64,000 nucleotides of DNA from Leisingera aquimarina DSM 24565 (GTDB lineage Bacteria; Pseudomonadota; Alphaproteobacteria; Rhodobacterales; Rhodobacteraceae). Shown piece after piece: positions 1 through 64,000 of the stretch. Under the pieces are notes generated by a model. That model did no database searches, was not told the DNA's origin, and saw nothing but the letters and a program-made list of their open reading frames with translations. The position numbers were made by a program, and so were the translations under genes. The number at the start of each line of letters is the position of its first letter. The stretch's first letter is position 1. The stretch covers positions 3,510,094 to 3,574,093 of the forward strand of contig NZ_KI421504.1 of the NCBI RefSeq assembly GCF_000473165.1, given 5' to 3'.

Positions 1-2142
1 CTTCATCCCCATCGGATTCCGGGTCGACGGCACAGGCTCGGAGGTAAAACCAATCATGGGGACGCCGCTGGCCCGCGGCAAGGCATAGTCCATGAACGAA
101 GCTGTGAGCAGTTGTCCGTCAGAATCATAGACAACACGTTCCAGCATGGCCTGTCCCAGCCCCTGCGCCACCCCGCCATGCACTTGCCCTTCGGCCAGCA
201 TCGGGTTGATCAGATTACCAAAATCGTCAACTACAGTGTAGCGCTCCACGTCGGCTTGCCCAGTCTCCGGATCGATAACAATTTCGGCAATATGCGCGCC
301 GTTCGGAAACGACCGCCCCGGCAGCCGGGCCCGCGCCGCGTGACGCTGCAGATCAAGCCGCCCTTGCGCGCGGGCCATCTCTGCCGCTTCCAGCATCGTG
401 GGGGTCAGGTTCGATCCCGGTGCCCGGAAGGTTTCGCCGTCAAACTCGACCGCCACTTCGTCCACACCCATCTCCTCCGCCAGGAAGGGGATGAAGGCGG
501 CAATCATCGCATCCACTGCGGCCAGCGTGGCGTTCGCCTGTGTTGTCACAGACCGCGATCCACCGGTGCCGCCGCCCGTGGCAATGCGGTCACTGTCGCC
601 TTGGATAACATGGATGTTTTCCGCCGGGATACCGCTTTGGTCGGCCAGGAACTGGGCATAGACGGTCTCATGCCCTTGCCCGTTGCTTTGCGTGCCGACA
701 TAGATATTCACCCGGCCACCCTCCAGAAACTCCACTTCCGCGCCTTCTGAAGGATCGCCCAAAATGCTTTCGATATAGTAACAGACCCCAACGCCCCGGT
801 ACTTGCCGCGTTTACCATCTGCGGCGCGGCGGGCGGCGAATCCCTTCAGATCCGCCTCTTCCGCAGCCCGGCTCAGAACTTTATCGAAGTCGCCCACGTC
901 ATAGGTTTCACCAGTCACGGTGCCATAGGGAAAGTCCGCCGGCTTGATGAAGTTGCGCCGCCGCAGCTCCAGCGGATCGACCCCCAGCTCGCGCGCCGCG
1001 CGGTCCATGACCCGTTCCAGCACATAGATCGCCTCGGGCCGCCCGGCGCCGCGGTAGGCATCCACCTGGGTGGTGTTGGTATAGATCCCTTCCACCTGCA
1101 GCCAGGCGGTTTGGATGTCATAGACACCGGCCAGAACCCGGCTGAACAACTGGGTCTGGATCGGCTGGCCGAAATGCGAATTGTAAGCGCCAAGGTTACA
1201 GCGGGTGCTGACGCGGTAACCAGTAATTTTCAGATCAGCGTCAAAGGCCAGTTCCGCCAGCGAGGTCAGATCCCGCCCGCCGTTGTCGCTCAGCATCGAC
1301 TCGGTCCGGTCGGCGATCCAGAACACCGGGCGGCCCAGCGCACGGGCTGCGTGAGCGACAGCGAAATACTCCGGGTAAGGAAAGGCCTTCATACCAAAGC
1401 CGCCGCCCACATCCGGAATCGTGACTTTGACGTCTGCCTCATCCAAGCGCAACTTGGCCGCCAGCTGGGACTTGATCGCCCAGACCCCCTGCCCGCCAAA
1501 GGTGAAATGCAGCCGCCCCCCGTGCCATTCCGCAAAGCAGCCGCGCGGTTCCATCGAATTGACGATAATACGGTTATCATCCACCTGCAGCGCGACGGTA
1601 TGGGCAGCGGTGCGGAACGCCTCGGCTGTTGCAGCCTCATCCCCCAGCCCCCAGTCAAAAGCGCGATTGCCCGGCACCTCTGCATGCAGCGGCTCACCAC
1701 CCGGCAAAACGTCCAACTTCGCAGGCAGATCATCAATGTCGAGCTCGATCAGTTCCCCCGCATCGCGAGCCTGATCCAGCGCCTCCGCAATGACCACCGC
1801 CACCGGTTCCCCCACATAGCGCACGCGGTCCCGCGCCAGCATCGGGCGTTCGGGCGCGGCGCCGCTGGAGCCATCCCGGTTCTTCACAGTGGTGCCATCC
1901 ATGGACACATCGATGCCGGCAGCCTCAAGATCCGCCAGGGTGATAACCGCATGGACACCTTCGCATTCGCGCGCATCCTCAACGTTCAGCGCCGTGATCA
2001 CGCCATGCGCCACCGGGCTGCGCAATACCCAGGCGCGCAGGGCATTCGCCGGGGCCGCATCCTCGATGTACTGCCCCTGACCGGTCAGAAACCGCCGGTC
2101 CTCGACCCGCTTTACCGGTTGGCTTTTACCGAATTTGTCCAT
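1..2142 (-). CDS. Form II CoxL-like molybdenum hydroxylase large subunit, 3' end cut by window
   Basis: This is the large, molybdopterin-binding subunit of a xanthine dehydrogenase / aerobic CO dehydrogenase family enzyme. The 714 visible codons begin MDKFGKSQPVKRVEDRRFLTG, typical of CoxL-type proteins. They contain the GGGFGMK cofactor-binding motif and an active-site loop AYRGAGR, which marks form II CoxL rather than the AYRCSFR loop of true CO dehydrogenase. The reading frame stays open to base 1, so the C-terminus and the partner subunits (FAD and 2Fe-2S) lie outside. The enzyme is cytoplasmic and oxidises a small organic substrate or CO. The substrate cannot be told from sequence, and the form II loop argues against assuming CO oxidation. 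Confidence 0.88.
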   Translation of the reverse strand, partial: MDKFGKSQPVKRVEDRRFLTGQGQYIEDAAPANALRAWVLRSPVAHGVITALNVEDARECEGVHAVITLADLEAAGIDVSMDGTTVKNRDGSSGAAPERPMLARDRVRYVGEPVAVVIAEALDQARDAGELIELDIDDLPAKLDVLPGGEPLHAEVPGNRAFDWGLGDEAATAEAFRTAAHTVALQVDDNRIIVNSMEPRGCFAEWHGGRLHFTFGGQGVWAIKSQLAAKLRLDEADVKVTIPDVGGGFGMKAFPYPEYFAVAHAARALGRPVFWIADRTESMLSDNGGRDLTSLAELAFDADLKITGYRVSTRCNLGAYNSHFGQPIQTQLFSRVLAGVYDIQTAWLQVEGIYTNTTQVDAYRGAGRPEAIYVLERVMDRAARELGVDPLELRRRNFIKPADFPYGTVTGETYDVGDFDKVLSRAAEEADLKGFAARRAADGKRGKYRGVGVCYYIESILGDPSEGAEVEFLEGGRVNIYVGTQSNGQGHETVYAQFLADQSGIPAENIHVIQGDSDRIATGGGTGGSRSVTTQANATLAAVDAMIAAFIPFLAEEMGVDEVAVEFDGETFRAPGSNLTPTMLEAAEMARAQGRLDLQRHAARARLPGRSFPNGAHIAEIVIDPETGQADVERYTVVDDFGNLINPMLAEGQVHGGVAQGLGQAMLERVVYDSDGQLLTASFMDYALPRASGVPMIGFTSEPVPSTRNPMGMK

Positions 2143-2190
2143 GCTTGCCCCCTCATTCGCGCTGGCTGGCGTTTCGGGGCGAGACTAACC

Positions 2191-3342
2191 TCAGCGGGCG
2201 GCTTGTCCAGACAACTCAATAACCGTCGCCACGTCAGACAGGCCGTAGCCATTGAATTGCGTGCTCATGGCAGAAGAATAAGCGCCAAGCCCCGGGAACA
2301 GCACATAGTCGCCGGGTGCGGCATCACGGGGCAGCGGCAACCCGTCCGGCAAACGGTCCAGACTGTCACAAGTGGGCCCGAACACCACACGCGGTTTTCG
2401 CTCGCCCGTGCGATGGGCGCCATCCCCTCCGACAACTTCCACCCGGCCCGGCAGCCCCATGTCGCGGATATCAACCAGCCCGCCATAGATGCCGTCATTC
2501 AGAAACACCACCTCGCCGCCTTTCCGCATCCCCTTGATGCGCGCCGCCAGGGTGAAGCTTTCGGAAACCATCGCCCGTCCCGGCTCGCAGATCAGCGTGG
2601 GCTTATCTATGCCAAACGCCGTGTCGGCAGCTTTGGATATGGCGGCAAAGACCTTCTCCAGATCCGGAGCCACACCGTCCCGGTTGGCCGCAAACCCGCC
2701 ACCAACGTTCAGGCGGGCGATCTGCACACCTGCCGCGTCCACAATCCGCTTGGCAGCGTGAACATATTCCACCCAAGCGCTTTCGTCTTCGCACTGGGTG
2801 CCCGGATGGAAACACAGCGCAGGCGTCCAGCCTTCCGCCGCCACCTGTTTCAGCAGCTCTATGGCTTCCTGCGGGGCAGCGCCGAACTTGCTGCCGAAAT
2901 CATAGGCCGCGCCAGCAACCGGCAAGGCAAAGCGCACCGCAATCTCGCACGTGCGCGGCACTGCGCCCAGCTTTTCCAGCTCGCTCAGCTCGTCCACCGA
3001 CCAGCTGGCAACACCATGCTCAATCCCCGCGGTGATCTCCGCCTTGGAGCGCATCGGGTTGTTGTAATGCATCACCGCATCAGGGCTGGCGGCACGCACT
3101 GCAGCCATTTCTGCAGGCGAAGCGACATCAAATGCAGTGATCCCCGCCGCCACCAGATTGGACAGCACGGCAGGGTGCGGGTTGGCTTTTACCGCATAGG
3201 TCACCAGCCCCGGAAACCCTTCACGGAACCGCCCTGCCACCTCATGCAGAACCCGCGGCGAGAAATACAGGATCGGATGATCCGGTGTGCTGCGGGCCAG
3301 GTGGGATTCAGGGGAAAGCCAAAGCGGTGGAATTTGCTGCAT
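2191..3342 (-). CDS. Ornithine/lysine decarboxylase, PLP fold III
   Basis: A 383-residue alanine-racemase-fold decarboxylase that converts ornithine (possibly lysine) to putrescine (cadaverine) in the cytoplasm. It shows the PLP-lysine motif YAVKANPHP near residue 55, the phosphate-binding LNVGGGFAANRDG stretch, CEPGRAM, and the catalytic-cysteine motif GPTCDSLDRL near the C-terminus. The start at MQQIPPLW was chosen because the family begins close to this point; a longer frame to 3450 would run into the divergent regulator. It is transcribed away from an Lrp/AsnC gene 106 bp upstream, which probably controls it. Ornithine versus lysine preference cannot be settled from sequence. Confidence 0.88.
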   Translation of the reverse strand: MQQIPPLWLSPESHLARSTPDHPILYFSPRVLHEVAGRFREGFPGLVTYAVKANPHPAVLSNLVAAGITAFDVASPAEMAAVRAASPDAVMHYNNPMRSKAEITAGIEHGVASWSVDELSELEKLGAVPRTCEIAVRFALPVAGAAYDFGSKFGAAPQEAIELLKQVAAEGWTPALCFHPGTQCEDESAWVEYVHAAKRIVDAAGVQIARLNVGGGFAANRDGVAPDLEKVFAAISKAADTAFGIDKPTLICEPGRAMVSESFTLAARIKGMRKGGEVVFLNDGIYGGLVDIRDMGLPGRVEVVGGDGAHRTGERKPRVVFGPTCDSLDRLPDGLPLPRDAAPGDYVLFPGLGAYSSAMSTQFNGYGLSDVATVIELSGQAAR

Positions 3343-3379
3343 CGGAAAAAGCCTCGTTCGTTTTGCATATTTTCCGATG
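3340..3379. promoter_or_regulatory. Inverted repeat over the decarboxylase start
   Basis: CATCGGAAAA at 3340-3349 is repeated as its exact reverse complement, TTTTCCGATG, at 3370-3379, with 20 bases between. The left arm contains the decarboxylase start codon on the minus strand. It could be an operator for the divergent Lrp/AsnC protein, or a leader hairpin that masks the ribosome binding region. This is inference only. Confidence 0.45.
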
Positions 3380-3414
3380 AAACCCGGTCGATTTCGCTCG
3401 TCAGTTCTCCTATA

Positions 3415-3434
3415 GTGACGAAAAAGAACGTCAC
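3415..3434. promoter_or_regulatory. Dyad GTGACG-N8-CGTCAC before the Lrp gene
   Basis: A perfect 6-base inverted repeat with an 8-base spacer ends 14 bases before the Lrp/AsnC start codon. Its position suggests an autoregulatory operator for the Lrp-type protein or overlap with the promoter. Confidence 0.4.
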
Positions 3435-3448
3435 TTCGAAGGGAAAGC

Positions 3449-3886
3449 ATGCAAACCGACGATACTGATCAGCGTCTTGTCACCTTGTTGCGGGAAAACG
3501 CCCGCCGTCCAGTGGCGGAACTTGCCCGGCACCTGGGCCTTGCCCGCACCACAGTACAGGCGCGTATCGAACGGCTGGAAACAACCGGGGTTATCACCGG
3601 CTATACACTTAAGTCCTCCGCCGCCTCCCGCCCGCCGCTTCAGGCGACCGTTCTGATGTCAATCGAACCGCGCTCGGGTCCGGAGGTGCTTGCCCGTCTG
3701 CGCAGCCTGCCCGGAGTGGAGGTCGTGCATACGACTTCTGGACGGTTCGACCTTTTGGCTCAGGTGGTGGCGCAAAGCACAACCGAGCTGGACAACACCA
3801 TCGACCACATCGCCGAAGCGCGCGGGGTGCGTTCATCTGAGAGCCTGATCCATCTGGCAACAAAACTGGACCGGACAGGGCAGTAA
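3449..3886 (+). CDS. Lrp/AsnC family transcriptional regulator
   Basis: A 145-residue DNA-binding regulator of usual family length. The N-terminal third is a winged helix-turn-helix (LAR HLGLARTTVQARIERLE, about residues 24-45). The rest is the RAM/ligand-binding domain with the typical PGVEVVHTTSGRFDLLAQV segment. It is divergent from the ornithine/lysine decarboxylase gene, the classic arrangement for a local amino-acid-responsive regulator. It probably senses an amino acid and controls the decarboxylase and itself through the dyads in the shared 106-bp intergenic region. The effector is unknown. Confidence 0.9.
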   Translation: MQTDDTDQRLVTLLRENARRPVAELARHLGLARTTVQARIERLETTGVITGYTLKSSAASRPPLQATVLMSIEPRSGPEVLARLRSLPGVEVVHTTSGRFDLLAQVVAQSTTELDNTIDHIAEARGVRSSESLIHLATKLDRTGQ

Positions 3887-3889
3887 GGG

Positions 3890-4771
3890 TCAGACGGTCC
3901 TCACATAATCCAGCAGCCAGTCCCTGAACAACCGCGCCGCCGGGCGCAGGGCGCCGCGGTCGGGATAAATCAGGTGATACGCCTCCTGCCCCGGCACCCC
4001 GACCTCCGGCAGGCAGCGCACCAGCCCGCTTGCACTGACCGCCGCGTCCGACGCAGGCGCCCGCGCCAGCGCAATGCCCACACCTTGCACTGACAGCTCC
4101 GCCGCCATCAGCGAGTTATCGGCAAAGAAATAGCGCGCTTGCCCGTGCGAGAGCCGCAAGGCATCAAACAGCTGCACCCAGCTGGCCCGGTGGGTCGAGA
4201 CTTCAATCAGCGGAAAGCGGAACAGATCCTGCGGTGTCCGGACCTGAGCCGCAATCTCCGGCGGAGCCACCGGATAGAGCACCTCCCGCAGCAGCTCGTC
4301 CCCTTCGGTGCCAAACAGCGACGGGTTGCCAAACACGATCTGCAAATCGGTGAACCGGTTGGCAAAATCCGCCGCCATGTTGCCGGTGCTGAGCGCCAGG
4401 TTGATCTGCGGTTGCGCCGCCTGGAACTGCGGCAGCCCCCGCGCCAGCACCCCATGGGCAAACAGCAGCACCGACTGCACAAACAGCCGCTGCTCGCGGC
4501 TTTCGCCGAACAGGCCGGTGGTGGCTGTTTCCAGCATCAACAGCGACTGCTGCACCGACGGCAGATAGGCCCGCCCGGCCTCGGTCAGCGTCACCGCATG
4601 GGCGTGGCGGTGAAACAGCGGCGTGCCCAGCTGGGCCTCCAGCGCTTTCACCTGCTGGCTGACTGCAGCCGCTGACATGTTCAGCTGGACTGCCGCACGG
4701 GCAAAGCTTTCGGTGCGCGCCGCCGCTTCAAACACACGCAGCCAGTTGAGAGAGGGTATTCGGGTCGTCAT
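3890..4771 (-). CDS. LysR family regulator, GcvA-like
   Basis: A 293-residue LysR-type regulator. The N-terminal helix-turn-helix is clear (SLNWLRVFEAAARTESFARAAVQLNMSAAAVSQQVKALE split over residues 7-45), followed by the linker VTLTEAGRAYL and a periplasmic-binding-like effector domain. It ends three bases after the convergent Lrp gene. It is divergent from the fatty acid hydroxylase gene, with a T-N11-A dyad between them, so it is likely the local regulator of that gene. The effector cannot be read from sequence. Confidence 0.9.
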   Translation of the reverse strand: MTTRIPSLNWLRVFEAAARTESFARAAVQLNMSAAAVSQQVKALEAQLGTPLFHRHAHAVTLTEAGRAYLPSVQQSLLMLETATTGLFGESREQRLFVQSVLLFAHGVLARGLPQFQAAQPQINLALSTGNMAADFANRFTDLQIVFGNPSLFGTEGDELLREVLYPVAPPEIAAQVRTPQDLFRFPLIEVSTHRASWVQLFDALRLSHGQARYFFADNSLMAAELSVQGVGIALARAPASDAAVSASGLVRCLPEVGVPGQEAYHLIYPDRGALRPAARLFRDWLLDYVRTV

Positions 4772-4779
4772 GCGGCAGA

Positions 4780-4794
4780 CTAAGCAGAACTTAG
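4780..4794. promoter_or_regulatory. Candidate LysR site CTAAG-N5-CTTAG
   Basis: A perfect 5-base dyad with a 5-base spacer sits 9 bases upstream of the LysR start codon and 116 bases before the divergent hydroxylase gene. It satisfies the T-N11-A rule of LysR-type regulators (T at 4781, A at 4793). Assignment is positional inference. Confidence 0.45.
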
Positions 4795-4909
4795 CCTAAC
4801 CGGCAAGACATACCGTGCTGGGAATCTCCACCGCCGCCCTAGGGTCCAAGTCAGCGATCAGAGACGCGCCTAGCGCAGCCTCCCCCACCAGCCAGATGAG
4901 AGACGAGAC

Positions 4910-5911
4910 ATGACAAGTCCCGAAGGCGCGCCGCGCCCCAAGCGGAAAATATGGAACTTCACCCCCCAGCTGCCGATCCAGACCTCTCCCTATTGGGACT
5001 GGCCGATGAAGCCGCTGGCCTCGGTCAAATACTTGCTGCAAAGTTGGAATCCGCTGGCACTGCGGGCGCTGCTGCTGGTTTTTGCGATCATCACCTGGAC
5101 CTTTCTCACCCCTTCTCTGGACCGCATTGCAACGCTCAGCTGGGACTGGGTGGCCGAAATCTGGCTGCGTAACTTCTGCATCCTGATGGTGGTGGCCGGC
5201 GGCCTGCATATGGCACTGTGGAAGTTCCGCACGCAAGCGGACGAGTACCGCTATGACATGCGCCCGATGATGAAAGGCGCCAAGGTATTCACCTTCAAGA
5301 ACCAGGTCTGGGACAACATGTTCTGGACGCTTGGCCCGGCTCTTGCCTTCTGGACCTTCTGGGAGAGCTTCATCCTTTACGCCTATGCCAATGGCTGGGT
5401 GACGATGATCACGCTGGAGAGCAACCCGGTCACCCTGATCCTGATGACCATCTTCATCCCCGTCTGGGCGGGCTTCCACTTTTACTGGCTGCACCGGCTG
5501 CTGCATGTGGGCGTGCTCTATACCAAGGTGCACGCCTGGCATCACCGCAACATCAATACCGGCCCGTGGTCCGGCCTGGCGATGCACCCGGTCGAAAGCT
5601 TTTTCCTGATGTTCGACACGATGGTTTTCTTCCTGCTGCCGTCGCACCCGGTCCTGGCGATTTTCCTGCTGTTCCACCACGGCATCGGCGCCCCCACCTC
5701 GCACGCAGGGTTTGAACATCTGAAGTTCGGCAACAAGACCAAGTTCCTGATTGGCGACTTCTTCCACCAGCTGCACCACCGGTTCTTCGACTGCAACTAC
5801 GGCACCTGGGAGACGCCCTGGGACGAGTGGTTCAACACCTTTCATGACGGCACCAACGAGGGCAACGAGATGGTCAAGGAACGCCGCCGCAAGATCTGGA
5901 GTTCCGGCTGA
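4910..5911 (+). CDS. Fatty acid hydroxylase / sterol desaturase superfamily membrane protein
   Basis: A 333-residue integral membrane di-iron oxygenase. Hydrophobic segments lie near residues 45-70, 80-105, 140-165 and 180-205. The three histidine clusters that bind the di-iron centre are visible: HRLLH, HAWHH and, near the C-terminus, HQLHH followed by RFFDCNYG. The family hydroxylates or desaturates lipids or sterol-like substrates in the membrane, using electrons from a partner. The start is supported by an AGACGAG purine stretch a few bases upstream. It is a single gene divergent from a LysR regulator. The actual lipid substrate is not predictable here. Confidence 0.88.
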   Translation: MTSPEGAPRPKRKIWNFTPQLPIQTSPYWDWPMKPLASVKYLLQSWNPLALRALLLVFAIITWTFLTPSLDRIATLSWDWVAEIWLRNFCILMVVAGGLHMALWKFRTQADEYRYDMRPMMKGAKVFTFKNQVWDNMFWTLGPALAFWTFWESFILYAYANGWVTMITLESNPVTLILMTIFIPVWAGFHFYWLHRLLHVGVLYTKVHAWHHRNINTGPWSGLAMHPVESFFLMFDTMVFFLLPSHPVLAIFLLFHHGIGAPTSHAGFEHLKFGNKTKFLIGDFFHQLHHRFFDCNYGTWETPWDEWFNTFHDGTNEGNEMVKERRRKIWSSG

Positions 5912-5947
5912 CTTTCCGTCCACACGGCGGCTTTTCGTTTCGCATTT

Positions 5948-5971
5948 GGGTATTTGAAACCAGAAAGAAGC
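5948..5971 (+). repeat. Intergenic repeat, copy A
   Basis: Reads GGGTATTT, then GAA, then ACCAGAAAGAAGC. It is a member of the six-copy family found in this window and is 22/24 identical to the inverted copy B at 6124-6147. Confidence 0.75.
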
Positions 5972-6123
5972 GGTAAGGAGCCGTTAACCAGAATCGCCGC
6001 ACTCTCCCTAAGCGGTACAGGCTGGGGAGCCGATGACCGCACCAGGAAGAAGCTGCCCCTTGCTCCTGGCATTGCGTATTCCCTGGCGAATGGACGGCCA
6101 GTTGCAAGGGGCGCTTCGGACCT

Positions 6124-6147
6124 GCTTCTTTCTGGTCTTAAATACCC
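6124..6147 (-). repeat. Intergenic repeat, copy B (inverted)
   Basis: On the minus strand reads GGGTATTT, AAG, ACCAGAAAGAAGC, two mismatches from copy A. Together A and B form a long imperfect inverted repeat upstream of valS. Confidence 0.75.
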
Positions 6148-6266
6148 ATTGCACCGCCATCCGCCTGCCCACACTGGGCCAGCGGCAAAGAAAACCCTAT
6201 ATCCGCCTTCCCCTCCGCGCCACCTTTGGGTAATTGATCGCCCAACTGCATGAGGGATCTAGACGG

Positions 6267-9323
<3,057 letters not shown>

Positions 9324-9344
9324 GCCGGCTGTTAAGCATGATTC

Positions 9345-9373
9345 AAACGCCCGCCCTCACCGGCGGGCGTTTT
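9345..9373 (+). terminator. Rho-independent terminator after valS
   Basis: CGCCCGCC (9348-9355) pairs with GGCGGGCG (9362-9369) around a 6-base loop and is followed by TTTT. It is placed 22 bases after the valS stop codon. Confidence 0.88.
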
Positions 9374-9507
9374 GCATTTCTCGGCAAACCATTGAAGCAG
9401 GTGCAAATTCTGCGGAACGGGGAAATTCTTAACAACCGCCCCATTGTCTTTACCGCGCTTTTGTATCAGCCTGCACTCAACCATAAAAAGAAGGGAGGCT
9501 GCAGCCC

Positions 9508-9801
9508 ATGCCCAAAGGATACTGGGTGGCCCATGTGGATGTGCAGGACATGGAGCGCTATCAGGACTACAAGACCGCGGCCCAGCCGGTGCTGGCCCAG
9601 TTCGGTGCAAAGTTCCTGATACGCGGCGGCGAACGCGAGGTGCGCGAAGGCGCGTTCCGCTCGCGCACTGTTGTCCTCGAATTCAAGGATTTCGAAACCG
9701 CAAAAGCCTGCTATGATTCCATGGCTTATCAGGACGCCAAGGCCTTTCGCGATCTGGTCTCGGCGGGTGATATGCAAATCATCGAAGGGTACGGCGATTA
9801 A
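9508..9801 (+). CDS. DUF1330 domain-containing protein
   Basis: A 97-residue protein of the DUF1330 family, a small ferredoxin-like dimeric alpha/beta-barrel fold. The typical start KGYWVAHVDVQDMERYQDY, the central RGGEREVREG and the VVLEFKDFETAKACYDS segment are visible and span almost the whole chain. An AAGGGAGG ribosome binding site lies 8 bases before the ATG. Function of the family is unknown; it is cytoplasmic with no signal peptide. It sits alone between the valS terminator and the TerB operon, 36 bp before the next gene. Confidence 0.88.
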   Translation: MPKGYWVAHVDVQDMERYQDYKTAAQPVLAQFGAKFLIRGGEREVREGAFRSRTVVLEFKDFETAKACYDSMAYQDAKAFRDLVSAGDMQIIEGYGD

Positions 9802-9837
9802 CCCCGCCTGCCCAGCCGCTTTGACCGAGGTCTTCTG

Positions 9838-10305
9838 ATGCCGCTGCTTAAGAAATTCTTCCAAGCGTTCCGCCCGACTGAGCGCCCGGAATTGCCGGAC
9901 CCGGATGCCGAATTGGCCCTGGGGGCTCTGCTGGTGCGGGTGGCGCAATCCGACCGCGATTATCAGCTGGAGGAAATCAGCCTGATCGACCGGATCCTGG
10001 CCCGGCTCTACCAGCACAACGCAATCGAGGCCGCCAAGGTGCGCGCCACCTGCGAAAAGCTGCACGCCGCAGCGCCGGAAACCGACACCTTCGGGCGGCT
10101 GATCCGCGAGACCACCGGGCTGGAGGAACGGCTGGCGGCGATGGATGCGCTGTGGGAAGTGGTGCTGGCTGACGGCAACGAGCACGCGGGTGAAGTCACC
10201 ATCGTCGAAGAGGCCCGCAAGGCAATGGGCCTGTCTTATGCCGACAGCCAGAAAGCCCGCGCCCGCGCGGTTGAGAAATTCAGCGGCACAGCGGAGGACA
10301 GCTGA
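9838..10305 (+). CDS. TerB family protein, first of a tandem pair
   Basis: A 155-residue TerB-like (tellurite-resistance-B fold) all-helical protein. The pattern ALGALLVRVAQSDRDYQLEEISLIDRIL, followed by a second acidic helix pair ALWEVVLADGNEHAGEVTIVEEARKAMG, is the double metal-binding-like helix arrangement of the family. It is cytoplasmic with no signal peptide. Its stop codon overlaps the start of the next gene (TGATG), so the two are translationally coupled. The neighbour at 10305 is a paralogue with the same layout, pointing to tandem duplication. Role unknown; despite the family name there is no evidence of tellurite resistance here. Confidence 0.85.
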   Translation: MPLLKKFFQAFRPTERPELPDPDAELALGALLVRVAQSDRDYQLEEISLIDRILARLYQHNAIEAAKVRATCEKLHAAAPETDTFGRLIRETTGLEERLAAMDALWEVVLADGNEHAGEVTIVEEARKAMGLSYADSQKARARAVEKFSGTAEDS

Positions 10306-10745
10306 TGTTCAAGGAGCTTCTGCAACGGTTGCTGGAACCTGCACCTGCGCCGCTGGATGACGAGGGTGCGCGGCTTGCCTTGACTGCTCTGCTTGTGCGG
10401 ATTGCCCGCTCGGACCACAATTACTCCGAAGTGGAGAAGGACCGGATCGACAGGATCCTGTCCACCCGTTACCGGCTGGACACAGGCGGGACGCTGATCC
10501 TGCGCGAACAGGCTGAGGCAATGGAGGCCGAGGCCCCCGACACCGTGCGCTTCACCCGCGCGATCAAGGGTGCCGTGGCCTATGAAGACCGCACCGGCGT
10601 GATCGAGGCGCTGTGGCAGGTCGCACTTGCCGATGGCCACCGAGATGCAAATGAAGATGCTCTGCTGCGGCTGTCCGCCAATCTGCTGGGGGTTTCGGAT
10701 GTGGACAGCGCACTGGCGCGCAAACGGGCAGAGGCTGCTTTATGA
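10305..10745 (+). CDS. TerB family protein, second of a tandem pair
   Basis: A 146-residue paralogue of the preceding gene. It shares the helices LTALLVRIARSDHNYSEVEKDRIDRIL and ALWQVALADGHRDANEDALLRLSANLLG. It overlaps its upstream paralogue by one base and the downstream PhnD-like gene by four (ATGA). This tight coupling suggests the three products act together or need matched amounts. No catalytic residues are recognised. The function of such stand-alone TerB proteins in roseobacters is not established. Confidence 0.85.
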   Translation: MFKELLQRLLEPAPAPLDDEGARLALTALLVRIARSDHNYSEVEKDRIDRILSTRYRLDTGGTLILREQAEAMEAEAPDTVRFTRAIKGAVAYEDRTGVIEALWQVALADGHRDANEDALLRLSANLLGVSDVDSALARKRAEAAL

Positions 10746-11515
10746 TTGCTCATCTTGGAATGTACGACCGTCCGGAAACGGCTGCGGCAAACGACCGGTT
10801 CTGGACCTCAATCCGCGCGCATCTGGGCGGCGGCCCCGAAGACCTGACCCGCGGCGCCGACTTCTGGGAGGTCTGGAAATCGCCGGAGCTGCTGCTGTCA
10901 CAGACCTGCGGTTGCCCTTACCGCACCCGGCTTTATGGCGAGGTGGAGCTGATCGGCACACCCGACTACGGCCTGCCGGGCTGCCCGCCTGGTTATTACA
11001 ACAGCGTCTTTATCGCCCGCAGCGCGGACGCGGGCCTGCCGCTCTCTGCCTTTGCCGGGCGCCGGTTTGCATATAACGAGGCGTTGTCGCAGTCCGGCTG
11101 GGCCGCACCGATGGTGCATCTGCACGACCGCAATATTCTGCCTGGTGCGCTGGTGGAAACCGGCGGGCACAGCCTGTCGGCGCAAGCCGTTGCCGAGGGC
11201 CGGGCCGATTTCGCGGCCTTGGACGCGCTGACCTGGGAACTGGTCAAAGAATACGATGGGTTCGCTGCCGGGCTGACGGAAATTGAACGCACTGACCCGA
11301 CCCCGACCCTGCCCTACATCACGGCCCTGGGCCAGGACCCTCAAATACTGTTTTCCGCTGTTGAATCCGCCATCCGCGGGCTGGACGAGGACAGCCGCAA
11401 CCAGCTGCATCTGAAAGGGCTGGTGCAGTTTGCCCCCAGAGACTACCTGGCAGTGCCGACACCGCCCGGCCCGGTGCTGACCGAACAGCGCATCCGTGCT
11501 GCTGAGTTGACGTAG
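10742..11515 (+). CDS. PhnD/SsuA-like phosphate/phosphonate-type substrate-binding protein, no signal peptide
   Basis: A 257-residue type 2 periplasmic-binding-protein fold resembling phosphonate/phosphate ABC binding proteins (PhnD family). Visible features are QTCGCPYRT, the GYYNSVFIAR strand, the GRRFAYNEALSQSGW phosphate-loop-like segment and VAEGRADFAALDALTW, the usual PhnD hallmark. Unlike true PhnD it starts MIAHLGMYDRPETAAAN with no signal peptide, so it is probably cytoplasmic. It is the last gene of the overlapping TerB-TerB operon and no transporter genes are attached. A transport role is therefore doubtful; a cytoplasmic binding or enzymatic role is possible. Confidence 0.75.
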   Translation: MIAHLGMYDRPETAAANDRFWTSIRAHLGGGPEDLTRGADFWEVWKSPELLLSQTCGCPYRTRLYGEVELIGTPDYGLPGCPPGYYNSVFIARSADAGLPLSAFAGRRFAYNEALSQSGWAAPMVHLHDRNILPGALVETGGHSLSAQAVAEGRADFAALDALTWELVKEYDGFAAGLTEIERTDPTPTLPYITALGQDPQILFSAVESAIRGLDEDSRNQLHLKGLVQFAPRDYLAVPTPPGPVLTEQRIRAAELT

Positions 11516-11649
11516 CGCGCCCTTCCGAAATGGCGGCTCAGCCCGTCATTTTGACGCCTGCAGAGCCGGCTTGTGCGGTTTGAACGTTGCATTCGGTCTT
11601 TTTTTCGGTCCAATAAGAACGAATTTCCACTTACAGGGACAAAGACACC

Positions 11650-12429
11650 TTGACCGATACTTCGCCCGTTCTGCAAATCCGCGGCCTGCATAAATCCTAT
11701 GGCGAGCTGGAAGTGATCAAAGGCGTTGATATCACCGCCCACAAGGGCGACGTGGTCTCGCTGATCGGGTCTTCGGGTTCAGGCAAGTCTACCCTGCTGC
11801 GCTGCTGCAACCTGCTGGAAGACAGCCAGCAAGGCGAAATCCGGTTCAAGGGCGAGCCGATCACCTGGTCCGGCCAGGGGCTGGCGCGCCGCCCGTCGGA
11901 TGCCAAGCAAATCCTGCGCATCCGCACCAACCTTTCCATGGTGTTCCAGCAGTTCAACCTGTGGGCCCATATGACCATCCTGCAGAATGTGATGGAGGCG
12001 CCGGTCACCGTGCTTGGCCGCAACCGGGCTGAGGTTGAGGAAAAAGCCCGCTATTACCTGGACAAGGTCGGCATTGGCGACAAATGCGATGTTTACCCGG
12101 CCCAGCTGTCAGGCGGCCAGCAGCAGCGCGCCGCCATCGCACGCGCATTGTGCATGGAGCCTGAAGCGCTGTTGTTCGACGAACCCACCTCCGCGCTTGA
12201 TCCGGAACTGGAACAGGAAGTGATCAAGGTGATCAAGGACCTGGCTGCCGAAGGCCGCACCATGATGATCGTGACCCACGACATGAAAATGGCCGCCGAT
12301 GTCTCCAGCCACGTCGTCTTCCTGCACCAGGGGCTGATCGAAGAAGAAGGAACCCCGGACGAAGTGTTCGGCGGCACCCGCTCCGAGCGGCTGCGCGCCT
12401 TCCTGTCCTCGACCCGCCACGCGCATTGA
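11650..12429 (+). CDS. Polar amino acid ABC transporter ATP-binding protein
   Basis: A 259-residue ABC ATPase of the HisP/GlnQ (polar amino acid) class that powers an importer from the cytoplasmic face. It has Walker A GSSGSGKST (about residues 38-46), Q-loop MVFQQFNLW, signature LSGGQQQR, Walker B LLFDEPTSALDP and the H-loop VTHDM. The start is TTG (TTGACCGATACT), preceded by ACAGGGACA; no in-frame ATG fits the family N-terminus. It is the first gene of a four-gene importer set followed by the binding protein and two permeases. Confidence 0.93.
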   Translation: MTDTSPVLQIRGLHKSYGELEVIKGVDITAHKGDVVSLIGSSGSGKSTLLRCCNLLEDSQQGEIRFKGEPITWSGQGLARRPSDAKQILRIRTNLSMVFQQFNLWAHMTILQNVMEAPVTVLGRNRAEVEEKARYYLDKVGIGDKCDVYPAQLSGGQQQRAAIARALCMEPEALLFDEPTSALDPELEQEVIKVIKDLAAEGRTMMIVTHDMKMAADVSSHVVFLHQGLIEEEGTPDEVFGGTRSERLRAFLSSTRHAH

Positions 12430-12475
12430 GCAATAACAAACAAGTCCAATAACCAAACAGAACGGGAGTAAACTC

Positions 12476-13183
12476 ATGAAATCACTGATCCTTGGCACCG
12501 CCGCCCTGGCGCTGACCGCGGGCATGGGCCTGGCGGAGACCGTGCGCCTGGGCACTGAAGGCGCCTATGCGCCGTGGAACTTCGTCAATGACGCCGGCGA
12601 GATCGACGGCTTTGAGCGCGAACTGGGCGATGAGCTGTGCAAACGTGCCGAGCTGACCTGCGAATGGGTCAAGAACGACTGGGATTCGATCATTCCGAAC
12701 CTGGTCTCCGGCAACTACGACACCATCATCGCCGGCATGTCGATCACCGACGAGCGGGACGAGGTCATCGATTTCACCCAGCCCTACACGCCGCCGGATC
12801 CGTCCGCCTATGTCGCGCTGTCCTCCGACGTCGATCTGGGCTCCGGCGTGATTGCAGCCCAGGCCACCACCATCCAGGCTGCGTTTGTGGCTGAACAGGG
12901 CTGGACCCTGGTCGAATTCGCCACCCCGGAAGAAACCATCGCCGCCGTGCGCAACAGCGAAGCGGATGCGGTTCTGGCCGACAAGAGCTTCCTCGACACC
13001 GTGCTGGGTGACGACCTGGTGATGCTAGAGCGCACTGAAGCCCTCGGCGGCGGTGTTGGCATCGGCATCCGCGAATCCGACCAGGAACTCCGCGAAAAGC
13101 TCGACGCGGCGATCCAGTCGATGAAGGATGACGGCACGCTGAACGAACTGATCGCCAAGTGGGAAGTCTCCTCCCAGTGGTAA
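12476..13183 (+). CDS. Polar amino acid ABC transporter substrate-binding protein
   Basis: A 235-residue periplasmic binding protein (SBP family 3, HisJ/ArtJ-like). It opens with a signal peptide MKSLILGTAALALTAGMGLA cleaved before ETVRLG. The family pattern RLGTEGAYAPWNFVNDAGEIDGFERELGDEL and the NDWDSIIPNLVSGNYDTIIAGMSIT hinge segment are clear. It delivers a basic or polar amino acid or opine-like amine to the permeases encoded next. It lies between the ATPase and permease genes, with a GGGAG ribosome binding site, and is followed by three stem-loops that probably set a higher expression level than for the permeases. Confidence 0.92.
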   Translation: MKSLILGTAALALTAGMGLAETVRLGTEGAYAPWNFVNDAGEIDGFERELGDELCKRAELTCEWVKNDWDSIIPNLVSGNYDTIIAGMSITDERDEVIDFTQPYTPPDPSAYVALSSDVDLGSGVIAAQATTIQAAFVAEQGWTLVEFATPEETIAAVRNSEADAVLADKSFLDTVLGDDLVMLERTEALGGGVGIGIRESDQELREKLDAAIQSMKDDGTLNELIAKWEVSSQW

Positions 13184-13186
13184 TCT

Positions 13187-13263
13187 GATCCTGCTGCAGG
13201 ATCTGCAGGCCCGCCGCCGCGGCGCGCGGGCCTCATTCCTTCTCATCCGGTGCCGCGCACCGG
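13187..13263 (+). promoter_or_regulatory. Three consecutive stem-loops between binding-protein and permease genes
   Basis: GATCCTGC-T-GCAGGATC (13187-13203), AGGCCCGC/GCGGGCCT (13207-13233) and CCGGTGC-CGC-GCACCGG (13247-13263) fill the 108-base gap. None is followed by a U-run. They look like 3'-protecting or partially terminating hairpins rather than full terminators. Confidence 0.6.
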
Positions 13264-13291
13264 GCGTGAACAGAGAAAGACGGGCTCACTT

Positions 13292-14176
13292 ATGTTTTCC
13301 TATTGCACGGACCCATCGACGCTTGAGGGGCTGAGCTGGCTCAGCTGCTACCTGACCACCGGCAAGCATTTGAACCTTTATATCTCGGTCTTTGTGGTCT
13401 TGACCCTGCTGGCCATCACCGCCCCTGTCGCGCTGATGTTCGGATTCGGCGCCGCGAGCGCTGCCCGCTCCAAGTTTCTGCCGCTGCGCTGGTTCGGCAA
13501 GGGTTATACCAGCATCGTGCGCGGTGTTCCGGATATTGCCTTCTTCCTGTTTTTCGTCATCGCGCTCGACCAGGCGTTCGAGTGGATGCGCCACAAGGTG
13601 AAATGCCCAGATTGGGACCAGCCGATCCGCCAGGGCATCGACTTCGTGGTCTGCGATGCCGCGAAATTGCCGCTGTCCACCTCGCCGCAATGGGTACATG
13701 AAACTTATGGGTTTTTCCTGGCGGTTCTGACCTTCTCGATCGTGTTCGGCGCCTTTGCCGCCAACGTCCTGTTTGGCGCCATGCGCGCCGTACCGCGCGG
13801 TCAGATCGAAACCGCCGAGGCCTATGGCATGACCAGCCGCCAGGCCTTCTGGCGCATTCTGGTCCCGCAGATGTGGGTCTATGCGTTGCCGGGGCTCTCC
13901 AACCTGTGGATGGTGCTGATTAAATCCACACCACTCTTGTTCCTGCTGGGGGTTGAGGACATCGTCTATTGGGCGCGGGAACTGGGCGGCACCAAGACCG
14001 CCAGGTTCACCGACTACCCGCACCCGAACTGGCATGTCTGGTACTTCGCCGCACTGCTGGTCTTCTACCTCTGCTTCACCAAAGTGTCTGAGGTGGTTCT
14101 GGACCGCATCATGACCCGCCTGACCAAGGGCCAGGCCACCGCGGCAGGCGAAGCACAAAGAAAGGCAGCGGCATGA
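13292..14176 (+). CDS. Polar amino acid ABC transporter permease (first)
   Basis: A 294-residue inner-membrane permease of the HisQ/HisM type. It has hydrophobic helices near residues 25-50, 65-90, 145-170, 205-230 and 255-280, and the EAA loop IETAEAYGMTSRQAFWRILVPQM that contacts the ATPase. The start at MFSYCTDPSTLEG was chosen over 13250 because it has a GAGAAAGACGGG purine stretch in front and fits the family. It overlaps the next permease by four bases (ATGA). An unusually long first periplasmic loop with CPDWDQPIRQGIDFVVCDAAK separates helices 2 and 3, a known feature of some roseobacter opine/lysine-type permeases (inference). Confidence 0.9.
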   Translation: MFSYCTDPSTLEGLSWLSCYLTTGKHLNLYISVFVVLTLLAITAPVALMFGFGAASAARSKFLPLRWFGKGYTSIVRGVPDIAFFLFFVIALDQAFEWMRHKVKCPDWDQPIRQGIDFVVCDAAKLPLSTSPQWVHETYGFFLAVLTFSIVFGAFAANVLFGAMRAVPRGQIETAEAYGMTSRQAFWRILVPQMWVYALPGLSNLWMVLIKSTPLLFLLGVEDIVYWARELGGTKTARFTDYPHPNWHVWYFAALLVFYLCFTKVSEVVLDRIMTRLTKGQATAAGEAQRKAAA

Positions 14177-15039
14177 GTTGCGTTGAAACCATTCAGGCCT
14201 ATGCCTTTCGTTCCTTGGGCTTTGGCGAACGGCTGCTGCCCAAGGGCGAATACACCCTGTGCGAGCACTTCACCCTGATCGGCTCCGGCATGATCTGGAA
14301 CGTCTATTTCGGCATTGTCGCGCTGCTGACCGGTTTCTTCCTGGCGGTCGCCCTGGCGGTTGGCAAATCCAGCCCCAACCCGATGTGGCGCAAGCCGGCA
14401 GAGTGGTTCATCTTCATCTTCCGCGGCAGCCCGCTGTTCATCCAGTTCTTCTTTGCATACGCCTGCTTCCTTAGCCTGAAAAGCGTCTCTAAGGGCATTG
14501 ACCCGTCGGCCCCGCTCACACCGGGCGAAGCAATGCTCGTTCAGATTTCCAGCTTTTTCGATCCGTTCACCTCGGCCTGGCTGGGCGCGCTGATCGTGCT
14601 GTTCTGCAACACCGCCGCCTATTCGGGCGAGATCTTCTATGGTGCGCTGCTGTCGATACCCAAGGGCGATATCGAAGCCGCGGATGCCTATGGCATGACC
14701 GGCTGGACCCGGTTCCGCCGCATCACCTTCCCGACCATGATGCGGCTGGCCTGGCCTGCCTATACCAATGAGGCGATCTTCCTGTTCCATGCCACCACGC
14801 TGGTGTTCTTCTCAGGCTTCCCGGCCTGGCGGCAGAAGGGCGACGCGCTTTATTACGCCAGCTATTTTGCGGACAAGACCTTCAACCCCTTTGTCCCCTA
14901 CCCGATCCTGGCCTTCTACTTCATCCTGCTGACGCTGGTGATCATTTCGATCTTCGGCTTTGTGAACCGACGGTTGAACAAGCACCTGCCGCAAGAGCGG
15001 CGCAGCAAACCCAAGCTGAAGCTCAACCTGATCCGCTGA
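14173..15039 (+). CDS. Polar amino acid ABC transporter permease (second)
   Basis: A 288-residue partner permease. Membrane helices lie near residues 35-60, 75-100, 130-160, 205-225 and 245-270. The EAA loop reads IEAADAYGMTGWTRFRRITFPTMM. It overlaps the first permease (ATGA) and is followed by a strong terminator, so it ends the importer operon. The pair forms a heterodimeric channel for the amino acid bound by the periplasmic protein. The substrate is unknown; the polyamine/amine catabolism genes that follow make an amine or basic amino acid plausible. Confidence 0.91.
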   Translation: MSCVETIQAYAFRSLGFGERLLPKGEYTLCEHFTLIGSGMIWNVYFGIVALLTGFFLAVALAVGKSSPNPMWRKPAEWFIFIFRGSPLFIQFFFAYACFLSLKSVSKGIDPSAPLTPGEAMLVQISSFFDPFTSAWLGALIVLFCNTAAYSGEIFYGALLSIPKGDIEAADAYGMTGWTRFRRITFPTMMRLAWPAYTNEAIFLFHATTLVFFSGFPAWRQKGDALYYASYFADKTFNPFVPYPILAFYFILLTLVIISIFGFVNRRLNKHLPQERRSKPKLKLNLIR

Positions 15040-15045
15040 ATTCAG

Positions 15046-15073
15046 AATGGCTCCCTCGGGAGCCATTTTTTTT
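15046..15073 (+). terminator. Rho-independent terminator of the ABC operon
   Basis: AATGGCTCC (15046-) pairs with GGAGCCATT around a CTCG tetraloop and runs into eight T residues. It lies seven bases after the permease stop codon. Confidence 0.93.
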
Positions 15074-15163
15074 GAAATGCCGGATCGTGCCGGGCGCGTT
15101 CTGTGCCTCAATCCGCAGGGTGCTTTCCCGGAAACTAAAGCCGCCGGAGTGTCATCTCAAACT

Positions 15164-15173
15164 TTTGATCAAA
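15164..15173. promoter_or_regulatory. Palindrome TTTGATCAAA upstream of the first glutamine-synthetase-like gene
   Basis: A perfect 10-base palindrome 61 bases before the start codon. The same core occurs in a longer 14-base palindrome at 16615-16628, in front of the next gene. The shared element is a likely operator for a regulator of the polyamine cluster; the regulator is not identified in the window. Confidence 0.55.
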
Positions 15174-15234
15174 TTATCTTGGCGAATGGAATTCTCTGCG
15201 CTAGGGTTGGCGCAACGCACTCATGGAGCCTCCT

Positions 15235-16554
15235 ATGGACTTGTCCGGACTAAAGACCATCCGCATTGCCGCCTGTGATATGAACGGCCAGATGCGCGGC
15301 AAGCGCCTGCCTGCGGGTATGGCGGCCAAGCTGGACAGCGGCGCGGCGCGGATGCCGATCTCCACCCTCAATGTCGATCTCTGGGGCCGCGATGTGGAAG
15401 ACAATCCGCTGGTGTTTGAAACCGGCGACGCCGACGGGGTGATGCTGCCGACCGAACGCGGCGCGGTGCCGATGCCCTGGCTCAAAAGCGCCTCCGCGCT
15501 GGTGCCGATGGCGATGTACTGGGAAGATGGCTCTGCCTTCCTTGGCGATCCCCGCCATGTGCTGGCTGATGTACTGTCGCGCTATGCGGCACGTGGCTGG
15601 AACGTCGTGGCTGCCACTGAGATGGAGTTCAGCCTGCTCGATGACAGCGGCCCCCGCCCGGCTCCGCCGATCGACCCGCAAACGGGACGCGAACTGGATC
15701 AGCAATCGGTGCTGTCGGTGGCAGAGCTGGACGCCTTTGACGATTTCTTCACCGATCTTTACGACGGCGCCGAGATGATGGGCATTCCCGCTCAGTCGGC
15801 AATTTCCGAGGCTGGCCTGGGCCAGTTTGAAATCAACCTGAACCATCAGGAAGCCATGCGCGCCGCAGACGATGCCTGGCTGTTCAAGGCTTTGGTAAAA
15901 GGGCTTGCGCGCAAACACGGCTTTGCCGCAACCTTCATGGCCAAACCGTATTCCGAGGAAGCCGGCAACGGAATGCACGTGCATTTCTCGGTCGAGGACA
16001 AAGACGGTAACAACGTCTTTGACGACGGCGGCGAAAAGGGTTCGGACCTGCTGATGCACGCGGTGGCCGGCTGTCTGGCGGCAATGCCTGCCAGCTCGCT
16101 GATCTTTGCCCCGCACGGTAACTCCTATGACCGGCTGGTGCCTGGCGCCCATGCGCCCGTCAGTGCTGCCTGGGCCTACGAGAACCGCACCGCTGCCATC
16201 CGCATCCCTGGCGGCAGTCCCAGGGCACGCCGCATTGAACACCGCGTCGCCGGCGGCGACATCAACCCCTATCTGATGCTTGCAACTGTGCTTGGATCTG
16301 CCTTGGCCGGGATCGAAGACCGGATGCAGCCCCCCGCCTCGTCTGAGGGCAACATCTACGAGATCGAAGGCCTACCGCAGCTGGCCGCCGACTGGGAGAC
16401 TGCAATCAACTGGTTTGAGACCGACCCGCTGATCGCCCGTGTGCTGCCGGAACTTGCCATCCAAAACCTGGTGATGACCAAACGGCAGGAGCTGAAAGGC
16501 TTTGCCGAGCGCCCCCGGGAGAGCCATTGGCTGTCTTGGCTGGAAGCGGTATAG
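15235..16554 (+). CDS. Glutamine synthetase family protein, probable gamma-glutamylamine ligase (PuuA-like)
   Basis: A 439-residue glutamine-synthetase-fold enzyme. Members near polyamine genes ligate glutamate to an amine using ATP, the first step of gamma-glutamylation catabolism. It has the beta-Grasp N-terminal domain (ACDMNGQMRGKRLP), the catalytic glutamate strand VVAATEMEFSLLD, GQFEINLNH, MHVHFSVED and the arginine-rich loop NRTAAIRIPGGSPRARRIEHRVAGGDINPYL. The start at MDLSGLKT is supported by GGAG seven bases upstream; a 15223 start lacks a site. A palindromic operator lies upstream. True nitrogen assimilation is unlikely because a second paralogue lies two genes on and GlnB-type neighbours are absent. 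Amine specificity is inferred. Confidence 0.85.
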   Translation: MDLSGLKTIRIAACDMNGQMRGKRLPAGMAAKLDSGAARMPISTLNVDLWGRDVEDNPLVFETGDADGVMLPTERGAVPMPWLKSASALVPMAMYWEDGSAFLGDPRHVLADVLSRYAARGWNVVAATEMEFSLLDDSGPRPAPPIDPQTGRELDQQSVLSVAELDAFDDFFTDLYDGAEMMGIPAQSAISEAGLGQFEINLNHQEAMRAADDAWLFKALVKGLARKHGFAATFMAKPYSEEAGNGMHVHFSVEDKDGNNVFDDGGEKGSDLLMHAVAGCLAAMPASSLIFAPHGNSYDRLVPGAHAPVSAAWAYENRTAAIRIPGGSPRARRIEHRVAGGDINPYLMLATVLGSALAGIEDRMQPPASSEGNIYEIEGLPQLAADWETAINWFETDPLIARVLPELAIQNLVMTKRQELKGFAERPRESHWLSWLEAV

Positions 16555-16614
16555 AGCCGCCTTGCTTGAGGGGTTTGGCTAGGGCTTGCCTGCTTCACCC
16601 CCTTAGCCAGGCTC

Positions 16615-16628
16615 AATTTGATCAAATT
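16615..16628. promoter_or_regulatory. 14-base palindrome AATTTGATCAAATT before the amidotransferase gene
   Basis: A perfect 14-base palindrome 9 bases before the start codon, containing the same TTTGATCAAA core seen at 15164. It overlaps the ribosome binding region, so binding would block initiation or transcription. Confidence 0.6.
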
Positions 16629-16637
16629 TGGTGACTC

Positions 16638-17318
16638 ATGAAAATCGGCATCCTGCAAACCGGCCACTCCCCCGAAGACCTGTTCGGCCCTTTTGGAGAT
16701 TACGACGGCATGTTCCGCGACATGCTGGACGGCAACGGCTTTGAATTTCAAACCTGGGCCGTGGTGGACGGGGTGCTGCCGGACAGCGCCGATGCGGCAG
16801 ACGCCTGGCTGATCACCGGCTCCAAGCATGGTGCCTATGAAGATCACGCCTGGATCCCGCCGCTGGAAGCACTGATCCGCGAAATCAACGCCAGGAAACA
16901 GCCGCTGGCCGGCATCTGCTTCGGCCACCAGATCATCGCTCAGGCGCTTGGCGGCAAGGTCGAAAAGTACGAGGGTGGCTGGGCCGTGGGCCGTGTCACC
17001 TATCAGGTGGACGGCAAGGGCTTGACCCTCAATGCCTGGCATCAGGACCAAGTGGTGGAACGGCCCCAAGGCGCCCGTGTGCTCGGCGGCAACGACTTTT
17101 GCCAGAACGGCATCCTGGCCTACGGCGACCACATCATCTCCTGGCAGCCGCATCCTGAATTCCCCAGCGCCTTTGTCGGCGGCCTGATCGAAAAACGCGG
17201 TCGCGGCGTGGTGCCGGACAACCTGCTGGACCGTGCAGCCGCTGAGCTGGACGCCCCCGTGGACAACCAAGAAATCGCAACCCTCCTCGCAGAATTTTAC
17301 AGGAAAGAGAGGACGTAA
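16638..17318 (+). CDS. Class I glutamine amidotransferase-like hydrolase
   Basis: A 226-residue single-domain class I glutamine amidotransferase, similar in size to stand-alone GuaA-type domains. The nucleophile cysteine sits in LAGICFGHQIIAQALGG (about residue 94), and the catalytic histidine and acid lie in SWQPHPEFPS (about residue 171). It lies between two glutamine-synthetase-like ligases and overlaps the second by one base (TAATG). In this context it probably hydrolyses gamma-glutamyl bonds, a role like PuuD, but it is shorter than E. coli PuuD and not a close relative. The exact substrate is inferred only from the neighbourhood. Confidence 0.82.
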   Translation: MKIGILQTGHSPEDLFGPFGDYDGMFRDMLDGNGFEFQTWAVVDGVLPDSADAADAWLITGSKHGAYEDHAWIPPLEALIREINARKQPLAGICFGHQIIAQALGGKVEKYEGGWAVGRVTYQVDGKGLTLNAWHQDQVVERPQGARVLGGNDFCQNGILAYGDHIISWQPHPEFPSAFVGGLIEKRGRGVVPDNLLDRAAAELDAPVDNQEIATLLAEFYRKERT

Positions 17319-18676
17319 TGTCAGCCTGGCTCGACGCCCTTCCCGAAGCAGCAAAAACCTATCTGGAGGGCCGTCGTCTCGACGAAGTTGAATGCGTTAT
17401 CTCGGACCTTCCCGGTATCGCCCGTGGCAAGGCGGTGCCGGCATCCAAATTCGCAAAAACCGACTATTTCCACCTGCCCGACAGCATCTTCTACCAGACC
17501 ATCACCGGGGACTGGGCCGATGCCGCGGATGAGGACGGCTGGATCGAAAAGGACATGACGCTGAAGCCGGACATGTCCACGGCCACCGCAGCCCCCTGGA
17601 CCGGCGACTGGACCCTGCAGGTGATCCATGACGCCTATGACAGGCACGACAAACCGATCCCTTACAGCCCGCGCAACGTGCTGAAGCGCGTGGTGCAGCT
17701 CTATCATGACAAGGGCTGGAAGCCAGTTGTGGCCCCGGAGATGGAGTTTTTCCTGGTCGCCCGCAACATTGATCCTGCGCATGAGATCAAACCGATGATG
17801 GGCCGCTCCGGCCGCCCGGCTGCAGCGCGCCAGGCCTATTCGATGACCGCGGTGGACGAGTTTGGCCCGGTGATCGACGACATCTACGACTTTGCCGAGG
17901 CTCAGGGTTTTGAAATCGACGGCATCACCCAGGAAGGCGGCGCCGGGCAGCTGGAGATCAACCTGCTCCACGGCGACCCGGTCAAACTGGCAGATGAAGT
18001 CTTCTATTTCAAACGGCTGATCCGCGAAGCGGCGCTGCGTCACGACTGTTTTGCCACTTTCATGGCCAAGCCGATCGAAGATGAGCCGGGCTCAGCCATG
18101 CACATCCACCATTCGGTTCTGGATATGGAAACCGGCGAGAATATCTTCTCCGGCCCGCAGGGCGGCGAGACGGACGCGTTTTACAACTACATTGCCGGGT
18201 TCCAGAACCACTTGCCCGCGGGCCTGGCAGTAATGGCGCCGTATGTGAACTCCTACCGCCGGTACGTGAAGGACCACGCGGCTCCGATCAATCTGGAGTG
18301 GGCACGCGACAACCGCACCACCGGCATCCGCATTCCGCTGTCGGGTCCCGGGGCGCGGCGGGTGGAAAACCGCATCGCCGGCATGGATTGCAACCCGTAC
18401 CTGGGCATCGCGCTGTCGCTGGCCTGCGGCTATCTTGGCCTGATCAACGAGGAGCGGCCGCGCAAGCAGTTCAAAGGCGACGCCTATGAGGGCGAAGGCG
18501 ATATTCCGCAAGTGATGGGTCAGGCGCTGGATCTCTTTGACGAAGCCACCGAACTGCATGAGGTTCTTGGTCCGGAATTCGCCCGCGTCTACTCCATCGT
18601 GAAACGCGCGGAATATGACGAGTTCCTGCAGGTGATCTCTCCCTGGGAGCGCGAGCATCTGCTGATGAACGTGTAA
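17318..18676 (+). CDS. Glutamine synthetase family protein, second gamma-glutamylamine ligase-like paralogue
   Basis: A 452-residue glutamine-synthetase-fold ligase. It shows VECVISDLPGIARGKAVP in the N-terminal domain, VVAPEMEFFLV with the metal-binding glutamate, GGAGQLEINLLHGDP, AMHIHHSVLDMETG and NRTTGIRIPLSGPGARRVENRIAG. It is a clear but diverged paralogue of the gene at 15235 and shares its operon through the overlapping amidotransferase gene. Two ligases with different substrate pockets may let the cell glutamylate different amines. It is followed by a hairpin and an intergenic repeat before the oxidase gene. Confidence 0.87.
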   Translation: MSAWLDALPEAAKTYLEGRRLDEVECVISDLPGIARGKAVPASKFAKTDYFHLPDSIFYQTITGDWADAADEDGWIEKDMTLKPDMSTATAAPWTGDWTLQVIHDAYDRHDKPIPYSPRNVLKRVVQLYHDKGWKPVVAPEMEFFLVARNIDPAHEIKPMMGRSGRPAAARQAYSMTAVDEFGPVIDDIYDFAEAQGFEIDGITQEGGAGQLEINLLHGDPVKLADEVFYFKRLIREAALRHDCFATFMAKPIEDEPGSAMHIHHSVLDMETGENIFSGPQGGETDAFYNYIAGFQNHLPAGLAVMAPYVNSYRRYVKDHAAPINLEWARDNRTTGIRIPLSGPGARRVENRIAGMDCNPYLGIALSLACGYLGLINEERPRKQFKGDAYEGEGDIPQVMGQALDLFDEATELHEVLGPEFARVYSIVKRAEYDEFLQVISPWEREHLLMNV

Positions 18677-18680
18677 AGCT

Positions 18681-18708
18681 CCGGCGCTGCGCCCGGGTGC
18701 AGCGCCGG
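18681..18708 (+). terminator. Stem-loop after the second ligase gene
   Basis: CCGGCGCTGC pairs perfectly with GCAGCGCCGG around an 8-base loop. There is no immediate U-run; the five T residues of the adjoining repeat begin about 13 bases further on. It may be an attenuator or mRNA-end hairpin rather than a full stop, since the oxidase gene follows in the same direction. Confidence 0.5.
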
Positions 18709-18715
18709 TACAATT

Positions 18716-18738
18716 GAGTATTTTTGAAAAGATGAAGC
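18716..18738 (+). repeat. Intergenic repeat, copy C
   Basis: Reads GAGTATTT, TTG, AAAAGATGAAGC, a diverged member of the family. It lies immediately downstream of a hairpin at a gene end. Confidence 0.6.
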
Positions 18739-18781
18739 GCAGGACGCCCGCACGGCTGCCTGCTTGCAAAAGAGGTGCGGG

Positions 18782-20092
18782 ATGGCAATGAACCTGCTTT
18801 ATTCCAATGACCGCCAGGGCGAACATCCAAACAGCTGGTATGCCGCAACAGCCACACCGATGGATCGCTTCCCGGCCCTGACCAGCGATGCAACTGCAGA
18901 TGTTTGCATCGTTGGCGGCGGCTATACAGGCCTGTCCGCGGCGCTGCATCTGGCCGAGGCCGGCCTGTCCGTCGTGCTGCTGGAAGCGCACCGCGTGGGC
19001 TTTGGCGCCTCGGGCCGTAACGGCGGCCAGCTCGGCAGCGGCCAGCGGATGGAACAGGACGGGCTGGAAGCGCTGATGGGCAAAGCAGACGCGCAAAAGC
19101 TCTGGCAGCTGGGCGAAGACGCCAAGGATCTGGTGAAATCCCTGATTGTCCGTCACAGCATCAACTGCAACCTGAAACCCGGCATTGCCCATGCCTGTTT
19201 CTCCAAAAGCGAAGCAGCCCATGAACACGCCTATGCCGAACACCTGCAAAACTGCTACGGATACGATCAGATCCAGCCGCTGGATGAGGCCGGCTTGCAC
19301 GCCATCTGCCCCTCTCCTGCCTATATGGGCGGATCGCTGGACATGGGTGCCGCACATCTGCATCCGCTGAACTATGCCCTGGGCTTGGCCCGGGCGGCCG
19401 CTGGTGCCGGGGCGCAGATCTGTGAGCAAAGCGAGGTTCTGGACATCCAGGAAGGCGTGCACGTCCGCGTGCGGACTGCAGGCGGGACGGTAACTGCCGG
19501 CCACTTGATCCTGGCCTGCAACGGCTATCTTGGCGGCCTGAACCATCAGGTCGCCGCGCGGGTGATGCCGATCAACAATTTCATCGTGGCAACCGAACCC
19601 CTGGGCGAAGACGCGGCCCGGGTGCTCGCCCGCGATGTCGCTGTGGCGGATACCAAGTTCGTTGTGAATTATTTCCGGCTCAGCCATGATAAGCGGCTGC
19701 TGTTCGGCGGCGGTGAAAGCTATGGCTACCGCTTTCCAGCCGATATCGAGGCCACAGTGCGCAAACCGATGCAGCAGATTTTCCCGCACACCAAGGACGT
19801 TCGGGTCGATTACGCCTGGGGCGGCACCCTGGGCATCACCATGAAACGGATGCCTTATCTGGCCCGGCTGGCGCCCAATGTGCTGACTGCTTCCGGCTAC
19901 TCCGGCCATGGTGTCGGCACCGCCACCCATGCGGGCCAGCTGATGGCGCAGGCGATCCAGGGACAGGCACAAGGGTTCGATACCCTGGCCCGCGTCCCTG
20001 CCCCGCGCTTCCCGGGCGGGCCGCGGATGCGCTCGCCCCTCCTGGTGCTGGCAATGACTTGGTTTGCCCTGCGCGACCGGCTGGGGATCTGA
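18782..20092 (+). CDS. FAD-dependent amine oxidoreductase, PuuB-like
   Basis: A 436-residue flavoprotein of the DAO/glycine oxidase fold, like gamma-glutamylputrescine oxidase. The dinucleotide-binding motif CIVGGGYTGLSAALHLAEAG is near residues 43-62. The PuuB-type signature GFGASGRNGGQLGSGQR follows, and the C-terminal FAD loop GYSGHGVGTATHAGQL is present. It oxidises the gamma-glutamylated amine to the aldehyde with release of ammonia and peroxide. The start at MAMNLLYSN has AGAGG eight bases upstream. The aldehyde dehydrogenase expected for the next step (PuuC) is not in the window. Confidence 0.87.
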   Translation: MAMNLLYSNDRQGEHPNSWYAATATPMDRFPALTSDATADVCIVGGGYTGLSAALHLAEAGLSVVLLEAHRVGFGASGRNGGQLGSGQRMEQDGLEALMGKADAQKLWQLGEDAKDLVKSLIVRHSINCNLKPGIAHACFSKSEAAHEHAYAEHLQNCYGYDQIQPLDEAGLHAICPSPAYMGGSLDMGAAHLHPLNYALGLARAAAGAGAQICEQSEVLDIQEGVHVRVRTAGGTVTAGHLILACNGYLGGLNHQVAARVMPINNFIVATEPLGEDAARVLARDVAVADTKFVVNYFRLSHDKRLLFGGGESYGYRFPADIEATVRKPMQQIFPHTKDVRVDYAWGGTLGITMKRMPYLARLAPNVLTASGYSGHGVGTATHAGQLMAQAIQGQAQGFDTLARVPAPRFPGGPRMRSPLLVLAMTWFALRDRLGI

Positions 20093-20229
20093 CTCCAGGC
20101 CGGTTTCCGCGCAACTCCGCAACATTTCTGTGAAATTTTGCCTGCTCGGCATTTTCCGCAGCGTCGCCTCTTGGCATTTTCGGCTACTAGTTTTACATTT
20201 CTTGAAGCAACAATTCAGGATTTTGAAAT

Positions 20230-21435
20230 ATGGCTCTGCCGCCCAACGTTCATGACGCTGAACCCATTCCCCCAGCCGCCCTTGAGGCAATCGAGGCCCT
20301 GATGCAGTCGGGCGATCTGTTTCGCTACACCGCGCCCGAAGACGCGCCCGTTACGCTGCTGGAACAGGAATATGCTGAACTGCTGGGCAGTAAATACGCG
20401 CTGGCAGTCTCCTCCTGCTCAGCGGCCTTGTTCCTGTCGCTGAAGGCGCTTGGCCTGCCCCGCGACGCCCGGGTGCTGATCCCCGCTTTCACCTTTGCCG
20501 CCGTGCCGTCGTCGGTCGTTCATGCCGACTGCGTGCCGGTGCTGTGTGAAGTCGGCGACAACTACCGCATCGATATGGGTGACTTTGAGGCCAAGCTGGA
20601 CAGCGTGCAGGCGGTGATCATCAGCCATATGCGCGGCCATACCTCCGACATGGATGCAATCATGGCGCTGTGCGATGCCCGCGGCATCCCGGTGGTCGAG
20701 GACGCGGCCCATTCGCTGGGCACCACCTGGAGCGGCAAGAACATCGGCACCATCGGCAAGGTCGGCTGCTTCTCCTTCCAGTCCTACAAAATGGTCAACG
20801 CCGGCGAAGGCGGCATCCTGATCACCGACGACGCCGACCTGGTTGCGCGCGCCGCGATCATGTCCGGCGCCTATGAGCACAACTGGAAAAAGCACAAGGG
20901 CCCGCACGGGGAAAACACCCCGGACCTGGAGCAGGCCTTTGCCAAGTGGCAGAACCAATTGCCGCTTTATAACCTGCGGATGAGCAATCTGTCCGCTGTG
21001 GTGATCCGCCCGCAGCTGCCGGAACTGGCGCGCCGGGTGCGCGACGGGCTGGCCAACCATGACTATGTGGCCGAACGCCTCAATGCCTCCCCTTTCTTCG
21101 ACGTGCCCGCACCGCTGGCCCCTGAACGCCGCGCGCCGGATTCGATCCAGTTCAACCTTGCAGGCCTCAGCGAGGCACAGACCCGTGCCTTTGCTGCTGC
21201 TGCAGGATCCAAAGGCGTCAAGGTGCAGGTCTTCGGTCTTTCCACCGACAACGCCCGCGCCTTCTGGAACTGGCAATTCCTGGGCGACCAGCCCGACCTG
21301 CCCCAAACCCGCTCCATGCTGATGAAGGCCTGCGACGTGCGCCTGCCAGTGCGTCTGACCCGTGCAGAACTGGATGTGGTTACAGACATCCTGCTGGCTG
21401 CGGCGGAGGAAAGCATGGGCAGGGCCGCGGCCTGA
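20230..21435 (+). CDS. DegT/DnrJ/EryC1/StrS family PLP aminotransferase
   Basis: A 401-residue PLP-dependent aminotransferase. It has the cofactor-binding SSCSAALFLSLKALG loop, VVEDAAHSLGTTWSGK, and the Schiff-base lysine in SFQSYKMVNAGEGG. The family usually makes amino sugars, but this copy follows polyamine-degradation genes and ends at a strong terminator, suggesting transamination of an amine-derived intermediate. It is separated by 137 bases from the oxidase gene, so it may have its own promoter. The reaction is not known. Confidence 0.83.
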   Translation: MALPPNVHDAEPIPPAALEAIEALMQSGDLFRYTAPEDAPVTLLEQEYAELLGSKYALAVSSCSAALFLSLKALGLPRDARVLIPAFTFAAVPSSVVHADCVPVLCEVGDNYRIDMGDFEAKLDSVQAVIISHMRGHTSDMDAIMALCDARGIPVVEDAAHSLGTTWSGKNIGTIGKVGCFSFQSYKMVNAGEGGILITDDADLVARAAIMSGAYEHNWKKHKGPHGENTPDLEQAFAKWQNQLPLYNLRMSNLSAVVIRPQLPELARRVRDGLANHDYVAERLNASPFFDVPAPLAPERRAPDSIQFNLAGLSEAQTRAFAAAAGSKGVKVQVFGLSTDNARAFWNWQFLGDQPDLPQTRSMLMKACDVRLPVRLTRAELDVVTDILLAAAEESMGRAAA

Positions 21436-21463
21436 ACACCACAGTTGATTGAACAAGGTACAG

Positions 21464-21487
21464 CCCCGGCCACGCGCCGGGGTTTTT
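21464..21487 (+). terminator. Rho-independent terminator after the aminotransferase
   Basis: CCCCGGC (21464-21470) pairs with GCCGGGG (21476-21482) around a 5-base loop and runs into five T residues. Confidence 0.92.
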
Positions 21488-21527
21488 CGTGATTGCAATC
21501 CTGGCTTGTGCCCTCCAGTTTACCGCC

Positions 21528-22049
21528 ATGACACCGCTTCCCGAATTCGAACGGCGCCCGGCCACCGCATTGGTGGCAATGGCCAATGCGCTTAGCTTGG
21601 GTGATCCGATCAACGAGGAAGACCTGACGCAGATCATCCGCGCGGTTGCCGCCAGCAGCGGTGAGCGGGCTGCGCTTCTGGCCGCTATCGGGGCCGCGAA
21701 CAACCCGGAAACCGGGGTTACGGCGGCTGACTTGCTGACCGCCTTTGCCACCCGGGCCGGAAATGCTGAAGCCCAGGCACAGGATGCCGATCAGGTGATC
21801 GGCCAATGGTCGCAACGCCTGGCCGCCGGCGCGCTGCTGGCCAGCTTCGGCGCTGCTATTGCAGGCACAGTAACGGGCGGTCTTGCCTTTGGCCTGACGC
21901 TGCTATCCTTTTCCGGCTTCATCTTCGCCACCGCGTCCCGCCTCGGCGGACGGGCGCGGCGGCGGACCAAAACGCAAGAACGCGAAGCCGCGGAAACACT
22001 GGCCCGCCATGTGCTGGAAGCCGCAAAGAACACAGGCAGTGCAAAGTGA
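21528..22049 (+). CDS. Hypothetical protein with a central membrane hairpin
   Basis: I do not recognise this 173-residue protein. The N-terminal half is acidic and helical (NALSLGDPINEEDLTQIIRAV). The middle holds two adjacent hydrophobic segments (about residues 100-142) that look like a membrane hairpin, followed by a basic RLGGRARRRTKTQEREAAE tail. The start at MTPLPEFERRP was chosen because the alternative GTG at 21489 lies next to the preceding terminator; no strong ribosome binding site supports either. It reads in the same direction as the small membrane protein downstream. Confidence 0.6.
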   Translation: MTPLPEFERRPATALVAMANALSLGDPINEEDLTQIIRAVAASSGERAALLAAIGAANNPETGVTAADLLTAFATRAGNAEAQAQDADQVIGQWSQRLAAGALLASFGAAIAGTVTGGLAFGLTLLSFSGFIFATASRLGGRARRRTKTQEREAAETLARHVLEAAKNTGSAK

Positions 22050-22102
22050 TATGGAAACTTCAACACTCCATGCCTATATTGGTCCTGAAACCGGAGAACA
22101 GC

Positions 22103-22297
22103 ATGTTTGAAGCTATGGGAATGGAAACCGTCATCGTCAGCGCAATTGCCGGGGCCTGCACCCTGTCTTTTGCTGCAAGCGTCTATCTGTTCTATCGCTC
22201 CAAACCGCAGCCGGAAACCGGTGATCTGGACAAAATCGTCAGGAATGCGCCGTATCACCGGCTGCACAATATCCTGAAAATCAAACCGGGCGCTTGA
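22103..22297 (+). CDS. Small single-pass membrane protein
   Basis: A 64-residue frame beginning MFEAMGMETVIVSAIAG, with GGAG seven bases before the ATG. Residues 10-31 form one hydrophobic helix (VIVSAIAGACTLSFAASVYL and neighbours), followed by a charged cytoplasmic-type tail rich in Lys and Arg (FYRSKPQPETGDLDKIVRN). It starts 53 bases after the preceding hypothetical gene and is followed by a small hairpin. No family is recognised. A good ribosome site and a clean TM-plus-tail layout make it more likely real than chance. Confidence 0.55.
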   Translation: MFEAMGMETVIVSAIAGACTLSFAASVYLFYRSKPQPETGDLDKIVRNAPYHRLHNILKIKPGA

Positions 22298-22325
22298 CAG
22301 CCGAACCTGGCGTCTGAACCCCGGC

Positions 22326-22348
22326 GCAGCACACGGGTGCTGCAATTC
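22326..22348 (+). terminator. Weak stem-loop after the small membrane protein gene
   Basis: GCAGCAC-ACGG-GTGCTGC followed by AATTCTT. The U-run is weak, so termination is only possible. Confidence 0.4.
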
Positions 22349-22365
22349 TTACACAGAAACTTCAC

Positions 22366-22395
22366 AAAAAAGAATGGCACCGCAACGCGGTGCCA
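22366..22395 (-). terminator. Terminator of phaR on the minus strand
   Basis: On the minus strand TGGCACCGC-GTT-GCGGTGCCA is followed by ATTCTTTTTT. It lies about 86 bases after the phaR stop codon. Confidence 0.8.
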
Positions 22396-22410
22396 CGCCC
22401 AACTGTGAGG

Positions 22411-22428
22411 AACAGTCGCAGACTGTTT
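22411..22428. repeat. Short hairpin AACAGTC-GCA-GACTGTT
   Basis: A 7-base perfect stem with a 3-base loop. The GGACTGTTT hairpin at 62218-62238 shares the ACAGTC/GACTGTTT arms and a following purine-rich GCGGG stretch, suggesting a second small repeat family. Confidence 0.4.
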
Positions 22429-22481
22429 GCGAACAGGCGGGAGCCCCTCGTTGCTCCGCCCCCCCGCTGCCGCCAATCGCC

Positions 22482-23036
22482 TCACTTCATCTTCGACAGC
22501 TTTTCCTGCAGCGCAGCCAGCTGCTTCTTGATATCGTCCAAGTCCTCGCCGCCTTCGGATTTCTCTTCCCCGGGTGCGCCGCCGGTCCAGCCGGCCGTGC
22601 CAAGGCCGCCAGTCATCGCCTTCAGAAACGCTTCCTGCTGTGCCTTCATCGCTTCGAACCCCGGCATCTTGGCCATTGGATTCATCGCGCTCATGTTTTC
22701 CATCATCTTTGACTGGCTTTCGCGCAGCATATCAAAGGAAGACTGCAGAAACTGCGGCATCACCCCGCCACCGGGCACCATATAGCTGCGCACCAGATCG
22801 TTCAGCACATTCACCGGCAGCACATTCTCGCCGCGGCTTTCATGCTCTGCAATGATCTGCAACAGATACTGCCGTGTCAGGTCATCGCCCGTCTTCAGGT
22901 CGACGATCTGAACCTCGCGCCCTTCCCGGATGAACCCCGCGATATCCTCCAGCGTGACGTAATCGCTGGTCTCAGTGTTATAAAGCCTGCGGCTCGCGTA
23001 CCGCTTGATCAGCAAGGGTTTGTCCTGCTCTGCCAT
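22482..23036 (-). CDS. phaR: Polyhydroxyalkanoate synthesis repressor
   Basis: A 184-residue PhaR protein. The conserved DNA-binding/accumulation domain LIKRYASRRLYNTETSDYVTLEDIAGFI (residues 8-35) is followed by the PHB-binding region with QIVDLKTGDDLTRQYLLQIIAEHES and an acidic C-terminal helix. PhaR represses phasin and other PHA genes and is released when it binds PHA granules. A GGGGAGGGA ribosome site lies upstream. It sits on the opposite side of the epimerase and cyclase genes from phaP, phaC and phaZ; its presumed sites (CTGC-N3-GCAG) occur before phaP and phaC. Confidence 0.94.
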   Translation of the reverse strand: MAEQDKPLLIKRYASRRLYNTETSDYVTLEDIAGFIREGREVQIVDLKTGDDLTRQYLLQIIAEHESRGENVLPVNVLNDLVRSYMVPGGGVMPQFLQSSFDMLRESQSKMMENMSAMNPMAKMPGFEAMKAQQEAFLKAMTGGLGTAGWTGGAPGEEKSEGGEDLDDIKKQLAALQEKLSKMK

Positions 23037-23232
23037 GTAATCCCTCCCCGGTCATGACGCATTGCAGCAAAGCCTATGCCAGCGCAGAACAAAAGGGAAG
23101 CCTCCGCATGGTTTCCGCAACATTTGTTCCCTACAGCCCTGCTGCGCTTGCATTCAGGACGCTTGACCTCAACCCGGCTTGAGATTTCACAAAGGACTCC
23201 GCGACAGAATCTGCAGCAGGACAACGCGGGAC

Positions 23233-24102
23233 ATGAAAATCTTTATCCTCGGCGGCACCGGATCCATCGGCACTGCCGTCACCCAAAACCTGGTCCGGCA
23301 CGGGCATGACGTTACCGGCCTCAGCCGCTCGGACGCCTCGGACCGCAAACTGGCGGCTATGGGCGCCCACCCCTTGCGCGGAGATCTGCACCGCCCCGGC
23401 GGCTGGGTCCGCGAGGTCGCCCATGTGGACGGGCTGATCCAGCTTGCGGCCACCTTCGGCCCGGACATGGCAGAGGCGGACACCGCCGCCATGGGCGCCA
23501 TCCTGCGCCAGGCGGCCCTGCGCCCGGACCCTCTGCGCTTGATTTATACCGGGGGCTGCTGGCTGTACGGCGCCACCGGTAACCGGATCGCCGATGAGGT
23601 CAGCCCCATGCGGCCGATCAAACCCTTTGCCTGGATGCAGAAGAATGCCCGTGCCGCTCTTGCTGCCCCCGCCGTTTCCGCCGCGGTGATCCACCCGGCG
23701 ATGGTCTACCACCCTGAAGGCGGTGTGTTTTCCCGCTACCTGGAGGCCGCCCGTCATATGATGCCGTTTGAGATCTGGGGCAGTGTCGCAACCCGTTGGC
23801 CCCTGGTCGAGCGTGCAGATCTAGCCTGCGCCTACCGGCTGCTGATGGAACACCCCAAGCTAAACGGCCACTTCAATGCCAGTGCCGAAACCGGCGTGCC
23901 CGTTGCAGAGATCACCCGCGAGATCGCCCGGCGCCACGGCCATGATGCCAGCTATGTTGTGCGCAGCCTGAAACACGTGCTGATTAAATACGGCGATTGG
24001 GCCGAGGGTCCGACATTGGACCAGCAGATGGGGTCTGCAAAACTGCGCCAAATGACCGGCTGGGAGCCGCAATACACCAGTTTCCGCAATGCGCAGTTTT
24101 GA
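23233..24102 (+). CDS. NAD-dependent epimerase/dehydratase family protein
   Basis: A 289-residue extended short-chain dehydrogenase. The Rossmann motif GGTGSIGTAV lies at residues 6-15. The usual SYK-type catalytic triad is not clear: the expected YxxxK is replaced by regions such as YTGGCWLYGATGNRIADE. Its activity may therefore be atypical (NmrA- or epimerase-like). The start MKIFILGGTGSIG fits the family better than the longer upstream frame. It is divergent from phaR. The substrate is unknown. Confidence 0.78.
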   Translation: MKIFILGGTGSIGTAVTQNLVRHGHDVTGLSRSDASDRKLAAMGAHPLRGDLHRPGGWVREVAHVDGLIQLAATFGPDMAEADTAAMGAILRQAALRPDPLRLIYTGGCWLYGATGNRIADEVSPMRPIKPFAWMQKNARAALAAPAVSAAVIHPAMVYHPEGGVFSRYLEAARHMMPFEIWGSVATRWPLVERADLACAYRLLMEHPKLNGHFNASAETGVPVAEITREIARRHGHDASYVVRSLKHVLIKYGDWAEGPTLDQQMGSAKLRQMTGWEPQYTSFRNAQF

Positions 24103-24175
24103 CCTCAAGACAGCCTCCCATGAACAAATATCGAACATTTTGCAATTGAGGTGCAGCAAAAAACTCTCAACGTGA

Positions 24176-24181
24176 TATAAT
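24176..24181 (+). promoter_or_regulatory. Perfect -10 box TATAAT before the cyclase gene
   Basis: TATAAT lies 38 bases before the chosen start, in an AT-rich stretch that stands out from the surrounding GC-rich DNA. No good -35 hexamer is placed 16-18 bases upstream, so an activator may be needed. Confidence 0.45.
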
Positions 24182-24218
24182 TCAGGCAGAGTCTTTTGAG
24201 TCTGTGGTAGCGGGAACG

Positions 24219-25967
24219 ATGGCTGACCAAGGGGACAGACAAAGACAAGCTGCTGTATTAATCGCTGATGTGGCCGGGTTTTCCGCACTGGTTGAAACCG
24301 GGGAAGCGGAAGCGGTCGCTGCCGTTCGCACTCTTGCGGACGATATCGTCGTGCCGGCCGCACAGCAGTATTCAGGTCAGCTTGTCAAAACACTGGGCGA
24401 CGGCTTTCTGCTGGAGTTCGAAACCTCTGTGCAAGCGGTGAAAGCCGCCTTGCTGATTGCCAAGCTGACCGCGGCCGCGGTTGCCAGCCGCCCTCCGCCC
24501 CATCTGCACCTGAGAATGGGAATTCACACAGGAACCGTCATTGCTGCCGGGGACGATCTGTTCGGCAATTGCGTCAACATCGCCGCCCGCCTCGAAAGCC
24601 TTGCAGGCCCCGGTGAAATCTGTGTTTCCGGCACGGTTCAAGAACAGGTCCGCGGCAGGATCAATGCTGCCTTTGACGACCTCGGCCTGCAGGTTATCCG
24701 CAACATCTCTCACCCGGTGCGGATCTTCCGCATAGCCGAAAACCCGATGCCGCGCTTTGAAGCAGAAGGCCCCGCCTACGAAGTGTCCGTAGCCGTTCTG
24801 CCTTTCTTGAACAAATCCCCCGCTGCACCCGGCGCAGACAGTCTGGCCGAAACCCTGACCGAAGACATTACCATCGGTCTTTCCCGGTTCCGCGAGTTGC
24901 GCGTCATTTCCCGCACCACTGCACTTCGTTTTGCCAGCAGCGCATCTGAAACATCCCTTACTGCAGTGGAACTGGGCGTCCGTTACTTGGTTGAGGGCAC
25001 GGTGCGGCAACGGTCCGGACACCTGCGTGTCGCTGTTTCGCTGGCAGATGGTTACAGCGGAACCTCGCTGCTAAGTGAACAATACGACCAGGAAAATCAG
25101 GCCGGTTTCAGCCACCAGGACGCATTGGCCCGCCAGATCACCCGAATCCTGGCCGGACAGTTGCAGGCCACTGCAAAACGCAAATCAGCCGAAGTGTTGG
25201 CCAGCGGCGGCCCCTGGACATCCAAGGAACTGGTCCTGCAAGCCAAAGCTCTGATCCTCGACACCCGGAAGACTCTGTATCAGTGCCGGGAGTTGTACCA
25301 GAAAGCCTGTGCCAGCGATCCAGGGAATCCGTCGGCCTATTCCGGATTGGCGCTCACATATCTGGTTGAATGGATGAGCGGCTGGGGCCTGTCCCCAGAA
25401 GACACCCTGGATCAGGCCTTCCCATATCTGCGCCGCGCAGCCCGTATCGACCCGCTGGACAGCGTCGTGCAACGCCGGCTGGCCGTCATGCATCTGTTCA
25501 AGGGAGAGTTTCCCCTGGCGGAGGACCACTTCCAGCGCGCCCTTGCCTTGAATCCCAACGACACTGACGCGATGGCTTTCCGCGGCCTGTCCTATGTGTA
25601 CCGGGGCCAGCCCGAAAAGGCCCTTGCCGAATTGGATCAAGCCTCTGGCCGCAACCCGTTCCATCCAACCTATTTCCACTGGTTCAGGGGGCTGGCGCTG
25701 TACATGTGCCGGGAGTACCAGCCCGGCATTTCAGAAGTGAACAAGGCTGTCGGGCTGTTTCCAGGTTTTCCGGCCCCGCACCGCCATCTGGCTGCCTGCT
25801 ACGCACAATTGGGAGACAGGGCTGCGGCGGCACGGGAATGCGGGCGTATCCTTGGCCTGGAGCCGGAGTTTTCGCTCGCCCGCATCAGCAAGACCCTCCC
25901 CTTCGTCAGAGCAGCAGATCTGGAGCATTACTGCGATGGGCTGCGGCGGGCCGGATTGCCGGAGTGA
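24219..25967 (+). CDS. Class III adenylate cyclase with TolB-like and TPR domains
   Basis: A 582-residue signalling protein. Residues about 10-170 form a class III nucleotide cyclase domain. Metal-binding aspartates lie in LIADVAGFSAL and KTLGDGFLLEF, the substrate region is GIHTGTVIAAGDDLFGN, and the transition-state residues are in NIAARLES. A FlgO/TolB-like segment follows (VAVLPFLNKSPAAPGADSLAETL, about 188-300), then a TPR array (about 330-570, for example ALNPNDTDAMAFRGLSYVYRGQPEKALAELDQA). There is no clear signal peptide or TM helix. It makes cAMP, presumably under control of the TPR region. This architecture is common in rhizobia and roseobacters. The stimulus is unknown. The start at MADQGD was preferred to the upstream GTG. 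Confidence 0.88.
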   Translation: MADQGDRQRQAAVLIADVAGFSALVETGEAEAVAAVRTLADDIVVPAAQQYSGQLVKTLGDGFLLEFETSVQAVKAALLIAKLTAAAVASRPPPHLHLRMGIHTGTVIAAGDDLFGNCVNIAARLESLAGPGEICVSGTVQEQVRGRINAAFDDLGLQVIRNISHPVRIFRIAENPMPRFEAEGPAYEVSVAVLPFLNKSPAAPGADSLAETLTEDITIGLSRFRELRVISRTTALRFASSASETSLTAVELGVRYLVEGTVRQRSGHLRVAVSLADGYSGTSLLSEQYDQENQAGFSHQDALARQITRILAGQLQATAKRKSAEVLASGGPWTSKELVLQAKALILDTRKTLYQCRELYQKACASDPGNPSAYSGLALTYLVEWMSGWGLSPEDTLDQAFPYLRRAARIDPLDSVVQRRLAVMHLFKGEFPLAEDHFQRALALNPNDTDAMAFRGLSYVYRGQPEKALAELDQASGRNPFHPTYFHWFRGLALYMCREYQPGISEVNKAVGLFPGFPAPHRHLAACYAQLGDRAAAARECGRILGLEPEFSLARISKTLPFVRAADLEHYCDGLRRAGLPE

Positions 25968-25984
25968 GCGCCCCCTGAACAGCA

Positions 25985-26014
25985 AAAGGGCAGGCCTTGC
26001 GGCCTGCCCTTTCT
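25985..26014. terminator. Bidirectional terminator between cyclase and phasin genes
   Basis: AAAGGGCAGGCC (25985-25996) pairs with GGCCTGCCCTTT (26001-26012) around TTGC. A-tract and T-tract flank both sides, so it can serve both convergent genes. Confidence 0.92.
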
Positions 26015-26065
26015 CACAGTCCGGCTCCGTCAGGGAGGAGAGCCAGGGCCGGTCTGTGGTCGATC

Positions 26066-26515
26066 TTACTTCGCAGCAGCCGAAGCTTTTTTCGCAGCAG
26101 AGGTCACTTCGTCGGTGGCCTTCTTCACAGCTGCGGTGGCTTCTTCGCCCATGTCTTTGCCGGCAGCCATAACCAGTTCAACGGTTTCCATCTGGACCTT
26201 CTTGGCGATCTCAGCAAAGGCAGCCATGTTTTCAGCAGCCACTTCAGCGGAAGCAGAGGCGAAATCGGTTGCGGCTTTGGCATAGTCGGCCGGGTCGGCT
26301 TTGACTTTGGACACGTCGCCCAGCTTGGAGATGGTTTCTTTGGTCCACTTGTTCGAGATCTCGGCGGATTTGCCGGCAGCGTCCAGCGCAACGGCGGACA
26401 GCTTCTCGTTCAGGGCTGCGGTGTTTTTGAAAACGTCTTCCATCGCTTTGGTGTCGACCGGGAATGCGCCCATGAAGTCTTTCATCATCGCGGTGAAGTC
26501 TTGGGTCTTTGCCAT
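26066..26515 (-). CDS. phaP: Phasin family protein
   Basis: A 149-residue phasin, the small amphipathic protein that coats polyhydroxyalkanoate granules. The sequence is helical and Ala/Lys/Glu-rich (DFTAMMKDFMGAFPVDTKAMEDVFKNTAALNEKLSAVAL at the N-terminus) and ends in an Ala/Lys repeat tail (KKATDEVTSAAKKASAAAK). A TGAGGAATT ribosome site precedes the ATG. A CTGC-N3-GCAG palindrome 98 bases upstream matches the PhaR operator pattern. It is transcribed in the same direction as phaC, 132 bases downstream of it. Confidence 0.92.
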   Translation of the reverse strand: MAKTQDFTAMMKDFMGAFPVDTKAMEDVFKNTAALNEKLSAVALDAAGKSAEISNKWTKETISKLGDVSKVKADPADYAKAATDFASASAEVAAENMAAFAEIAKKVQMETVELVMAAGKDMGEEATAAVKKATDEVTSAAKKASAAAK

Positions 26516-26612
26516 AGTTCTAATTCCTCAGAAAGCTGCAGCAGGACCATCCTGCGCTCTTAGCATGAGAGGAATATGCGTGCCGCACCGCAGCATTTCA
26601 AGACTTTTAATG

Positions 26613-26623
26613 CTGCAGTGCAG
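26613..26623. promoter_or_regulatory. Candidate PhaR operator CTGC-AGT-GCAG upstream of phaP
   Basis: It matches the CTGC-N3-GCAG palindrome reported for PhaR of Rhodobacter sphaeroides and lies between phaC and phaP. The same pattern recurs at 28478 upstream of phaC and phaZ. Confidence 0.65.
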
Positions 26624-26647
26624 AAAAAAATCGTAAACCCCGTCAAA

Positions 26648-28453
26648 TCAACGGTTTGCCTTGACCCTTACATAGGAACCAGGCGCAGGCATCAAAGAGG
26701 GGTAGCCCGAATCCCCGGCTTCACGGGCCGGAACCTGCTTGCCGGACCGCTTCTTCAGCCACTCATTCCAACGCGGCCACCAGGAGCCTTCGTGGTATTC
26801 CGCACCTTCCATCCAGGCCTCGCTGTCGCCTTTCAGATCGGTATTGGTGTAGTGGCCGTATTTCTTCTTGCTGGGCGGGTTGACGATGCCCGCGATATGG
26901 CCGGACTCAGACACGATAAAGCTCTTGCTGCGCGATCCCATCTGCTGCACGCCGCGGTAACAGTCTTTCCAGCGGGCAATGTGGTCGGTCTCGCAGGTGA
27001 TCGACATCAGCGGCACATCCACATCCTTGATATGCAGCTTGTGCCCCATCAGCTCAAACCCGTCGCGAGCAAATTCATTGTTCTGGCATAGGCCCCGCAG
27101 ATACTGCACCGCCATCCGGCCCGGCAGGTTGGCGCCATCGCCGTTCCAATAGAGCAGATCAAAGGCGGGCGGGGTCTCGCCCATCATGTAGCTTTTGACG
27201 GCGGGGCCATAAATCAGATCCTTGGAGCGCAAGAATGACATGGTCCGCGCAATCACCCAGGAGCGCAGCAGCCCCTCCTCTTCCACCTGCGCCTCGATCC
27301 CGTCGACAAAATCGTTCTGCAAGAACGGCGTGAATTCACCCTGATCGCCGAAATCGGTAAGCGTGGTAAAAAAGGTTGCCGATTTTACCGAAGTGTCGCC
27401 ACGCTGCTTCAACAGCGACAATGTCAGGCTCAGCGTGCTGCCGGCAATGCAATAGCCCACCGCGTTCACCTGCTTGACCTTGCAGATATCCTTGACCGTC
27501 TCAATCGCGGTCAGGAAACCCTCCTGCATATAGTCTTCCATTCCCACGTCTGCATGGCTGGCATCGGCGTTGACCCAGGAGACGACAAACAGGGTATAGC
27601 CCTGCTCGGTCACCCATTTGATCAGGCTGTTCTGCGCCTTCAGGTCGAGGATATAGAACTTGTTGATCCAGGGCGGAAACAGCACGATGGGGGTCTCATG
27701 CACGGTTTCCGTCGCGGGTTTGTACTGGATCAGTTCCATCATCCGGTTGCGGTAAACCACATCGCCGGGCGTGGTCGCGATGTTGCCGCCCAGCTCAAAG
27801 GCGCTCTCATCCGCCAGCCGCACCACCAGTTCGCCATTGTTGGCCTCCAGATCGGTGACCAGGTTCTCCAGCCCGTCGATCAGCGACTGGCCTTCGGTCG
27901 CAACAGCCTTTTCCAGCGCATCCGGATTTGTGGGCAGAAAATTGGTCGGCGACATCATCTCGATGATCTGGTCGGCGAAATACGTCAGCCGCTGCTTGTC
28001 CTTGCCGTCCAGCTCGCTCGCATCCTGCACCGCTTTGCGGATCGCATCGGCGTTGGTCATGTACTGCTGCTTCACAAAGTGGAAATACGGGCTGCTCTCC
28101 CACAAAGGATTCGAAAACCGGCGGTCCTTGGCGCCGCCGCCGTCATCTGCGCTGCCCATCTGTCCGGCCAGAGTCTTTTGCGCTTCGGCGAAATTCAGAA
28201 CCGATTTGCTCCAGTATTCGACCTGCTGCTCCAGGATCTTGGCAGGGTTTTGCATCGCTTCCGTCCAATAGGCGGTTGCTGCACGCGCATAAAGCTCTTG
28301 ATTCGGACCGTCCAAAGCTGCGTTGTGCGGGGTCTTCCGGGACATGACATCGGCCAGACGCTTGCTCAACTCCTCAACACGGTTCATGTTTTCCTTAAGC
28401 TTTTCAATGCTCTCAGAATTGGCCGCTGCGGATAATTCGTCACTAGTTGTCAT
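26648..28453 (-). CDS. phaC: Class I polyhydroxyalkanoate synthase
   Basis: A 601-residue PHA synthase that polymerises 3-hydroxyacyl-CoA on the granule surface. The lipase-like box holds the catalytic cysteine in AVGYCIAGSTL (about residue 330). The catalytic aspartate and histidine fall in later segments, including the C-terminal ESGHIAGIVNPPSKKKYG. PPWINKFYILDLKAQNSL is the typical strand before the active site. The length is that of class I enzymes that need no PhaE or PhaR subunit. It is divergent from the depolymerase gene and preceded by a PhaR-type palindrome. Confidence 0.96.
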   Translation of the reverse strand: MTTSDELSAAANSESIEKLKENMNRVEELSKRLADVMSRKTPHNAALDGPNQELYARAATAYWTEAMQNPAKILEQQVEYWSKSVLNFAEAQKTLAGQMGSADDGGGAKDRRFSNPLWESSPYFHFVKQQYMTNADAIRKAVQDASELDGKDKQRLTYFADQIIEMMSPTNFLPTNPDALEKAVATEGQSLIDGLENLVTDLEANNGELVVRLADESAFELGGNIATTPGDVVYRNRMMELIQYKPATETVHETPIVLFPPWINKFYILDLKAQNSLIKWVTEQGYTLFVVSWVNADASHADVGMEDYMQEGFLTAIETVKDICKVKQVNAVGYCIAGSTLSLTLSLLKQRGDTSVKSATFFTTLTDFGDQGEFTPFLQNDFVDGIEAQVEEEGLLRSWVIARTMSFLRSKDLIYGPAVKSYMMGETPPAFDLLYWNGDGANLPGRMAVQYLRGLCQNNEFARDGFELMGHKLHIKDVDVPLMSITCETDHIARWKDCYRGVQQMGSRSKSFIVSESGHIAGIVNPPSKKKYGHYTNTDLKGDSEAWMEGAEYHEGSWWPRWNEWLKKRSGKQVPAREAGDSGYPSLMPAPGSYVRVKANR

Positions 28454-28477
28454 ATAAATGAATCCCTCATAGGCTTT

Positions 28478-28488
28478 CTGCTATGCAG
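28478..28488. promoter_or_regulatory. Candidate PhaR operator CTGC-TAT-GCAG between phaC and phaZ
   Basis: It lies in the 133-base divergent region, 25 bases upstream of the phaC start. It is an exact match to CTGC-N3-GCAG. A further CTGC half site follows at 28498. Confidence 0.65.
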
Positions 28489-28586
28489 AATACTCTTCTG
28501 CATTTTTCAGGGCAAAGCGGCGATTGGTCCAATGTTCCGGATTTGATGGTCCGATGACGCAGGGGCAGAGCCCGAAGGAGACACGC

Positions 28587-29861
28587 ATGCGATACATGAT
28601 GACCTACGATCTGATGGAGACCGTCCGGAACACCAACCAATGGTTGGGCGCCACCGCCCTCTCCATGGCATCTTACCCGGTCTTCTCCGCCTTGCCAAAC
28701 CCTGCGCTCAGCTGGATGGCCGCCTGGGGTGAAGTGACGGAACGTACTTACCAGCGGATGGTGGTGAAACCTGATTGGGGTATCCGCACTTTCACCTGCG
28801 AAGACGGCAAGGACCATCTGGTGGATATCGACACTGTGGTCGAACGTCCGTTTGGCGATCTGCTCCATTTCAAAGTCAACGGGCGCGAGGAACAGCCGCG
28901 CAAGGTGTTGCTGGTTGCCCCGATGTCCGGCCATTACGCCACCCTCCTGCGCTCCACTGTCAAAAGCTTGATCGTCAATTGTGAAGTCTACGTGACGGAC
29001 TGGCATAACGCCCGCGACATTCCTGTTTCCGCTGGGAAATTCGACGTCGAGGACTACACGCTTTACCTGGTCGACTTTATGCGCGAAATGGGCCCTGACA
29101 CGCATGTTGTCGCGGTCTGCCAGCCGGTGCCACTGACCCTGGCCGCCACCGCCTATCTGGCCGAACAGGACCCCAAGGCGCAGCCTTCCTCGCTGACCCT
29201 GATCGGCGGCCCGGTGGATCCGGATGCCACCCCGACCGAGGTCACGGATTTCGGCCGCCGCGTCACCATGGGCCAGCTGGAAGAAACCATGATCCAGCGC
29301 GTCGGTTACAAATACAAAGGCGTGGGGCGCAAGGTCTACCCTGGCTTGTTACAGCTTTCCTCTTTCATGTCGATGAACGGCGAGCGCCATTCCAAGGCCT
29401 TCATGGATCAGATCCAGCGTGTTTCCCGCGGGGAGGCTTCGGATCATGACGCCCACAACCGTTTCTACGACGAATACCTTGCCGTCATGGACATGACGGC
29501 CGAATTCTACCTGTCCACTGTCGAACGTGTTTTCAAACGGCGCGAAATCGCCCGCAACGAATTCACAGTGAACGGCCACAAGGTTGATATTGGCAAGATC
29601 ACCAATGTGGCGGTGAAAACTGTCGAAGGCGCCAAAGATGATATCTCTGCCCCCGGCCAATGCGTCGCGGCGCTGGATCTTTGCACCGGCCTGCCTGAAA
29701 ACATGAAGGCCAGCCATCTGGAGCCAGGTGCCGGCCACTATGGCATCTTTGCCGGCCGCAGCTGGCGTGACAACATCCGCCCGCTGGTGATTGATTTCAT
29801 GAACGCCAACAGCCGCCGCAAACCGGCCCGCAAGCCTGCCAACAAAAACACGGCTGCCTGA
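28587..29861 (+). CDS. phaZ: Intracellular polyhydroxyalkanoate depolymerase
   Basis: A 424-residue intracellular PHA depolymerase that releases 3-hydroxybutyrate from native granules. The characteristic nucleophile motif, a cysteine rather than serine, is seen in HVVAVCQPVPLTLAA (about residue 178), and YHDHxx-type C-terminal residues lie in EPGAGHYGIFAGRSWRDNI. The start at MRYMMTYDLMETVRNTNQW is supported by GAAGGAGA seven bases upstream. It is divergent from phaC and probably shares PhaR control. A DUF6151 gene follows after four bases. Confidence 0.94.
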   Translation: MRYMMTYDLMETVRNTNQWLGATALSMASYPVFSALPNPALSWMAAWGEVTERTYQRMVVKPDWGIRTFTCEDGKDHLVDIDTVVERPFGDLLHFKVNGREEQPRKVLLVAPMSGHYATLLRSTVKSLIVNCEVYVTDWHNARDIPVSAGKFDVEDYTLYLVDFMREMGPDTHVVAVCQPVPLTLAATAYLAEQDPKAQPSSLTLIGGPVDPDATPTEVTDFGRRVTMGQLEETMIQRVGYKYKGVGRKVYPGLLQLSSFMSMNGERHSKAFMDQIQRVSRGEASDHDAHNRFYDEYLAVMDMTAEFYLSTVERVFKRREIARNEFTVNGHKVDIGKITNVAVKTVEGAKDDISAPGQCVAALDLCTGLPENMKASHLEPGAGHYGIFAGRSWRDNIRPLVIDFMNANSRRKPARKPANKNTAA

Positions 29862-29865
29862 CCGC

Positions 29866-30438
29866 ATGGGCGGCGGGCTGGCTTTTTCCTGCAACTGCGG
29901 GACCTTGCGCGGTGAAGTTTCCGCGCAAGGCATCAAGGGCGGCACCCGTGTTGTCTGCTATTGCGCCGACTGCCGCGCCAATGAACTGTACCACGGCCAG
30001 CCCGACCCAGCGCCGGATCCGGTGGACCTGTTCCAGCTGGCGCCGGACAGCATCTCCATCAGCCAAGGCGCCGCGCATCTGAAAGCCTTGCGCTTTGGCC
30101 CTCGCGGGCCGTTGCGCTGGTACGCATCCTGCTGCGGCACGCCACTTGCAAACACGCTGGCCAAGCCCACGCTGCCCTTTGCCGGGATACGCTCAGACGT
30201 GTTCAAAGATAAATCCGCGCTTGGCAAAATCCGCGCCAAGGCTTTCCTCCCGGTTACAGGCAAACAGTCCCGGACCAAGGGTGGCGGGGTGATGGCCTGG
30301 GGCATCCTCAGCCGGATGATCACGTCGCGCCTGTCCGGCCGCTGGAGGGAAACGCCGTTCTTCGCCACGCAAACCGGCAAACCGGTGGCCGAGCCCGAAT
30401 TGCTCAGCAAAGACCAGCGCGCAAAACTCTCCCCTTAG
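29866..30438 (+). CDS. DUF6151/GFA-like zinc-binding protein
   Basis: A 190-residue protein with paired cysteines placed as in the glutathione-dependent formaldehyde-activating (GFA/Mss4-like) fold: FSCNCGTLRG near the start, VVCYCADCRANELYHG near residue 40 and YASCCGTPLANT near residue 85. These ligands should bind one zinc. It begins four bases after phaZ, so it is probably in the same transcript, and its end overlaps the convergent hydrolase gene by four bases. No enzyme activity is established for this subgroup. Confidence 0.75.
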   Translation: MGGGLAFSCNCGTLRGEVSAQGIKGGTRVVCYCADCRANELYHGQPDPAPDPVDLFQLAPDSISISQGAAHLKALRFGPRGPLRWYASCCGTPLANTLAKPTLPFAGIRSDVFKDKSALGKIRAKAFLPVTGKQSRTKGGGVMAWGILSRMITSRLSGRWRETPFFATQTGKPVAEPELLSKDQRAKLSP

Positions 30439-31160
30439 GACACAGGCACGGCCAGCCAGTGCAGCAACGCCCGGTTGACAGCGTCGGGCTGTTCCAGCAC
30501 CGGCAAATGCCCAGCCTCAGGCACGATCTTCAGCCGCGCCTCCGGGATCAGCTGCGCCAGCAGATCCAGTTTTGCTGGCGGCACAATCGTGTCGTGTTCT
30601 CCACCCAGAACCAGCGTAGGCACATGCGCCCGCCGCATCGTGGATTGCTGGTCCGGCCGCCGCTGAAGGGCACGCGCCTGCGCCACATACATCTCCGGCC
30701 CCAGTTCCAATCCCATCCGGCAGAACATGTTGTGAACTTCCAGCCGCAAAGGTCCGGGTGCGAATGCCTCCATTGGCATCGTCTCGCGCAGCACGTCTTC
30801 CAGCCGTCCGGCGCGGGCTGCAACAATCTGCGGCTCCCGATCGGCAGCCTGATCCGGCGTCTCGGCCAACGGGCTGGCTCCCATAATGCACAGCCGGCTG
30901 ATCCGGTCCGGTGCGCGGCGCAGCAGTTCCATCGCCAGGATCCCGCCCATCGACACACCTGCAAGGGAAAACCGCGGCGGCAGGTGGGCCAGCATCCGCG
31001 CGGCGATCTTTTCCACCGTGTCGCCGCCCGCCAGCGGCAGCACCATCACCGGCATACTGCCGGAAAAACTCCTGACCTGAGCGTCAAAAATCCGGCCGTC
31101 GCACATCATCCCCGGCAGCAGAACCAAAGGTTCGCGGCAAGGTTGCTGGTCATAAGGCAT
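30435..31160 (-). CDS. Alpha/beta hydrolase
   Basis: A 241-residue alpha/beta hydrolase. It has the nucleophile elbow SLAGVSMGGILAME (serine about residue 84), the oxyanion strand PLVLLPGMMCDGRIFDAQV, the acid in LVLGGEHDTIVPP and the catalytic histidine in PEAGHLPVLEQPDAV. The start at MPYDQQPCREP has AGGGCAGG directly upstream; a longer frame to 31199 lacks one. The substrate is unknown (esterase/lactonase-like). It is convergent with the DUF6151 gene. Confidence 0.85.
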   Translation of the reverse strand: MPYDQQPCREPLVLLPGMMCDGRIFDAQVRSFSGSMPVMVLPLAGGDTVEKIAARMLAHLPPRFSLAGVSMGGILAMELLRRAPDRISRLCIMGASPLAETPDQAADREPQIVAARAGRLEDVLRETMPMEAFAPGPLRLEVHNMFCRMGLELGPEMYVAQARALQRRPDQQSTMRRAHVPTLVLGGEHDTIVPPAKLDLLAQLIPEARLKIVPEAGHLPVLEQPDAVNRALLHWLAVPVS

Positions 31161-31282
31161 ATCCTGCCCTCGCGGTTTGCCTTCCACCCGATGCTTCAAC
31201 TCTGCGGAGAACAGCCCCTGGGATCAAGGAAAACCTCTCCGCGGCAGGGATTTAGAAAGCTGCTGCCGCTGCTGTGCCACGC

Positions 31283-31711
31283 CTAGTAGCCGTTCCAGCG
31301 GAACGCGCCATTCTCCGCCAAGGGGGCCAAGGGGTTAAAGGCAATCTCCCATATATGCCCGTCCGGGCTGCGGAAATAGCCGTGGTGCCCGCCCCAGAAC
31401 ACATCCTGCGCAGGCTTCAGAACCTTCGCGCCAGCTGCCTCAGCTGCCGCCAGCAGCACAGCCACTTCTTCCTTGCTGCGGGTGTTGTGGCTCAGCGTCA
31501 TCGCACCGGTGCCCAATTCTGCTTCCGAAAGACCGGTTTCCGCTGCCAACGCTGCCAGCGGATACAGCCCCAAGGTCTGCGAGATCAGATCAAAGGCAAT
31601 CACCCCGTCCGGACTTTCTGCACGCTGCCAGCCCAAAGCTTCATAAAAGGCAGCTGCTTTGGCCATATCCGGCACGCCCAGCGTAATCAGGCTCACCCTC
31701 TGTTCCATCAT
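31283..31711 (-). CDS. VOC family (glyoxalase/bleomycin resistance fold) protein
   Basis: A 142-residue vicinal-oxygen-chelate protein. It has VSLITLGVPDMAKAAAFYEALGWQ at the N-terminus and GHHGYFRSPDGHIWEIAFNP at the C-terminus, with the usual His/Glu metal-ligand positions only partly kept. It may bind a small hydrophobic ligand or act as a dioxygenase-like enzyme; the substrate cannot be read. It lies in a run of minus-strand genes between two hydrolases. Confidence 0.82.
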   Translation of the reverse strand: MMEQRVSLITLGVPDMAKAAAFYEALGWQRAESPDGVIAFDLISQTLGLYPLAALAAETGLSEAELGTGAMTLSHNTRSKEEVAVLLAAAEAAGAKVLKPAQDVFWGGHHGYFRSPDGHIWEIAFNPLAPLAENGAFRWNGY

Positions 31712-31790
31712 TCAATCCTTTGCACTTTCAACCACTCTGCTATGTCCGCTGCGCCAGCCGCCAGGCCGCCCCAGGGCGAGAACCGCCGCA

Positions 31791-32540
31791 TCAGGTGCCG
31801 CCCAGAACGTCCAGAACCGCGTCTTCCATCATCTTCAAGCAAGCCTCGTCCGAGAACCGGTGATCGGCATCTTTCACCAGGTTGAGCCGCATGTCCGGAC
31901 AGGTCGCGTGATCCACCAGCCGCAGCGCGGTTTCCGTTGATACAGCCGTATCCGCGGTCCCCTGCAGGCAGCGGACTTTGAAGGGCAGGAACAGCGGCGT
32001 GCGCAGGACCAGCCGTTTGCGGCCATCCTCGATCATCCGCTTGGAGATATGATAGGGTTCCATGTAGTCACTGGGCAGTTCCACATAGCCGCGGCTGTCC
32101 AGCTCGGCCTTCTGCGCATCCGAGAAATTGGCCCAGTACCCGTCCTCGGTGAAATCCGGCGCCGCAGCGATGGTCACCAAACCCTTGATCCGCTCGGGCA
32201 TTTCGCGCGCCAGCAGCAACGCCTGCCAACCGCCCATAGACGACCCGACAGGGATAATCTCCCCCTCGGTCAGATGCGCCACCGCCTCCAGCGTGTCCTC
32301 GTGCCAATCGCCTATGCAGCCTTCCTCAAACGTGCCCGAGCTTTCGCCGTGGCCGGAGTAATCGAACCGCAGAAAGGCCAGCCCGCGCGCCTTGGCCCAT
32401 GCCTCCAGATGTACCGCCTTGGTGCCCTCCATATCGGATTTCAGGCCGCCCAGGAACACCACGCACGGCCCCTGCCCCTCACTCTTGTGATATGCAATCC
32501 GGCGGCCCTGGGCGGTGTCGAGAAAAGATGTGGCGGGCAT
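31791..32540 (-). CDS. Alpha/beta hydrolase
   Basis: A 249-residue hydrolase of the BAAT/acyl-CoA thioesterase-like alpha/beta class. It has CVVFLGGLKSDMEGTKA, the strand LAFLRFDYSGHGESSG, nucleophile elbow PVGSSMGGWQALL (serine about residue 100) and a C-terminal DADHRFSDEACLKMM with the catalytic histidine. The start at MPATSFLDTAQG is the point where family similarity begins; an open frame continues upstream to 33173 but overlaps the divergent DUF4105 gene. The substrate is unknown. Confidence 0.86.
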   Translation of the reverse strand: MPATSFLDTAQGRRIAYHKSEGQGPCVVFLGGLKSDMEGTKAVHLEAWAKARGLAFLRFDYSGHGESSGTFEEGCIGDWHEDTLEAVAHLTEGEIIPVGSSMGGWQALLLAREMPERIKGLVTIAAAPDFTEDGYWANFSDAQKAELDSRGYVELPSDYMEPYHISKRMIEDGRKRLVLRTPLFLPFKVRCLQGTADTAVSTETALRLVDHATCPDMRLNLVKDADHRFSDEACLKMMEDAVLDVLGGT

Positions 32541-32672
32541 GTCGTTGGTCTCCTGTCCTTTTCCCCAAGATGTGGCATGGCAGCGCCTGCCCCGCAAGCG
32601 CCGGCACTCCCTGCTTGCAAGCCCCCCGCCTGCCTCCTTATGGTCCGCGAAAATTTTCAAGGGACCTTGGGC

Positions 32673-33680
32673 ATGTTCAGACTCATCAAGGGCATTGTGA
32701 TCGCCACCGCCATCCTGGCCGTGGCACTGGCCACCGCCTGGGCCGCCCTGGCGTTGTGGTACCGGCTGCCCTTTGGCACGGTACCGCGCGGCCTGCTGGC
32801 AGGCGGGTTTGCCTTCCTGGGCGTCACCGTTATTGCCGGCCTGTTCCGCAGGCGTGCCGCGCGCGCGCTGACCACATTCACGCTGGCACTGGCCGCAGTG
32901 ATCCTGTGGTGGTCCACCCTCACACCGCCGGACGCGCGCAACTGGGCCCCTGACGTGGCCCGCCAGGTCACCGGCCAGATAGAGGGCGACACTCTCACGC
33001 TCACCGATGTGCGCAATTTCGCCTGGCAATCCCCTGAAGACTTCAGCGAAAGCTGGGAGACCCGCAGCTATGACCTGACCACGCTCGACACTGTGGATCT
33101 GTTCATGTCCTATTGGGCCGGCCCGCAAATGGCCCATATGATCGTCAGCTTCGGCTTTAAAAACGGCGAACACATAGCCTGGTCGGTCGAGGTGCGGCGC
33201 CAGCTCGGCGGCGGCTTCTCACCCATTGCCGACCTGTTCAAATCCAACACTCTGGTGATCCTTGCCGCCGATGAACGCGACGTGGTTGGCACCCGCACCA
33301 ATGCCCGCGGCGAGAACGTGCAGCTGTTCCGCATTGACGTCAGCCCCGAGACCGCCCGCACCTTGCTGATGCAATATGTTGATGCGGCCAACAGCCTCGC
33401 CGCCCGGCCGCAGTGGTATAATTCACTCACCACCAATTGCACCACCGTGGTGATGACAATGATCCGCGCCTTTGCAGACGAAGTCCCGCTGGACTGGCGA
33501 GTGCTGGCAAACGGCTATCTGCCGGATTATGCATGGGAACGGGGCGTGCTGGACCAGACCCGCACGGTCGAAAAACTGCGTGCCCTAGGAAGCATCACAG
33601 CAATTGCCCAGGCCCACGGCGTGACCCCGGATTATTCCCAAATGATCCGCCAAGGCATCCCCGCTTTCGTATCGAATTGA
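32673..33680 (+). CDS. DUF4105 domain membrane protein
   Basis: A 335-residue protein. Three N-terminal hydrophobic segments (about residues 5-28, 38-58 and 66-84) are followed by a periplasmic DUF4105 (Lnb N-terminal-like) domain with VRNFAWQSPEDFSESWETRSYDL, AHMIVSFGFKNGEHIAWSVEVRR and the conserved cysteine-containing YNSLTTNCTTVVMTMIR. The family is thought to be papain-like/NlpC-like, with this Cys and the upstream His as candidate catalytic residues (inference). It is divergent from the hydrolase gene and followed by a repeat and terminator. Confidence 0.83.
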   Translation: MFRLIKGIVIATAILAVALATAWAALALWYRLPFGTVPRGLLAGGFAFLGVTVIAGLFRRRAARALTTFTLALAAVILWWSTLTPPDARNWAPDVARQVTGQIEGDTLTLTDVRNFAWQSPEDFSESWETRSYDLTTLDTVDLFMSYWAGPQMAHMIVSFGFKNGEHIAWSVEVRRQLGGGFSPIADLFKSNTLVILAADERDVVGTRTNARGENVQLFRIDVSPETARTLLMQYVDAANSLAARPQWYNSLTTNCTTVVMTMIRAFADEVPLDWRVLANGYLPDYAWERGVLDQTRTVEKLRALGSITAIAQAHGVTPDYSQMIRQGIPAFVSN

Positions 33681-33684
33681 TCCA

Positions 33685-33708
33685 GCTTCTTTCTGGTTTA
33701 AAATACTC
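33685..33708 (-). repeat. Intergenic repeat, copy D
   Basis: On the minus strand reads GAGTATTT, TAA, ACCAGAAAGAAGC. It starts five bases after the DUF4105 stop codon, directly before a terminator hairpin. Confidence 0.75.
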
Positions 33709-33716
33709 CGGGGAGC

Positions 33717-33742
33717 GCGAGGGGCCAGCCCCTCGCCCGTTT
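33717..33742 (+). terminator. Terminator after the DUF4105 gene
   Basis: GCGAGGGGC-CA-GCCCCTCGC (33717-33736) is followed by CCGTTTTC. It lies just beyond repeat copy D. Confidence 0.7.
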
Positions 33743-33817
33743 TCTGTTTGCAATCGGGTTCAGTGAACACCTGCTGGCCCCGTTGCGAACCTGTTCACGA
33801 ATCTTTTTCGGCCCCTG

Positions 33818-34066
33818 TTACAAAACTCCGGCAGTTTGGCTGCCGTAGTCTTTCTGAGTGCTCAAGCGCCCCAGCAAATCCTGTATCCGGGTCAATGCCT
33901 CACCTGTCAGCCGTGCCTTCTCCCGGCTCGGCCCGCCTTCGACATGTGCGCAATGTTCATAGGACAGACGGCGTTGCGACAGGATTTCCCTGGACTGGCA
34001 CAGCGCGGTTTCAATCAGGTCCACATCTTCAACCGTCAGATCAAAGTTCGGGTTCGGGCGGGTCAT
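33818..34066 (-). CDS. Small hypothetical protein
   Basis: An 82-residue soluble protein (MTRPNPNFDLTVEDVDLIET at the N-terminus) rich in helix-forming and acidic residues. The pattern VDLIETALCQSREILSQRR, followed by LTRIQDLLGRL, suggests a short helical hairpin. An AGGAG site lies six bases before the ATG, which decides this start over the longer frame. It lies on the opposite strand from thrS, with 280 bases between. Function not recognised. Confidence 0.65.
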   Translation of the reverse strand: MTRPNPNFDLTVEDVDLIETALCQSREILSQRRLSYEHCAHVEGGPSREKARLTGEALTRIQDLLGRLSTQKDYGSQTAGVL

Positions 34067-34172
34067 CGGAACACTCCTGGTATGTCCATTGGGCCTAAGG
34101 TTTCGGCAACACTGCCCCGGGCCCGGCTTCATAGCAACAGTTTTTTTGTTATTTTTCAATTGCTTACCTGTA

Positions 34173-34184
34173 TACATATATGTA
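34173..34184. promoter_or_regulatory. AT-rich palindrome TACATATATGTA in the thrS upstream region
   Basis: A perfect 12-base palindrome in a low-GC patch between the small hypothetical gene and thrS. TTGCTT (34160-34165) with TACAAC 17 bases on could form a weak sigma-70 promoter overlapping it. No T-box or other riboswitch fold was recognised. Confidence 0.35.
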
Positions 34185-34346
34185 CAACCGCATGCATTGG
34201 CACACAAAGGAATTTTCCAGGGCAATAACAGACACATGCAAACCCGTCTTGACTTGACCCCGCTTTGACCGCAAAACGCGCGCACCAAACACATACCCGC
34301 AACCGGGCGTTCTGTGGGCGCCAAACCGACGAGGAGCAGCCAGACA

Positions 34347-36293
34347 ATGGCCCAAATCTCTCTCACCTTCCCCGATGGCAATGCACGTTCCTATGACGCA
34401 GGCGTAACCCCTGCGCAGGTGGCCTCCAGCATTTCCACCTCGCTGGCCAAAAAGGCCATCTCCGCCACCGTCGACGGTCGGCACTGGGACCTGCAGTGGC
34501 CGATTGATGCAGATGCGACCATCGCCATCCACACCATGAAGGACGAGGTTCAGGCCAATGAGCTGATCCGCCACGATCTGGCGCACGTCATGGCGCGCGC
34601 GGTGCAGGAAATCTGGCCCGACACCAAGGTCACCATCGGCCCGGTCATTGAAAACGGCTGGTATTACGACTTCGACCGCGTGGAACCCTTCACCCCCGAA
34701 GACCTCGGCGCCATCGAAAAGAAGATGAAGGAGATCATCAACAAGCGTGATGAGGTCCGCACCGAAGTCTGGGAACGCGACCGCGCGATCCAGCATTACA
34801 CCGACCTTGGCGAACCCTATAAGGTCGAGCTGATCGAGAGCATCCCCGGCGACGAGCCGCTGCGCATGTACTGGCATGGCGGCTGGCAGGATCTCTGCCG
34901 CGGCCCGCACCTGCAGCACACCGGCCAGCTGCCGGGCGATGCGTTCAAACTGATGTCGATCGCCGGCGCTTACTGGCGCGGCGACAGCTCCCGCGCCATG
35001 CTGCAACGGATCTACGGCGTTGCCTTCACCGGCAAGGAAAAGCTCAAAGCCCACCTGCACATGCTGGAAGAAGCCGCCAAACGCGACCACCGCAAACTGG
35101 GCCGCGAGATGGACCTCTTTCACATGCAGGAAGAGGCCCCCGGTCAGATCTTCTGGCATCCGAACGGCTGGACCATCTACACCCAGCTGCAGGACTACAT
35201 GCGCCGCAAACAGCGCGCCGACGGCTATGTCGAGGTCAACACTCCGCAGGTGGTCGACCGCAAACTGTGGGAAGCTTCGGGCCACTGGGACAAGTATCAG
35301 GAGCACATGTTCATCGTCGAAGTGGACGAGGAGCACGCGCGCGAGAAAACCATCAACGCGCTGAAGCCGATGAACTGCCCCTGCCACGTGCAGGTCTATA
35401 ATCAGGGCCTGAAATCCTACCGCGACTTGCCGCTGCGGATGGCCGAATTCGGCTCCTGCAACCGCTATGAGCCTTCGGGCGCGCTGCACGGCATCATGCG
35501 GGTGCGCGGCTTCACCCAGGATGACGCGCATATCTTCTGCACCGAAGAGCAGATCGAAGCGGAATGCGCCAAGTTCATCGATTTTCTGTCGTCGGTCTAC
35601 AAGGACCTGGGGTTCGTGGAATTCGAAATCATGTTCGCCACCCGCCCGGAAAAGCGGGTCGGTTCCGAAGAAAGCTGGGATCACGTCGAGGCGGCGCTGG
35701 AAAACGCCATCAAGAAAACCGGCAACGCCTATACGCTGGATCCCGGCGAAGGCGCGTTCTACGGACCCAAGCTGGACTTCAAACTGACCGATGCCATCGG
35801 CCGGGTATGGCAGTGCGGCACTTTTCAGGTGGACCCCAATCTGCCGGAACGCCTGAACGCCAATTACATCGGTGAAGATGGCTCCAAACACCGCCCCTAC
35901 ATGCTGCACCGCGCCTGCCTGGGCTCTTTTGAGCGCTTTATCGGCATCCTGATCGAAAGCCATGCCGGCAAGCTGCCGTTCTGGCTGGCGCCGCGCCAGG
36001 TTGTCGTCGCCTCGATCACCTCGGACGCGGATGATTATGTGCAGGAGGTTGTTGCCAATCTGCAAAAGGCCGGCGTGCGCGCCGAGGCCGACATCCGCAA
36101 CGAGAAGATCAACTACAAGGTCCGAGAGCATTCTGTGGGCAAAGTGCCGGTCATTCTCGCCGTCGGCCACCGCGAGGTGGAGGAACGCACGGTCTCGGTG
36201 CGCCGTCTTGGAGAAAAACAAACCAAGGTCGATACCCTGGAAAATGTTACAAAGGCGCTGGCGGTGGAAGCGACCCCGCCGGACCTTCTGTAA
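34347..36293 (+). CDS. thrS: Threonyl-tRNA synthetase
   Basis: A 648-residue class II synthetase. The order is TGS domain (residues 1-62), editing domain with HxxxH-type ligands ([17 protein letters not shown]), catalytic core with motif 2 ([19 protein letters not shown]), the zinc cysteine in MNCPCHV, motif 3 ([17 protein letters not shown]) and a C-terminal anticodon-binding domain ending in VEATPPDLL. The start [11 protein letters not shown] has GAGGAGCAG in front and matches the family; the GTG at 34314 does not. A terminator follows. Confidence 0.97.
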
Positions 36294-36316
36294 CATTTCT
36301 CTTCAAGATCAGCATC

Positions 36317-36343
36317 AACGGCCCCCATTCGGGGGCCGTTTTG
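36317..36343 (+). terminator. Rho-independent terminator after thrS
   Basis: AACGGCCCCC (36317-36326) pairs with GGGGGCCGTT (36331-36340) around ATTC and ends in a short T-run. Confidence 0.93.
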
Positions 36344-36434
36344 TTTCAAACACCGGCAAATAACACTGAAATCAGCTCTTTACCCGGCGTTCCGCGGTCA
36401 CATACGCTGACGCAGGCGTGAGACACGGGGTCGT

Positions 36435-36470
36435 GACTTAAAGTCCCGGAGACCACAGGTTAGGGTCTCC
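36435..36470. promoter_or_regulatory. Two dyads in the bufferin operon leader
   Basis: GACTTAAAGTC (36435-36445) and GGAGACC-N9-GGTCTCC (36448-36470) lie 45-80 bases before bufA. They may be an operator, an ECF-promoter-flanking element or an mRNA hairpin; the promoter itself was not recognised. Confidence 0.4.
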
Positions 36471-36514
36471 CTGTCATCACGACACCGCATGTTAAACCGA
36501 AAGGAATTCACGAG

Positions 36515-36820
36515 ATGTCGAACACCGCAAAATCCCTGGCCGTTGCAGGCGCCGTAGCCGCCGCTCTGACCGCCGCTTCGACCATGCCCGCCGCAGCCGC
36601 CACCAAGGAAAAGTGCTACGGCGTTTCGCTGGCCGGCCAGAACGACTGTGCGGCCGGCCCCGGCACCACCTGCGCTGGCACCTCGACCACCGACTACCAG
36701 GGCAACGCCTGGACGCTGGTTGACGCCGGCACCTGCGAAGGCCTGGAACTCCCGGCCATGGCTGACGGCACTGCCCGCAGCGGCTCGCTGGAACCGCTGG
36801 AGCGCGACCTGCCGGCATAA
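36515..36820 (+). CDS. bufA1: BufA1-type periplasmic bufferin metallophore precursor
   Basis: A 101-residue precursor. It has a signal peptide with a long Ala-rich core ending at PAAAA (about residue 29). The mature part carries four cysteines at residues 34, 45, 53 and 74 in the family pattern [13 protein letters not shown]-x7-C-x20-C, formerly DUF2282. In bufferins the partner MNIO enzyme modifies cysteines to thiooxazoles so the exported peptide can hold copper. The following genes encode the modification pair and a DoxX protein. A GAAAGGAATTCACGAG ribosome region precedes the ATG. Confidence 0.87.
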
Positions 36821-36888
36821 GCGCCGCTTGAATATGGGGGCGGGAGTGTGAATTCCCGCCCTTTTTGCACCCGGAAACAGGACTTCCC

Positions 36889-37743
36889 ATGCTTGACGCC
36901 GCTGCACATGACAGATTGCCTGCCGCCCCCGGCGTTGGCTACAAGCCGCAGCATTTTGCCCAGATCACTGCCGATCCGGGCACTGTCAAATGGCTGGAAA
37001 TCCACGCAGAAAACTACATGGGGGACGGCGGACGCCCGATTGCGCAGCTGCGCCGCCTTGCCGAAGATTTTGCCATGTCGGTGCATGGCGTGGGCCTGTC
37101 GATCGGCGGCGAAGGGCCGCTGGACACAGACCACCTCGCCCGGCTCAAGCATCTGGTCACCTGGCTGCACCCCGCCAGCTTCTCCGAACATCTGGCCTGG
37201 TCCACCCACGACAGCCATTTCTACAACGACCTGCTGCCGCTGCCCTACACGGATGCCAGCCTGCAGCGGATCTGCGACCACATTGACGAATTGCAGGGCA
37301 CCATCAGGCGGCGGATGCTGCTGGAAAACCCCTCCAGCTACCTTGCCTTTGCGGAAAGCACCTGGTCCGAGCCTGAGTTCCTGTCCGAGATCTCCCGCCG
37401 CACTGGCTGCGGGCTGCTGCTGGATGTGAACAACGTTTTTGTCTCGGCCACCAATCTCGACTTCTCACCGCAGGGCTACATTGACGCCTTTCCGCTGGAC
37501 AAAGTGGGTGAAATCCACCTCGGCGGCCATGACGAGGATGAGGACGAGCACGGCCATCCCCTCCTGATCGACAGCCATGGCGCCGAAGTAGTGGACCCGG
37601 TCTGGGCACTTTTGGACTATACCCTCGCCAAATCCGGCCCCAAGCCGGTGCTGGTCGAATGGGACAACGACGTGCCGGACTGGCCTGTGCTGGAGACAGA
37701 GGCTGCCCGCGCCGCAACCGCGCTGGAGCGCATTCCGGCATGA
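36889..37743 (+). CDS. bufB: MNIO family (DUF692) bufferin-modifying iron enzyme
   Basis: A 284-residue multinuclear non-heme iron oxygenase with a TIM-barrel fold. Metal-ligand strands are visible in order: KWLEIHAENYMGDGG, SVHGVGLSIGG, SEHLAWSTHDSHFYND, RMLLENPSSYL, LLLDVNNVFVSATN, and the histidine-rich GEIHLGGHDEDEDEHGHP segment. It modifies cysteines of the BufA1 precursor encoded just upstream. The ATG at 36889 was chosen over a TTG at 36865 by length and family start. It overlaps bufC by four bases. Confidence 0.9.
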   Translation: MLDAAAHDRLPAAPGVGYKPQHFAQITADPGTVKWLEIHAENYMGDGGRPIAQLRRLAEDFAMSVHGVGLSIGGEGPLDTDHLARLKHLVTWLHPASFSEHLAWSTHDSHFYNDLLPLPYTDASLQRICDHIDELQGTIRRRMLLENPSSYLAFAESTWSEPEFLSEISRRTGCGLLLDVNNVFVSATNLDFSPQGYIDAFPLDKVGEIHLGGHDEDEDEHGHPLLIDSHGAEVVDPVWALLDYTLAKSGPKPVLVEWDNDVPDWPVLETEAARAATALERIPA

Positions 37744-38495
37744 GTGTCTCCCAGGCAAATTTCACCCGCGCCATGATGGATGCGGGACAGCAGGTACCGG
37801 ATGGGCTAATAGATCATCAGGCCCAGCCCGCCGGGCGCCGCTTCAGCGTCTACCGCAACAATATCGCGGTCTCCCTGACCGAGGCCATGCACAGCGCCTT
37901 TCCGGTGATTGCTAAGCTGTTGGGCAAACAGAACATGGACGGGCTTGCCGGCATCTACCTGCGCCAGCATCCGCCGTCCTCGCCGCTGATGATGTTCTAT
38001 GGCGAACACTTCCCCGCCTTTCTGGAGGGCATGGAGCAACTCAAGCACCTTGGTTATCTGGGTGATGTGGCCCGGCTGGAACTGGCCTTGCGCCGCGCCT
38101 ACCACGCCGCGGATGCAGCGCCCATCGCACCCGAAGCATTGGGCGCATTGACGCCCCAGGACCTGATGAACACGCGCGTGGCCCTGGCCCCTGCGGTGCT
38201 GCTCCTGCGCTCACCCTGGCCCATTCATGGCCTGTGGCGCTACAACAGCGAAGACGGCGCCCCCAAGCCCGAGGCGCAAGCCCAGGACGTGCTGATCACC
38301 CGCCCCGAGTTCGACCCCATTCCCCAGCTCCTGCCGCCCGCGGGCGCAGCCTGGATCCGCGCCCTGATGGGGGGCGCCAGCATCGGCGAAGCCTTGGAAC
38401 AGGCCGCCGCCGAAGATGAAACATTCGACCTGGGTGCCACGCTGGCCCTGCTGTTGCAGGGCGGCGCGATCACCGGACTGGACAGCAAAGGGTAA
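37740..38495 (+). CDS. bufC: BufC/HvfC-type partner protein of the MNIO enzyme (DUF2063)
   Basis: A 251-residue protein with the N-terminal DUF2063 DNA-binding-like domain (RRFSVYRNNIAVSLTEAMHSAFPVIAKLLG, residues 29-58), annotated in families as HvfC/BufC. It acts with BufB to bind the BufA leader and present its cysteines. Later repeats such as LRRAYHAADAAPI are typical. Start and stop overlap its neighbours (ATGA with bufB), so the operon is translationally coupled. It has no signal peptide and acts in the cytoplasm before export. Confidence 0.88.
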   Translation: MSVSQANFTRAMMDAGQQVPDGLIDHQAQPAGRRFSVYRNNIAVSLTEAMHSAFPVIAKLLGKQNMDGLAGIYLRQHPPSSPLMMFYGEHFPAFLEGMEQLKHLGYLGDVARLELALRRAYHAADAAPIAPEALGALTPQDLMNTRVALAPAVLLLRSPWPIHGLWRYNSEDGAPKPEAQAQDVLITRPEFDPIPQLLPPAGAAWIRALMGGASIGEALEQAAAEDETFDLGATLALLLQGGAITGLDSKG

Positions 38496-38499
38496 GACC

Positions 38500-39063
38500 A
38501 TGCACGCACTTGTCTCCATTCACAACGCAGTTTTCGGCCTGGTGGAAAAGGCCGGCGACTGGCTGATGCCGCTCGCGGCGCGCTTTGTCTTCGCCTCCAC
38601 ATTGCTGCTCTACTACTGGAACTCCGGACTGACCAAGCTGGGCGACGGCATCTTTGGCCTGTTCAGCCCCTCCATCGGCGCCTACAGCCAGATCTTCCCG
38701 AAACAGCTGGAGGCCGCAGGCTATGACGTCTCGCAATTCGGCCTGTTCCAGAAACTTGTGGTGCTCGCAGGCACTTACGCCGAGTTTATCCTGCCGCTGA
38801 TGATCGTGATCGGTCTGGCCACGCGCCTGGCGTCCTTCGGCATGATCGGTTTTATCATCGTTCAGTCCCTGACCGATGTCATCGGGCATGGCGCCACGGA
38901 CGACAAGACCCTTGGCGCTCTGTTCGACCGCTTCCCGGATGCCGTAATCCTGGATCAGCGCCTGTTCTGGATCTTCGTGCTGACCTATCTCGTGGTGAAA
39001 GGCGCAGGCGCCTTGTCGGTGGACGCGCTGCTGCGCCGCCGGATGGAGCCAGCAATCGCCTGA
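38500..39063 (+). CDS. DoxX family membrane protein of the bufferin operon
   Basis: A 187-residue DoxX-type inner membrane protein with four hydrophobic segments (about residues 20-42, 82-104, 110-130 and 155-175). DoxX proteins are regular members of bufferin operons. The proposed role is in membrane redox or metal handling linked to the exported peptide, but this is not proven. The ATG at 38500 follows the bufC stop after four bases; the frame further upstream lies inside bufC. A terminator follows. Confidence 0.87.
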   Translation: MHALVSIHNAVFGLVEKAGDWLMPLAARFVFASTLLLYYWNSGLTKLGDGIFGLFSPSIGAYSQIFPKQLEAAGYDVSQFGLFQKLVVLAGTYAEFILPLMIVIGLATRLASFGMIGFIIVQSLTDVIGHGATDDKTLGALFDRFPDAVILDQRLFWIFVLTYLVVKGAGALSVDALLRRRMEPAIA

Positions 39064-39088
39064 ACCAGGCATTTCCCCCTAAAACAGG

Positions 39089-39123
39089 AAAGGCGCCCTG
39101 CCCTCGGCAGCGGCGCCTTTTTC
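39089..39123 (+). terminator. Terminator of the bufferin operon
   Basis: AAAGGCGCC (39089-39097) pairs with GGCGCCTTT (39112-39120), with an inner CTGCC/GGCAG stem, and runs into TTTTT. It may also stop the convergent gene. Confidence 0.9.
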
Positions 39124-39141
39124 ATGAAAGAGCGGCGTATC

Positions 39142-39510
39142 TTAGAAATGAGCCTTGGGCTCGTCCGGTTTCCCGGCTGCCAGCGCCATCAACCCGGCCG
39201 CCGCGGCAAAGCTCAGCGGGAAGATGGTAAAGACGTTGAGGCCAAACCCTGCATACATCCCCGCAGCTGATCCCAGCAGCAGGATCCCGCCCCACAATGC
39301 GCGCGCCCGCGCCATCGCACCTCCGGCAATCGCCAAAAGCGGCGACAGCACCGCCAGCAGCCGCAGCCGTTCCACGTTACCGACTTGTTCAGCCAGCCCT
39401 TCGACCTCGCCGAAATGCTCCACCGCCGCAGTGTAGCCATAGCCGAAAAAGCCCACGATCATGCCGAAAACACCGGCGATGATCCCCAATACCAGGGCTG
39501 CGTTGCGCAT
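39142..39510 (-). CDS. Hypothetical four-helix membrane protein
   Basis: A 122-residue membrane protein with hydrophobic segments at about residues 5-27, 50-68, 72-88 and 92-112 and a small polar loop rich in Glu and Val (AVEHFGEVEGLAEQVGNVE) after helix 1. There are no catalytic motifs. It has the size and layout of small DUF4064-like membrane proteins, but this assignment is weak. It precedes the ArsC-like gene on the same strand, so they may share a transcript. Confidence 0.7.
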   Translation of the reverse strand: MRNAALVLGIIAGVFGMIVGFFGYGYTAAVEHFGEVEGLAEQVGNVERLRLLAVLSPLLAIAGGAMARARALWGGILLLGSAAGMYAGFGLNVFTIFPLSFAAAAGLMALAAGKPDEPKAHF

Positions 39511-39552
39511 AATGCCTCTCCCTAAACTTGCGGTAACGACATAGGCAGCGGT

Positions 39553-39870
39553 TTAAGATCCGCCAAGAGCCGCCTGCACGTTCTGATCCCAACCCAGGAA
39601 TAATTCCCCGTCCCGGTCGATCAGCGGCCGCTTCATCAATGCAGGATGTTCCCGCAACAGGGCCAGCGGCTCGCCTGCACGATCCTCCTCGCTCAAACCA
39701 CGCCACGTGGTTGACCGCGTATTGACCAGTTTCGCGCCGAATTGTGCATAAGCCGCCTCCAGCATCCCCGCAGGCATGCCGCTTGTGCGGATATCGATCA
39801 GGGTTGAGTTTTCGATACTCTTCAACGCCTTACGGCAGGTATCGCAGTTTTTCAGCCCATAGATTTTCAT
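39553..39870 (-). CDS. ArsC family reductase, YffB/Spx-like
   Basis: A 105-residue thioredoxin-fold protein. The CxxC motif is in IYGLKNCDTCRKAL (residues 3-16). The conserved LVNTRSTTWRGLSEEDRA segment and KRPLIDRDGELFLGWD complete the ArsC/Spx pattern. It is likely a glutathione-dependent thiol reductase of unknown substrate, not an arsenate reductase, because arsenic operon genes are absent. The start MKIYGLKNC is where family similarity begins. Confidence 0.86.
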   Translation of the reverse strand: MKIYGLKNCDTCRKALKSIENSTLIDIRTSGMPAGMLEAAYAQFGAKLVNTRSTTWRGLSEEDRAGEPLALLREHPALMKRPLIDRDGELFLGWDQNVQAALGGS

Positions 39871-40058
39871 AAATCCTCCATACTCCCCGGGAACCTCGCA
39901 CAATTTATGGTGGAATGCGCCGGTTTCTCTTGATTTTCGAGCAGCCCGTGTAAAACTTAAAATTGTCTGGCCTCACCTTACTCGCTCCAGACGACAGAGA
40001 GGGCCGGATGTCTTGGGAAGCCTCAAGGCGACGTGCAAAGTAGAAGGAGACGCGGGAA

Positions 40059-40265
40059 ATGCCAAGTGGCACCGTGAAGTGGTTCAATACCACCAAAGGG
40101 TATGGGTTTATTGAACCCGATCAAGGCGGCAAGGATGTGTTTGTGCACATTTCCGCGGTGGAACGGTCGGGCATGGCCGGCCTCGCGGACAACATGAAAG
40201 TTGGCTATGAGCTGTCCGAAGGCCGCGATGGCCGCCAAATGGCCGCAGAGCTGAAAGAGCTTTGA
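40059..40265 (+). CDS. Cold-shock protein, CspA family
   Basis: A 68-residue single-stranded nucleic-acid-binding protein. RNP1 (KGYGFIEPD) and RNP2 (DVFVHIS) are intact, in a five-stranded OB fold. It melts mRNA structure at low temperature or in stationary phase. AGAAGGAGA lies eight bases before the ATG. The 150-base leader upstream includes an AT-rich patch typical of csp genes. It is convergent with folA, with a short hairpin between. Confidence 0.93.
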   Translation: MPSGTVKWFNTTKGYGFIEPDQGGKDVFVHISAVERSGMAGLADNMKVGYELSEGRDGRQMAAELKEL

Positions 40266-40279
40266 CCGATTGATCTGCA

Positions 40280-40306
40280 CTGCGCCCGGGATCAGACTGG
40301 GCGCAG
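40280..40306. terminator. Stem-loop between the cold-shock gene and folA
   Basis: CTGCGCCC (40280-40287) pairs with GGGCGCAG (40299-40306). There is no U-run on either side, so any terminator activity is uncertain. Confidence 0.4.
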
Positions 40307-40320
40307 GCAAAGACAGCCCG

Positions 40321-40800
40321 TCAGGCCCGCCGCAGATACTCAGCCATTACACAGGCCGGATCGCTGCCGCGCAAAACCGTTTCCCCGGCCTTGGCCCACT
40401 GCCCTGCCTGAAACTCCGGAAAAAAGGCATCTGCATCCTCGATGGTCAGATCCACTTCGGTAACAAGCAGCCGGTCGGCCATCTCCAGCATGCCCCGGTA
40501 AATGCCTTCACCGCCAATGCCATAGACCCGGCGGTAGCCCTGCGCATAGGCCTCCTGCACTGCCGCTTCGATCGACGGCAGCACAATCTCTGCCGCCTGC
40601 GGATTTGACGACACCACAAGATTCAGCCGGTTCTTCAGCGGTTTCACCGGCAGGCTGTCCCAGGTGTTGCGCCCCATGATAATGGCGCCACCCAGCGTCT
40701 CGCGCTGAAACGCTTTCAAATCCTCAGGCGCAAACCAAGGGATATCGTTGTCCTTGCCAATGGCCCCGTTGCGCGCCCGCGCAGCGATCAGGGTAATCAT
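40321..40800 (-). CDS. folA: Dihydrofolate reductase
   Basis: A 159-residue dihydrofolate reductase that regenerates tetrahydrofolate from the dihydrofolate made by thymidylate synthase. The N-terminus ITLIAARARNGAIGKDNDIPW, the NADPH-binding ALIMGRNTW-type segment (GAIIMGRNTWDSLP) and GYRRVYGIGGEGIYRGML are intact. It follows a thymidylate synthase relic (40819-40980) at only 18 bases, and the working thyA lies 1.25 kb upstream. This suggests that an ancestral thyA-folA operon has been disrupted. Confidence 0.95.
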   Translation of the reverse strand: MITLIAARARNGAIGKDNDIPWFAPEDLKAFQRETLGGAIIMGRNTWDSLPVKPLKNRLNLVVSSNPQAAEIVLPSIEAAVQEAYAQGYRRVYGIGGEGIYRGMLEMADRLLVTEVDLTIEDADAFFPEFQAGQWAKAGETVLRGSDPACVMAEYLRRA

Positions 40801-40818
40801 GAGTGTCTTCCTTGCTGT

Positions 40819-40980
40819 TCAGATTGCAACCGGTGCCTTGACGTCCGGTCCGGGATCATAATTCAGGATCCTGAAATCACCGGCGATGAAATCGAAGAAT
40901 GCGCCGGCCTGCCGCCTGACCGGCATATGACACATATATTGAACGGTTTTCCGGTCCTTTTCGAATTGGCTGTTGCCGCT
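40819..40980 (-). pseudogene. C-terminal relic of a second thymidylate synthase
   Basis: The minus-strand frame ending at 40819 reads ...FFDFIAGDFRILNYDPGPDVKAPVAI and a stop. This lines up without gaps with the universal ThyA C-terminus (FDYxFEDFEIEGYDPHPxIKAPVAI in E. coli). The frame continues upstream to a stop at 41053 but loses recognisable similarity before residue 25 of the relic, and no upstream catalytic half is present. It differs clearly from the C-terminus of the intact thyA at 42057 (YDPHPHIKADVAV), so it is not a recent copy of that gene. It directly precedes folA by 18 bases, the normal place of thyA in this lineage. Confidence 0.75.
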
Positions 40981-42056
40981 ATGGCCTAATCCCGCGCCTG
41001 CCCTGGTTCGCTCTTCCTCTGAAGGATGCCTGCCACAGCCCGCAACCTTTTCTCAGCCCTTCCAGTGCCCCGCCCGCTTGGATCTGATCAAACCGGACTA
41101 TTTTGTATGTGCATTTCATAGCCGCCGGTTTCCGGGGGAGCAAGCGCGGTTGGCGCAGCGCTCTCAAACAACTCAAGCGCCCGCCGCGCCTTCTCAACCC
41201 GATTTCAATCCTTTCCCCTTCGCTGCTGATCGGCAACCTGTTTCCACGGCTGGTGACGCATACCCCGGCCACTCTGCCGGCGATCTCGAACATCCGCACC
41301 GGGAAAGCCTCCAGGGTGGTGGCGCCGGGGGCACGATGATCCGGCTGGGCTTTGTCAACACCGCCAGCCGGACCACCATCGCACAAACCGTTCAGGCATA
41401 CCGCTCTGAAATCGGGCTGGTTGCCGAATTGAACGGCCAGGACGAGAGCGCCTTTTGGCGCGGCGACGCAATCCGCGCTGCCGACGCAGGACATCATGGC
41501 TGCACCGGGCGTCTTTGTTTTCCCGACCAATGCCTTCACGGAAATGTTCAGCGCCAAGACAATGGGCGCCGCCGGGGAGGTGTACACCAACCGGCCCGGC
41601 GATGACCGGCGCCGATCCGGTTCCGGCACAGCGCGCGATCGACAGGGCGGTGCTTGAGCGGGGGCTGGATGGTTGCGTGTTTTTTGGGATCACCGGTCTT
41701 CATAATATTCTGCCAGCTTACGCTGCTGGCGGAACTGGACGCGGAGCGAAAGCTTCTGAGCCTGACCGAGGTGTCTCTGCATCAAAAGCACACCGGTCCG
41801 CTGAGGCGACTGTAGGATGCGGCGCAGCTGCGGAGCACTTATGCCAGCGATATGCTGCGGTCGGCGCCGGTGTCGTCGTGCTGATGCCCGCAGACCGAAC
41901 TCCCGCAGATGCCGCGCTGCCTGCAGCACCTGCGGGTGGATCGTAAGTCCACCGGGAACGCTGGGACGCATCCCCCTGCCCTTCCCGGCCGGCTTGGATC
42001 CGCTTGAGGCAGCCCGTGGCTGCCACGGGGAACCAGCCTCGTCAGCCGGTTTAACC
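40981..42056. other. Gene-free spacer between thymidylate synthase relic and intact thyA
   Basis: No complete gene is supported. Long open frames on both strands lack family motifs and ribosome sites. The content is the decayed remnants listed at 41336-41900 plus unassigned GC-rich sequence on either side. No IS ends, inverted terminal repeats or target duplications were recognised. Confidence 0.6.
41336..41900 (+). pseudogene. Decayed coding remnants between folA and thyA
   Basis: Protein-like stretches occur in shifting frames. From 41336 one frame starts MIRLGFVNTASRTTIAQTV. Near 41490 the sense moves to another frame reading QDIMAAPGVFVFPTNAFTEMF. It then shifts again to AIDRAVLERGLDGCVFFGITG (about 41635-41700). 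A fourth piece, ELDAERKLLSLTEVSLHQK, is broken by an in-frame TAG at 41813. This frame-jumping pattern suggests one or two old genes broken by frameshifts and a nonsense codon. I do not recognise the parent families. Confidence 0.4.
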
Positions 42057-42953
42057 TTACACCGCAACGTCGGCCTTGATGTGAGGATGAGGGTCGTAAC
42101 CTTCGACTTCAAAGTCCTCAATCCGGTAGTCGTCGATACTCTCCGCACGTTTGGTCAGCGATATTTTCGGCAAAGGACGGGGGTCACGTGCCAGTTGCTC
42201 CCGCGCTTGATCGAAATGATTGCGGTAGAGGTGCACATCACCACCAACCCAAACCAATTCACCGGGGCGAAGCCCCGCTTGTTGCGCCAGCATCAGCTGA
42301 AGCGCAGAAGCCCCCACATAGTTGAAGGCAGCACCCAGCAGCAAATCGACCGACCTCTGGAACAAAAGGCAATTCAGGCGCCCATCGGAGGTCACATGAT
42401 ACTGATAAACCATATGGCAAGGCGGCAGCGCCATCTCTTCCAGTTCCGCAACGTTCCAGCCGTGGAACAGCAGACGCCGGCTCGCAGGGGTTTCGCGCAG
42501 CGAACGGATCAGCGTCTCGATCTGGTCATGTTCGCGGCCATCAGATCCCATCCAGCGCCGCCACTGTTTGCCGTATACGGGGCCAAGCTCACCCCATCGG
42601 GCGGCAAAACCGTCGTCCTCGGCAACCCTGCGCTCGAAGTCCTCTTGCGTGATATCCTCGCCTGTCTCGCGGCGATAAGCCGCCAGCGGCCAGTCTGTCC
42701 AGATCCGGACATTTTCCCGCAGCAGCGGCTGGATATTGGTTCCCCCGGTCAGGAACCAAAGCATTTCCTTGATTGCGGTTTTCCAATAGACGCGCTTGGT
42801 CGTCAGAATAGGCGCAGTGCCATCCGACAGATCAAAGCGGACCATGGCGCCGAACAGCGAGCGGGTGCCGACTCCCGTTCTGTCAACCCGCTCATCCCCG
42901 TATTCAAGGACTCGTTCGATCAGGTCCAGGTACTGGTATTCCGGGTGCCGCAT
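42057..42953 (-). CDS. thyA: Thymidylate synthase
   Basis: A 298-residue thymidylate synthase that methylates dUMP with methylene-tetrahydrofolate. It begins MRHPEYQYLDLIERVLEYGDERVDRTGVGT. It contains the long-form insert (TWPLAAYRRETGEDITQEDFERRV region), the catalytic cysteine in ALPPCHMVYQYHV and the dUMP-binding RSVDLLLGAAFNY. It ends EDFEVEGYDPHPHIKADVAV. The length is of the longer ThyA type rather than the 264-residue E. coli type. It is oriented toward folA but separated from it by 1.25 kb of decayed DNA and a ThyA C-terminal relic. Confidence 0.96.
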   Translation of the reverse strand: MRHPEYQYLDLIERVLEYGDERVDRTGVGTRSLFGAMVRFDLSDGTAPILTTKRVYWKTAIKEMLWFLTGGTNIQPLLRENVRIWTDWPLAAYRRETGEDITQEDFERRVAEDDGFAARWGELGPVYGKQWRRWMGSDGREHDQIETLIRSLRETPASRRLLFHGWNVAELEEMALPPCHMVYQYHVTSDGRLNCLLFQRSVDLLLGAAFNYVGASALQLMLAQQAGLRPGELVWVGGDVHLYRNHFDQAREQLARDPRPLPKISLTKRAESIDDYRIEDFEVEGYDPHPHIKADVAV

Positions 42954-43371
42954 GCCTCTGTCTCCACATTTTTTTTGCCATCAACAGAAAACTGTGTGGC
43001 AGCCCTTCTCAATCATAATGAATAACACGTGCCAGGCGATAGCTCATTCTTCTGTCCCAAGGACGTTCCACAACGCTTTGTGAAACAGAAAGCCGCGGCG
43101 CCGGCCCAGATACCGATGCATGGCTGCTTTCCTCGACATGCACCCGAAATTCACACCCCGGCATATCGGCTGCGCCATCAGGCGCCAAGATCAAAAAACA
43201 CCTCCACGCCGTTCCTTTCATACAACATATGCGCAGCCTGGCCTGAATTCGAGCTACATGCAGGTAGCGTATCCGCCACGGTTGCGTCCAAATGCCAACG
43301 GCTCAATTGACAACAGGCCAGCGCGGACCGAAGGTAGCGCAAAACGATAAAACATATTGAGGTAGAGGCAG
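42954..43371. other. Intergenic region between thyA and the surface lipoprotein gene
   Basis: No gene is supported in these 418 bases. A poly-T tract at 42970-42977 lies just upstream of thyA. TTGACA occurs at 43304 but no -10 hexamer sits 16-18 bases away. A small dyad GCTAC-N6-GTAGC lies at 43252-43267. GAGGTAGAGGC at 43362 serves as ribosome binding region for the lipoprotein gene. Confidence 0.55.
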
Positions 43372-44292
43372 ATGAGGCGCTATTGGCTAGGGCTCGCGGC
43401 AGCGTCCGTGCTGTCCGCATGCGGCGGCGGCAATCCGTTCATCACGACGACGGATGACCCCACAGATGATCCGACCACCACCATCCCCGAAGCACTGGCA
43501 AACGACCTCGAGAGCGTCGATTATGACCCAGGCAACCAAACACTGACTGTTACTGGTGTTGGCTTGGATGAAACGCCCTTTACCGCGACCTATGTCCGCA
43601 AGCCTGCTTTAGACCGCAATGGCTACGAGGCCTATGCCGTTCAGGATAACGCATTGACTGAGCACTCGACTGCCTATGTGCGTCAGACAGAAGGTGGTTA
43701 CGCTGCTGTCGTTGTGACAGGCGGACAGTTCGGCACTTACCAGGGCGGCACGACCTACGGGCGCACCGGCAGCTTTTCCGCTCCCGATACGGACGCGGGG
43801 GCTGGCGGTATCGTCAGCTATGCCGGCACCTATGTGGGCCTGTTGAACATTGACGGCGACGGCGGCGACTTGCTCACTCCGGCTCCCGGCACCGACCCTT
43901 CAATTCTCCCCGGCCAATCCGCTGAAGTTACCGGTGATGCCTTCATCAATGCCGATTTCACACAGGACAGTGAGGTCAAAGGCCGGATCTACAATCGCCG
44001 GATCACCGACCTGCCTGCAACAGCCGTCGAGGATCTGACCCTCATGAACACGGCGATTGCGTCAGACGGTTCGTTTACAGGCGCTGTCAATGCTGGAGGC
44101 ACAAGCGTGGGCGAATACGGCGGCGTCTTTTCGGGTACGGATGCCGCAGCGGTGGCGGGATCGGTCCACGCGACAGGCCATATTGGAGCCTTTTCGGGGA
44201 ATACCCCCCCGATCGAGGAGTACGGGGTCTTTGTGCTCGGCTCTTGCGATGGTGCCAGTCCCGACCCGGTCTGCAACCAGCCTGACCCTTAA
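43372..44292 (+). CDS. TbpB-like surface lipoprotein, probable Slam cargo
   Basis: A 306-residue lipoprotein. The signal peptide MRRYWLGLAAASVLSAC has a clear lipobox, LSAC, with the lipidated cysteine at residue 17, followed by a flexible GGGNPFITTTDDPTDDPTTT linker of low complexity. The C-terminal half is Gly/Ala/Ser-rich beta sequence. Its motif GEYGGVFSGTDAAAVAGSVHA resembles the TbpB-like beta-barrel segment GGxFxGxxAxExGG used by Slam-dependent proteins. It ends in a CDG...CNQ pair that may form a disulphide. It lies three bases before a Slam-like gene, so it is probably the surface-exported cargo. The ligand is unknown. Confidence 0.75.
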   Translation: MRRYWLGLAAASVLSACGGGNPFITTTDDPTDDPTTTIPEALANDLESVDYDPGNQTLTVTGVGLDETPFTATYVRKPALDRNGYEAYAVQDNALTEHSTAYVRQTEGGYAAVVVTGGQFGTYQGGTTYGRTGSFSAPDTDAGAGGIVSYAGTYVGLLNIDGDGGDLLTPAPGTDPSILPGQSAEVTGDAFINADFTQDSEVKGRIYNRRITDLPATAVEDLTLMNTAIASDGSFTGAVNAGGTSVGEYGGVFSGTDAAAVAGSVHATGHIGAFSGNTPPIEEYGVFVLGSCDGASPDPVCNQPDP

Positions 44293-44295
44293 ACC

Positions 44296-45729
44296 ATGCA
44301 CAAGGCCACCGCGGCTCTCTTTGGGCTGACCCTGGCAACGGCGCAGCCCCACGCGCAAGAAGCACCAGCGCCGCAGATGCATCTGTCGGTCCAGCAAGGG
44401 CACGCCTTGGGTGCGCATGCGCTGAACTCCGGCAATCCCCGACTGGCCTTGCGGATCTCCAACGCCTTGCTGCAGGCCGACCGTAAAAACCATGCGGCCT
44501 GGCACCTGCAGGCCGCCGCCCATGCTAAAATCGGCCAACCCGGCGAAGGCCGGAAATCCGCCGCACGCGCCTTCCGCTTTGCACCGGACGGCGCTGCAAA
44601 GTACCAGATGGCGCAGCTTGCTTCCCGCCTGGCTTTTCAGAGCGGCAGCCCGACTTTGTCGCAATACTGGCTGCGCCGCACGGCTGTGTACGCGCCCGAC
44701 GACAAAGCCGAAACCCTGATCGCCAAGGATTACGAGACCCTCCGGCGCATAAATCCTTGGTCCTTCCGGCTAAGCGGTGGGGTGAAGCCATCAAATAATG
44801 TTAACGGCGGTTCGGATGCAGCCACGCAGGAGATTGACGGGCTCTCCTCCCATGTGAACAGGCTTGGGCCAAGAGCCGTTGCGTTGTCAGGTGTTACCGG
44901 TACGCTGGACGCAGGCATCAGCCGCCGCTTGAGGCAAAACGAAACAAGCCTGACGACCTTAAGTGGCCGCCTCTATATTCAGCGTGTGGCTCTGTCGTCC
45001 AATGCCAAAGCAAAGGCCGCTGAATTGGCCCGGCTTACTGGCACAACGGTGCCGCGCAACTCCGAATTCGGCTCCACTTATGGTGAAATCACCTTAACCC
45101 ATGCTTTTGCCGCAGGACCCAAGAATAAGGGAGGCAGCGCCCGGATTTCCGTGACCAGTGCAACTTCCTGGTATGGCGGGGAACGGAGCTATGATCTGGC
45201 AAAGCTGACCGCCGCACGCAGTTGGGCGCTATCACCGCAGATGCGTTTCACTCTTGACGGAAGCGCCGAACACCGTCTGAATCCTCGGTATGCTTCTTTG
45301 GACGCAGATGTGTTTGGCTTAGGCGCTTCGCTCTCCCGGAAACTGGCCAATGGTGACAACCTGAACTTCACACTTGGCCTGCGCGATACCCACGCGGAAA
45401 GCGACAGCTCCACCACGAAATCCGCAACACTCAGGGTCGGCTATACCTTTGGTCAGAAAGTAGGGCCGGTTAAGGTCAGCACTGGGCTGATCCTAGGGGC
45501 CGCCGACTACCCCACCTATATCTTCAACAATGGAACAGACTGGGTTCCTATTCCTGGCGGGCGGCAGGACCATTCCGCTTACGCCGATTTGAACCTATTC
45601 TTTGAAGACTATGACTATGCCGGTTTTGCGCCGATGCTGCGATTGCGTGCCGGAAAAAAATTCTCGAACCATAGCCGCTTTGAAAGCTCGGAATTCTCTG
45701 TCTCCCTGGGCATCGAATCAAAATTCTGA
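44296..45729 (+). CDS. Slam-type surface lipoprotein assembly modifier (outer membrane, TPR plus barrel)
   Basis: A 477-residue outer-membrane protein. A signal peptide (about residues 1-21, ending PHAQ) is followed by TPR-like helices (LALRISNALLQADRKNHAAW, KSAARAFRFAPDGAAKY, ALSPQMR). From about residue 155 to the end it is an alternating beta-barrel (DUF560-like) ending in the outer-membrane C-terminal phenylalanine (SVSLGIESKF). This TPR-plus-barrel layout is that of Slam proteins, the type XI secretion translocators that move lipoproteins to the cell surface. It starts three bases after the lipoprotein gene, so the two are co-translated. Confidence 0.75.
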   Translation: MHKATAALFGLTLATAQPHAQEAPAPQMHLSVQQGHALGAHALNSGNPRLALRISNALLQADRKNHAAWHLQAAAHAKIGQPGEGRKSAARAFRFAPDGAAKYQMAQLASRLAFQSGSPTLSQYWLRRTAVYAPDDKAETLIAKDYETLRRINPWSFRLSGGVKPSNNVNGGSDAATQEIDGLSSHVNRLGPRAVALSGVTGTLDAGISRRLRQNETSLTTLSGRLYIQRVALSSNAKAKAAELARLTGTTVPRNSEFGSTYGEITLTHAFAAGPKNKGGSARISVTSATSWYGGERSYDLAKLTAARSWALSPQMRFTLDGSAEHRLNPRYASLDADVFGLGASLSRKLANGDNLNFTLGLRDTHAESDSSTTKSATLRVGYTFGQKVGPVKVSTGLILGAADYPTYIFNNGTDWVPIPGGRQDHSAYADLNLFFEDYDYAGFAPMLRLRAGKKFSNHSRFESSEFSVSLGIESKF

Positions 45730-45806
45730 GAGCGCCTTGGCGCTTTCGCTGGCCATTGCGCACCGCCCCGATTAAATCCCTGCAAACACAGACAGGAGAA
45801 ACCGCC

Positions 45807-46235
45807 ATGCCCCTCACATATCTGCACACCATGGTTCGGGTGAAGGATCTGGAAAAATCGATGGCATTTTACTCTCTTCTGGGCCTCCGCGAGACCCGCC
45901 GATGGGAGAATGAACAGGGCCGGTTCACCCTGGTTTTCATGGCTCCTCCGGGCCAGGAGGAGGCGCCGCTGGAGCTCACCTATAACTGGGACGGCGATGA
46001 TGCGCTGCCTGATGACAGCCGCCATTTCGGGCATCTCGCCTATGGTGTTGATGATATCTATGCCGCCTGCCAGCACCTGATGGACAATGGCGTCACCATC
46101 AACCGCCCGCCCCGCGACGGGCACATGGCCTTTGTGCGCTCGCCCGACAATGTCTCGATCGAACTGCTGCAGAACGGCGAGGCGCTGGCTCCGGCAGAAC
46201 CCTGGGCCGGCATGGAAAACACCGGCCAGTGGTAA
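45807..46235 (+). CDS. gloA: Lactoylglutathione lyase (glyoxalase I)
   Basis: A 142-residue metal-dependent glyoxalase I that converts the methylglyoxal-glutathione adduct to lactoylglutathione. The family start LTYLHTMVRVKDLEKSMAFYSLLG, the metal-ligand glutamate in PLELTYNWD, the histidine in RHFGHLAYGVDDI and the second glutamate in NVSIELLQNG are all present. The start follows AGGAGAAA seven bases upstream. It is a stand-alone gene after the Slam operon. Confidence 0.93.
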   Translation: MPLTYLHTMVRVKDLEKSMAFYSLLGLRETRRWENEQGRFTLVFMAPPGQEEAPLELTYNWDGDDALPDDSRHFGHLAYGVDDIYAACQHLMDNGVTINRPPRDGHMAFVRSPDNVSIELLQNGEALAPAEPWAGMENTGQW

Positions 46236-46525
46236 TTTAAAACCCCGTTCTGCAACGCAGAAAACCCGGCGCAGCACCGCCTTGGTGCTGCCCGTTCCGT
46301 GCGGCATCTGCAGCCGCTCTTAGGTTTCCTGCACCCCATCAAACCCGGTAACAAGGGCGGCCGCTTCTGCAGCCATCTGCCATTGACCATTATGCGGGTC
46401 CTGGCGCTTTGCCCTTCAATACGTCCAGAGCACGGTTTCCCCTCATGCCCTGTCTGCGGCCTGCCGGTGTTTCCCCGGCTCTGCCGGCCTGTTGCCCGCT
46501 GGGATTTCACATCCCAACCGGCGGC
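46236..46525. other. Intergenic region between gloA and the MarR gene
   Basis: The two flanking genes are convergent. A stem GCAGCACC-N5-GGTGCTGC (46271-46291) follows gloA without a U-run. No small gene is supported in the remainder. Confidence 0.55.
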
Positions 46526-47023
46526 TTAGTAAATATAGCGGATCTGGTCCGACCAATACCGCTCCATCCGCTTCAGCGCAGTGGAGATATCGTCGATCCC
46601 CTCGGAGGAGATCACATCCTTGTTCTCCAGCCCTTCCGCATGGCGCGAGAACAGCGCCGACACTATATCGCGGATTTCCCGGCCCCGCTGGGTCAGGCGG
46701 ACGCGCACCGACCGGCGGTCGATCTCGCAGCGCTGATGGTGCATATAGCCCATCTCGACCAGCTTCTTCAGGTTATAGCTGACATTGCTGCCCTGATAGT
46801 AGCCGCGGGTCTTCAATTCCCCGGCGGTCACTTCATTGTCGCCGATGTTGAACAGCAGCAGCGCTTGGACCGCATTGATCTCCAGCACGCCGACGCGTTC
46901 AAACTCGTCCTTGATGACGTCCAGCAGCAGACGATGAAGGCGCTCAAGCAGACCCAGCGCCTCCAGGTAACCAGTCATGAACCCTTTGCGGTCCGTCTGG
47001 CCGATTGGCATTTCCATACTCAT
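46526..47023 (-). CDS. MarR-type winged-helix regulator, LdtR-like
   Basis: A 165-residue winged-helix regulator. The recognition helix region YYQGSNVSYNLKKLVEMGYM and wing RRSVRVRLTQRGREIRDIV are those of the MarR subgroup that includes LdtR of Liberibacter and related rhizobial proteins. Start at MSMEMPIGQTDRKG is fixed by GGAG six bases upstream (minus strand); the longer frame to 47068 would place that site inside the gene. LdtR-like proteins control cell-envelope genes such as L,D-transpeptidases; whether that holds here is inference. It is followed on the same strand by nothing close. Confidence 0.82.
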   Translation of the reverse strand: MSMEMPIGQTDRKGFMTGYLEALGLLERLHRLLLDVIKDEFERVGVLEINAVQALLLFNIGDNEVTAGELKTRGYYQGSNVSYNLKKLVEMGYMHHQRCEIDRRSVRVRLTQRGREIRDIVSALFSRHAEGLENKDVISSEGIDDISTALKRMERYWSDQIRYIY

Positions 47024-47099
47024 TCGCATCTCCGACTCGAATTTGCTCTTGAGACAAGATGCCAACAATTCCCGAAAAATCAGTTAAGCCGGTATTTTA

Positions 47100-47357
47100 T
47101 TATTTTTGGTGCGTTTGCGATATATCCGCAACCAGGGCGCGGAACCGCTCTTGCGGTGCCGCCTGACCGGTGACCCATTGATACAGATCCTGATCATTTT
47201 CGAGCAGCAGCTGGTCGTAAAGATCCAGCTGCGCCTCGTCCATCTGCGCAAGATTCGCGGCTGCAAAGGCCGACAGCAGGATATCCATTTCCTTGATACC
47301 CCGGCGCATCGAACGCATCTGCAGCCGCTTCAGACGGGTGGCACGGTCTTCCTGCAT
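47100..47357 (-). CDS. sdhE: Succinate dehydrogenase FAD assembly factor 2
   Basis: An 85-residue SdhE/Sdh5 protein, a small helical chaperone that promotes covalent FAD attachment to SdhA. The family core RLKRLQMRSMRRGIKEMDILL contains the RGxxE motif. The remaining helices (NLAQMDEAQLDLYDQLLLENDQDLYQWV) fit the five-helix bundle. The start at MQEDRATRL was chosen because it matches the usual length; an earlier ATG at 47393 would overlap the upstream XRE gene. It follows that gene by seven bases on the same strand. Confidence 0.87.
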   Translation of the reverse strand: MQEDRATRLKRLQMRSMRRGIKEMDILLSAFAAANLAQMDEAQLDLYDQLLLENDQDLYQWVTGQAAPQERFRALVADISQTHQK

Positions 47358-47364
47358 CCCGGTC

Positions 47365-49082
<1,718 letters not shown>

Positions 49083-49096
49083 CGGGAGAACAAGAG

Positions 49097-49510
49097 ATGA
49101 GCGCCGATCTGCCGGACTATTATTTCCGCGTCCGTGAGAACGGCGCTTTTGTCTTTCGCGTGGACACCGAGAACCGCAACCGGCGGATTGAGATGGACCA
49201 GATCGCCGTTGTGAACATCCGCAACGGCGAGATCAAAGCGCATGGCCAGCGCGAATTGTCTGAACAGGACATCGCCGAGATCAAATCCTGGATGGAAGAC
49301 CGCGCCGCCACCATTGCGGCCCGTGATACCGACGATATCCACCGCGCCATCGATCACCTGAACCTCACCGCCCATTGGGCCAACAGCCGCGCCACGGATG
49401 CGCAGCTGGAAGACGTCACCGACGCTTTGCTGCTGGCCATGCACGACCTGCGCGGCGTGCTGGTGCGCAAAAAGGCCGACCGGCTGATGAAAGACCGCGG
49501 CGGAGATTGA
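49097..49510 (+). CDS. Conserved hypothetical protein downstream of aspartate aminotransferase
   Basis: A 137-residue soluble protein (MSADLPDYYFRVRENGAFVFRV at the N-terminus). The N-terminal half is beta-rich (FRVDTENRNRRIEMDQIAVVNI) and the C-terminal half is helical with ARDTDDIHRAIDHLNLTAHW. GGGAGAACAAG precedes the ATG. It forms a two-gene transcript with the aminotransferase, spaced by 14 bases. No catalytic motif is recognised and no family assignment is offered. Confidence 0.72.
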   Translation: MSADLPDYYFRVRENGAFVFRVDTENRNRRIEMDQIAVVNIRNGEIKAHGQRELSEQDIAEIKSWMEDRAATIAARDTDDIHRAIDHLNLTAHWANSRATDAQLEDVTDALLLAMHDLRGVLVRKKADRLMKDRGGD

Positions 49511-49531
49511 CCTCCGGCCCGCAAGGGCGCT

Positions 49532-50308
49532 TCAGCCGCAGAACAGCGACCGCACCGAATAAGACCGGAACCGGGTCTCCGCCTGCCGGGTGATCGGGTC
49601 GTGCCGGATCACCCGGCGCCTGGGCAACAGCGGGCTGCCCAGCACAAACCGTCTGCGCTGCCACAATTGTTCCGCCGTGCCCGCCTCAGGCGCGCGCAGC
49701 CCCAGCCGCCACCGCAGATGCAGATCCCATCTTTCATGACGGTCACCGCCCAGGCGGAACAGATGCCCGGTTTCCTGCAGCGGGCGGGGCTCCGGCACCG
49801 GCCCGTCCAGACTCGCAACCTGACAGATGTACTGCTCCTTGACCGCCGCCTGCAAATAGGCGCCGCTCCGCGTCAGGGTGATCTTGTGCCCGCCCTTGAT
49901 CCCTGCCCCGCGGATGGCAAATTCCAGTACATCCGGCAGCTTGAAGACCCGCGTTTCGGGGCCAAAAAGCCGCCGCTCGCCCTGCCAGCCGGATCCGCTG
50001 GCAAAATGCAGCACGAAACGGCCCGGCGGCACCAGCACTTTAAAGAACGCGCCGCCCTTGAAATAGGCCGCCAGCGCCTCGTCCCCGCTCTCTTCACTGC
50101 TCAGCACCAGATAATAATCCGCCCCCGGCGGGCTTTTCACCTGCAACGGAAAAACGGCCGGCAGTCCGGTTCTGTTCCACATCAGCCCGCTCCGGGGCCG
50201 CTCAGTCTCTGCCGCGGCGCCCGCAGCCAGGGCGACCAAAACCAGGCAGGCGAGCAAAACGCCCCTAAGAGACGCCGGAAAAACGGGACAGGGAACGGAG
50301 CTTGCCAT
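49532..50308 (-). CDS. Secreted hypothetical protein
   Basis: A 258-residue protein with a signal peptide (MASSVPCPVFPASLRGVLL onward, cleaved near AAGAAAETERP). The mature part is beta-rich (FPLQVKSPPGADYYLVLSSEESG, AYFKGGAFFKVLVPPGRFVLHF) and ends in an Arg-rich C-terminal tail with RSYSVRSLFCG. A longer open frame continues to 50731 but has no ribosome site. It is convergent with the preceding hypothetical gene and divergent from the carbonic anhydrase gene. Function unknown. Confidence 0.68.
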   Translation of the reverse strand: MASSVPCPVFPASLRGVLLACLVLVALAAGAAAETERPRSGLMWNRTGLPAVFPLQVKSPPGADYYLVLSSEESGDEALAAYFKGGAFFKVLVPPGRFVLHFASGSGWQGERRLFGPETRVFKLPDVLEFAIRGAGIKGGHKITLTRSGAYLQAAVKEQYICQVASLDGPVPEPRPLQETGHLFRLGGDRHERWDLHLRWRLGLRAPEAGTAEQLWQRRRFVLGSPLLPRRRVIRHDPITRQAETRFRSYSVRSLFCG

Positions 50309-50386
50309 AACAGGTGCCTCCTTGTCGCCAGTGGCAGTGTTTCCAACCAGCATATCACACCGCCGAAGCGGATGCAGCGAGCCCGT

Positions 50387-50409
50387 GAAGCAACTATAAG
50401 TTGCTTCAT
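50387..50409. promoter_or_regulatory. Strong inverted repeat upstream of the carbonic-anhydrase-like gene
   Basis: TGAAGCAAC (50387-50395) is repeated in inverted form as GTTGCTTCA (50401-50409) with TATAA between. It lies in the shared divergent region, 79 bases from one start and 123 bases from the other. The AT-rich core and perfect 9-base arms fit a repressor operator or a promoter-overlapping site. Confidence 0.55.
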
Positions 50410-50531
50410 TTCCAATTGACGCAATCCTAGCATCACATCTTGACCGCTGCTGCCTGAGCAGCCCCGCACCCGCAGAACCCGAGGTGCACCGGTACATCCC
50501 GCTTTTGTTCTCAGTTTCAACAGGAATCCTT

Positions 50532-51395
50532 ATGCAAAAACCCATTCTGTCTCTGATCGCCGCAACTGTTTCCACCCTGCTTGCCGGGACTGCAGCCAAT
50601 GCTGTCGGCGCGGGTGCCGTTGCGGACAGTGTGATTGCCGAACAGCGCGCAGCCCTCGCGGCCAAGACCAAGGGCGCAGGTTCCGGTCCCCAGTCACCGC
50701 GCGACCTAGACGCCGCCGCTGGCAGCAACACGCGCAGCTTTGAGGCGGCCCCGGATTATGCAGAAATGAACCTGTGCAACATCCACTTTCACGAAAACGC
50801 CGAACACCGCGGCGGTGAATTCACTACTTTCGCCGGCAATGGCGACGGCCACGGCTATGGCACCGGCTACAAATACGGCGGCACGCTGACCGCCGCAGAA
50901 CTGGCATCGCTCGACCATCCCATCGGCGCAACCGAACACGGCGACCTGCAGCCCGGAGACACGATCGAGGTGCATTACGTCCACTCGACCGCCCAGGTGC
51001 AGCCCGGCCCGACCCTTGGGTCCTGCCTCAGCGATGCGATCAAAAACCCGCAGCTGCGGGTCGAAGCGCAGGTTTTTGTGCTGGTGAACGACGAAAATGC
51101 GCTCGACTTCGGCGCACTGGCCCACTTGGGCAAAGCAAACGGGCTGCATCAGGCCAGCAATATTCCCAGCGATACCGGCACACCGGTGCAATATGCCGGC
51201 TCCACCACCGGCCCCGGCTATGACGAGGACGGCTCCCCCTTCCAAGTCTCCTGGAGTGCGCGCCCCAAGGTCGCCAAGGTGAACATTCATTCGGTTGGAA
51301 AGTGGCTGGAAGACAATGTCTTTCTGGAGGATCACGCCCACGGTGTTTGCAACCTGATCACGAACCCGGATCTGCTGTCAGGCATCAGCCGCTAG
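50532..51395 (+). CDS. Delta-class carbonic anhydrase-like protein
   Basis: A 287-residue secreted protein with a signal peptide (MQKPILSLIAATVSTLLAG, cleaved near AANA). The motif NLCNIHFHENAEHRGGEF (about residues 78-95) carries the Cys/His set resembling delta-class carbonic anhydrases first known from diatoms. Later conserved pieces are HYVHSTAQVQPG and the C-terminal EDHAHGVCNL. If functional it hydrates CO2 in the periplasm. The start at MQKPIL has AGGA nearby and removes an upstream non-signal extension. A strong terminator follows. Confidence 0.72.
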   Translation: MQKPILSLIAATVSTLLAGTAANAVGAGAVADSVIAEQRAALAAKTKGAGSGPQSPRDLDAAAGSNTRSFEAAPDYAEMNLCNIHFHENAEHRGGEFTTFAGNGDGHGYGTGYKYGGTLTAAELASLDHPIGATEHGDLQPGDTIEVHYVHSTAQVQPGPTLGSCLSDAIKNPQLRVEAQVFVLVNDENALDFGALAHLGKANGLHQASNIPSDTGTPVQYAGSTTGPGYDEDGSPFQVSWSARPKVAKVNIHSVGKWLEDNVFLEDHAHGVCNLITNPDLLSGISR

Positions 51396-51455
51396 TACCG
51401 CCGGCTCAGCGCCGATGAAGGCCTGCCCGCGCAGTCCCCCCACGCAGGACAGGCC

Positions 51456-51492
51456 AGAGGCTTCGCGCTGCCCGCGCGAAGCCCCTCTTTTT
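51456..51492 (+). terminator. Rho-independent terminator after the carbonic-anhydrase-like gene
   Basis: GGCTTCGCG (51459-51467) pairs with CGCGAAGCC (51475-51483), extended by AGA/TCT, then TTTTT. The convergent NmrA gene ends 30 bases further on. Confidence 0.88.
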
Positions 51493-51522
51493 CCTTCAGG
51501 CTGACAACCGGCCCGCTGCGGC

Positions 51523-52506
51523 TCAGGACCCTGTGGCGGCGGCCGCGTCTTTCATCGCATCGACACCCTTCTTCCAAAGGTTGCCCTGCCACAGCTCCTC
51601 AAGGCCCGTTTCACCGCTGGCGCCCTTGGTGGTCAGATAGTCATAATAGGAGGTCGGCTTGTGCCCGGTGATGTTATAGAAATCCGGGCTGCAGCGGGTG
51701 TAGAAACCATTGGTCAGATATTCAAAGAACTCAGCGCGGGTGCTGCCGAAATCTGCCTCGAACTGCTCCATAGACTGGGCGCGGTATTCAATCTCCTTGC
51801 CCATGGCGCGGCCCAGATCAGCGGCGATCTCTGCCATCGACTGCGGCGCCGGGCCGGTGATGTCATAGAACTTGTTGCCATGCCGCTCCGGGCCCTCGGC
51901 CAGCACCACCGCCGCAGCTTCCGCAATATCGCGGGTGGCGACAAAGGAATTGCGCATGCCGCCCAGCGGGTTGGCGAACCAGCCTTCGGCCTCGATGGTG
52001 TCGCAATCGGTCTTCAGCAGGTGGTTCATGAAAAAGTTGTTGCGCAGCGCGGTCATGTTCAGCCCGGCGTCAATCAGCGCCTTCTCGCCCCACCAATAGT
52101 GCTGCAGCATCAGCGGAATGCCTGCGCCTGCGCGCGACGCATGGGTGTCCGCGTCATAATCGGCGGTATTGGTATCAGCCCCCATGCAGCTCACCCGCAC
52201 CACATGCTTGATCTGATCCTTGCGCGCGCCCAGCGCCTTGGCAAAGTTCAGATGCCCCTCCAGCATCGGATCCAGCGAGGCGGAATAGACCGCCGAAACA
52301 CCGTCCAGCGCCGCCTCCCAGGTGGCCGGTTCCGACAGATCGAACTTCACAACCTCATCCGCGCCCAGCGCGGTCAGCTGGTCTGCCTTGGCCTCGCTGA
52401 AATAGCAGGCACGCACGGTGAACCCGCCTGCGGCGGCCAAACGCGCCACCAGCTCGCGGCCGATACGGCCGGTGGCCGAGGTGATGAGAACAACGGGTTT
52501 GGACAT
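51523..52506 (-). CDS. NmrA-like NAD(P)-binding family protein
   Basis: A 327-residue Rossmann-fold protein of the NmrA/azoreductase-like atypical SDR group. The dinucleotide motif is VVLITSATGRIGRELVARLAAAG near residues 6-28. Later pieces AEAAAVVLAEGPERHGNKFYDITGPAPQS resemble quinone-oxidoreductase-like (QorB type) members. The Ser/Tyr/Lys catalytic triad is not evident, so it may bind NADPH for sensing or act on quinones. The start at MSKPVVLITS is set by AGGAGG upstream. It stands alone on its strand beside the deaminase gene. Confidence 0.84.
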   Translation of the reverse strand: MSKPVVLITSATGRIGRELVARLAAAGGFTVRACYFSEAKADQLTALGADEVVKFDLSEPATWEAALDGVSAVYSASLDPMLEGHLNFAKALGARKDQIKHVVRVSCMGADTNTADYDADTHASRAGAGIPLMLQHYWWGEKALIDAGLNMTALRNNFFMNHLLKTDCDTIEAEGWFANPLGGMRNSFVATRDIAEAAAVVLAEGPERHGNKFYDITGPAPQSMAEIAADLGRAMGKEIEYRAQSMEQFEADFGSTRAEFFEYLTNGFYTRCSPDFYNITGHKPTSYYDYLTTKGASGETGLEELWQGNLWKKGVDAMKDAAAATGS

Positions 52507-52649
52507 TGGGGAGCCTCCTGCTGCCGCGCACCGTCCGAACGGTGCGCGCATATATTGCAATTCTGCACAGACCCTACAGCGAACTCCCTGCGCCAAGCCT
52601 TCGAAACCCGACGCAAAATGCCATGGTTTCGTCAGACCTCAGACCACTG

Positions 52650-53096
52650 TCACTCGGCAATATCTTCCGCCCACAGCTCAGGCTTCTCCCGGATGAACCG
52701 TTCCATCAGCGCGATGCAGTCCGGATCCTCGGCAATCACCACTTCAACACCGCGCGAACGCAGGAAATCCTCGTTGCCGCCAAAATTCTTGGTGTCGCCG
52801 ATCACCACCCGCGGGATGCCGAACTGCACAATGGTGCCGCTGCACATCATGCAGGGCGACAAAGAGGTATAAAGCACCGTGTCAGCATAAGATTTCTGCC
52901 GCCCCGCCTTGCGCAGCGCGTCCATCTCGCCGTGGGCAATCGGATCTCCCTTCTGCACCCGCTGATTGCGCCCCTGCGCCACCACCTGGCCGCCGCGCGC
53001 CAGAACTGAACCAATCGGGCAACCGCCCTCGTCAAACCCTGCCCTAGCTTCCTCATAGGCAATGCGCAGAAGGCGTGTGTCGGCATCGGTCATCAT
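52650..53096 (-). CDS. Cytosine deaminase, yeast Fcy1-like
   Basis: A 148-residue zinc deaminase of the CDA fold. The zinc sites are HGEMDALRKAG (His and catalytic Glu) and SLSPCMMCSGTIVQFGIPR (two Cys). The whole chain resembles yeast cytosine deaminase more than bacterial TadA: start RIAYEEARAGFDEGGCPIGSVL, RVVIGDTKNFGG, and the ending REKPELWAEDIAE. It should convert cytosine to uracil for pyrimidine salvage. The ATG at 53096 was chosen with AGAGG nine bases upstream. The neighbourhood lacks codB or other pyrimidine genes. Confidence 0.83.
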   Translation of the reverse strand: MMTDADTRLLRIAYEEARAGFDEGGCPIGSVLARGGQVVAQGRNQRVQKGDPIAHGEMDALRKAGRQKSYADTVLYTSLSPCMMCSGTIVQFGIPRVVIGDTKNFGGNEDFLRSRGVEVVIAEDPDCIALMERFIREKPELWAEDIAE

Positions 53097-53262
53097 CTGA
53101 AACGGCCTCTTTCTGAATGAATACAAAGCTGTTCCGGCAGCCTGCCCGCGGGGCAAAACACGGTCAACCCCGCACCGCCCCAGGTCTGGAGCGCAGCGCT
53201 CCGCTGTGGCACACTCATGGTCAGGCCGGATGCTGCCCGCGCCGCCATTTGGAAGAGCCGCC

Positions 53263-53667
53263 ATGTATGTCGCCGGATTTGTGGTCCCCGTCCCCAAGGA
53301 GAACTTCGAGGCTTACAAAGCCTGGGCCAAGTCCAGCGCCGCGCTGTTCAAGGAATACGGCTGCCTGGAAACTGTCGACTCCTGGGAAGACAACGTACCG
53401 GACGGCAGCCAGACTGATTTCCGCCGCGCCGTCGCTGCCCGGCCTGGTGAGCGGATCGTGTTTGCCTGGCAGGTCTGGCCCTGCAAGGCTGAGATGGAAG
53501 CCGCCGAAGCCCGGATCGCCAAAGACCCCCGCTTTGACATCCCGGCGGACATTCCCTTTGACCACAGGCGTATGATCCTGGGCGCGTTTTCGCCGGTCCA
53601 TACAATGGGCCGGGCCGGGCAGCACGCACCCGCCCCCCTTATGCCGCCGCAGCACCCACCGTCTTGA
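53263..53667 (+). CDS. DUF1428 domain-containing protein
   Basis: A 134-residue DUF1428 (YbaA-like) protein, a small ferredoxin-like fold. The family opening MYVAGFVVPVPKENFEAYKAW, the central CLETVDSWEDNVPDGSQTDF and the ending FDIPADIPFDHRRMILGAFS are clear. The last 29 bases overlap the convergent MATE gene. The tail beyond residue about 120 (QHAPAPLMPPQHPPS) is lineage-specific. Function is unknown; members are often stress-linked. Confidence 0.87.
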   Translation: MYVAGFVVPVPKENFEAYKAWAKSSAALFKEYGCLETVDSWEDNVPDGSQTDFRRAVAARPGERIVFAWQVWPCKAEMEAAEARIAKDPRFDIPADIPFDHRRMILGAFSPVHTMGRAGQHAPAPLMPPQHPPS

Positions 53668-55021
53668 TCGACTGCTTCCAAAAGCGCGCCATCAGGAACA
53701 GACCTGCAACGGACAGCCCCGCAATCAGCCCCACCCAGACGCCAACACCGCCCCACTCCAGCACAAAGCCAAAGACATAGGACGCCGGTATCCCAACCGC
53801 CCAATAGCTGAGCACGGCAATCACCATCGGCACGCCGGTGTCCTGCACCCCGCGCAGCAGGCCCAGTGCAATCGCCTGCATCCCGTCCATCATCTGAAAC
53901 AGCGCCGCCGCCGCCAACAGACCTGCACCGATCAGCAGAATTTCCTTCTTCTGCGGATCCGCCGGATCCAGGAACAGCGACATCAGCGGGTCCGGAACGG
54001 TCAGAAACAGAGTGATCCCAACCACAGACACCACCAGCGACATCACCGTCACCACCTTGCCGCCGCGCGCCATATGCGCCCGGTCGCGCCGCCCGAACGC
54101 ATTGCCCGACCGGATCGTAGCCGCATTGGACAGCCCCAGATGCACCATGAACGTCAGCCCCGCCAGCGAGATCGCAATCCCATGCGCCGCCAGCGGCACC
54201 GTGCCCAGCCAGCCCATCATCATCGCCGAGGCGGCAAACAGGCTGGTTTCAGCCAGGGTGGTCAGCCCGATCGGCGCCCCCATGCGGAACACCTGTCCCA
54301 GCATATCCCAGTCGGGGCGCTGAAAGTTCTTCAGCAGCTCATGCTCCGGCAGCACCTTCAGCGCATAGGCCAGCACTAGCACAAAGGACACCCCGTTGGT
54401 CACCAGCGACGCAATCGCCGCCCCGGTGATCCCCAGCTCCGGCGCGCCCCAGTTGCCAAAGATCAGAGCATAGTTCACCAGCGCGTTCAGCACGGCCCCG
54501 AAAACAGACAGCCACAACACGATCTGGGTGCGTTCCAGCGCTGCCAGATAGGATTTGGCAACCATATACAGCAGTGCCGGAAAGATCGCCCAGCCGGCTA
54601 TCCGCAGATACTCTGCCGCCGCATGGGCAATATCCGCCTTTTGCCCCAGCATCAGCAGGATCGGTTCCGACCACCACAACAGCGGCATCGCCGCCGCCCC
54701 ATAGACCAGCGACAGCCACAGCCCCATGCGGGTCGAGCGCCGGATCTGCCGCTCTTCCCCGGCACCCGCGGCCGCCGCCACCATCGGCATCACCGCAAAG
54801 GCAAAACCGGATCCCAGCAGGAAGATGGAAAAGAAATAGGTCGCCCCCAGCGTCACCGCCGCCAGCGCCTCTACCCCGTACCAGCCCAGCATCACGGTAT
54901 CGGTCAGCCCGATGGCAAACTGCGCCACATGGCCGCCGATCAGCGGCAGCCCCAGGATGGCAATCGCCCTGGCATGGCCGCGCAGGGACATCTCTGTGTG
55001 TTTACTCGCCAATGTGTTCAT
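53639..55021 (-). CDS. MATE family efflux transporter
   Basis: A 460-residue multidrug/sodium antiporter of the NorM type with twelve hydrophobic helices. It starts MNTLASKHTEMSLRGHARAIA and shows the first-repeat motif LGLPLIGGHVAQFAIGLTDTVMLGWYG and the second-repeat counterpart ILLIGAGLLAAAALFQMMDGMQ. It exports cationic drugs or metabolites from the cytoplasm. The longer frame upstream of 55021 was rejected because it runs into the DUF2461 gene's leader. Substrates are unknown. It overlaps the DUF1428 gene at the 3' end by 29 bases. Confidence 0.9.
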   Translation of the reverse strand: MNTLASKHTEMSLRGHARAIAILGLPLIGGHVAQFAIGLTDTVMLGWYGVEALAAVTLGATYFFSIFLLGSGFAFAVMPMVAAAAGAGEERQIRRSTRMGLWLSLVYGAAAMPLLWWSEPILLMLGQKADIAHAAAEYLRIAGWAIFPALLYMVAKSYLAALERTQIVLWLSVFGAVLNALVNYALIFGNWGAPELGITGAAIASLVTNGVSFVLVLAYALKVLPEHELLKNFQRPDWDMLGQVFRMGAPIGLTTLAETSLFAASAMMMGWLGTVPLAAHGIAISLAGLTFMVHLGLSNAATIRSGNAFGRRDRAHMARGGKVVTVMSLVVSVVGITLFLTVPDPLMSLFLDPADPQKKEILLIGAGLLAAAALFQMMDGMQAIALGLLRGVQDTGVPMVIAVLSYWAVGIPASYVFGFVLEWGGVGVWVGLIAGLSVAGLFLMARFWKQSIKTVGAAAA

Positions 55022-55070
55022 GCTGTCAGCCTTAGGCTTGGGCGTGCCCCCCCGCAAGAGCGGAGTTTCC

Positions 55071-55099
55071 TTGCCCCTGCACAGGCCTATGGTGATAAA
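55071..55099 (+). promoter_or_regulatory. Possible sigma-70 promoter before the DUF2461 gene
   Basis: TTGCCC (55071) and GATAAA (55094) are spaced 17 bases apart, 45 bases before the DUF2461 start codon. Confidence 0.35.
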
Positions 55100-55144
55100 C
55101 TGCACAGGCGGGTTTTCCGCCCGCTTGCCAGGAGCTTTTTTGCG

Positions 55145-55795
55145 ATGACCGACACCTTTGCCCAGCTGATCCCCGATGCCCGCGCCTTTCTGGCGGCGCT
55201 TTCGCAGAACAACAGCCGGGACTGGTTCACCGCGCAGAAGGACAGATATGAAACCGAGCTGAAATCCCCAGCGCTGCGGCTGCTGGACGAGATTTCCCAA
55301 GCCATCACCCGGCGCAGCGGCGCTCCGGTGACAGGCAAATTGTTCCGCCCGCAGCGCGACGTGCGGTTTTCCAAGGACAAGACGCCCTACACCACCCATC
55401 TGCACCTGATGTGGACGCTGAACAGCAGCGGTTGCGCGCTGTTCTTCGGCCTTGCCCCGGATTACTGCACCGCAGGCGGCGGTATTATGGGCTTCAGCAA
55501 GCCGCAGCTGCCGCGCTGGCGTGCTGCCATCGACGGCGCCTATGGCGACGAGATCGCAGCGCTGACGGATATACTGGCGCTCAAAGGGTTTGCCGTCAAA
55601 GACCCCGAACTGAAACGCGTGCCCGCCCCCTATGGCAAGGCCCACCCGCACGGACACCTGCTGCAGCGCAAGTCCCTGACTTTCTGGCACGAGATGACTG
55701 CGCGTGAACAAGCCGCCCCGATGCAGGCCCTGATGTCAGCCTATCTCACCCAGGAGCCGATGTTTGCCCTGCTGGACAGCGCCCTGACCGCGTGA
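55145..55795 (+). CDS. DUF2461 (TIGR02453) family protein
   Basis: A 216-residue DUF2461 protein. The family opening FLAALSQNNSRDWFTAQKDRYE, the central KLFRPQRDVRFSKDKTPYTTHL and the GFAVKDPELKRVPAPYGKAHPHG ending are clear. The function of the family is unknown; it is soluble. The start is at the only ATG in reach, after AGGAGC. It is convergent with the NicO gene, with five bases between. Confidence 0.88.
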   Translation: MTDTFAQLIPDARAFLAALSQNNSRDWFTAQKDRYETELKSPALRLLDEISQAITRRSGAPVTGKLFRPQRDVRFSKDKTPYTTHLHLMWTLNSSGCALFFGLAPDYCTAGGGIMGFSKPQLPRWRAAIDGAYGDEIAALTDILALKGFAVKDPELKRVPAPYGKAHPHGHLLQRKSLTFWHEMTAREQAAPMQALMSAYLTQEPMFALLDSALTA

Positions 55796-55799
55796 TCCT

Positions 55800-56705
55800 T
55801 TACAATGCCCGCAGCATGATCTGGCCGGCCAGCACCGCCACCACTGCGCCTGCGGCGATCTCCAGCACCGCCGCGGCCCGCAGCGCACCCGTCCCTTGCA
55901 TCTGAGCCAGCGCGCCCTTGCGCAGGGTGACCGCTGCCGCCGCCACCGCCACAGTCACCGTTGCGGTGCCAAACCCCATGGCAAAGGCCCCGGCAATCCC
56001 GGCCCACAGCACGCCCATGCGCCAGGTCAATAGCAGCAGAAACACCGCCCCCGTGCAGGGCCGCAACGCCACCGCGCCAATGATCGCCAGCGCATCACGC
56101 AGCGAGGAGACATTGGCCGCCTCCGCCGCTGTGGGCCCGTGCCGGTGCCCGCAGGAGGTGCAGACATCTTCATGCTGATGATGGTGGCGGTGCTCTCCCG
56201 CCGCATCGGCCCGGCTGCCCGCCAGCCGCCGCGCACCGCGCAGCAGCAGCCACAGCCCCACCAGCGCAATCAGCCCGTAAGACACCGGCGCCAGCACATC
56301 CTCGGCGGCGCTGGTCAGCTGTTCCCGCCCCCAGTCCAGCAGCAGCAACCCGCCCGCCACCAGCAGCACCGCGGTGGCTGCCTGCGCCAGCGAGGACGCC
56401 ACAGCCAGCCCGGCCAGCCGTGCCAGGGGCACCGGCTTGCCCATGCCGTAACCGCCGATCACCAGCTTGCCATGCCCCGGCCCTGCGGCATGAAAAAACC
56501 CATAGGCAAAACACAAAGCAAGCAGCCCAGTCAGCGCCCCGGGTTCACCGGACCGCAAGGCCCGCAACCCCCGTGCCATCGCGGTCTGCGCCTCGCGCTG
56601 GCCTTCGCCCGCCCAGGCGGCAACAACACCGGCGCCGCCAAAGCCCCACAGCCACGCTGCGAAAGCCGCAACAGCCAGCGCTGTAACTGCCAGAAAAGCC
56701 CGCAC
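55800..56705 (-). CDS. NicO-type nickel/cobalt transporter
   Basis: A 301-residue membrane protein of the RcnA/NicO type. It has six to seven hydrophobic helices and a histidine-rich cytoplasmic loop ([20 protein letters not shown], about residues 173-192), which is typical for Ni2+, Co2+ or Zn2+ handling. The [19 protein letters not shown] stretch is the NicO core motif. It starts one base after the DUF1007 gene ends, so the two are one transcript. Import versus export cannot be told; DUF1007 pairs are linked with zinc- or cobalt-responsive uptake in related bacteria. Confidence 0.87.
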
Positions 56706-56706
56706 T

Positions 56707-57342
56707 TTACGCCCCGCAGCTCAATTGCACAGTATCGGCAAAGGCTTCGCCAACCTGAGGATAAGCCGCCTCTGCCTGATCCGCGGGCATCGCATAGAGC
56801 AGCTCTTCAACTTTGGTATAAGCCGCATCCAGATCCGGCGGGGTGACGCGCCCTTGGCAGCCGCCCGAAACCTCCAGCCCGCCGGTCAGGGTATAGGCCG
56901 TGTAATACGTTGGATCATAGGCCTTGATCACCACCCCGTCCGCTGCCTGCGGCTGCAGCAGAACGCGCCGGTGGCGGGTGGTGATGCGCCCCTCGGCAAC
57001 CTCAGTGGACACATGCTCCGGCCCCCCCAGCGCCAGCGCAGCCCCCTCACGGGTCAGATAAGTGTCGCCCTGGAACCCGTCGGTCCAAACCATGTCAAAC
57101 CCTTGCAGCCCGGCCAGTTCCGCGGCTGTCAGCGCACCGTCGTAATCGCTGTCCAACCCTTGATCCTCAAAAATCAGCAACGAGTAAAACTCGTCATAAG
57201 CCCAGGTGATCTCCACCGCCTGCAACTGCCCGGTGTCCGAAACACTCACTTTCAGCGCGGTATCGACAAAAATATGCGGATGCGATCCGGCGCCCTGCGG
57301 CACCATCAGCGCAAACGAAAGCAAAGGAACAATACGTTTCAT
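56707..57342 (-). CDS. DUF1007 family periplasmic protein
   Basis: A 211-residue periplasmic protein. The signal peptide [19 protein letters not shown] is followed directly by SHPHIFVDT, the conserved metal-binding start of the family. [26 protein letters not shown] looks like an EF-hand-like acidic loop. It is the partner of NicO, proposed to capture divalent metal for the transporter; this is inference. The start at 57342 was set by the signal peptide. Upstream is an intergenic repeat with hairpins. Confidence 0.84.
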
Positions 57343-57414
57343 GGCTACAGCTTTACGCCCCAATCCGCCCCCCCGCAACAGCCGCGCGCCTCACCGGCAG
57401 GCTTCAGCCTGGCC

Positions 57415-57438
57415 GCTTCTTTCTGGTCAGAAATACCT
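57415..57438 (-). repeat. Intergenic repeat, copy E
   Basis: On the minus strand reads AGGTATTT, CTG, ACCAGAAAGAAGC. It is followed on the plus strand by GGGG and the hairpin AGGGGC-AAC-GCCCCT-TTT (57460-57477), and by longer GAGGCCGGAGG/CCTCCGGCC arms. Confidence 0.75.
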
Positions 57439-57545
57439 TGGGGTGAGGCCGGAGGGCCGAGGGGCAACGCCCCTTTTCTCTGCTTCAGCTTCACGCCTCC
57501 GGCCAGCCCCGCCCCCGGCATCCGGCCGGGCGCATGGCAAACCGC

Positions 57546-58961
57546 CTATGCAGCCGCCTCCCGCGCCACCGCCGCAATGGCCGCCCGCACATCCGCCTCG
57601 CGGCTGCGGTGGTTGGTGATCGCGGCGCGCAGCATCACCCGGCCCTGCGACCGGGTGGTGGAAAACACCGCCTCGCCGCTCTCCTGCAGGGTCTGGGCAA
57701 CGCGCGCGTTGACCTCGGACTGCGCCTCAGGTTCCAGATCACTGCGGGCAGTAAACACGCAGACGTTCGACACCACTGGCGCCCCCAGCGCCATATCCTG
57801 CCGTGCTTCAATCTCTGCCGCCATGAATGCCGCCAGCGCGCAGTTCCCCGTAATGGCTTCCGAAAACGCCGCCTCGCCATAGGTTTCCAGCGCGGTCCAA
57901 ACCTTCAGCGCCCGGTTGCCGCGGCTCAGGTCGATGCCGTAATCGCAGAACCACGGCTCGCCACCCGCCAGCCCGCGCTCGGCCCCCTCCAGATACGATG
58001 GCCGGGCCGAAAACGCCGCCCTGTGCTCGTCTTCGTTGCGCAGCAGCGCCATGCCGCAGTCATAGCCCACATACATCCACTTGTGGAAATCCAGCGCAAT
58101 GCTGTCGGCCCGTCCGATCCCGTCGGACAAGGACCGCCAAGGCTCCGCCGCAATCCGCGTCCAGGCGCCAAATGCCCCGTCCACATGCAGCCACAGCCCC
58201 AGATCCGCCGCCGCATCCGCCAGCGCATTCAGATCATCATACAATCCCAGATCCACCGATCCGGCGGTGCCCACCACCAGGAAGGGCAGCGCCCCGGCGG
58301 CCTTGTCGGCTTCAACCATCGCCGCCAAAGCCGCGCAGTCGATCCGCCCGCCAGCCAAAGGCACCTTGCGCAGGTTGTCCGAGCCGATGCCCAGCAGCTC
58401 CACCGCCTTCAGGGTCGCGTTATGCACGCCCTCACCCGCATAGGCCGTCAGCCGCACGTCACCCTGACCACGCTGGCGCAGATCCTTCATCACTCGCAGC
58501 CGCGCTGCCTGAAAAGCAATCACCGTCGCCTGCGAAGTGCCGGTCACCAGCAACCCGCTGGCCCCTTCGGGCATCCCCATCTTTTGACGGGTCCAGCCGA
58601 CAACGGCACGCTCCATATAGTTCGCTCCGTGATCGCGCCCGCCCATATTAGCATTGACCGCTGCCGCCGCGACCGAAGCGATCAGGTCCGTCGCCAGCCC
58701 CGATCCCTGCACCCAGCCCCAGAACCGCGGATGGGTGTTGCCGCCATGATAGGGCAGCACGTCGCGGATAATCCGGTCCACCGCCGCTTCCGGCCCCTGC
58801 GCCTCCGCCGTCACCGCATAGCGCGCATCAATGTCGTCAGGCACCGGCTGCCAAGGGCGCTCCGCGGCCTGTTGCATCTGGTCCAGCGCCGCCTCCAGCA
58901 TCCGCTGCGCCTCCGCCCGGAACGCCACCCAATCCTGCGTCCTGATCCCCTTGTCAGCCAC
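57546..58961 (-). CDS. PLP-dependent group II amino acid decarboxylase
   Basis: A 471-residue PLP decarboxylase of the aromatic-L-amino-acid/glutamate group. It has VLPYHGGNTHPRFWGWVQGSG near residue 70, GLLVTGTSQATVIAFQAAR, the aspartate in WLHVDGAFGAW and the Schiff-base lysine in SIALDFHKWMYVGYDCGM. It decarboxylates an amino acid to an amine in the cytoplasm, or acts as an aldehyde-forming decarboxylase-oxidase. The substrate is not decided by motif. It is the only gene on its strand before the parE intergenic region. Confidence 0.86.
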   Translation of the reverse strand: MADKGIRTQDWVAFRAEAQRMLEAALDQMQQAAERPWQPVPDDIDARYAVTAEAQGPEAAVDRIIRDVLPYHGGNTHPRFWGWVQGSGLATDLIASVAAAAVNANMGGRDHGANYMERAVVGWTRQKMGMPEGASGLLVTGTSQATVIAFQAARLRVMKDLRQRGQGDVRLTAYAGEGVHNATLKAVELLGIGSDNLRKVPLAGGRIDCAALAAMVEADKAAGALPFLVVGTAGSVDLGLYDDLNALADAAADLGLWLHVDGAFGAWTRIAAEPWRSLSDGIGRADSIALDFHKWMYVGYDCGMALLRNEDEHRAAFSARPSYLEGAERGLAGGEPWFCDYGIDLSRGNRALKVWTALETYGEAAFSEAITGNCALAAFMAAEIEARQDMALGAPVVSNVCVFTARSDLEPEAQSEVNARVAQTLQESGEAVFSTTRSQGRVMLRAAITNHRSREADVRAAIAAVAREAAA

Positions 58962-59315
58962 CCGTGCGCCCTCCTCATGCCATTCGCTGGTCGAGGTCTA
59001 CCTCTCAGCCCCCTGCACCGCACGGAAAATATCGACGCACCCGGATTATCGGAACTTACCTTCGATGGTTTGAAAACTCACTCTGGCCCGCACAGTAATC
59101 AGAGCCTTCCCGTGCATCCGCTGCCGCCCGGCGGCAAAACGGGGGTGTGCTTTTCGCCCACCCCGGGGCCAGGCACTGCCCTGACCGCTCTTTTCCCTGG
59201 CGTTAGAAAAGCCCCGACCCGCCTTATCCACAGCCCCTTGCGTCCCTCTTCCACCCGGCCCCAACACCTGCCATAATGGCGGCCAATCAACACCAAGGAA
59301 GAGCAGTTCCCGCAT
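58962..59315. other. Divergent intergenic region before parE
   Basis: No gene is supported in these 354 bases. It separates the decarboxylase start and the parE start. It contains a consensus DnaA box at 59224-59232 and a CATAAT at 59272-59277 that could be a -10 hexamer without a recognisable -35. Confidence 0.55.
59224..59232 (+). promoter_or_regulatory. Single consensus DnaA box TTATCCACA upstream of parE
   Basis: An exact match to the consensus 9-mer, 84 bases before the parE start. A single 9-mer of this kind is expected by chance about once in two such windows, so a role in DnaA-linked control is only suggestive. Confidence 0.3.
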
Positions 59316-61274
<1,959 letters not shown>

Positions 61275-61284
61275 GGGAGCCTAA

Positions 61285-62001
61285 GTGGTAAAGGTTTTCA
61301 CTGATCATTCTGATCAGCGCCATAATAGCTGGTGCTATCATTGCTCCCGAACTTTGGGTTCTAGAGAAACCAATCGGGAGCACATTCCAACAAAGAACAT
61401 ACTGACAAAACCATATCCAGAGAACTTGCCGGTTGCTGCAGTTTGCGCAAAATGCAACGAGAGCTATTCTCTGGACGAACAGTACTTTATTGCTTTTTTA
61501 TCCGCAGTATTGTCCGGAACCACGGATCCTAATCTGCAGGTAAATAATGCTGGCAAAAGTGCTCTTAAGGATCCGAAGCTTCGCGGCCGAATTGAACGTA
61601 GCAAGCGAGAGTACCTAACAATTGGTGGAGAGAGGGTAACACTGTTTGAGCCGGAAGTTGATCGTGTCAAAAACGTTGCTATCAAAAACGCTCGTGGTCA
61701 TGTTTTCTTTGAAAACGGTGAACCAAAATTTGAAGAACCGATTTTCTGCGATGTATTTCCACTGCAAACAGCTAGTGACGAACAGTTAGATGCAATATTC
61801 CCGCTGCAGCACTTCGATGTTTGGCCAGAAGTCGGAAGCCGATGGATGCAGCGGCTTATTGCGGAAAGTGGATTCGACGACCAAAGCTTCTATGTCGTTC
61901 AGCCTGAAGTCTACAGGTTTAGACTAGATTTTGATCACGGTGTTACAATCAGATCCGTAATTCATGAATACCTAGCGACGATAGTTGCATGGGAATTTTG
62001 A
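61285..62001 (+). CDS. HNH-like putative nuclease, AT-rich and probably acquired
   Basis: A 238-residue protein with two zinc-knuckle pairs, WCYHCSRTL and VCAKCNESYS, around EHIPTKNIL. This gives the C-x2-C / H / C-x2-C layout of small HNH-type endonucleases. The start is a GTG preceded by GAGGGAGC, ten bases after parE. Base and codon use (many AAT, AAA, TTT, ATA) contrast strongly with parE and the rest of the window, suggesting recent transfer. The C-terminal two thirds is not recognised. It may be an anti-phage or mobile-element-derived nuclease. Confidence 0.7.
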   Translation: MVKVFTDHSDQRHNSWCYHCSRTLGSRETNREHIPTKNILTKPYPENLPVAAVCAKCNESYSLDEQYFIAFLSAVLSGTTDPNLQVNNAGKSALKDPKLRGRIERSKREYLTIGGERVTLFEPEVDRVKNVAIKNARGHVFFENGEPKFEEPIFCDVFPLQTASDEQLDAIFPLQHFDVWPEVGSRWMQRLIAESGFDDQSFYVVQPEVYRFRLDFDHGVTIRSVIHEYLATIVAWEF

Positions 62002-62060
62002 GTTTGCCTTGATGGTTCAAGGAACCCTAGGAATCTTCCTGCACACCTCCTACACCACAA

Positions 62061-62123
62061 GGCCCGCGCCTGACCTTGGGGAGGCGTGAAGCGCCTTCCC
62101 GGGGGGAAGGTGAGGCGCGGGCC
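62061..62123. repeat. Long two-tier hairpin
   Basis: Arms 62061-62077 and 62107-62123 are reverse complements at 16 of 17 positions (GGCCCGCGCCT... and ...AGGCGCGGGCC). An inner stem GGGGAGGCG/CGCCTTCCC closes a TGAAG loop. The whole could form a very stable stem of about 26 base pairs. Confidence 0.7.
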
Positions 62124-62217
62124 GTGCCGCTACGCGCCACGTCCCAGGTGAAATCCTGCCAGCGCCGCTCTTTAATTTGCGCGGCTGGGTGCGAAGGGCT
62201 CCGCCCGTCCACGCCGC

Positions 62218-62238
62218 AAACAGTCCCCCGGACTGTTT
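62218..62238. repeat. Hairpin AAACAGTCC-CCC-GGACTGTTT
   Basis: A perfect 9-base stem with a CCC loop. It is related in arm sequence to the hairpin at 22411-22428. Confidence 0.55.
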
Positions 62239-62389
62239 GTCCCTGCGGGAAACCGGCGCGAACTCTCAAAGGAAATTGAGACCGGCTAGGAAGCTATCCA
62301 AGCAGACAGTTTCAGGCCGAAACGGGCGAAGCCTAATCAGTCGCATACCCCGCCCCCCAACGTCCCAAAGGGATCAACAGCCTCCCCCC

Positions 62390-62413
62390 CTTCCTCTTGC
62401 CGAAAATATCCCC
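62390..62413 (-). repeat. Intergenic repeat, copy F (diverged)
   Basis: On the minus strand reads GGGGATATTT, TCGG, CAAGAGGAAG, a weak member of the family that keeps the TATTT and (A)GAAG ends. Confidence 0.45.
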
Positions 62414-62915
62414 GCCGGAGGCATCCTGCGATTTGCCGCAAGCGATCCGGCCCGGACGGCACGCCCCCGTTGCGCCAATCCCCAAACCTCCGCACGCCCC
62501 GCTTTCGCTCCTTTAACCCCGCTCTGCCATACTCCCAACCGTCGCGACACAAGGTGCGGACTGACACCCCGCACCAGCAGGAGATACGGGACCCCCCAAG
62601 ACCCTCCTCTTCATTGGGTGCAGGGGTTCTCCGCAGACCGAGAGCTTTCGAGCGGATATGGGGATTTGCGATCCCCTGCCGGTCCTCCGCCATCCTGGCG
62701 GCGCCGCCACCTCTTACCCGGCCAGACCTTTCGGCCAGGAGCACATAACGGCCCAACCGGCCCCCAAAACAGCAAACCAACCGGACGGGGATCCCCTCCC
62801 GCCGGGCCAAACCCATGCGCGCTGCGCGCCGCATGACACATCCGTGAGGCCTGTTGCCTGAAACCCCTTTCCCTTCCTATGGTCACGCCAGCCAATCACA
62901 GCAAAGAGAGCGGGC

Positions 62916-63680
62916 ATGAATTTCATCGCAAACAACCAGCTGCCCCTGCTTTTGCTGTTCTTCCTTGCGGGCCTCATCGGCACCGCCTTTCTGTTCCGCA
63001 AACCGGCGGGCCACCGCGCCTGGAAACTGGCGGACCTCGTGTGGGTGGTCCTTGGCGGTTTCGGTGCGCTGGTCGCGGTGATCTCCGGCATCTACGCCGC
63101 CGACAGCTCCAAACTCGAACGCCAGATCGACATCGCCTATGCCGCAACGGCGGCCTTCGACCGCGACGCCGCCCGCTTCCGGCTGCGCTTCTGCGACCCC
63201 GCCTATGACGCCGACATCGCGGTCCTTTGCGAAAAGGTCGAATTCCTCTCCGCCTCCACCGCGGGCAACGCCGAACTGCCCCTGTTCATCGCGGTGACGG
63301 ATGAGGTCGCGCCGCTGCAGGGCCTCAGCTTCCTGTTCGGCACCCCCCGCTCGGACATGGACGAGATGAAGGACATGGAGGCCCAGGCCAGTGCCTTCGA
63401 CCCTGAGGCTTTCCTGGTCTTCACCGCGCTCGACGGCCCCGCGCAAAGAGCGGTCGACAATATGCGCCGCAAGGTGCCGGCCATTGCCGGCGATTTCCTG
63501 ATCATCGCGCGGGCCTATGACGATCTGGTCGCCCATGTCGCAAAGCTCAAAGACGAATGGGAATACCTGCAGGACAATGCGCATATCTTGGTGCTGCAGA
63601 TCATCGCGCTTTGCCTCGTCAGCTTCGCCGCTCCCTTCCGCCTCGGCAAATCCATTGTCGAGCTGCGCCGGCCCCGCTAA
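62916..63680 (+). CDS. Hypothetical membrane protein
   Basis: A 254-residue protein (MNFIANNQLPLLLLFFLAGL at the N-terminus) with hydrophobic segments near residues 8-27, 40-62 and 222-243. Between the second and third is a soluble domain of about 150 residues with a conserved-looking acidic region (DMDEMKDMEAQASAFDPEAF) and two cysteines (RFCDPAYD, AVLCEKVEF). It shares its direction with the glycosylase gene, 27 bases downstream. I do not recognise a family; it may be an anchored periplasmic sensor or scaffold. Confidence 0.7.
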   Translation: MNFIANNQLPLLLLFFLAGLIGTAFLFRKPAGHRAWKLADLVWVVLGGFGALVAVISGIYAADSSKLERQIDIAYAATAAFDRDAARFRLRFCDPAYDADIAVLCEKVEFLSASTAGNAELPLFIAVTDEVAPLQGLSFLFGTPRSDMDEMKDMEAQASAFDPEAFLVFTALDGPAQRAVDNMRRKVPAIAGDFLIIARAYDDLVAHVAKLKDEWEYLQDNAHILVLQIIALCLVSFAAPFRLGKSIVELRRPR

Positions 63681-63707
63681 CCTGAACCGACGCCAAAAGG
63701 ACCCGCC

Positions 63708-64000
63708 ATGCGCAGCTTTGACGAGATCCACGCCATTTCTGCAGACCGCCACGGCGGCCCCGCAGCGCTGGAGGAAAAGCTCACTAAACCCGCCCCCAAG
63801 ATCACAGAGCTGCCGGAGGACCGCTGGCTCGCTATCATGACCAAATGCATCTTCCAGGCGGGCTTCAACTGGAAAGTGATCGAAGCGAAATGGGACGGCT
63901 TCGAAGAGGTCTTTCACGGCTTCGACCCAGGCCCTTGCGCCTTCATGAACGAGGACGAATTCGACCGGGTCCTTGGCGACTCCCGCGTGGTCAGGAACGG
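63708..64000 (+). CDS. DNA-3-methyladenine glycosylase I, cut by the window end
   Basis: The first 97 codons of a helix-hairpin-helix alkylation repair glycosylase of the Tag family, which removes 3-methyladenine from DNA. It begins MRSFDEIHAISADRHGG. The segment WLAIMTKCIFQAGFNWKVIEAKWDGFEEVFHGFDP matches the Tag pattern FxxxSFQAGLSWxxIxxKWxxFxxAFxxFDP. The start has AAAAGGA eight bases upstream. The frame is open at base 64000, so the C-terminal half and zinc-site histidines lie outside. Confidence 0.82.
   Translation, partial: MRSFDEIHAISADRHGGPAALEEKLTKPAPKITELPEDRWLAIMTKCIFQAGFNWKVIEAKWDGFEEVFHGFDPGPCAFMNEDEFDRVLGDSRVVRN

Follow-up and report, generated by a model that had tools for sequence, protein, structure and literature searches.

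A probable type XI (Slam) secretion unit between thyA and gloA in Leisingera aquimarina, a lipoprotein and translocator pair that appears to be lost or swapped as a block among relatives

Do two adjacent genes of Leisingera aquimarina DSM 24565, one for a lipoprotein and one for an outer membrane protein, make up a complete secretion system, and how do relatives keep or lose it? We analyzed a window of 64,000 nucleotides (contig NZ_KI421504.1, positions 3,510,094 to 3,574,093), and all coordinates below are positions within it. The first gene (43372..44292, + strand, stop included) encodes a 306-aa lipoprotein, here called the cargo, and the second (44296..45729, + strand, stop included) encodes a 477-aa Slam-type (SlipAM/DUF560, T11SS) outer membrane translocator (PF04575). 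A preliminary description of this DNA had placed the two genes three bases apart, and the stop-to-start gap read from the sequence is indeed 3 nt. Because both proteins were matched side by side in 14 of the 20 other Leisingera genomes searched, the pair is not a chance arrangement. Its left border is the thymidylate synthase gene thyA (42057..42953, - strand, PF00303), placed there by the thy-gloA spacing, and the right border of the exchangeable unit is gloA, of the glyoxalase family (45807..46235, + strand, PF00903); both lie outside the system. Rfam and tRNA scans of the window gave no matches. The description had interpreted the pair as a surface lipoprotein with its Slam-type translocator, likely a type XI secretion unit, and the SlipAM match and predicted folds support that interpretation. 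Overall, we consider it very probable that the two genes form a complete type XI secretion (Slam) unit, that its cargo is displayed on the surface by the Slam, and that the pair is co-inherited and exchanged.

For the translocator, the preliminary description had proposed a TPR domain plus a 14-strand barrel ending in Phe, to be checked with Slam/DUF560 profiles and structure prediction. The Pfam SlipAM model matched residues 261 to 464 at 24.4 bits, a margin of only 2.4 bits over the cut-off of 22; this was the single PF04575 match in the genome, and among 26 diverse members of the family, 17 matched SlipAM at E ≤0.01. In the AlphaFold2 model (mean pLDDT 79), helices occupy residues 32 to 152 (44389..44751, + strand), a predicted periplasmic TPR domain by Foldseek and profile matches to TPR proteins. 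They are followed by 14 long strands of outer-membrane-barrel type at residues 155 to 475 (44758..45720, + strand), and the C terminus reads ESKF, ending at Phe477, so that the predicted architecture is the one proposed. We took matches to short-chain dehydrogenase models of NCBIfam (23 bits, cut-off 249) as chance. The genome also contains a gene for OmpH/Skp, the chaperone required by Slam1 (PMC9090332).

A TPR domain joined to an outer membrane barrel is also the layout of BcsC and PelB, which are polysaccharide exporters and the best full-length structural matches of the 477-aa model, and a polysaccharide exporter of this type could by this measure lie beside an unrelated lipoprotein. However, BcsC and PelB barrels have 16 strands, and the model has 14. 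The SlipAM score is above its cut-off, a glycan synthase is absent among the ten neighboring ORFs scanned by Pfam, and the gene is paired almost strictly with a lipoprotein of Slam-cargo fold. We therefore rejected a polysaccharide exporter on family, strand number, and pairing, and give it hardly any credence.

The cargo begins with a signal peptide and lipobox LSAC (residues 1 to 17, 43372..43422, + strand), with Cys17 the predicted acylation site, and continues into a low-complexity Thr/Asp-rich stalk (residues 18 to 46, 43423..43509, + strand) that starts GGGNPF and is modeled at pLDDT <50. Both the lipobox and the stalk had been described before and are readily seen, and Cys17 is invariant in an alignment of 22 cargos (A4, holding 22 of the 24 listed cargo references). 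A simple rule found a lipobox in 81 of 85 family cargos, one of which (L180) looks false. The motif [NQ]P[FLWIHV] follows the Cys in 51 of 66 cargos from other genera compared to 2 of 99 crude control lipobox ORFs, where the rule was drawn after viewing the sequences and the control ORFs are mostly unproven genes.

The AlphaFold2 model of the cargo is weak overall (pLDDT 57), with block means of 66 to 91 over residues 181 to 290. It has eight strands in a C-terminal beta domain (residues 147 to 291, 43810..44244, + strand), the first of which (147 to 159) is at pLDDT 58 to 69. All 50 listed Foldseek matches in the PDB are fHbp, TbpB, hemophilin/HphA, or NHBA entries, with a best E among those listed of 4.7e-6 and low TM-scores (0.25 to 0.36 on the query, 0.19 to 0.60 on the targets). 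NHBA is a Slam cargo. The other three, fHbp, TbpB, and hemophilin/HphA, are published Slam/T11SS cargo. The preliminary description had called the C-terminal segment TbpB-like and had counted a C-terminal half without an 8-stranded TbpB-type barrel as evidence against its reading; AlphaFold2 and Foldseek predict such a barrel, and this domain is the probable Slam-targeting part.

The window cargo reached no Pfam model in a profile search and scored 20.3 bits against NCBIfam slam_lipo (NF041636; cut-off 80). It is outside NF041636, and we assigned it to the broader cargo class by fold and position. The curated domain models miss most of the 22 family cargos sampled: slam_lipo matched six at E up to 0.01, and Pfam FHBP_C (1.1e-6) and TbpB_B_D (4.3e-5) matched one each. 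When the PDB was searched with a sequence profile of the cargo family, no T11SS cargo was found.

We quantified the association of the two genes at loci anchored on gloA, taking one locus per genus. Eight of 149 gloA-positive genera were left out and 13 of the resulting 141 loci were dropped for short flanks, leaving 128; the cargo profile was seeded with the window cargo and iterated on these same loci. Cargo was found in 64 of 65 Slam-positive loci compared to 1 of 63 Slam-negative loci. A cargo gene is carried by 84 of 88 Slam loci, always on the same strand as the Slam gene; two of the four misses are contig ends, and loci L105 and L191 have a Slam without recognizable cargo. The median thy-gloA gap is 2,630 nt with Slam and 116 nt without, and thus the pair fills this preferred site where it is present and the site is otherwise nearly empty. 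By these counts, almost every Slam at the thy-gloA site would have a cargo, and one that is easy to test.

The locus class is already in print as the marine cluster 3 T11SS of Rhodobacteraceae/Roseobacteraceae (Grossman et al. 2025, PMC12282271), to which the window locus would belong by taxon, family, and synteny. As in the window, in cluster 3 loci the gene for a T11SS outer membrane protein (OMP) has a thymidylate synthase gene and a lactoylglutathione lyase gene as neighbors, and 10 of 11 syntenic loci have an SPII lipoprotein of 282 to 375 aa with a predicted C-terminal 8-strand barrel (PMC12282271). The window differs in having thyA in place of thyX and in that DUF1194 is not adjacent. 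According to that survey, no secretion by a marine cluster 3 T11SS had been demonstrated, and cargo looked mostly missing cluster-wide (PMC12282271). Its figure of 0.21 cargo genes per OMP contrasts with the 64 of 65 loci at the thy-gloA site here, a count in line with the published 10 of 11 syntenic loci (PMC12282271).

For cluster 3, a function linked to the neighboring genes has been suggested, given DUF1194 at 102, glyoxalase at 89, and thymidylate synthase at 77 of 145 loci (PMC12282271). The T11SS would then work with folate/one-carbon and methylglyoxal metabolism, in cofactor or nickel uptake, or have DUF1194 as cargo or partner. The window holds the same kinds of neighbors except DUF1194, and both thy (64/65 versus 55/63, p 0.016) and aspB (46/65 versus 29/63, p 0.007) are somewhat commoner with Slam, in counts uncorrected for kinship. 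However, DUF1194 adjoins gloA at 47 of the 65 loci with Slam and at 37 of the 63 without (Fisher p 0.14); the corresponding Leisingera counts are 0 of 15 and 0 of 6. The presence of gloA, found in 149 of 150 genera, is uninformative, and its adjacency is not separable in loci that were anchored on it. Because gloA has DUF1194 and thy as neighbors whether or not Slam is present, we read the published co-occurrence as largely positional. The comparison with Slam-free loci led us to largely reject a folate/glyoxal or DUF1194 link, which we judge improbable, with the thy and aspB excess unexplained; the counts weaken any reading of the locus through its metabolic neighbors and DUF1194.

What, then, might the cargo do? 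The window proteins resemble Slam1 and Slam2 of Neisseria (cargo TbpB, LbpB, HpuA, and fHbp) in the TPR domain and 14-strand DUF560 barrel of the translocator and in the C-terminal 8-strand barrel of the lipoprotein (PMC5449769, PMC9090332, PMC8406197). They differ in low sequence similarity, in a cargo that lacks a Pfam match, and in a locus that lacks a TonB receptor gene. The Xenorhabdus pair NilB/NilC likewise consists of a Slam homologue and one lipoprotein and is thought to be horizontally acquired, and it differs in that both genes are needed for nematode colonization (PMC9100927, PMC8406197).

One alternative is that the lipoprotein binds haem, a metal, or a cofactor and passes it on, in the manner of TbpB or the hemophilins, to a TonB-dependent receptor whose gene lies elsewhere. 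TbpB and hemophilin (HphA) entries are among its structural matches, TonB receptor genes occur in 120 of 185 Slam-lipoprotein clusters (PMC5449769), and a PF00593 scan of the genome gave four matches at E up to 0.001, all on contigs C2 and C7 and two of them above the cut-off. However, no receptor was found on the contig that carries the pair, which bears out the earlier claim that none is adjacent, and TonB-coupled uptake of the TbpB type has its receptor encoded with the cargo. Where Slam is present, the pair takes nearly the whole thy-gloA interval, so that a further large gene would hardly fit there, and TonB receptors are described as rare near cluster 3 Slams (PMC12282271). The top-ranked cargo matches are fHbp rather than hemophilin, but the PDB holds very many fHbp entries. 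A phmmer scan of 161 loci for TonB receptors gave no matches, but its control failed and it is not counted. We consider hand-over to a distant receptor unlikely; because no TonB receptor was found on the same contig, a stand-alone surface binder without TonB coupling seems likelier.

By analogy with tested relatives, the secretion unit would work as follows. The 306-aa pre-lipoprotein would receive its lipid at Cys17 and then travel to the outer membrane, where the 477-aa Slam, with its periplasmic TPR domain and 14-strand barrel, would recognize the C-terminal 8-strand barrel of the cargo and move the lipoprotein across the membrane, leaving it tethered on the cell surface by its lipid and stalk. 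What the protein does outside the cell is the least certain step; most likely it binds or recognizes something there (a surface, polymer, host, or phage) with no coupling to TonB.

We then compared the pair with its flanks. In 47 genera holding all five genes, Slam and cargo distances correlate (Mantel rho 0.48, p 0.0005), compared to 0.17 (p 0.015) for Slam and flanks and 0.04 (p 0.18) for cargo and flanks; because the flank genes also agree poorly among themselves (rho -0.03 to 0.24), the low value for Slam and flanks is by itself hardly informative. The median dN/dS is 0.18 for Slam and 0.22 for cargo versus 0.05 to 0.09 for the flanks, and dS is 1.36 and 1.57 versus 0.50 to 0.67; pairs with L044 were omitted, and limiting dS to 0.02 to 1.5 for the ratio kept 58 of 91 Slam pairs and 33 of 91 cargo pairs. 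The pair diverges faster than its flanks and, since dS is raised too, we read this as exchange plus weaker constraint. Positive selection on the pair was rejected, as median dN/dS is well below 1. A variable N-terminal effector in the cargo is not supported, as dN/dS is higher in the barrel region (0.27 versus 0.15) and, between genera, the two cargo regions are conserved to about the same degree (0.41 versus 0.44).

One Leisingera genome, G001, provides a clear replacement. Its similarity to the relative G011 breaks off 35 codons into the cargo and returns 29 nt short of gloA, and only the first 35 residues of its lipoprotein match the window lipoprotein; the pair was replaced from inside the cargo to just before gloA, with promoter and signal peptide kept. 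In the swapped and empty alleles compared, similarity resumes about 29 to 43 nt before gloA. The Slam tree rejects Leisingera as one clade (AU p 6e-6), and the flank tree has it as one clade with support of only 84; each tree comes from a quick search and has long branches, and from outside Leisingera it covers the 17 rows, out of 20 chosen, in which every gene was present. We had noticed the G001 replacement before running the clade test.

Relatives thus appear to lose or swap the pair as a block at one chromosomal place, and loss and exchange as a unit is part of what these data add to the published class. Slam and cargo would be inherited together, usually between the thymidylate synthase gene and gloA, and lost or replaced presumably by recombination in the flanking genes. 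A possible extension, which we put forward tentatively, is that Rhodobacteraceae use the thy-gloA site as a locus dedicated to exchanging surface proteins, with swaps between genera through the conserved flanks and strain-variable recognition. The swapped parts would be whole Slam and cargo units, or cargo bodies plus Slam placed behind a resident promoter and signal peptide. If true, strains would differ in the surface proteins with which they recognize algae, animal hosts, particles, or phages, making the site a roseobacter equivalent of loci for variable surface antigens. Comparing G001 with the other Leisingera amounts to a swap experiment done by nature, through which the ligand of the cargo could be sought.

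Upstream of the cargo, a comparison of Leisingera loci identified a conserved block, GGTAGCGYATCCGCCACGGTTGCG (43263..43286, + strand), about 86 nt before the cargo start and with few differences in 15 Slam-positive Leisingera loci. Allowing ≤3 mismatches, it occurs just once in its own genome (control pattern, 0), and we rejected a shared regulon on this ground. At ≤6 mismatches, 16 of 85 cargo loci have it within 260 nt upstream, and 3 of 76 cargo-free loci have it at any position. Of 67 upstream regions, 3 contain its 13-nt core at ≤2 mismatches, where 0.35 would be expected, and 11 do at ≤3, where 2.75 would be. A putative -35 element, TTGACA (43307..43312, + strand), may belong to the pair's own promoter, divergent from thyA, judging by resemblance, and TTGAC is present in 15 Leisingera upstream regions. 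In the cross-genus set, 34 of the 67 regions upstream of a cargo contain TTGACTTT, whereas no 8-mer reached more than 7 in 20 Markov shuffles.

The cargo gene (43372-44292) and the Slam gene (44296-45729) both lie on the plus strand with 3 nt between them, as described from the sequence at the outset. The 306-aa cargo begins with a textbook lipoprotein signal (MRRYWLGLAAASVLSAC), and past the Cys it continues with the residues GGGNPF and a Thr/Asp-rich stalk, confirming the lipobox and low-complexity stalk first read there. The 477-aa protein scores 24.4 bits against Pfam SlipAM, above the cutoff of 22, a profile matched by 17 of 26 diverse homologues at E up to 0.01. Its AlphaFold2 model, built from a nine-sequence alignment (pLDDT 79), has helices at 32-152, with 14 long strands after them (155-475), and the C-terminal residue is Phe; the proposed TPR region and 14-strand barrel are borne out in prediction, and the final Phe in the sequence. 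Foldseek matched this model to TPR proteins, TPR-barrel exporters (BcsC, PelB), and porins, with no Slam structure among the 50 matches listed. Searching the own genome gave one match each for the cargo and the Slam protein.

The cargo has no match in Pfam and only a weak match to NCBIfam slam_lipo (20.3 bits, cutoff 80). The N-terminus of its model is poor, and the better C-terminal part has eight strands at 147-291. All 50 PDB matches listed come from fHbp, TbpB, HphA/hemophilin, or NHBA C-terminal domain entries, at modest TM-scores (0.25 to 0.36 on the query), so the TbpB-like C-terminal beta segment of the preliminary description is upheld at the level of prediction. NHBA is a T11SS cargo. 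The same status is established for fHbp, TbpB, and hemophilins in the literature. In a 22-member sample of the cargo family, one member matches FHBP_C (1.1e-6), one matches TbpB_B_D (4.3e-5), and six match slam_lipo at E up to 0.01, so most cargos of this sample escape the curated models. The motif [NQ]P[FLWIHV] follows the acylated Cys in 51 of 66 cargos from other genera; among crude control ORFs with a lipobox, the figure is 2 of 99. This NPF-like motif of cargo N-termini (43420-43440 in the window) is possibly a lineage tag of surface lipoproteins. The pair is a real T11SS unit, rightly interpreted from the start, and belongs to a locus class that is already published.

Upstream of the pair, on the opposite strand, are thyA (42057-42953) and a DHFR gene. 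Directly downstream is gloA (45807-46235, plus strand), followed in order by genes for a MarR-type regulator, an HTH protein, and a class I/II aminotransferase (aspB); a delta-class carbonic anhydrase of 303 aa (PF10563) is encoded at 50484-51395. Grossman et al. 2025 (PMC12282271) list these kinds of neighbour for the marine cluster 3 T11SS and also present 11 strains that share a syntenic locus, a lipoprotein cargo being predicted in 10 of them; the window locus is a further example of this class. It differs in having thyA instead of thyX and in having no DUF1194 gene near the pair; the own genome's DUF1194 match lies at 90.8 kb of the contig, and the pair at 3.55 Mb. Beside the DHFR gene, on the minus strand at 40822-40935, is a remnant (the last 38 residues) of a second thymidylate synthase type, 50% identical to the ThyA of a Slam-free Leisingera genome (G007; E 3e-10). 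The resident thyA thus seems, judging by sequence, to have been replaced by the present 298-aa type. In another genome, G014, the two types stand side by side.

Besides the window, we sampled the gloA region, with up to 6 kb on either side, in 160 genomes (20 from Leisingera, 140 from other genera) and sought Slam, cargo, and neighbours in the resulting 161 loci with iterated profiles. Slam was found in 88 loci, 84 of which also have cargo. Two of the four exceptions are contig ends (L108, L150) and two are real misses (L105, L191), with Slam truncated as well in L191. Among the 128 of 141 one-per-genus loci whose flanks were long enough, cargo was present in 64/65 Slam-positive vs 1/63 Slam-negative loci; the single orphan cargo (L145) has a weak score (38 bits). 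The median thy-gloA distance is 2630 nt with Slam vs 116 nt without it.

The neighbours behave differently, and we read them as markers of the site, with DUF1194 linked to gloA and not to Slam. With kinship ignored, DUF1194 lies past gloA in 47/65 Slam-positive vs 37/63 Slam-negative loci (p 0.14). Slam-free genera (e.g., L064, L067, L072, L077) have one to three DUF1194 genes past gloA; DUF1194 therefore has its own tie to gloA. The excesses of thymidylate synthase ahead (64/65 vs 55/63, p 0.016) and aspB downstream (46/65 vs 29/63, p 0.007), again with kinship ignored, are small, yet they count against a purely positional account. Because gloA, present in 149 of 150 genera, was the sampling anchor, its adjacency to Slam is built into these loci. 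A family-wide profile search that scored no more than the top 11 candidates in each genome detected Slam in 92 of 150 genera (E up to 1e-6). Of its 83 matches with E no higher than 1e-50, 74 adjoin gloA by coordinates. Slam lies away from gloA in G075, G108, G160, G186, and G188, in a second copy in G176, in two extra copies in G150, and on a contig fragment in G141.

At the thy-gloA site, the Slam-cargo pair appears to be lost or exchanged as one block. Within Leisingera, 15 of 21 genomes carry it; in the other six, thyA adjoins gloA and no Slam match was found at E up to 0.001. The Slam-free genomes sit at two separate positions in the flank tree (2 changes, quick tree search). L049, L112, and L183 hold Slam genes broken by an internal stop or a split frame, which points to the system having been lost more than once. 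The clearest exchange case is the Leisingera genome G001. Its identity to G011 is 87% over the stretch that ends 35 codons into the cargo; the two do not align from there to 29 nt ahead of gloA, where 87% identity resumes. The closest relatives of its Slam (56% identical) and of its cargo (63%) are in other genera. The promoter and signal peptide of the resident seem, from this alignment, to have been kept and the remainder replaced. In quick searches, monophyly of Leisingera is rejected for Slam (AU p 6e-6), and the flank tree keeps the genus together, with a support of 84 that is not decisive.

Mean identity between genera is 30% for Slam and 32% for cargo, and 75 to 78% for gloA, marR, and aspB. 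Distances for Slam track those for cargo (rho 0.48, Mantel p 0.0005) more closely than either tracks the flanks (rho 0.17, p 0.015, for Slam; 0.04, p 0.18, for cargo); this contrast is weak evidence alone because the flank genes also agree poorly with one another (-0.03 to 0.24). Within Leisingera, median dS is 1.36 for Slam, 1.57 for cargo, and 0.50 to 0.67 for flanks, with median dN/dS of 0.18, 0.22, and 0.05 to 0.09, respectively. In the closest trio (the window, G002, and G003), dS of the pair (0.13 to 0.22) is inside the flank range (0.04 to 0.44); therefore, the excess lies between groups, as import predicts. PMC12282271 is the sole title on marine T11SS among the literature matches listed, and exchange of the unit at this site is mentioned in none of their titles or opening abstract lines, subscription papers and preprints being mostly outside the search. 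Our analysis adds three points to the published class: cargo is nearly universal at the site, the published co-occurrence can be explained mainly by position, and the unit shows signs of exchange.

In tested relatives, Slam carries an unfolded lipoprotein with Skp as holdase (PMC9090332); by analogy, the Slam described here would translocate its unfolded cargo with Skp, and an OmpH/Skp gene was found in the own genome. TonB receptors occur in 120 of 185 Slam-lipoprotein clusters according to PMC5449769, whereas this genome's receptor matches are on contigs other than the pair's, in keeping with the receptor's reported absence beside the pair. Because of this placement, we prefer a stand-alone surface binder acting like fHbp or NilC over an uptake component. 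Exchange of the unit may be tied to recognition.

Upstream of the cargo, a 24-nt block (GGTAGCGYATCCGCCACGGTTGCG, 43263-43286) is conserved with few differences across the 15 Slam-positive Leisingera loci, which also have a TTGAC box in common. The block occurs once in the own genome at up to 3 mismatches and is kept in G001 despite the swapped cargo body. Across genera, TTGACTTT is present in 34 of 67 upstream regions.
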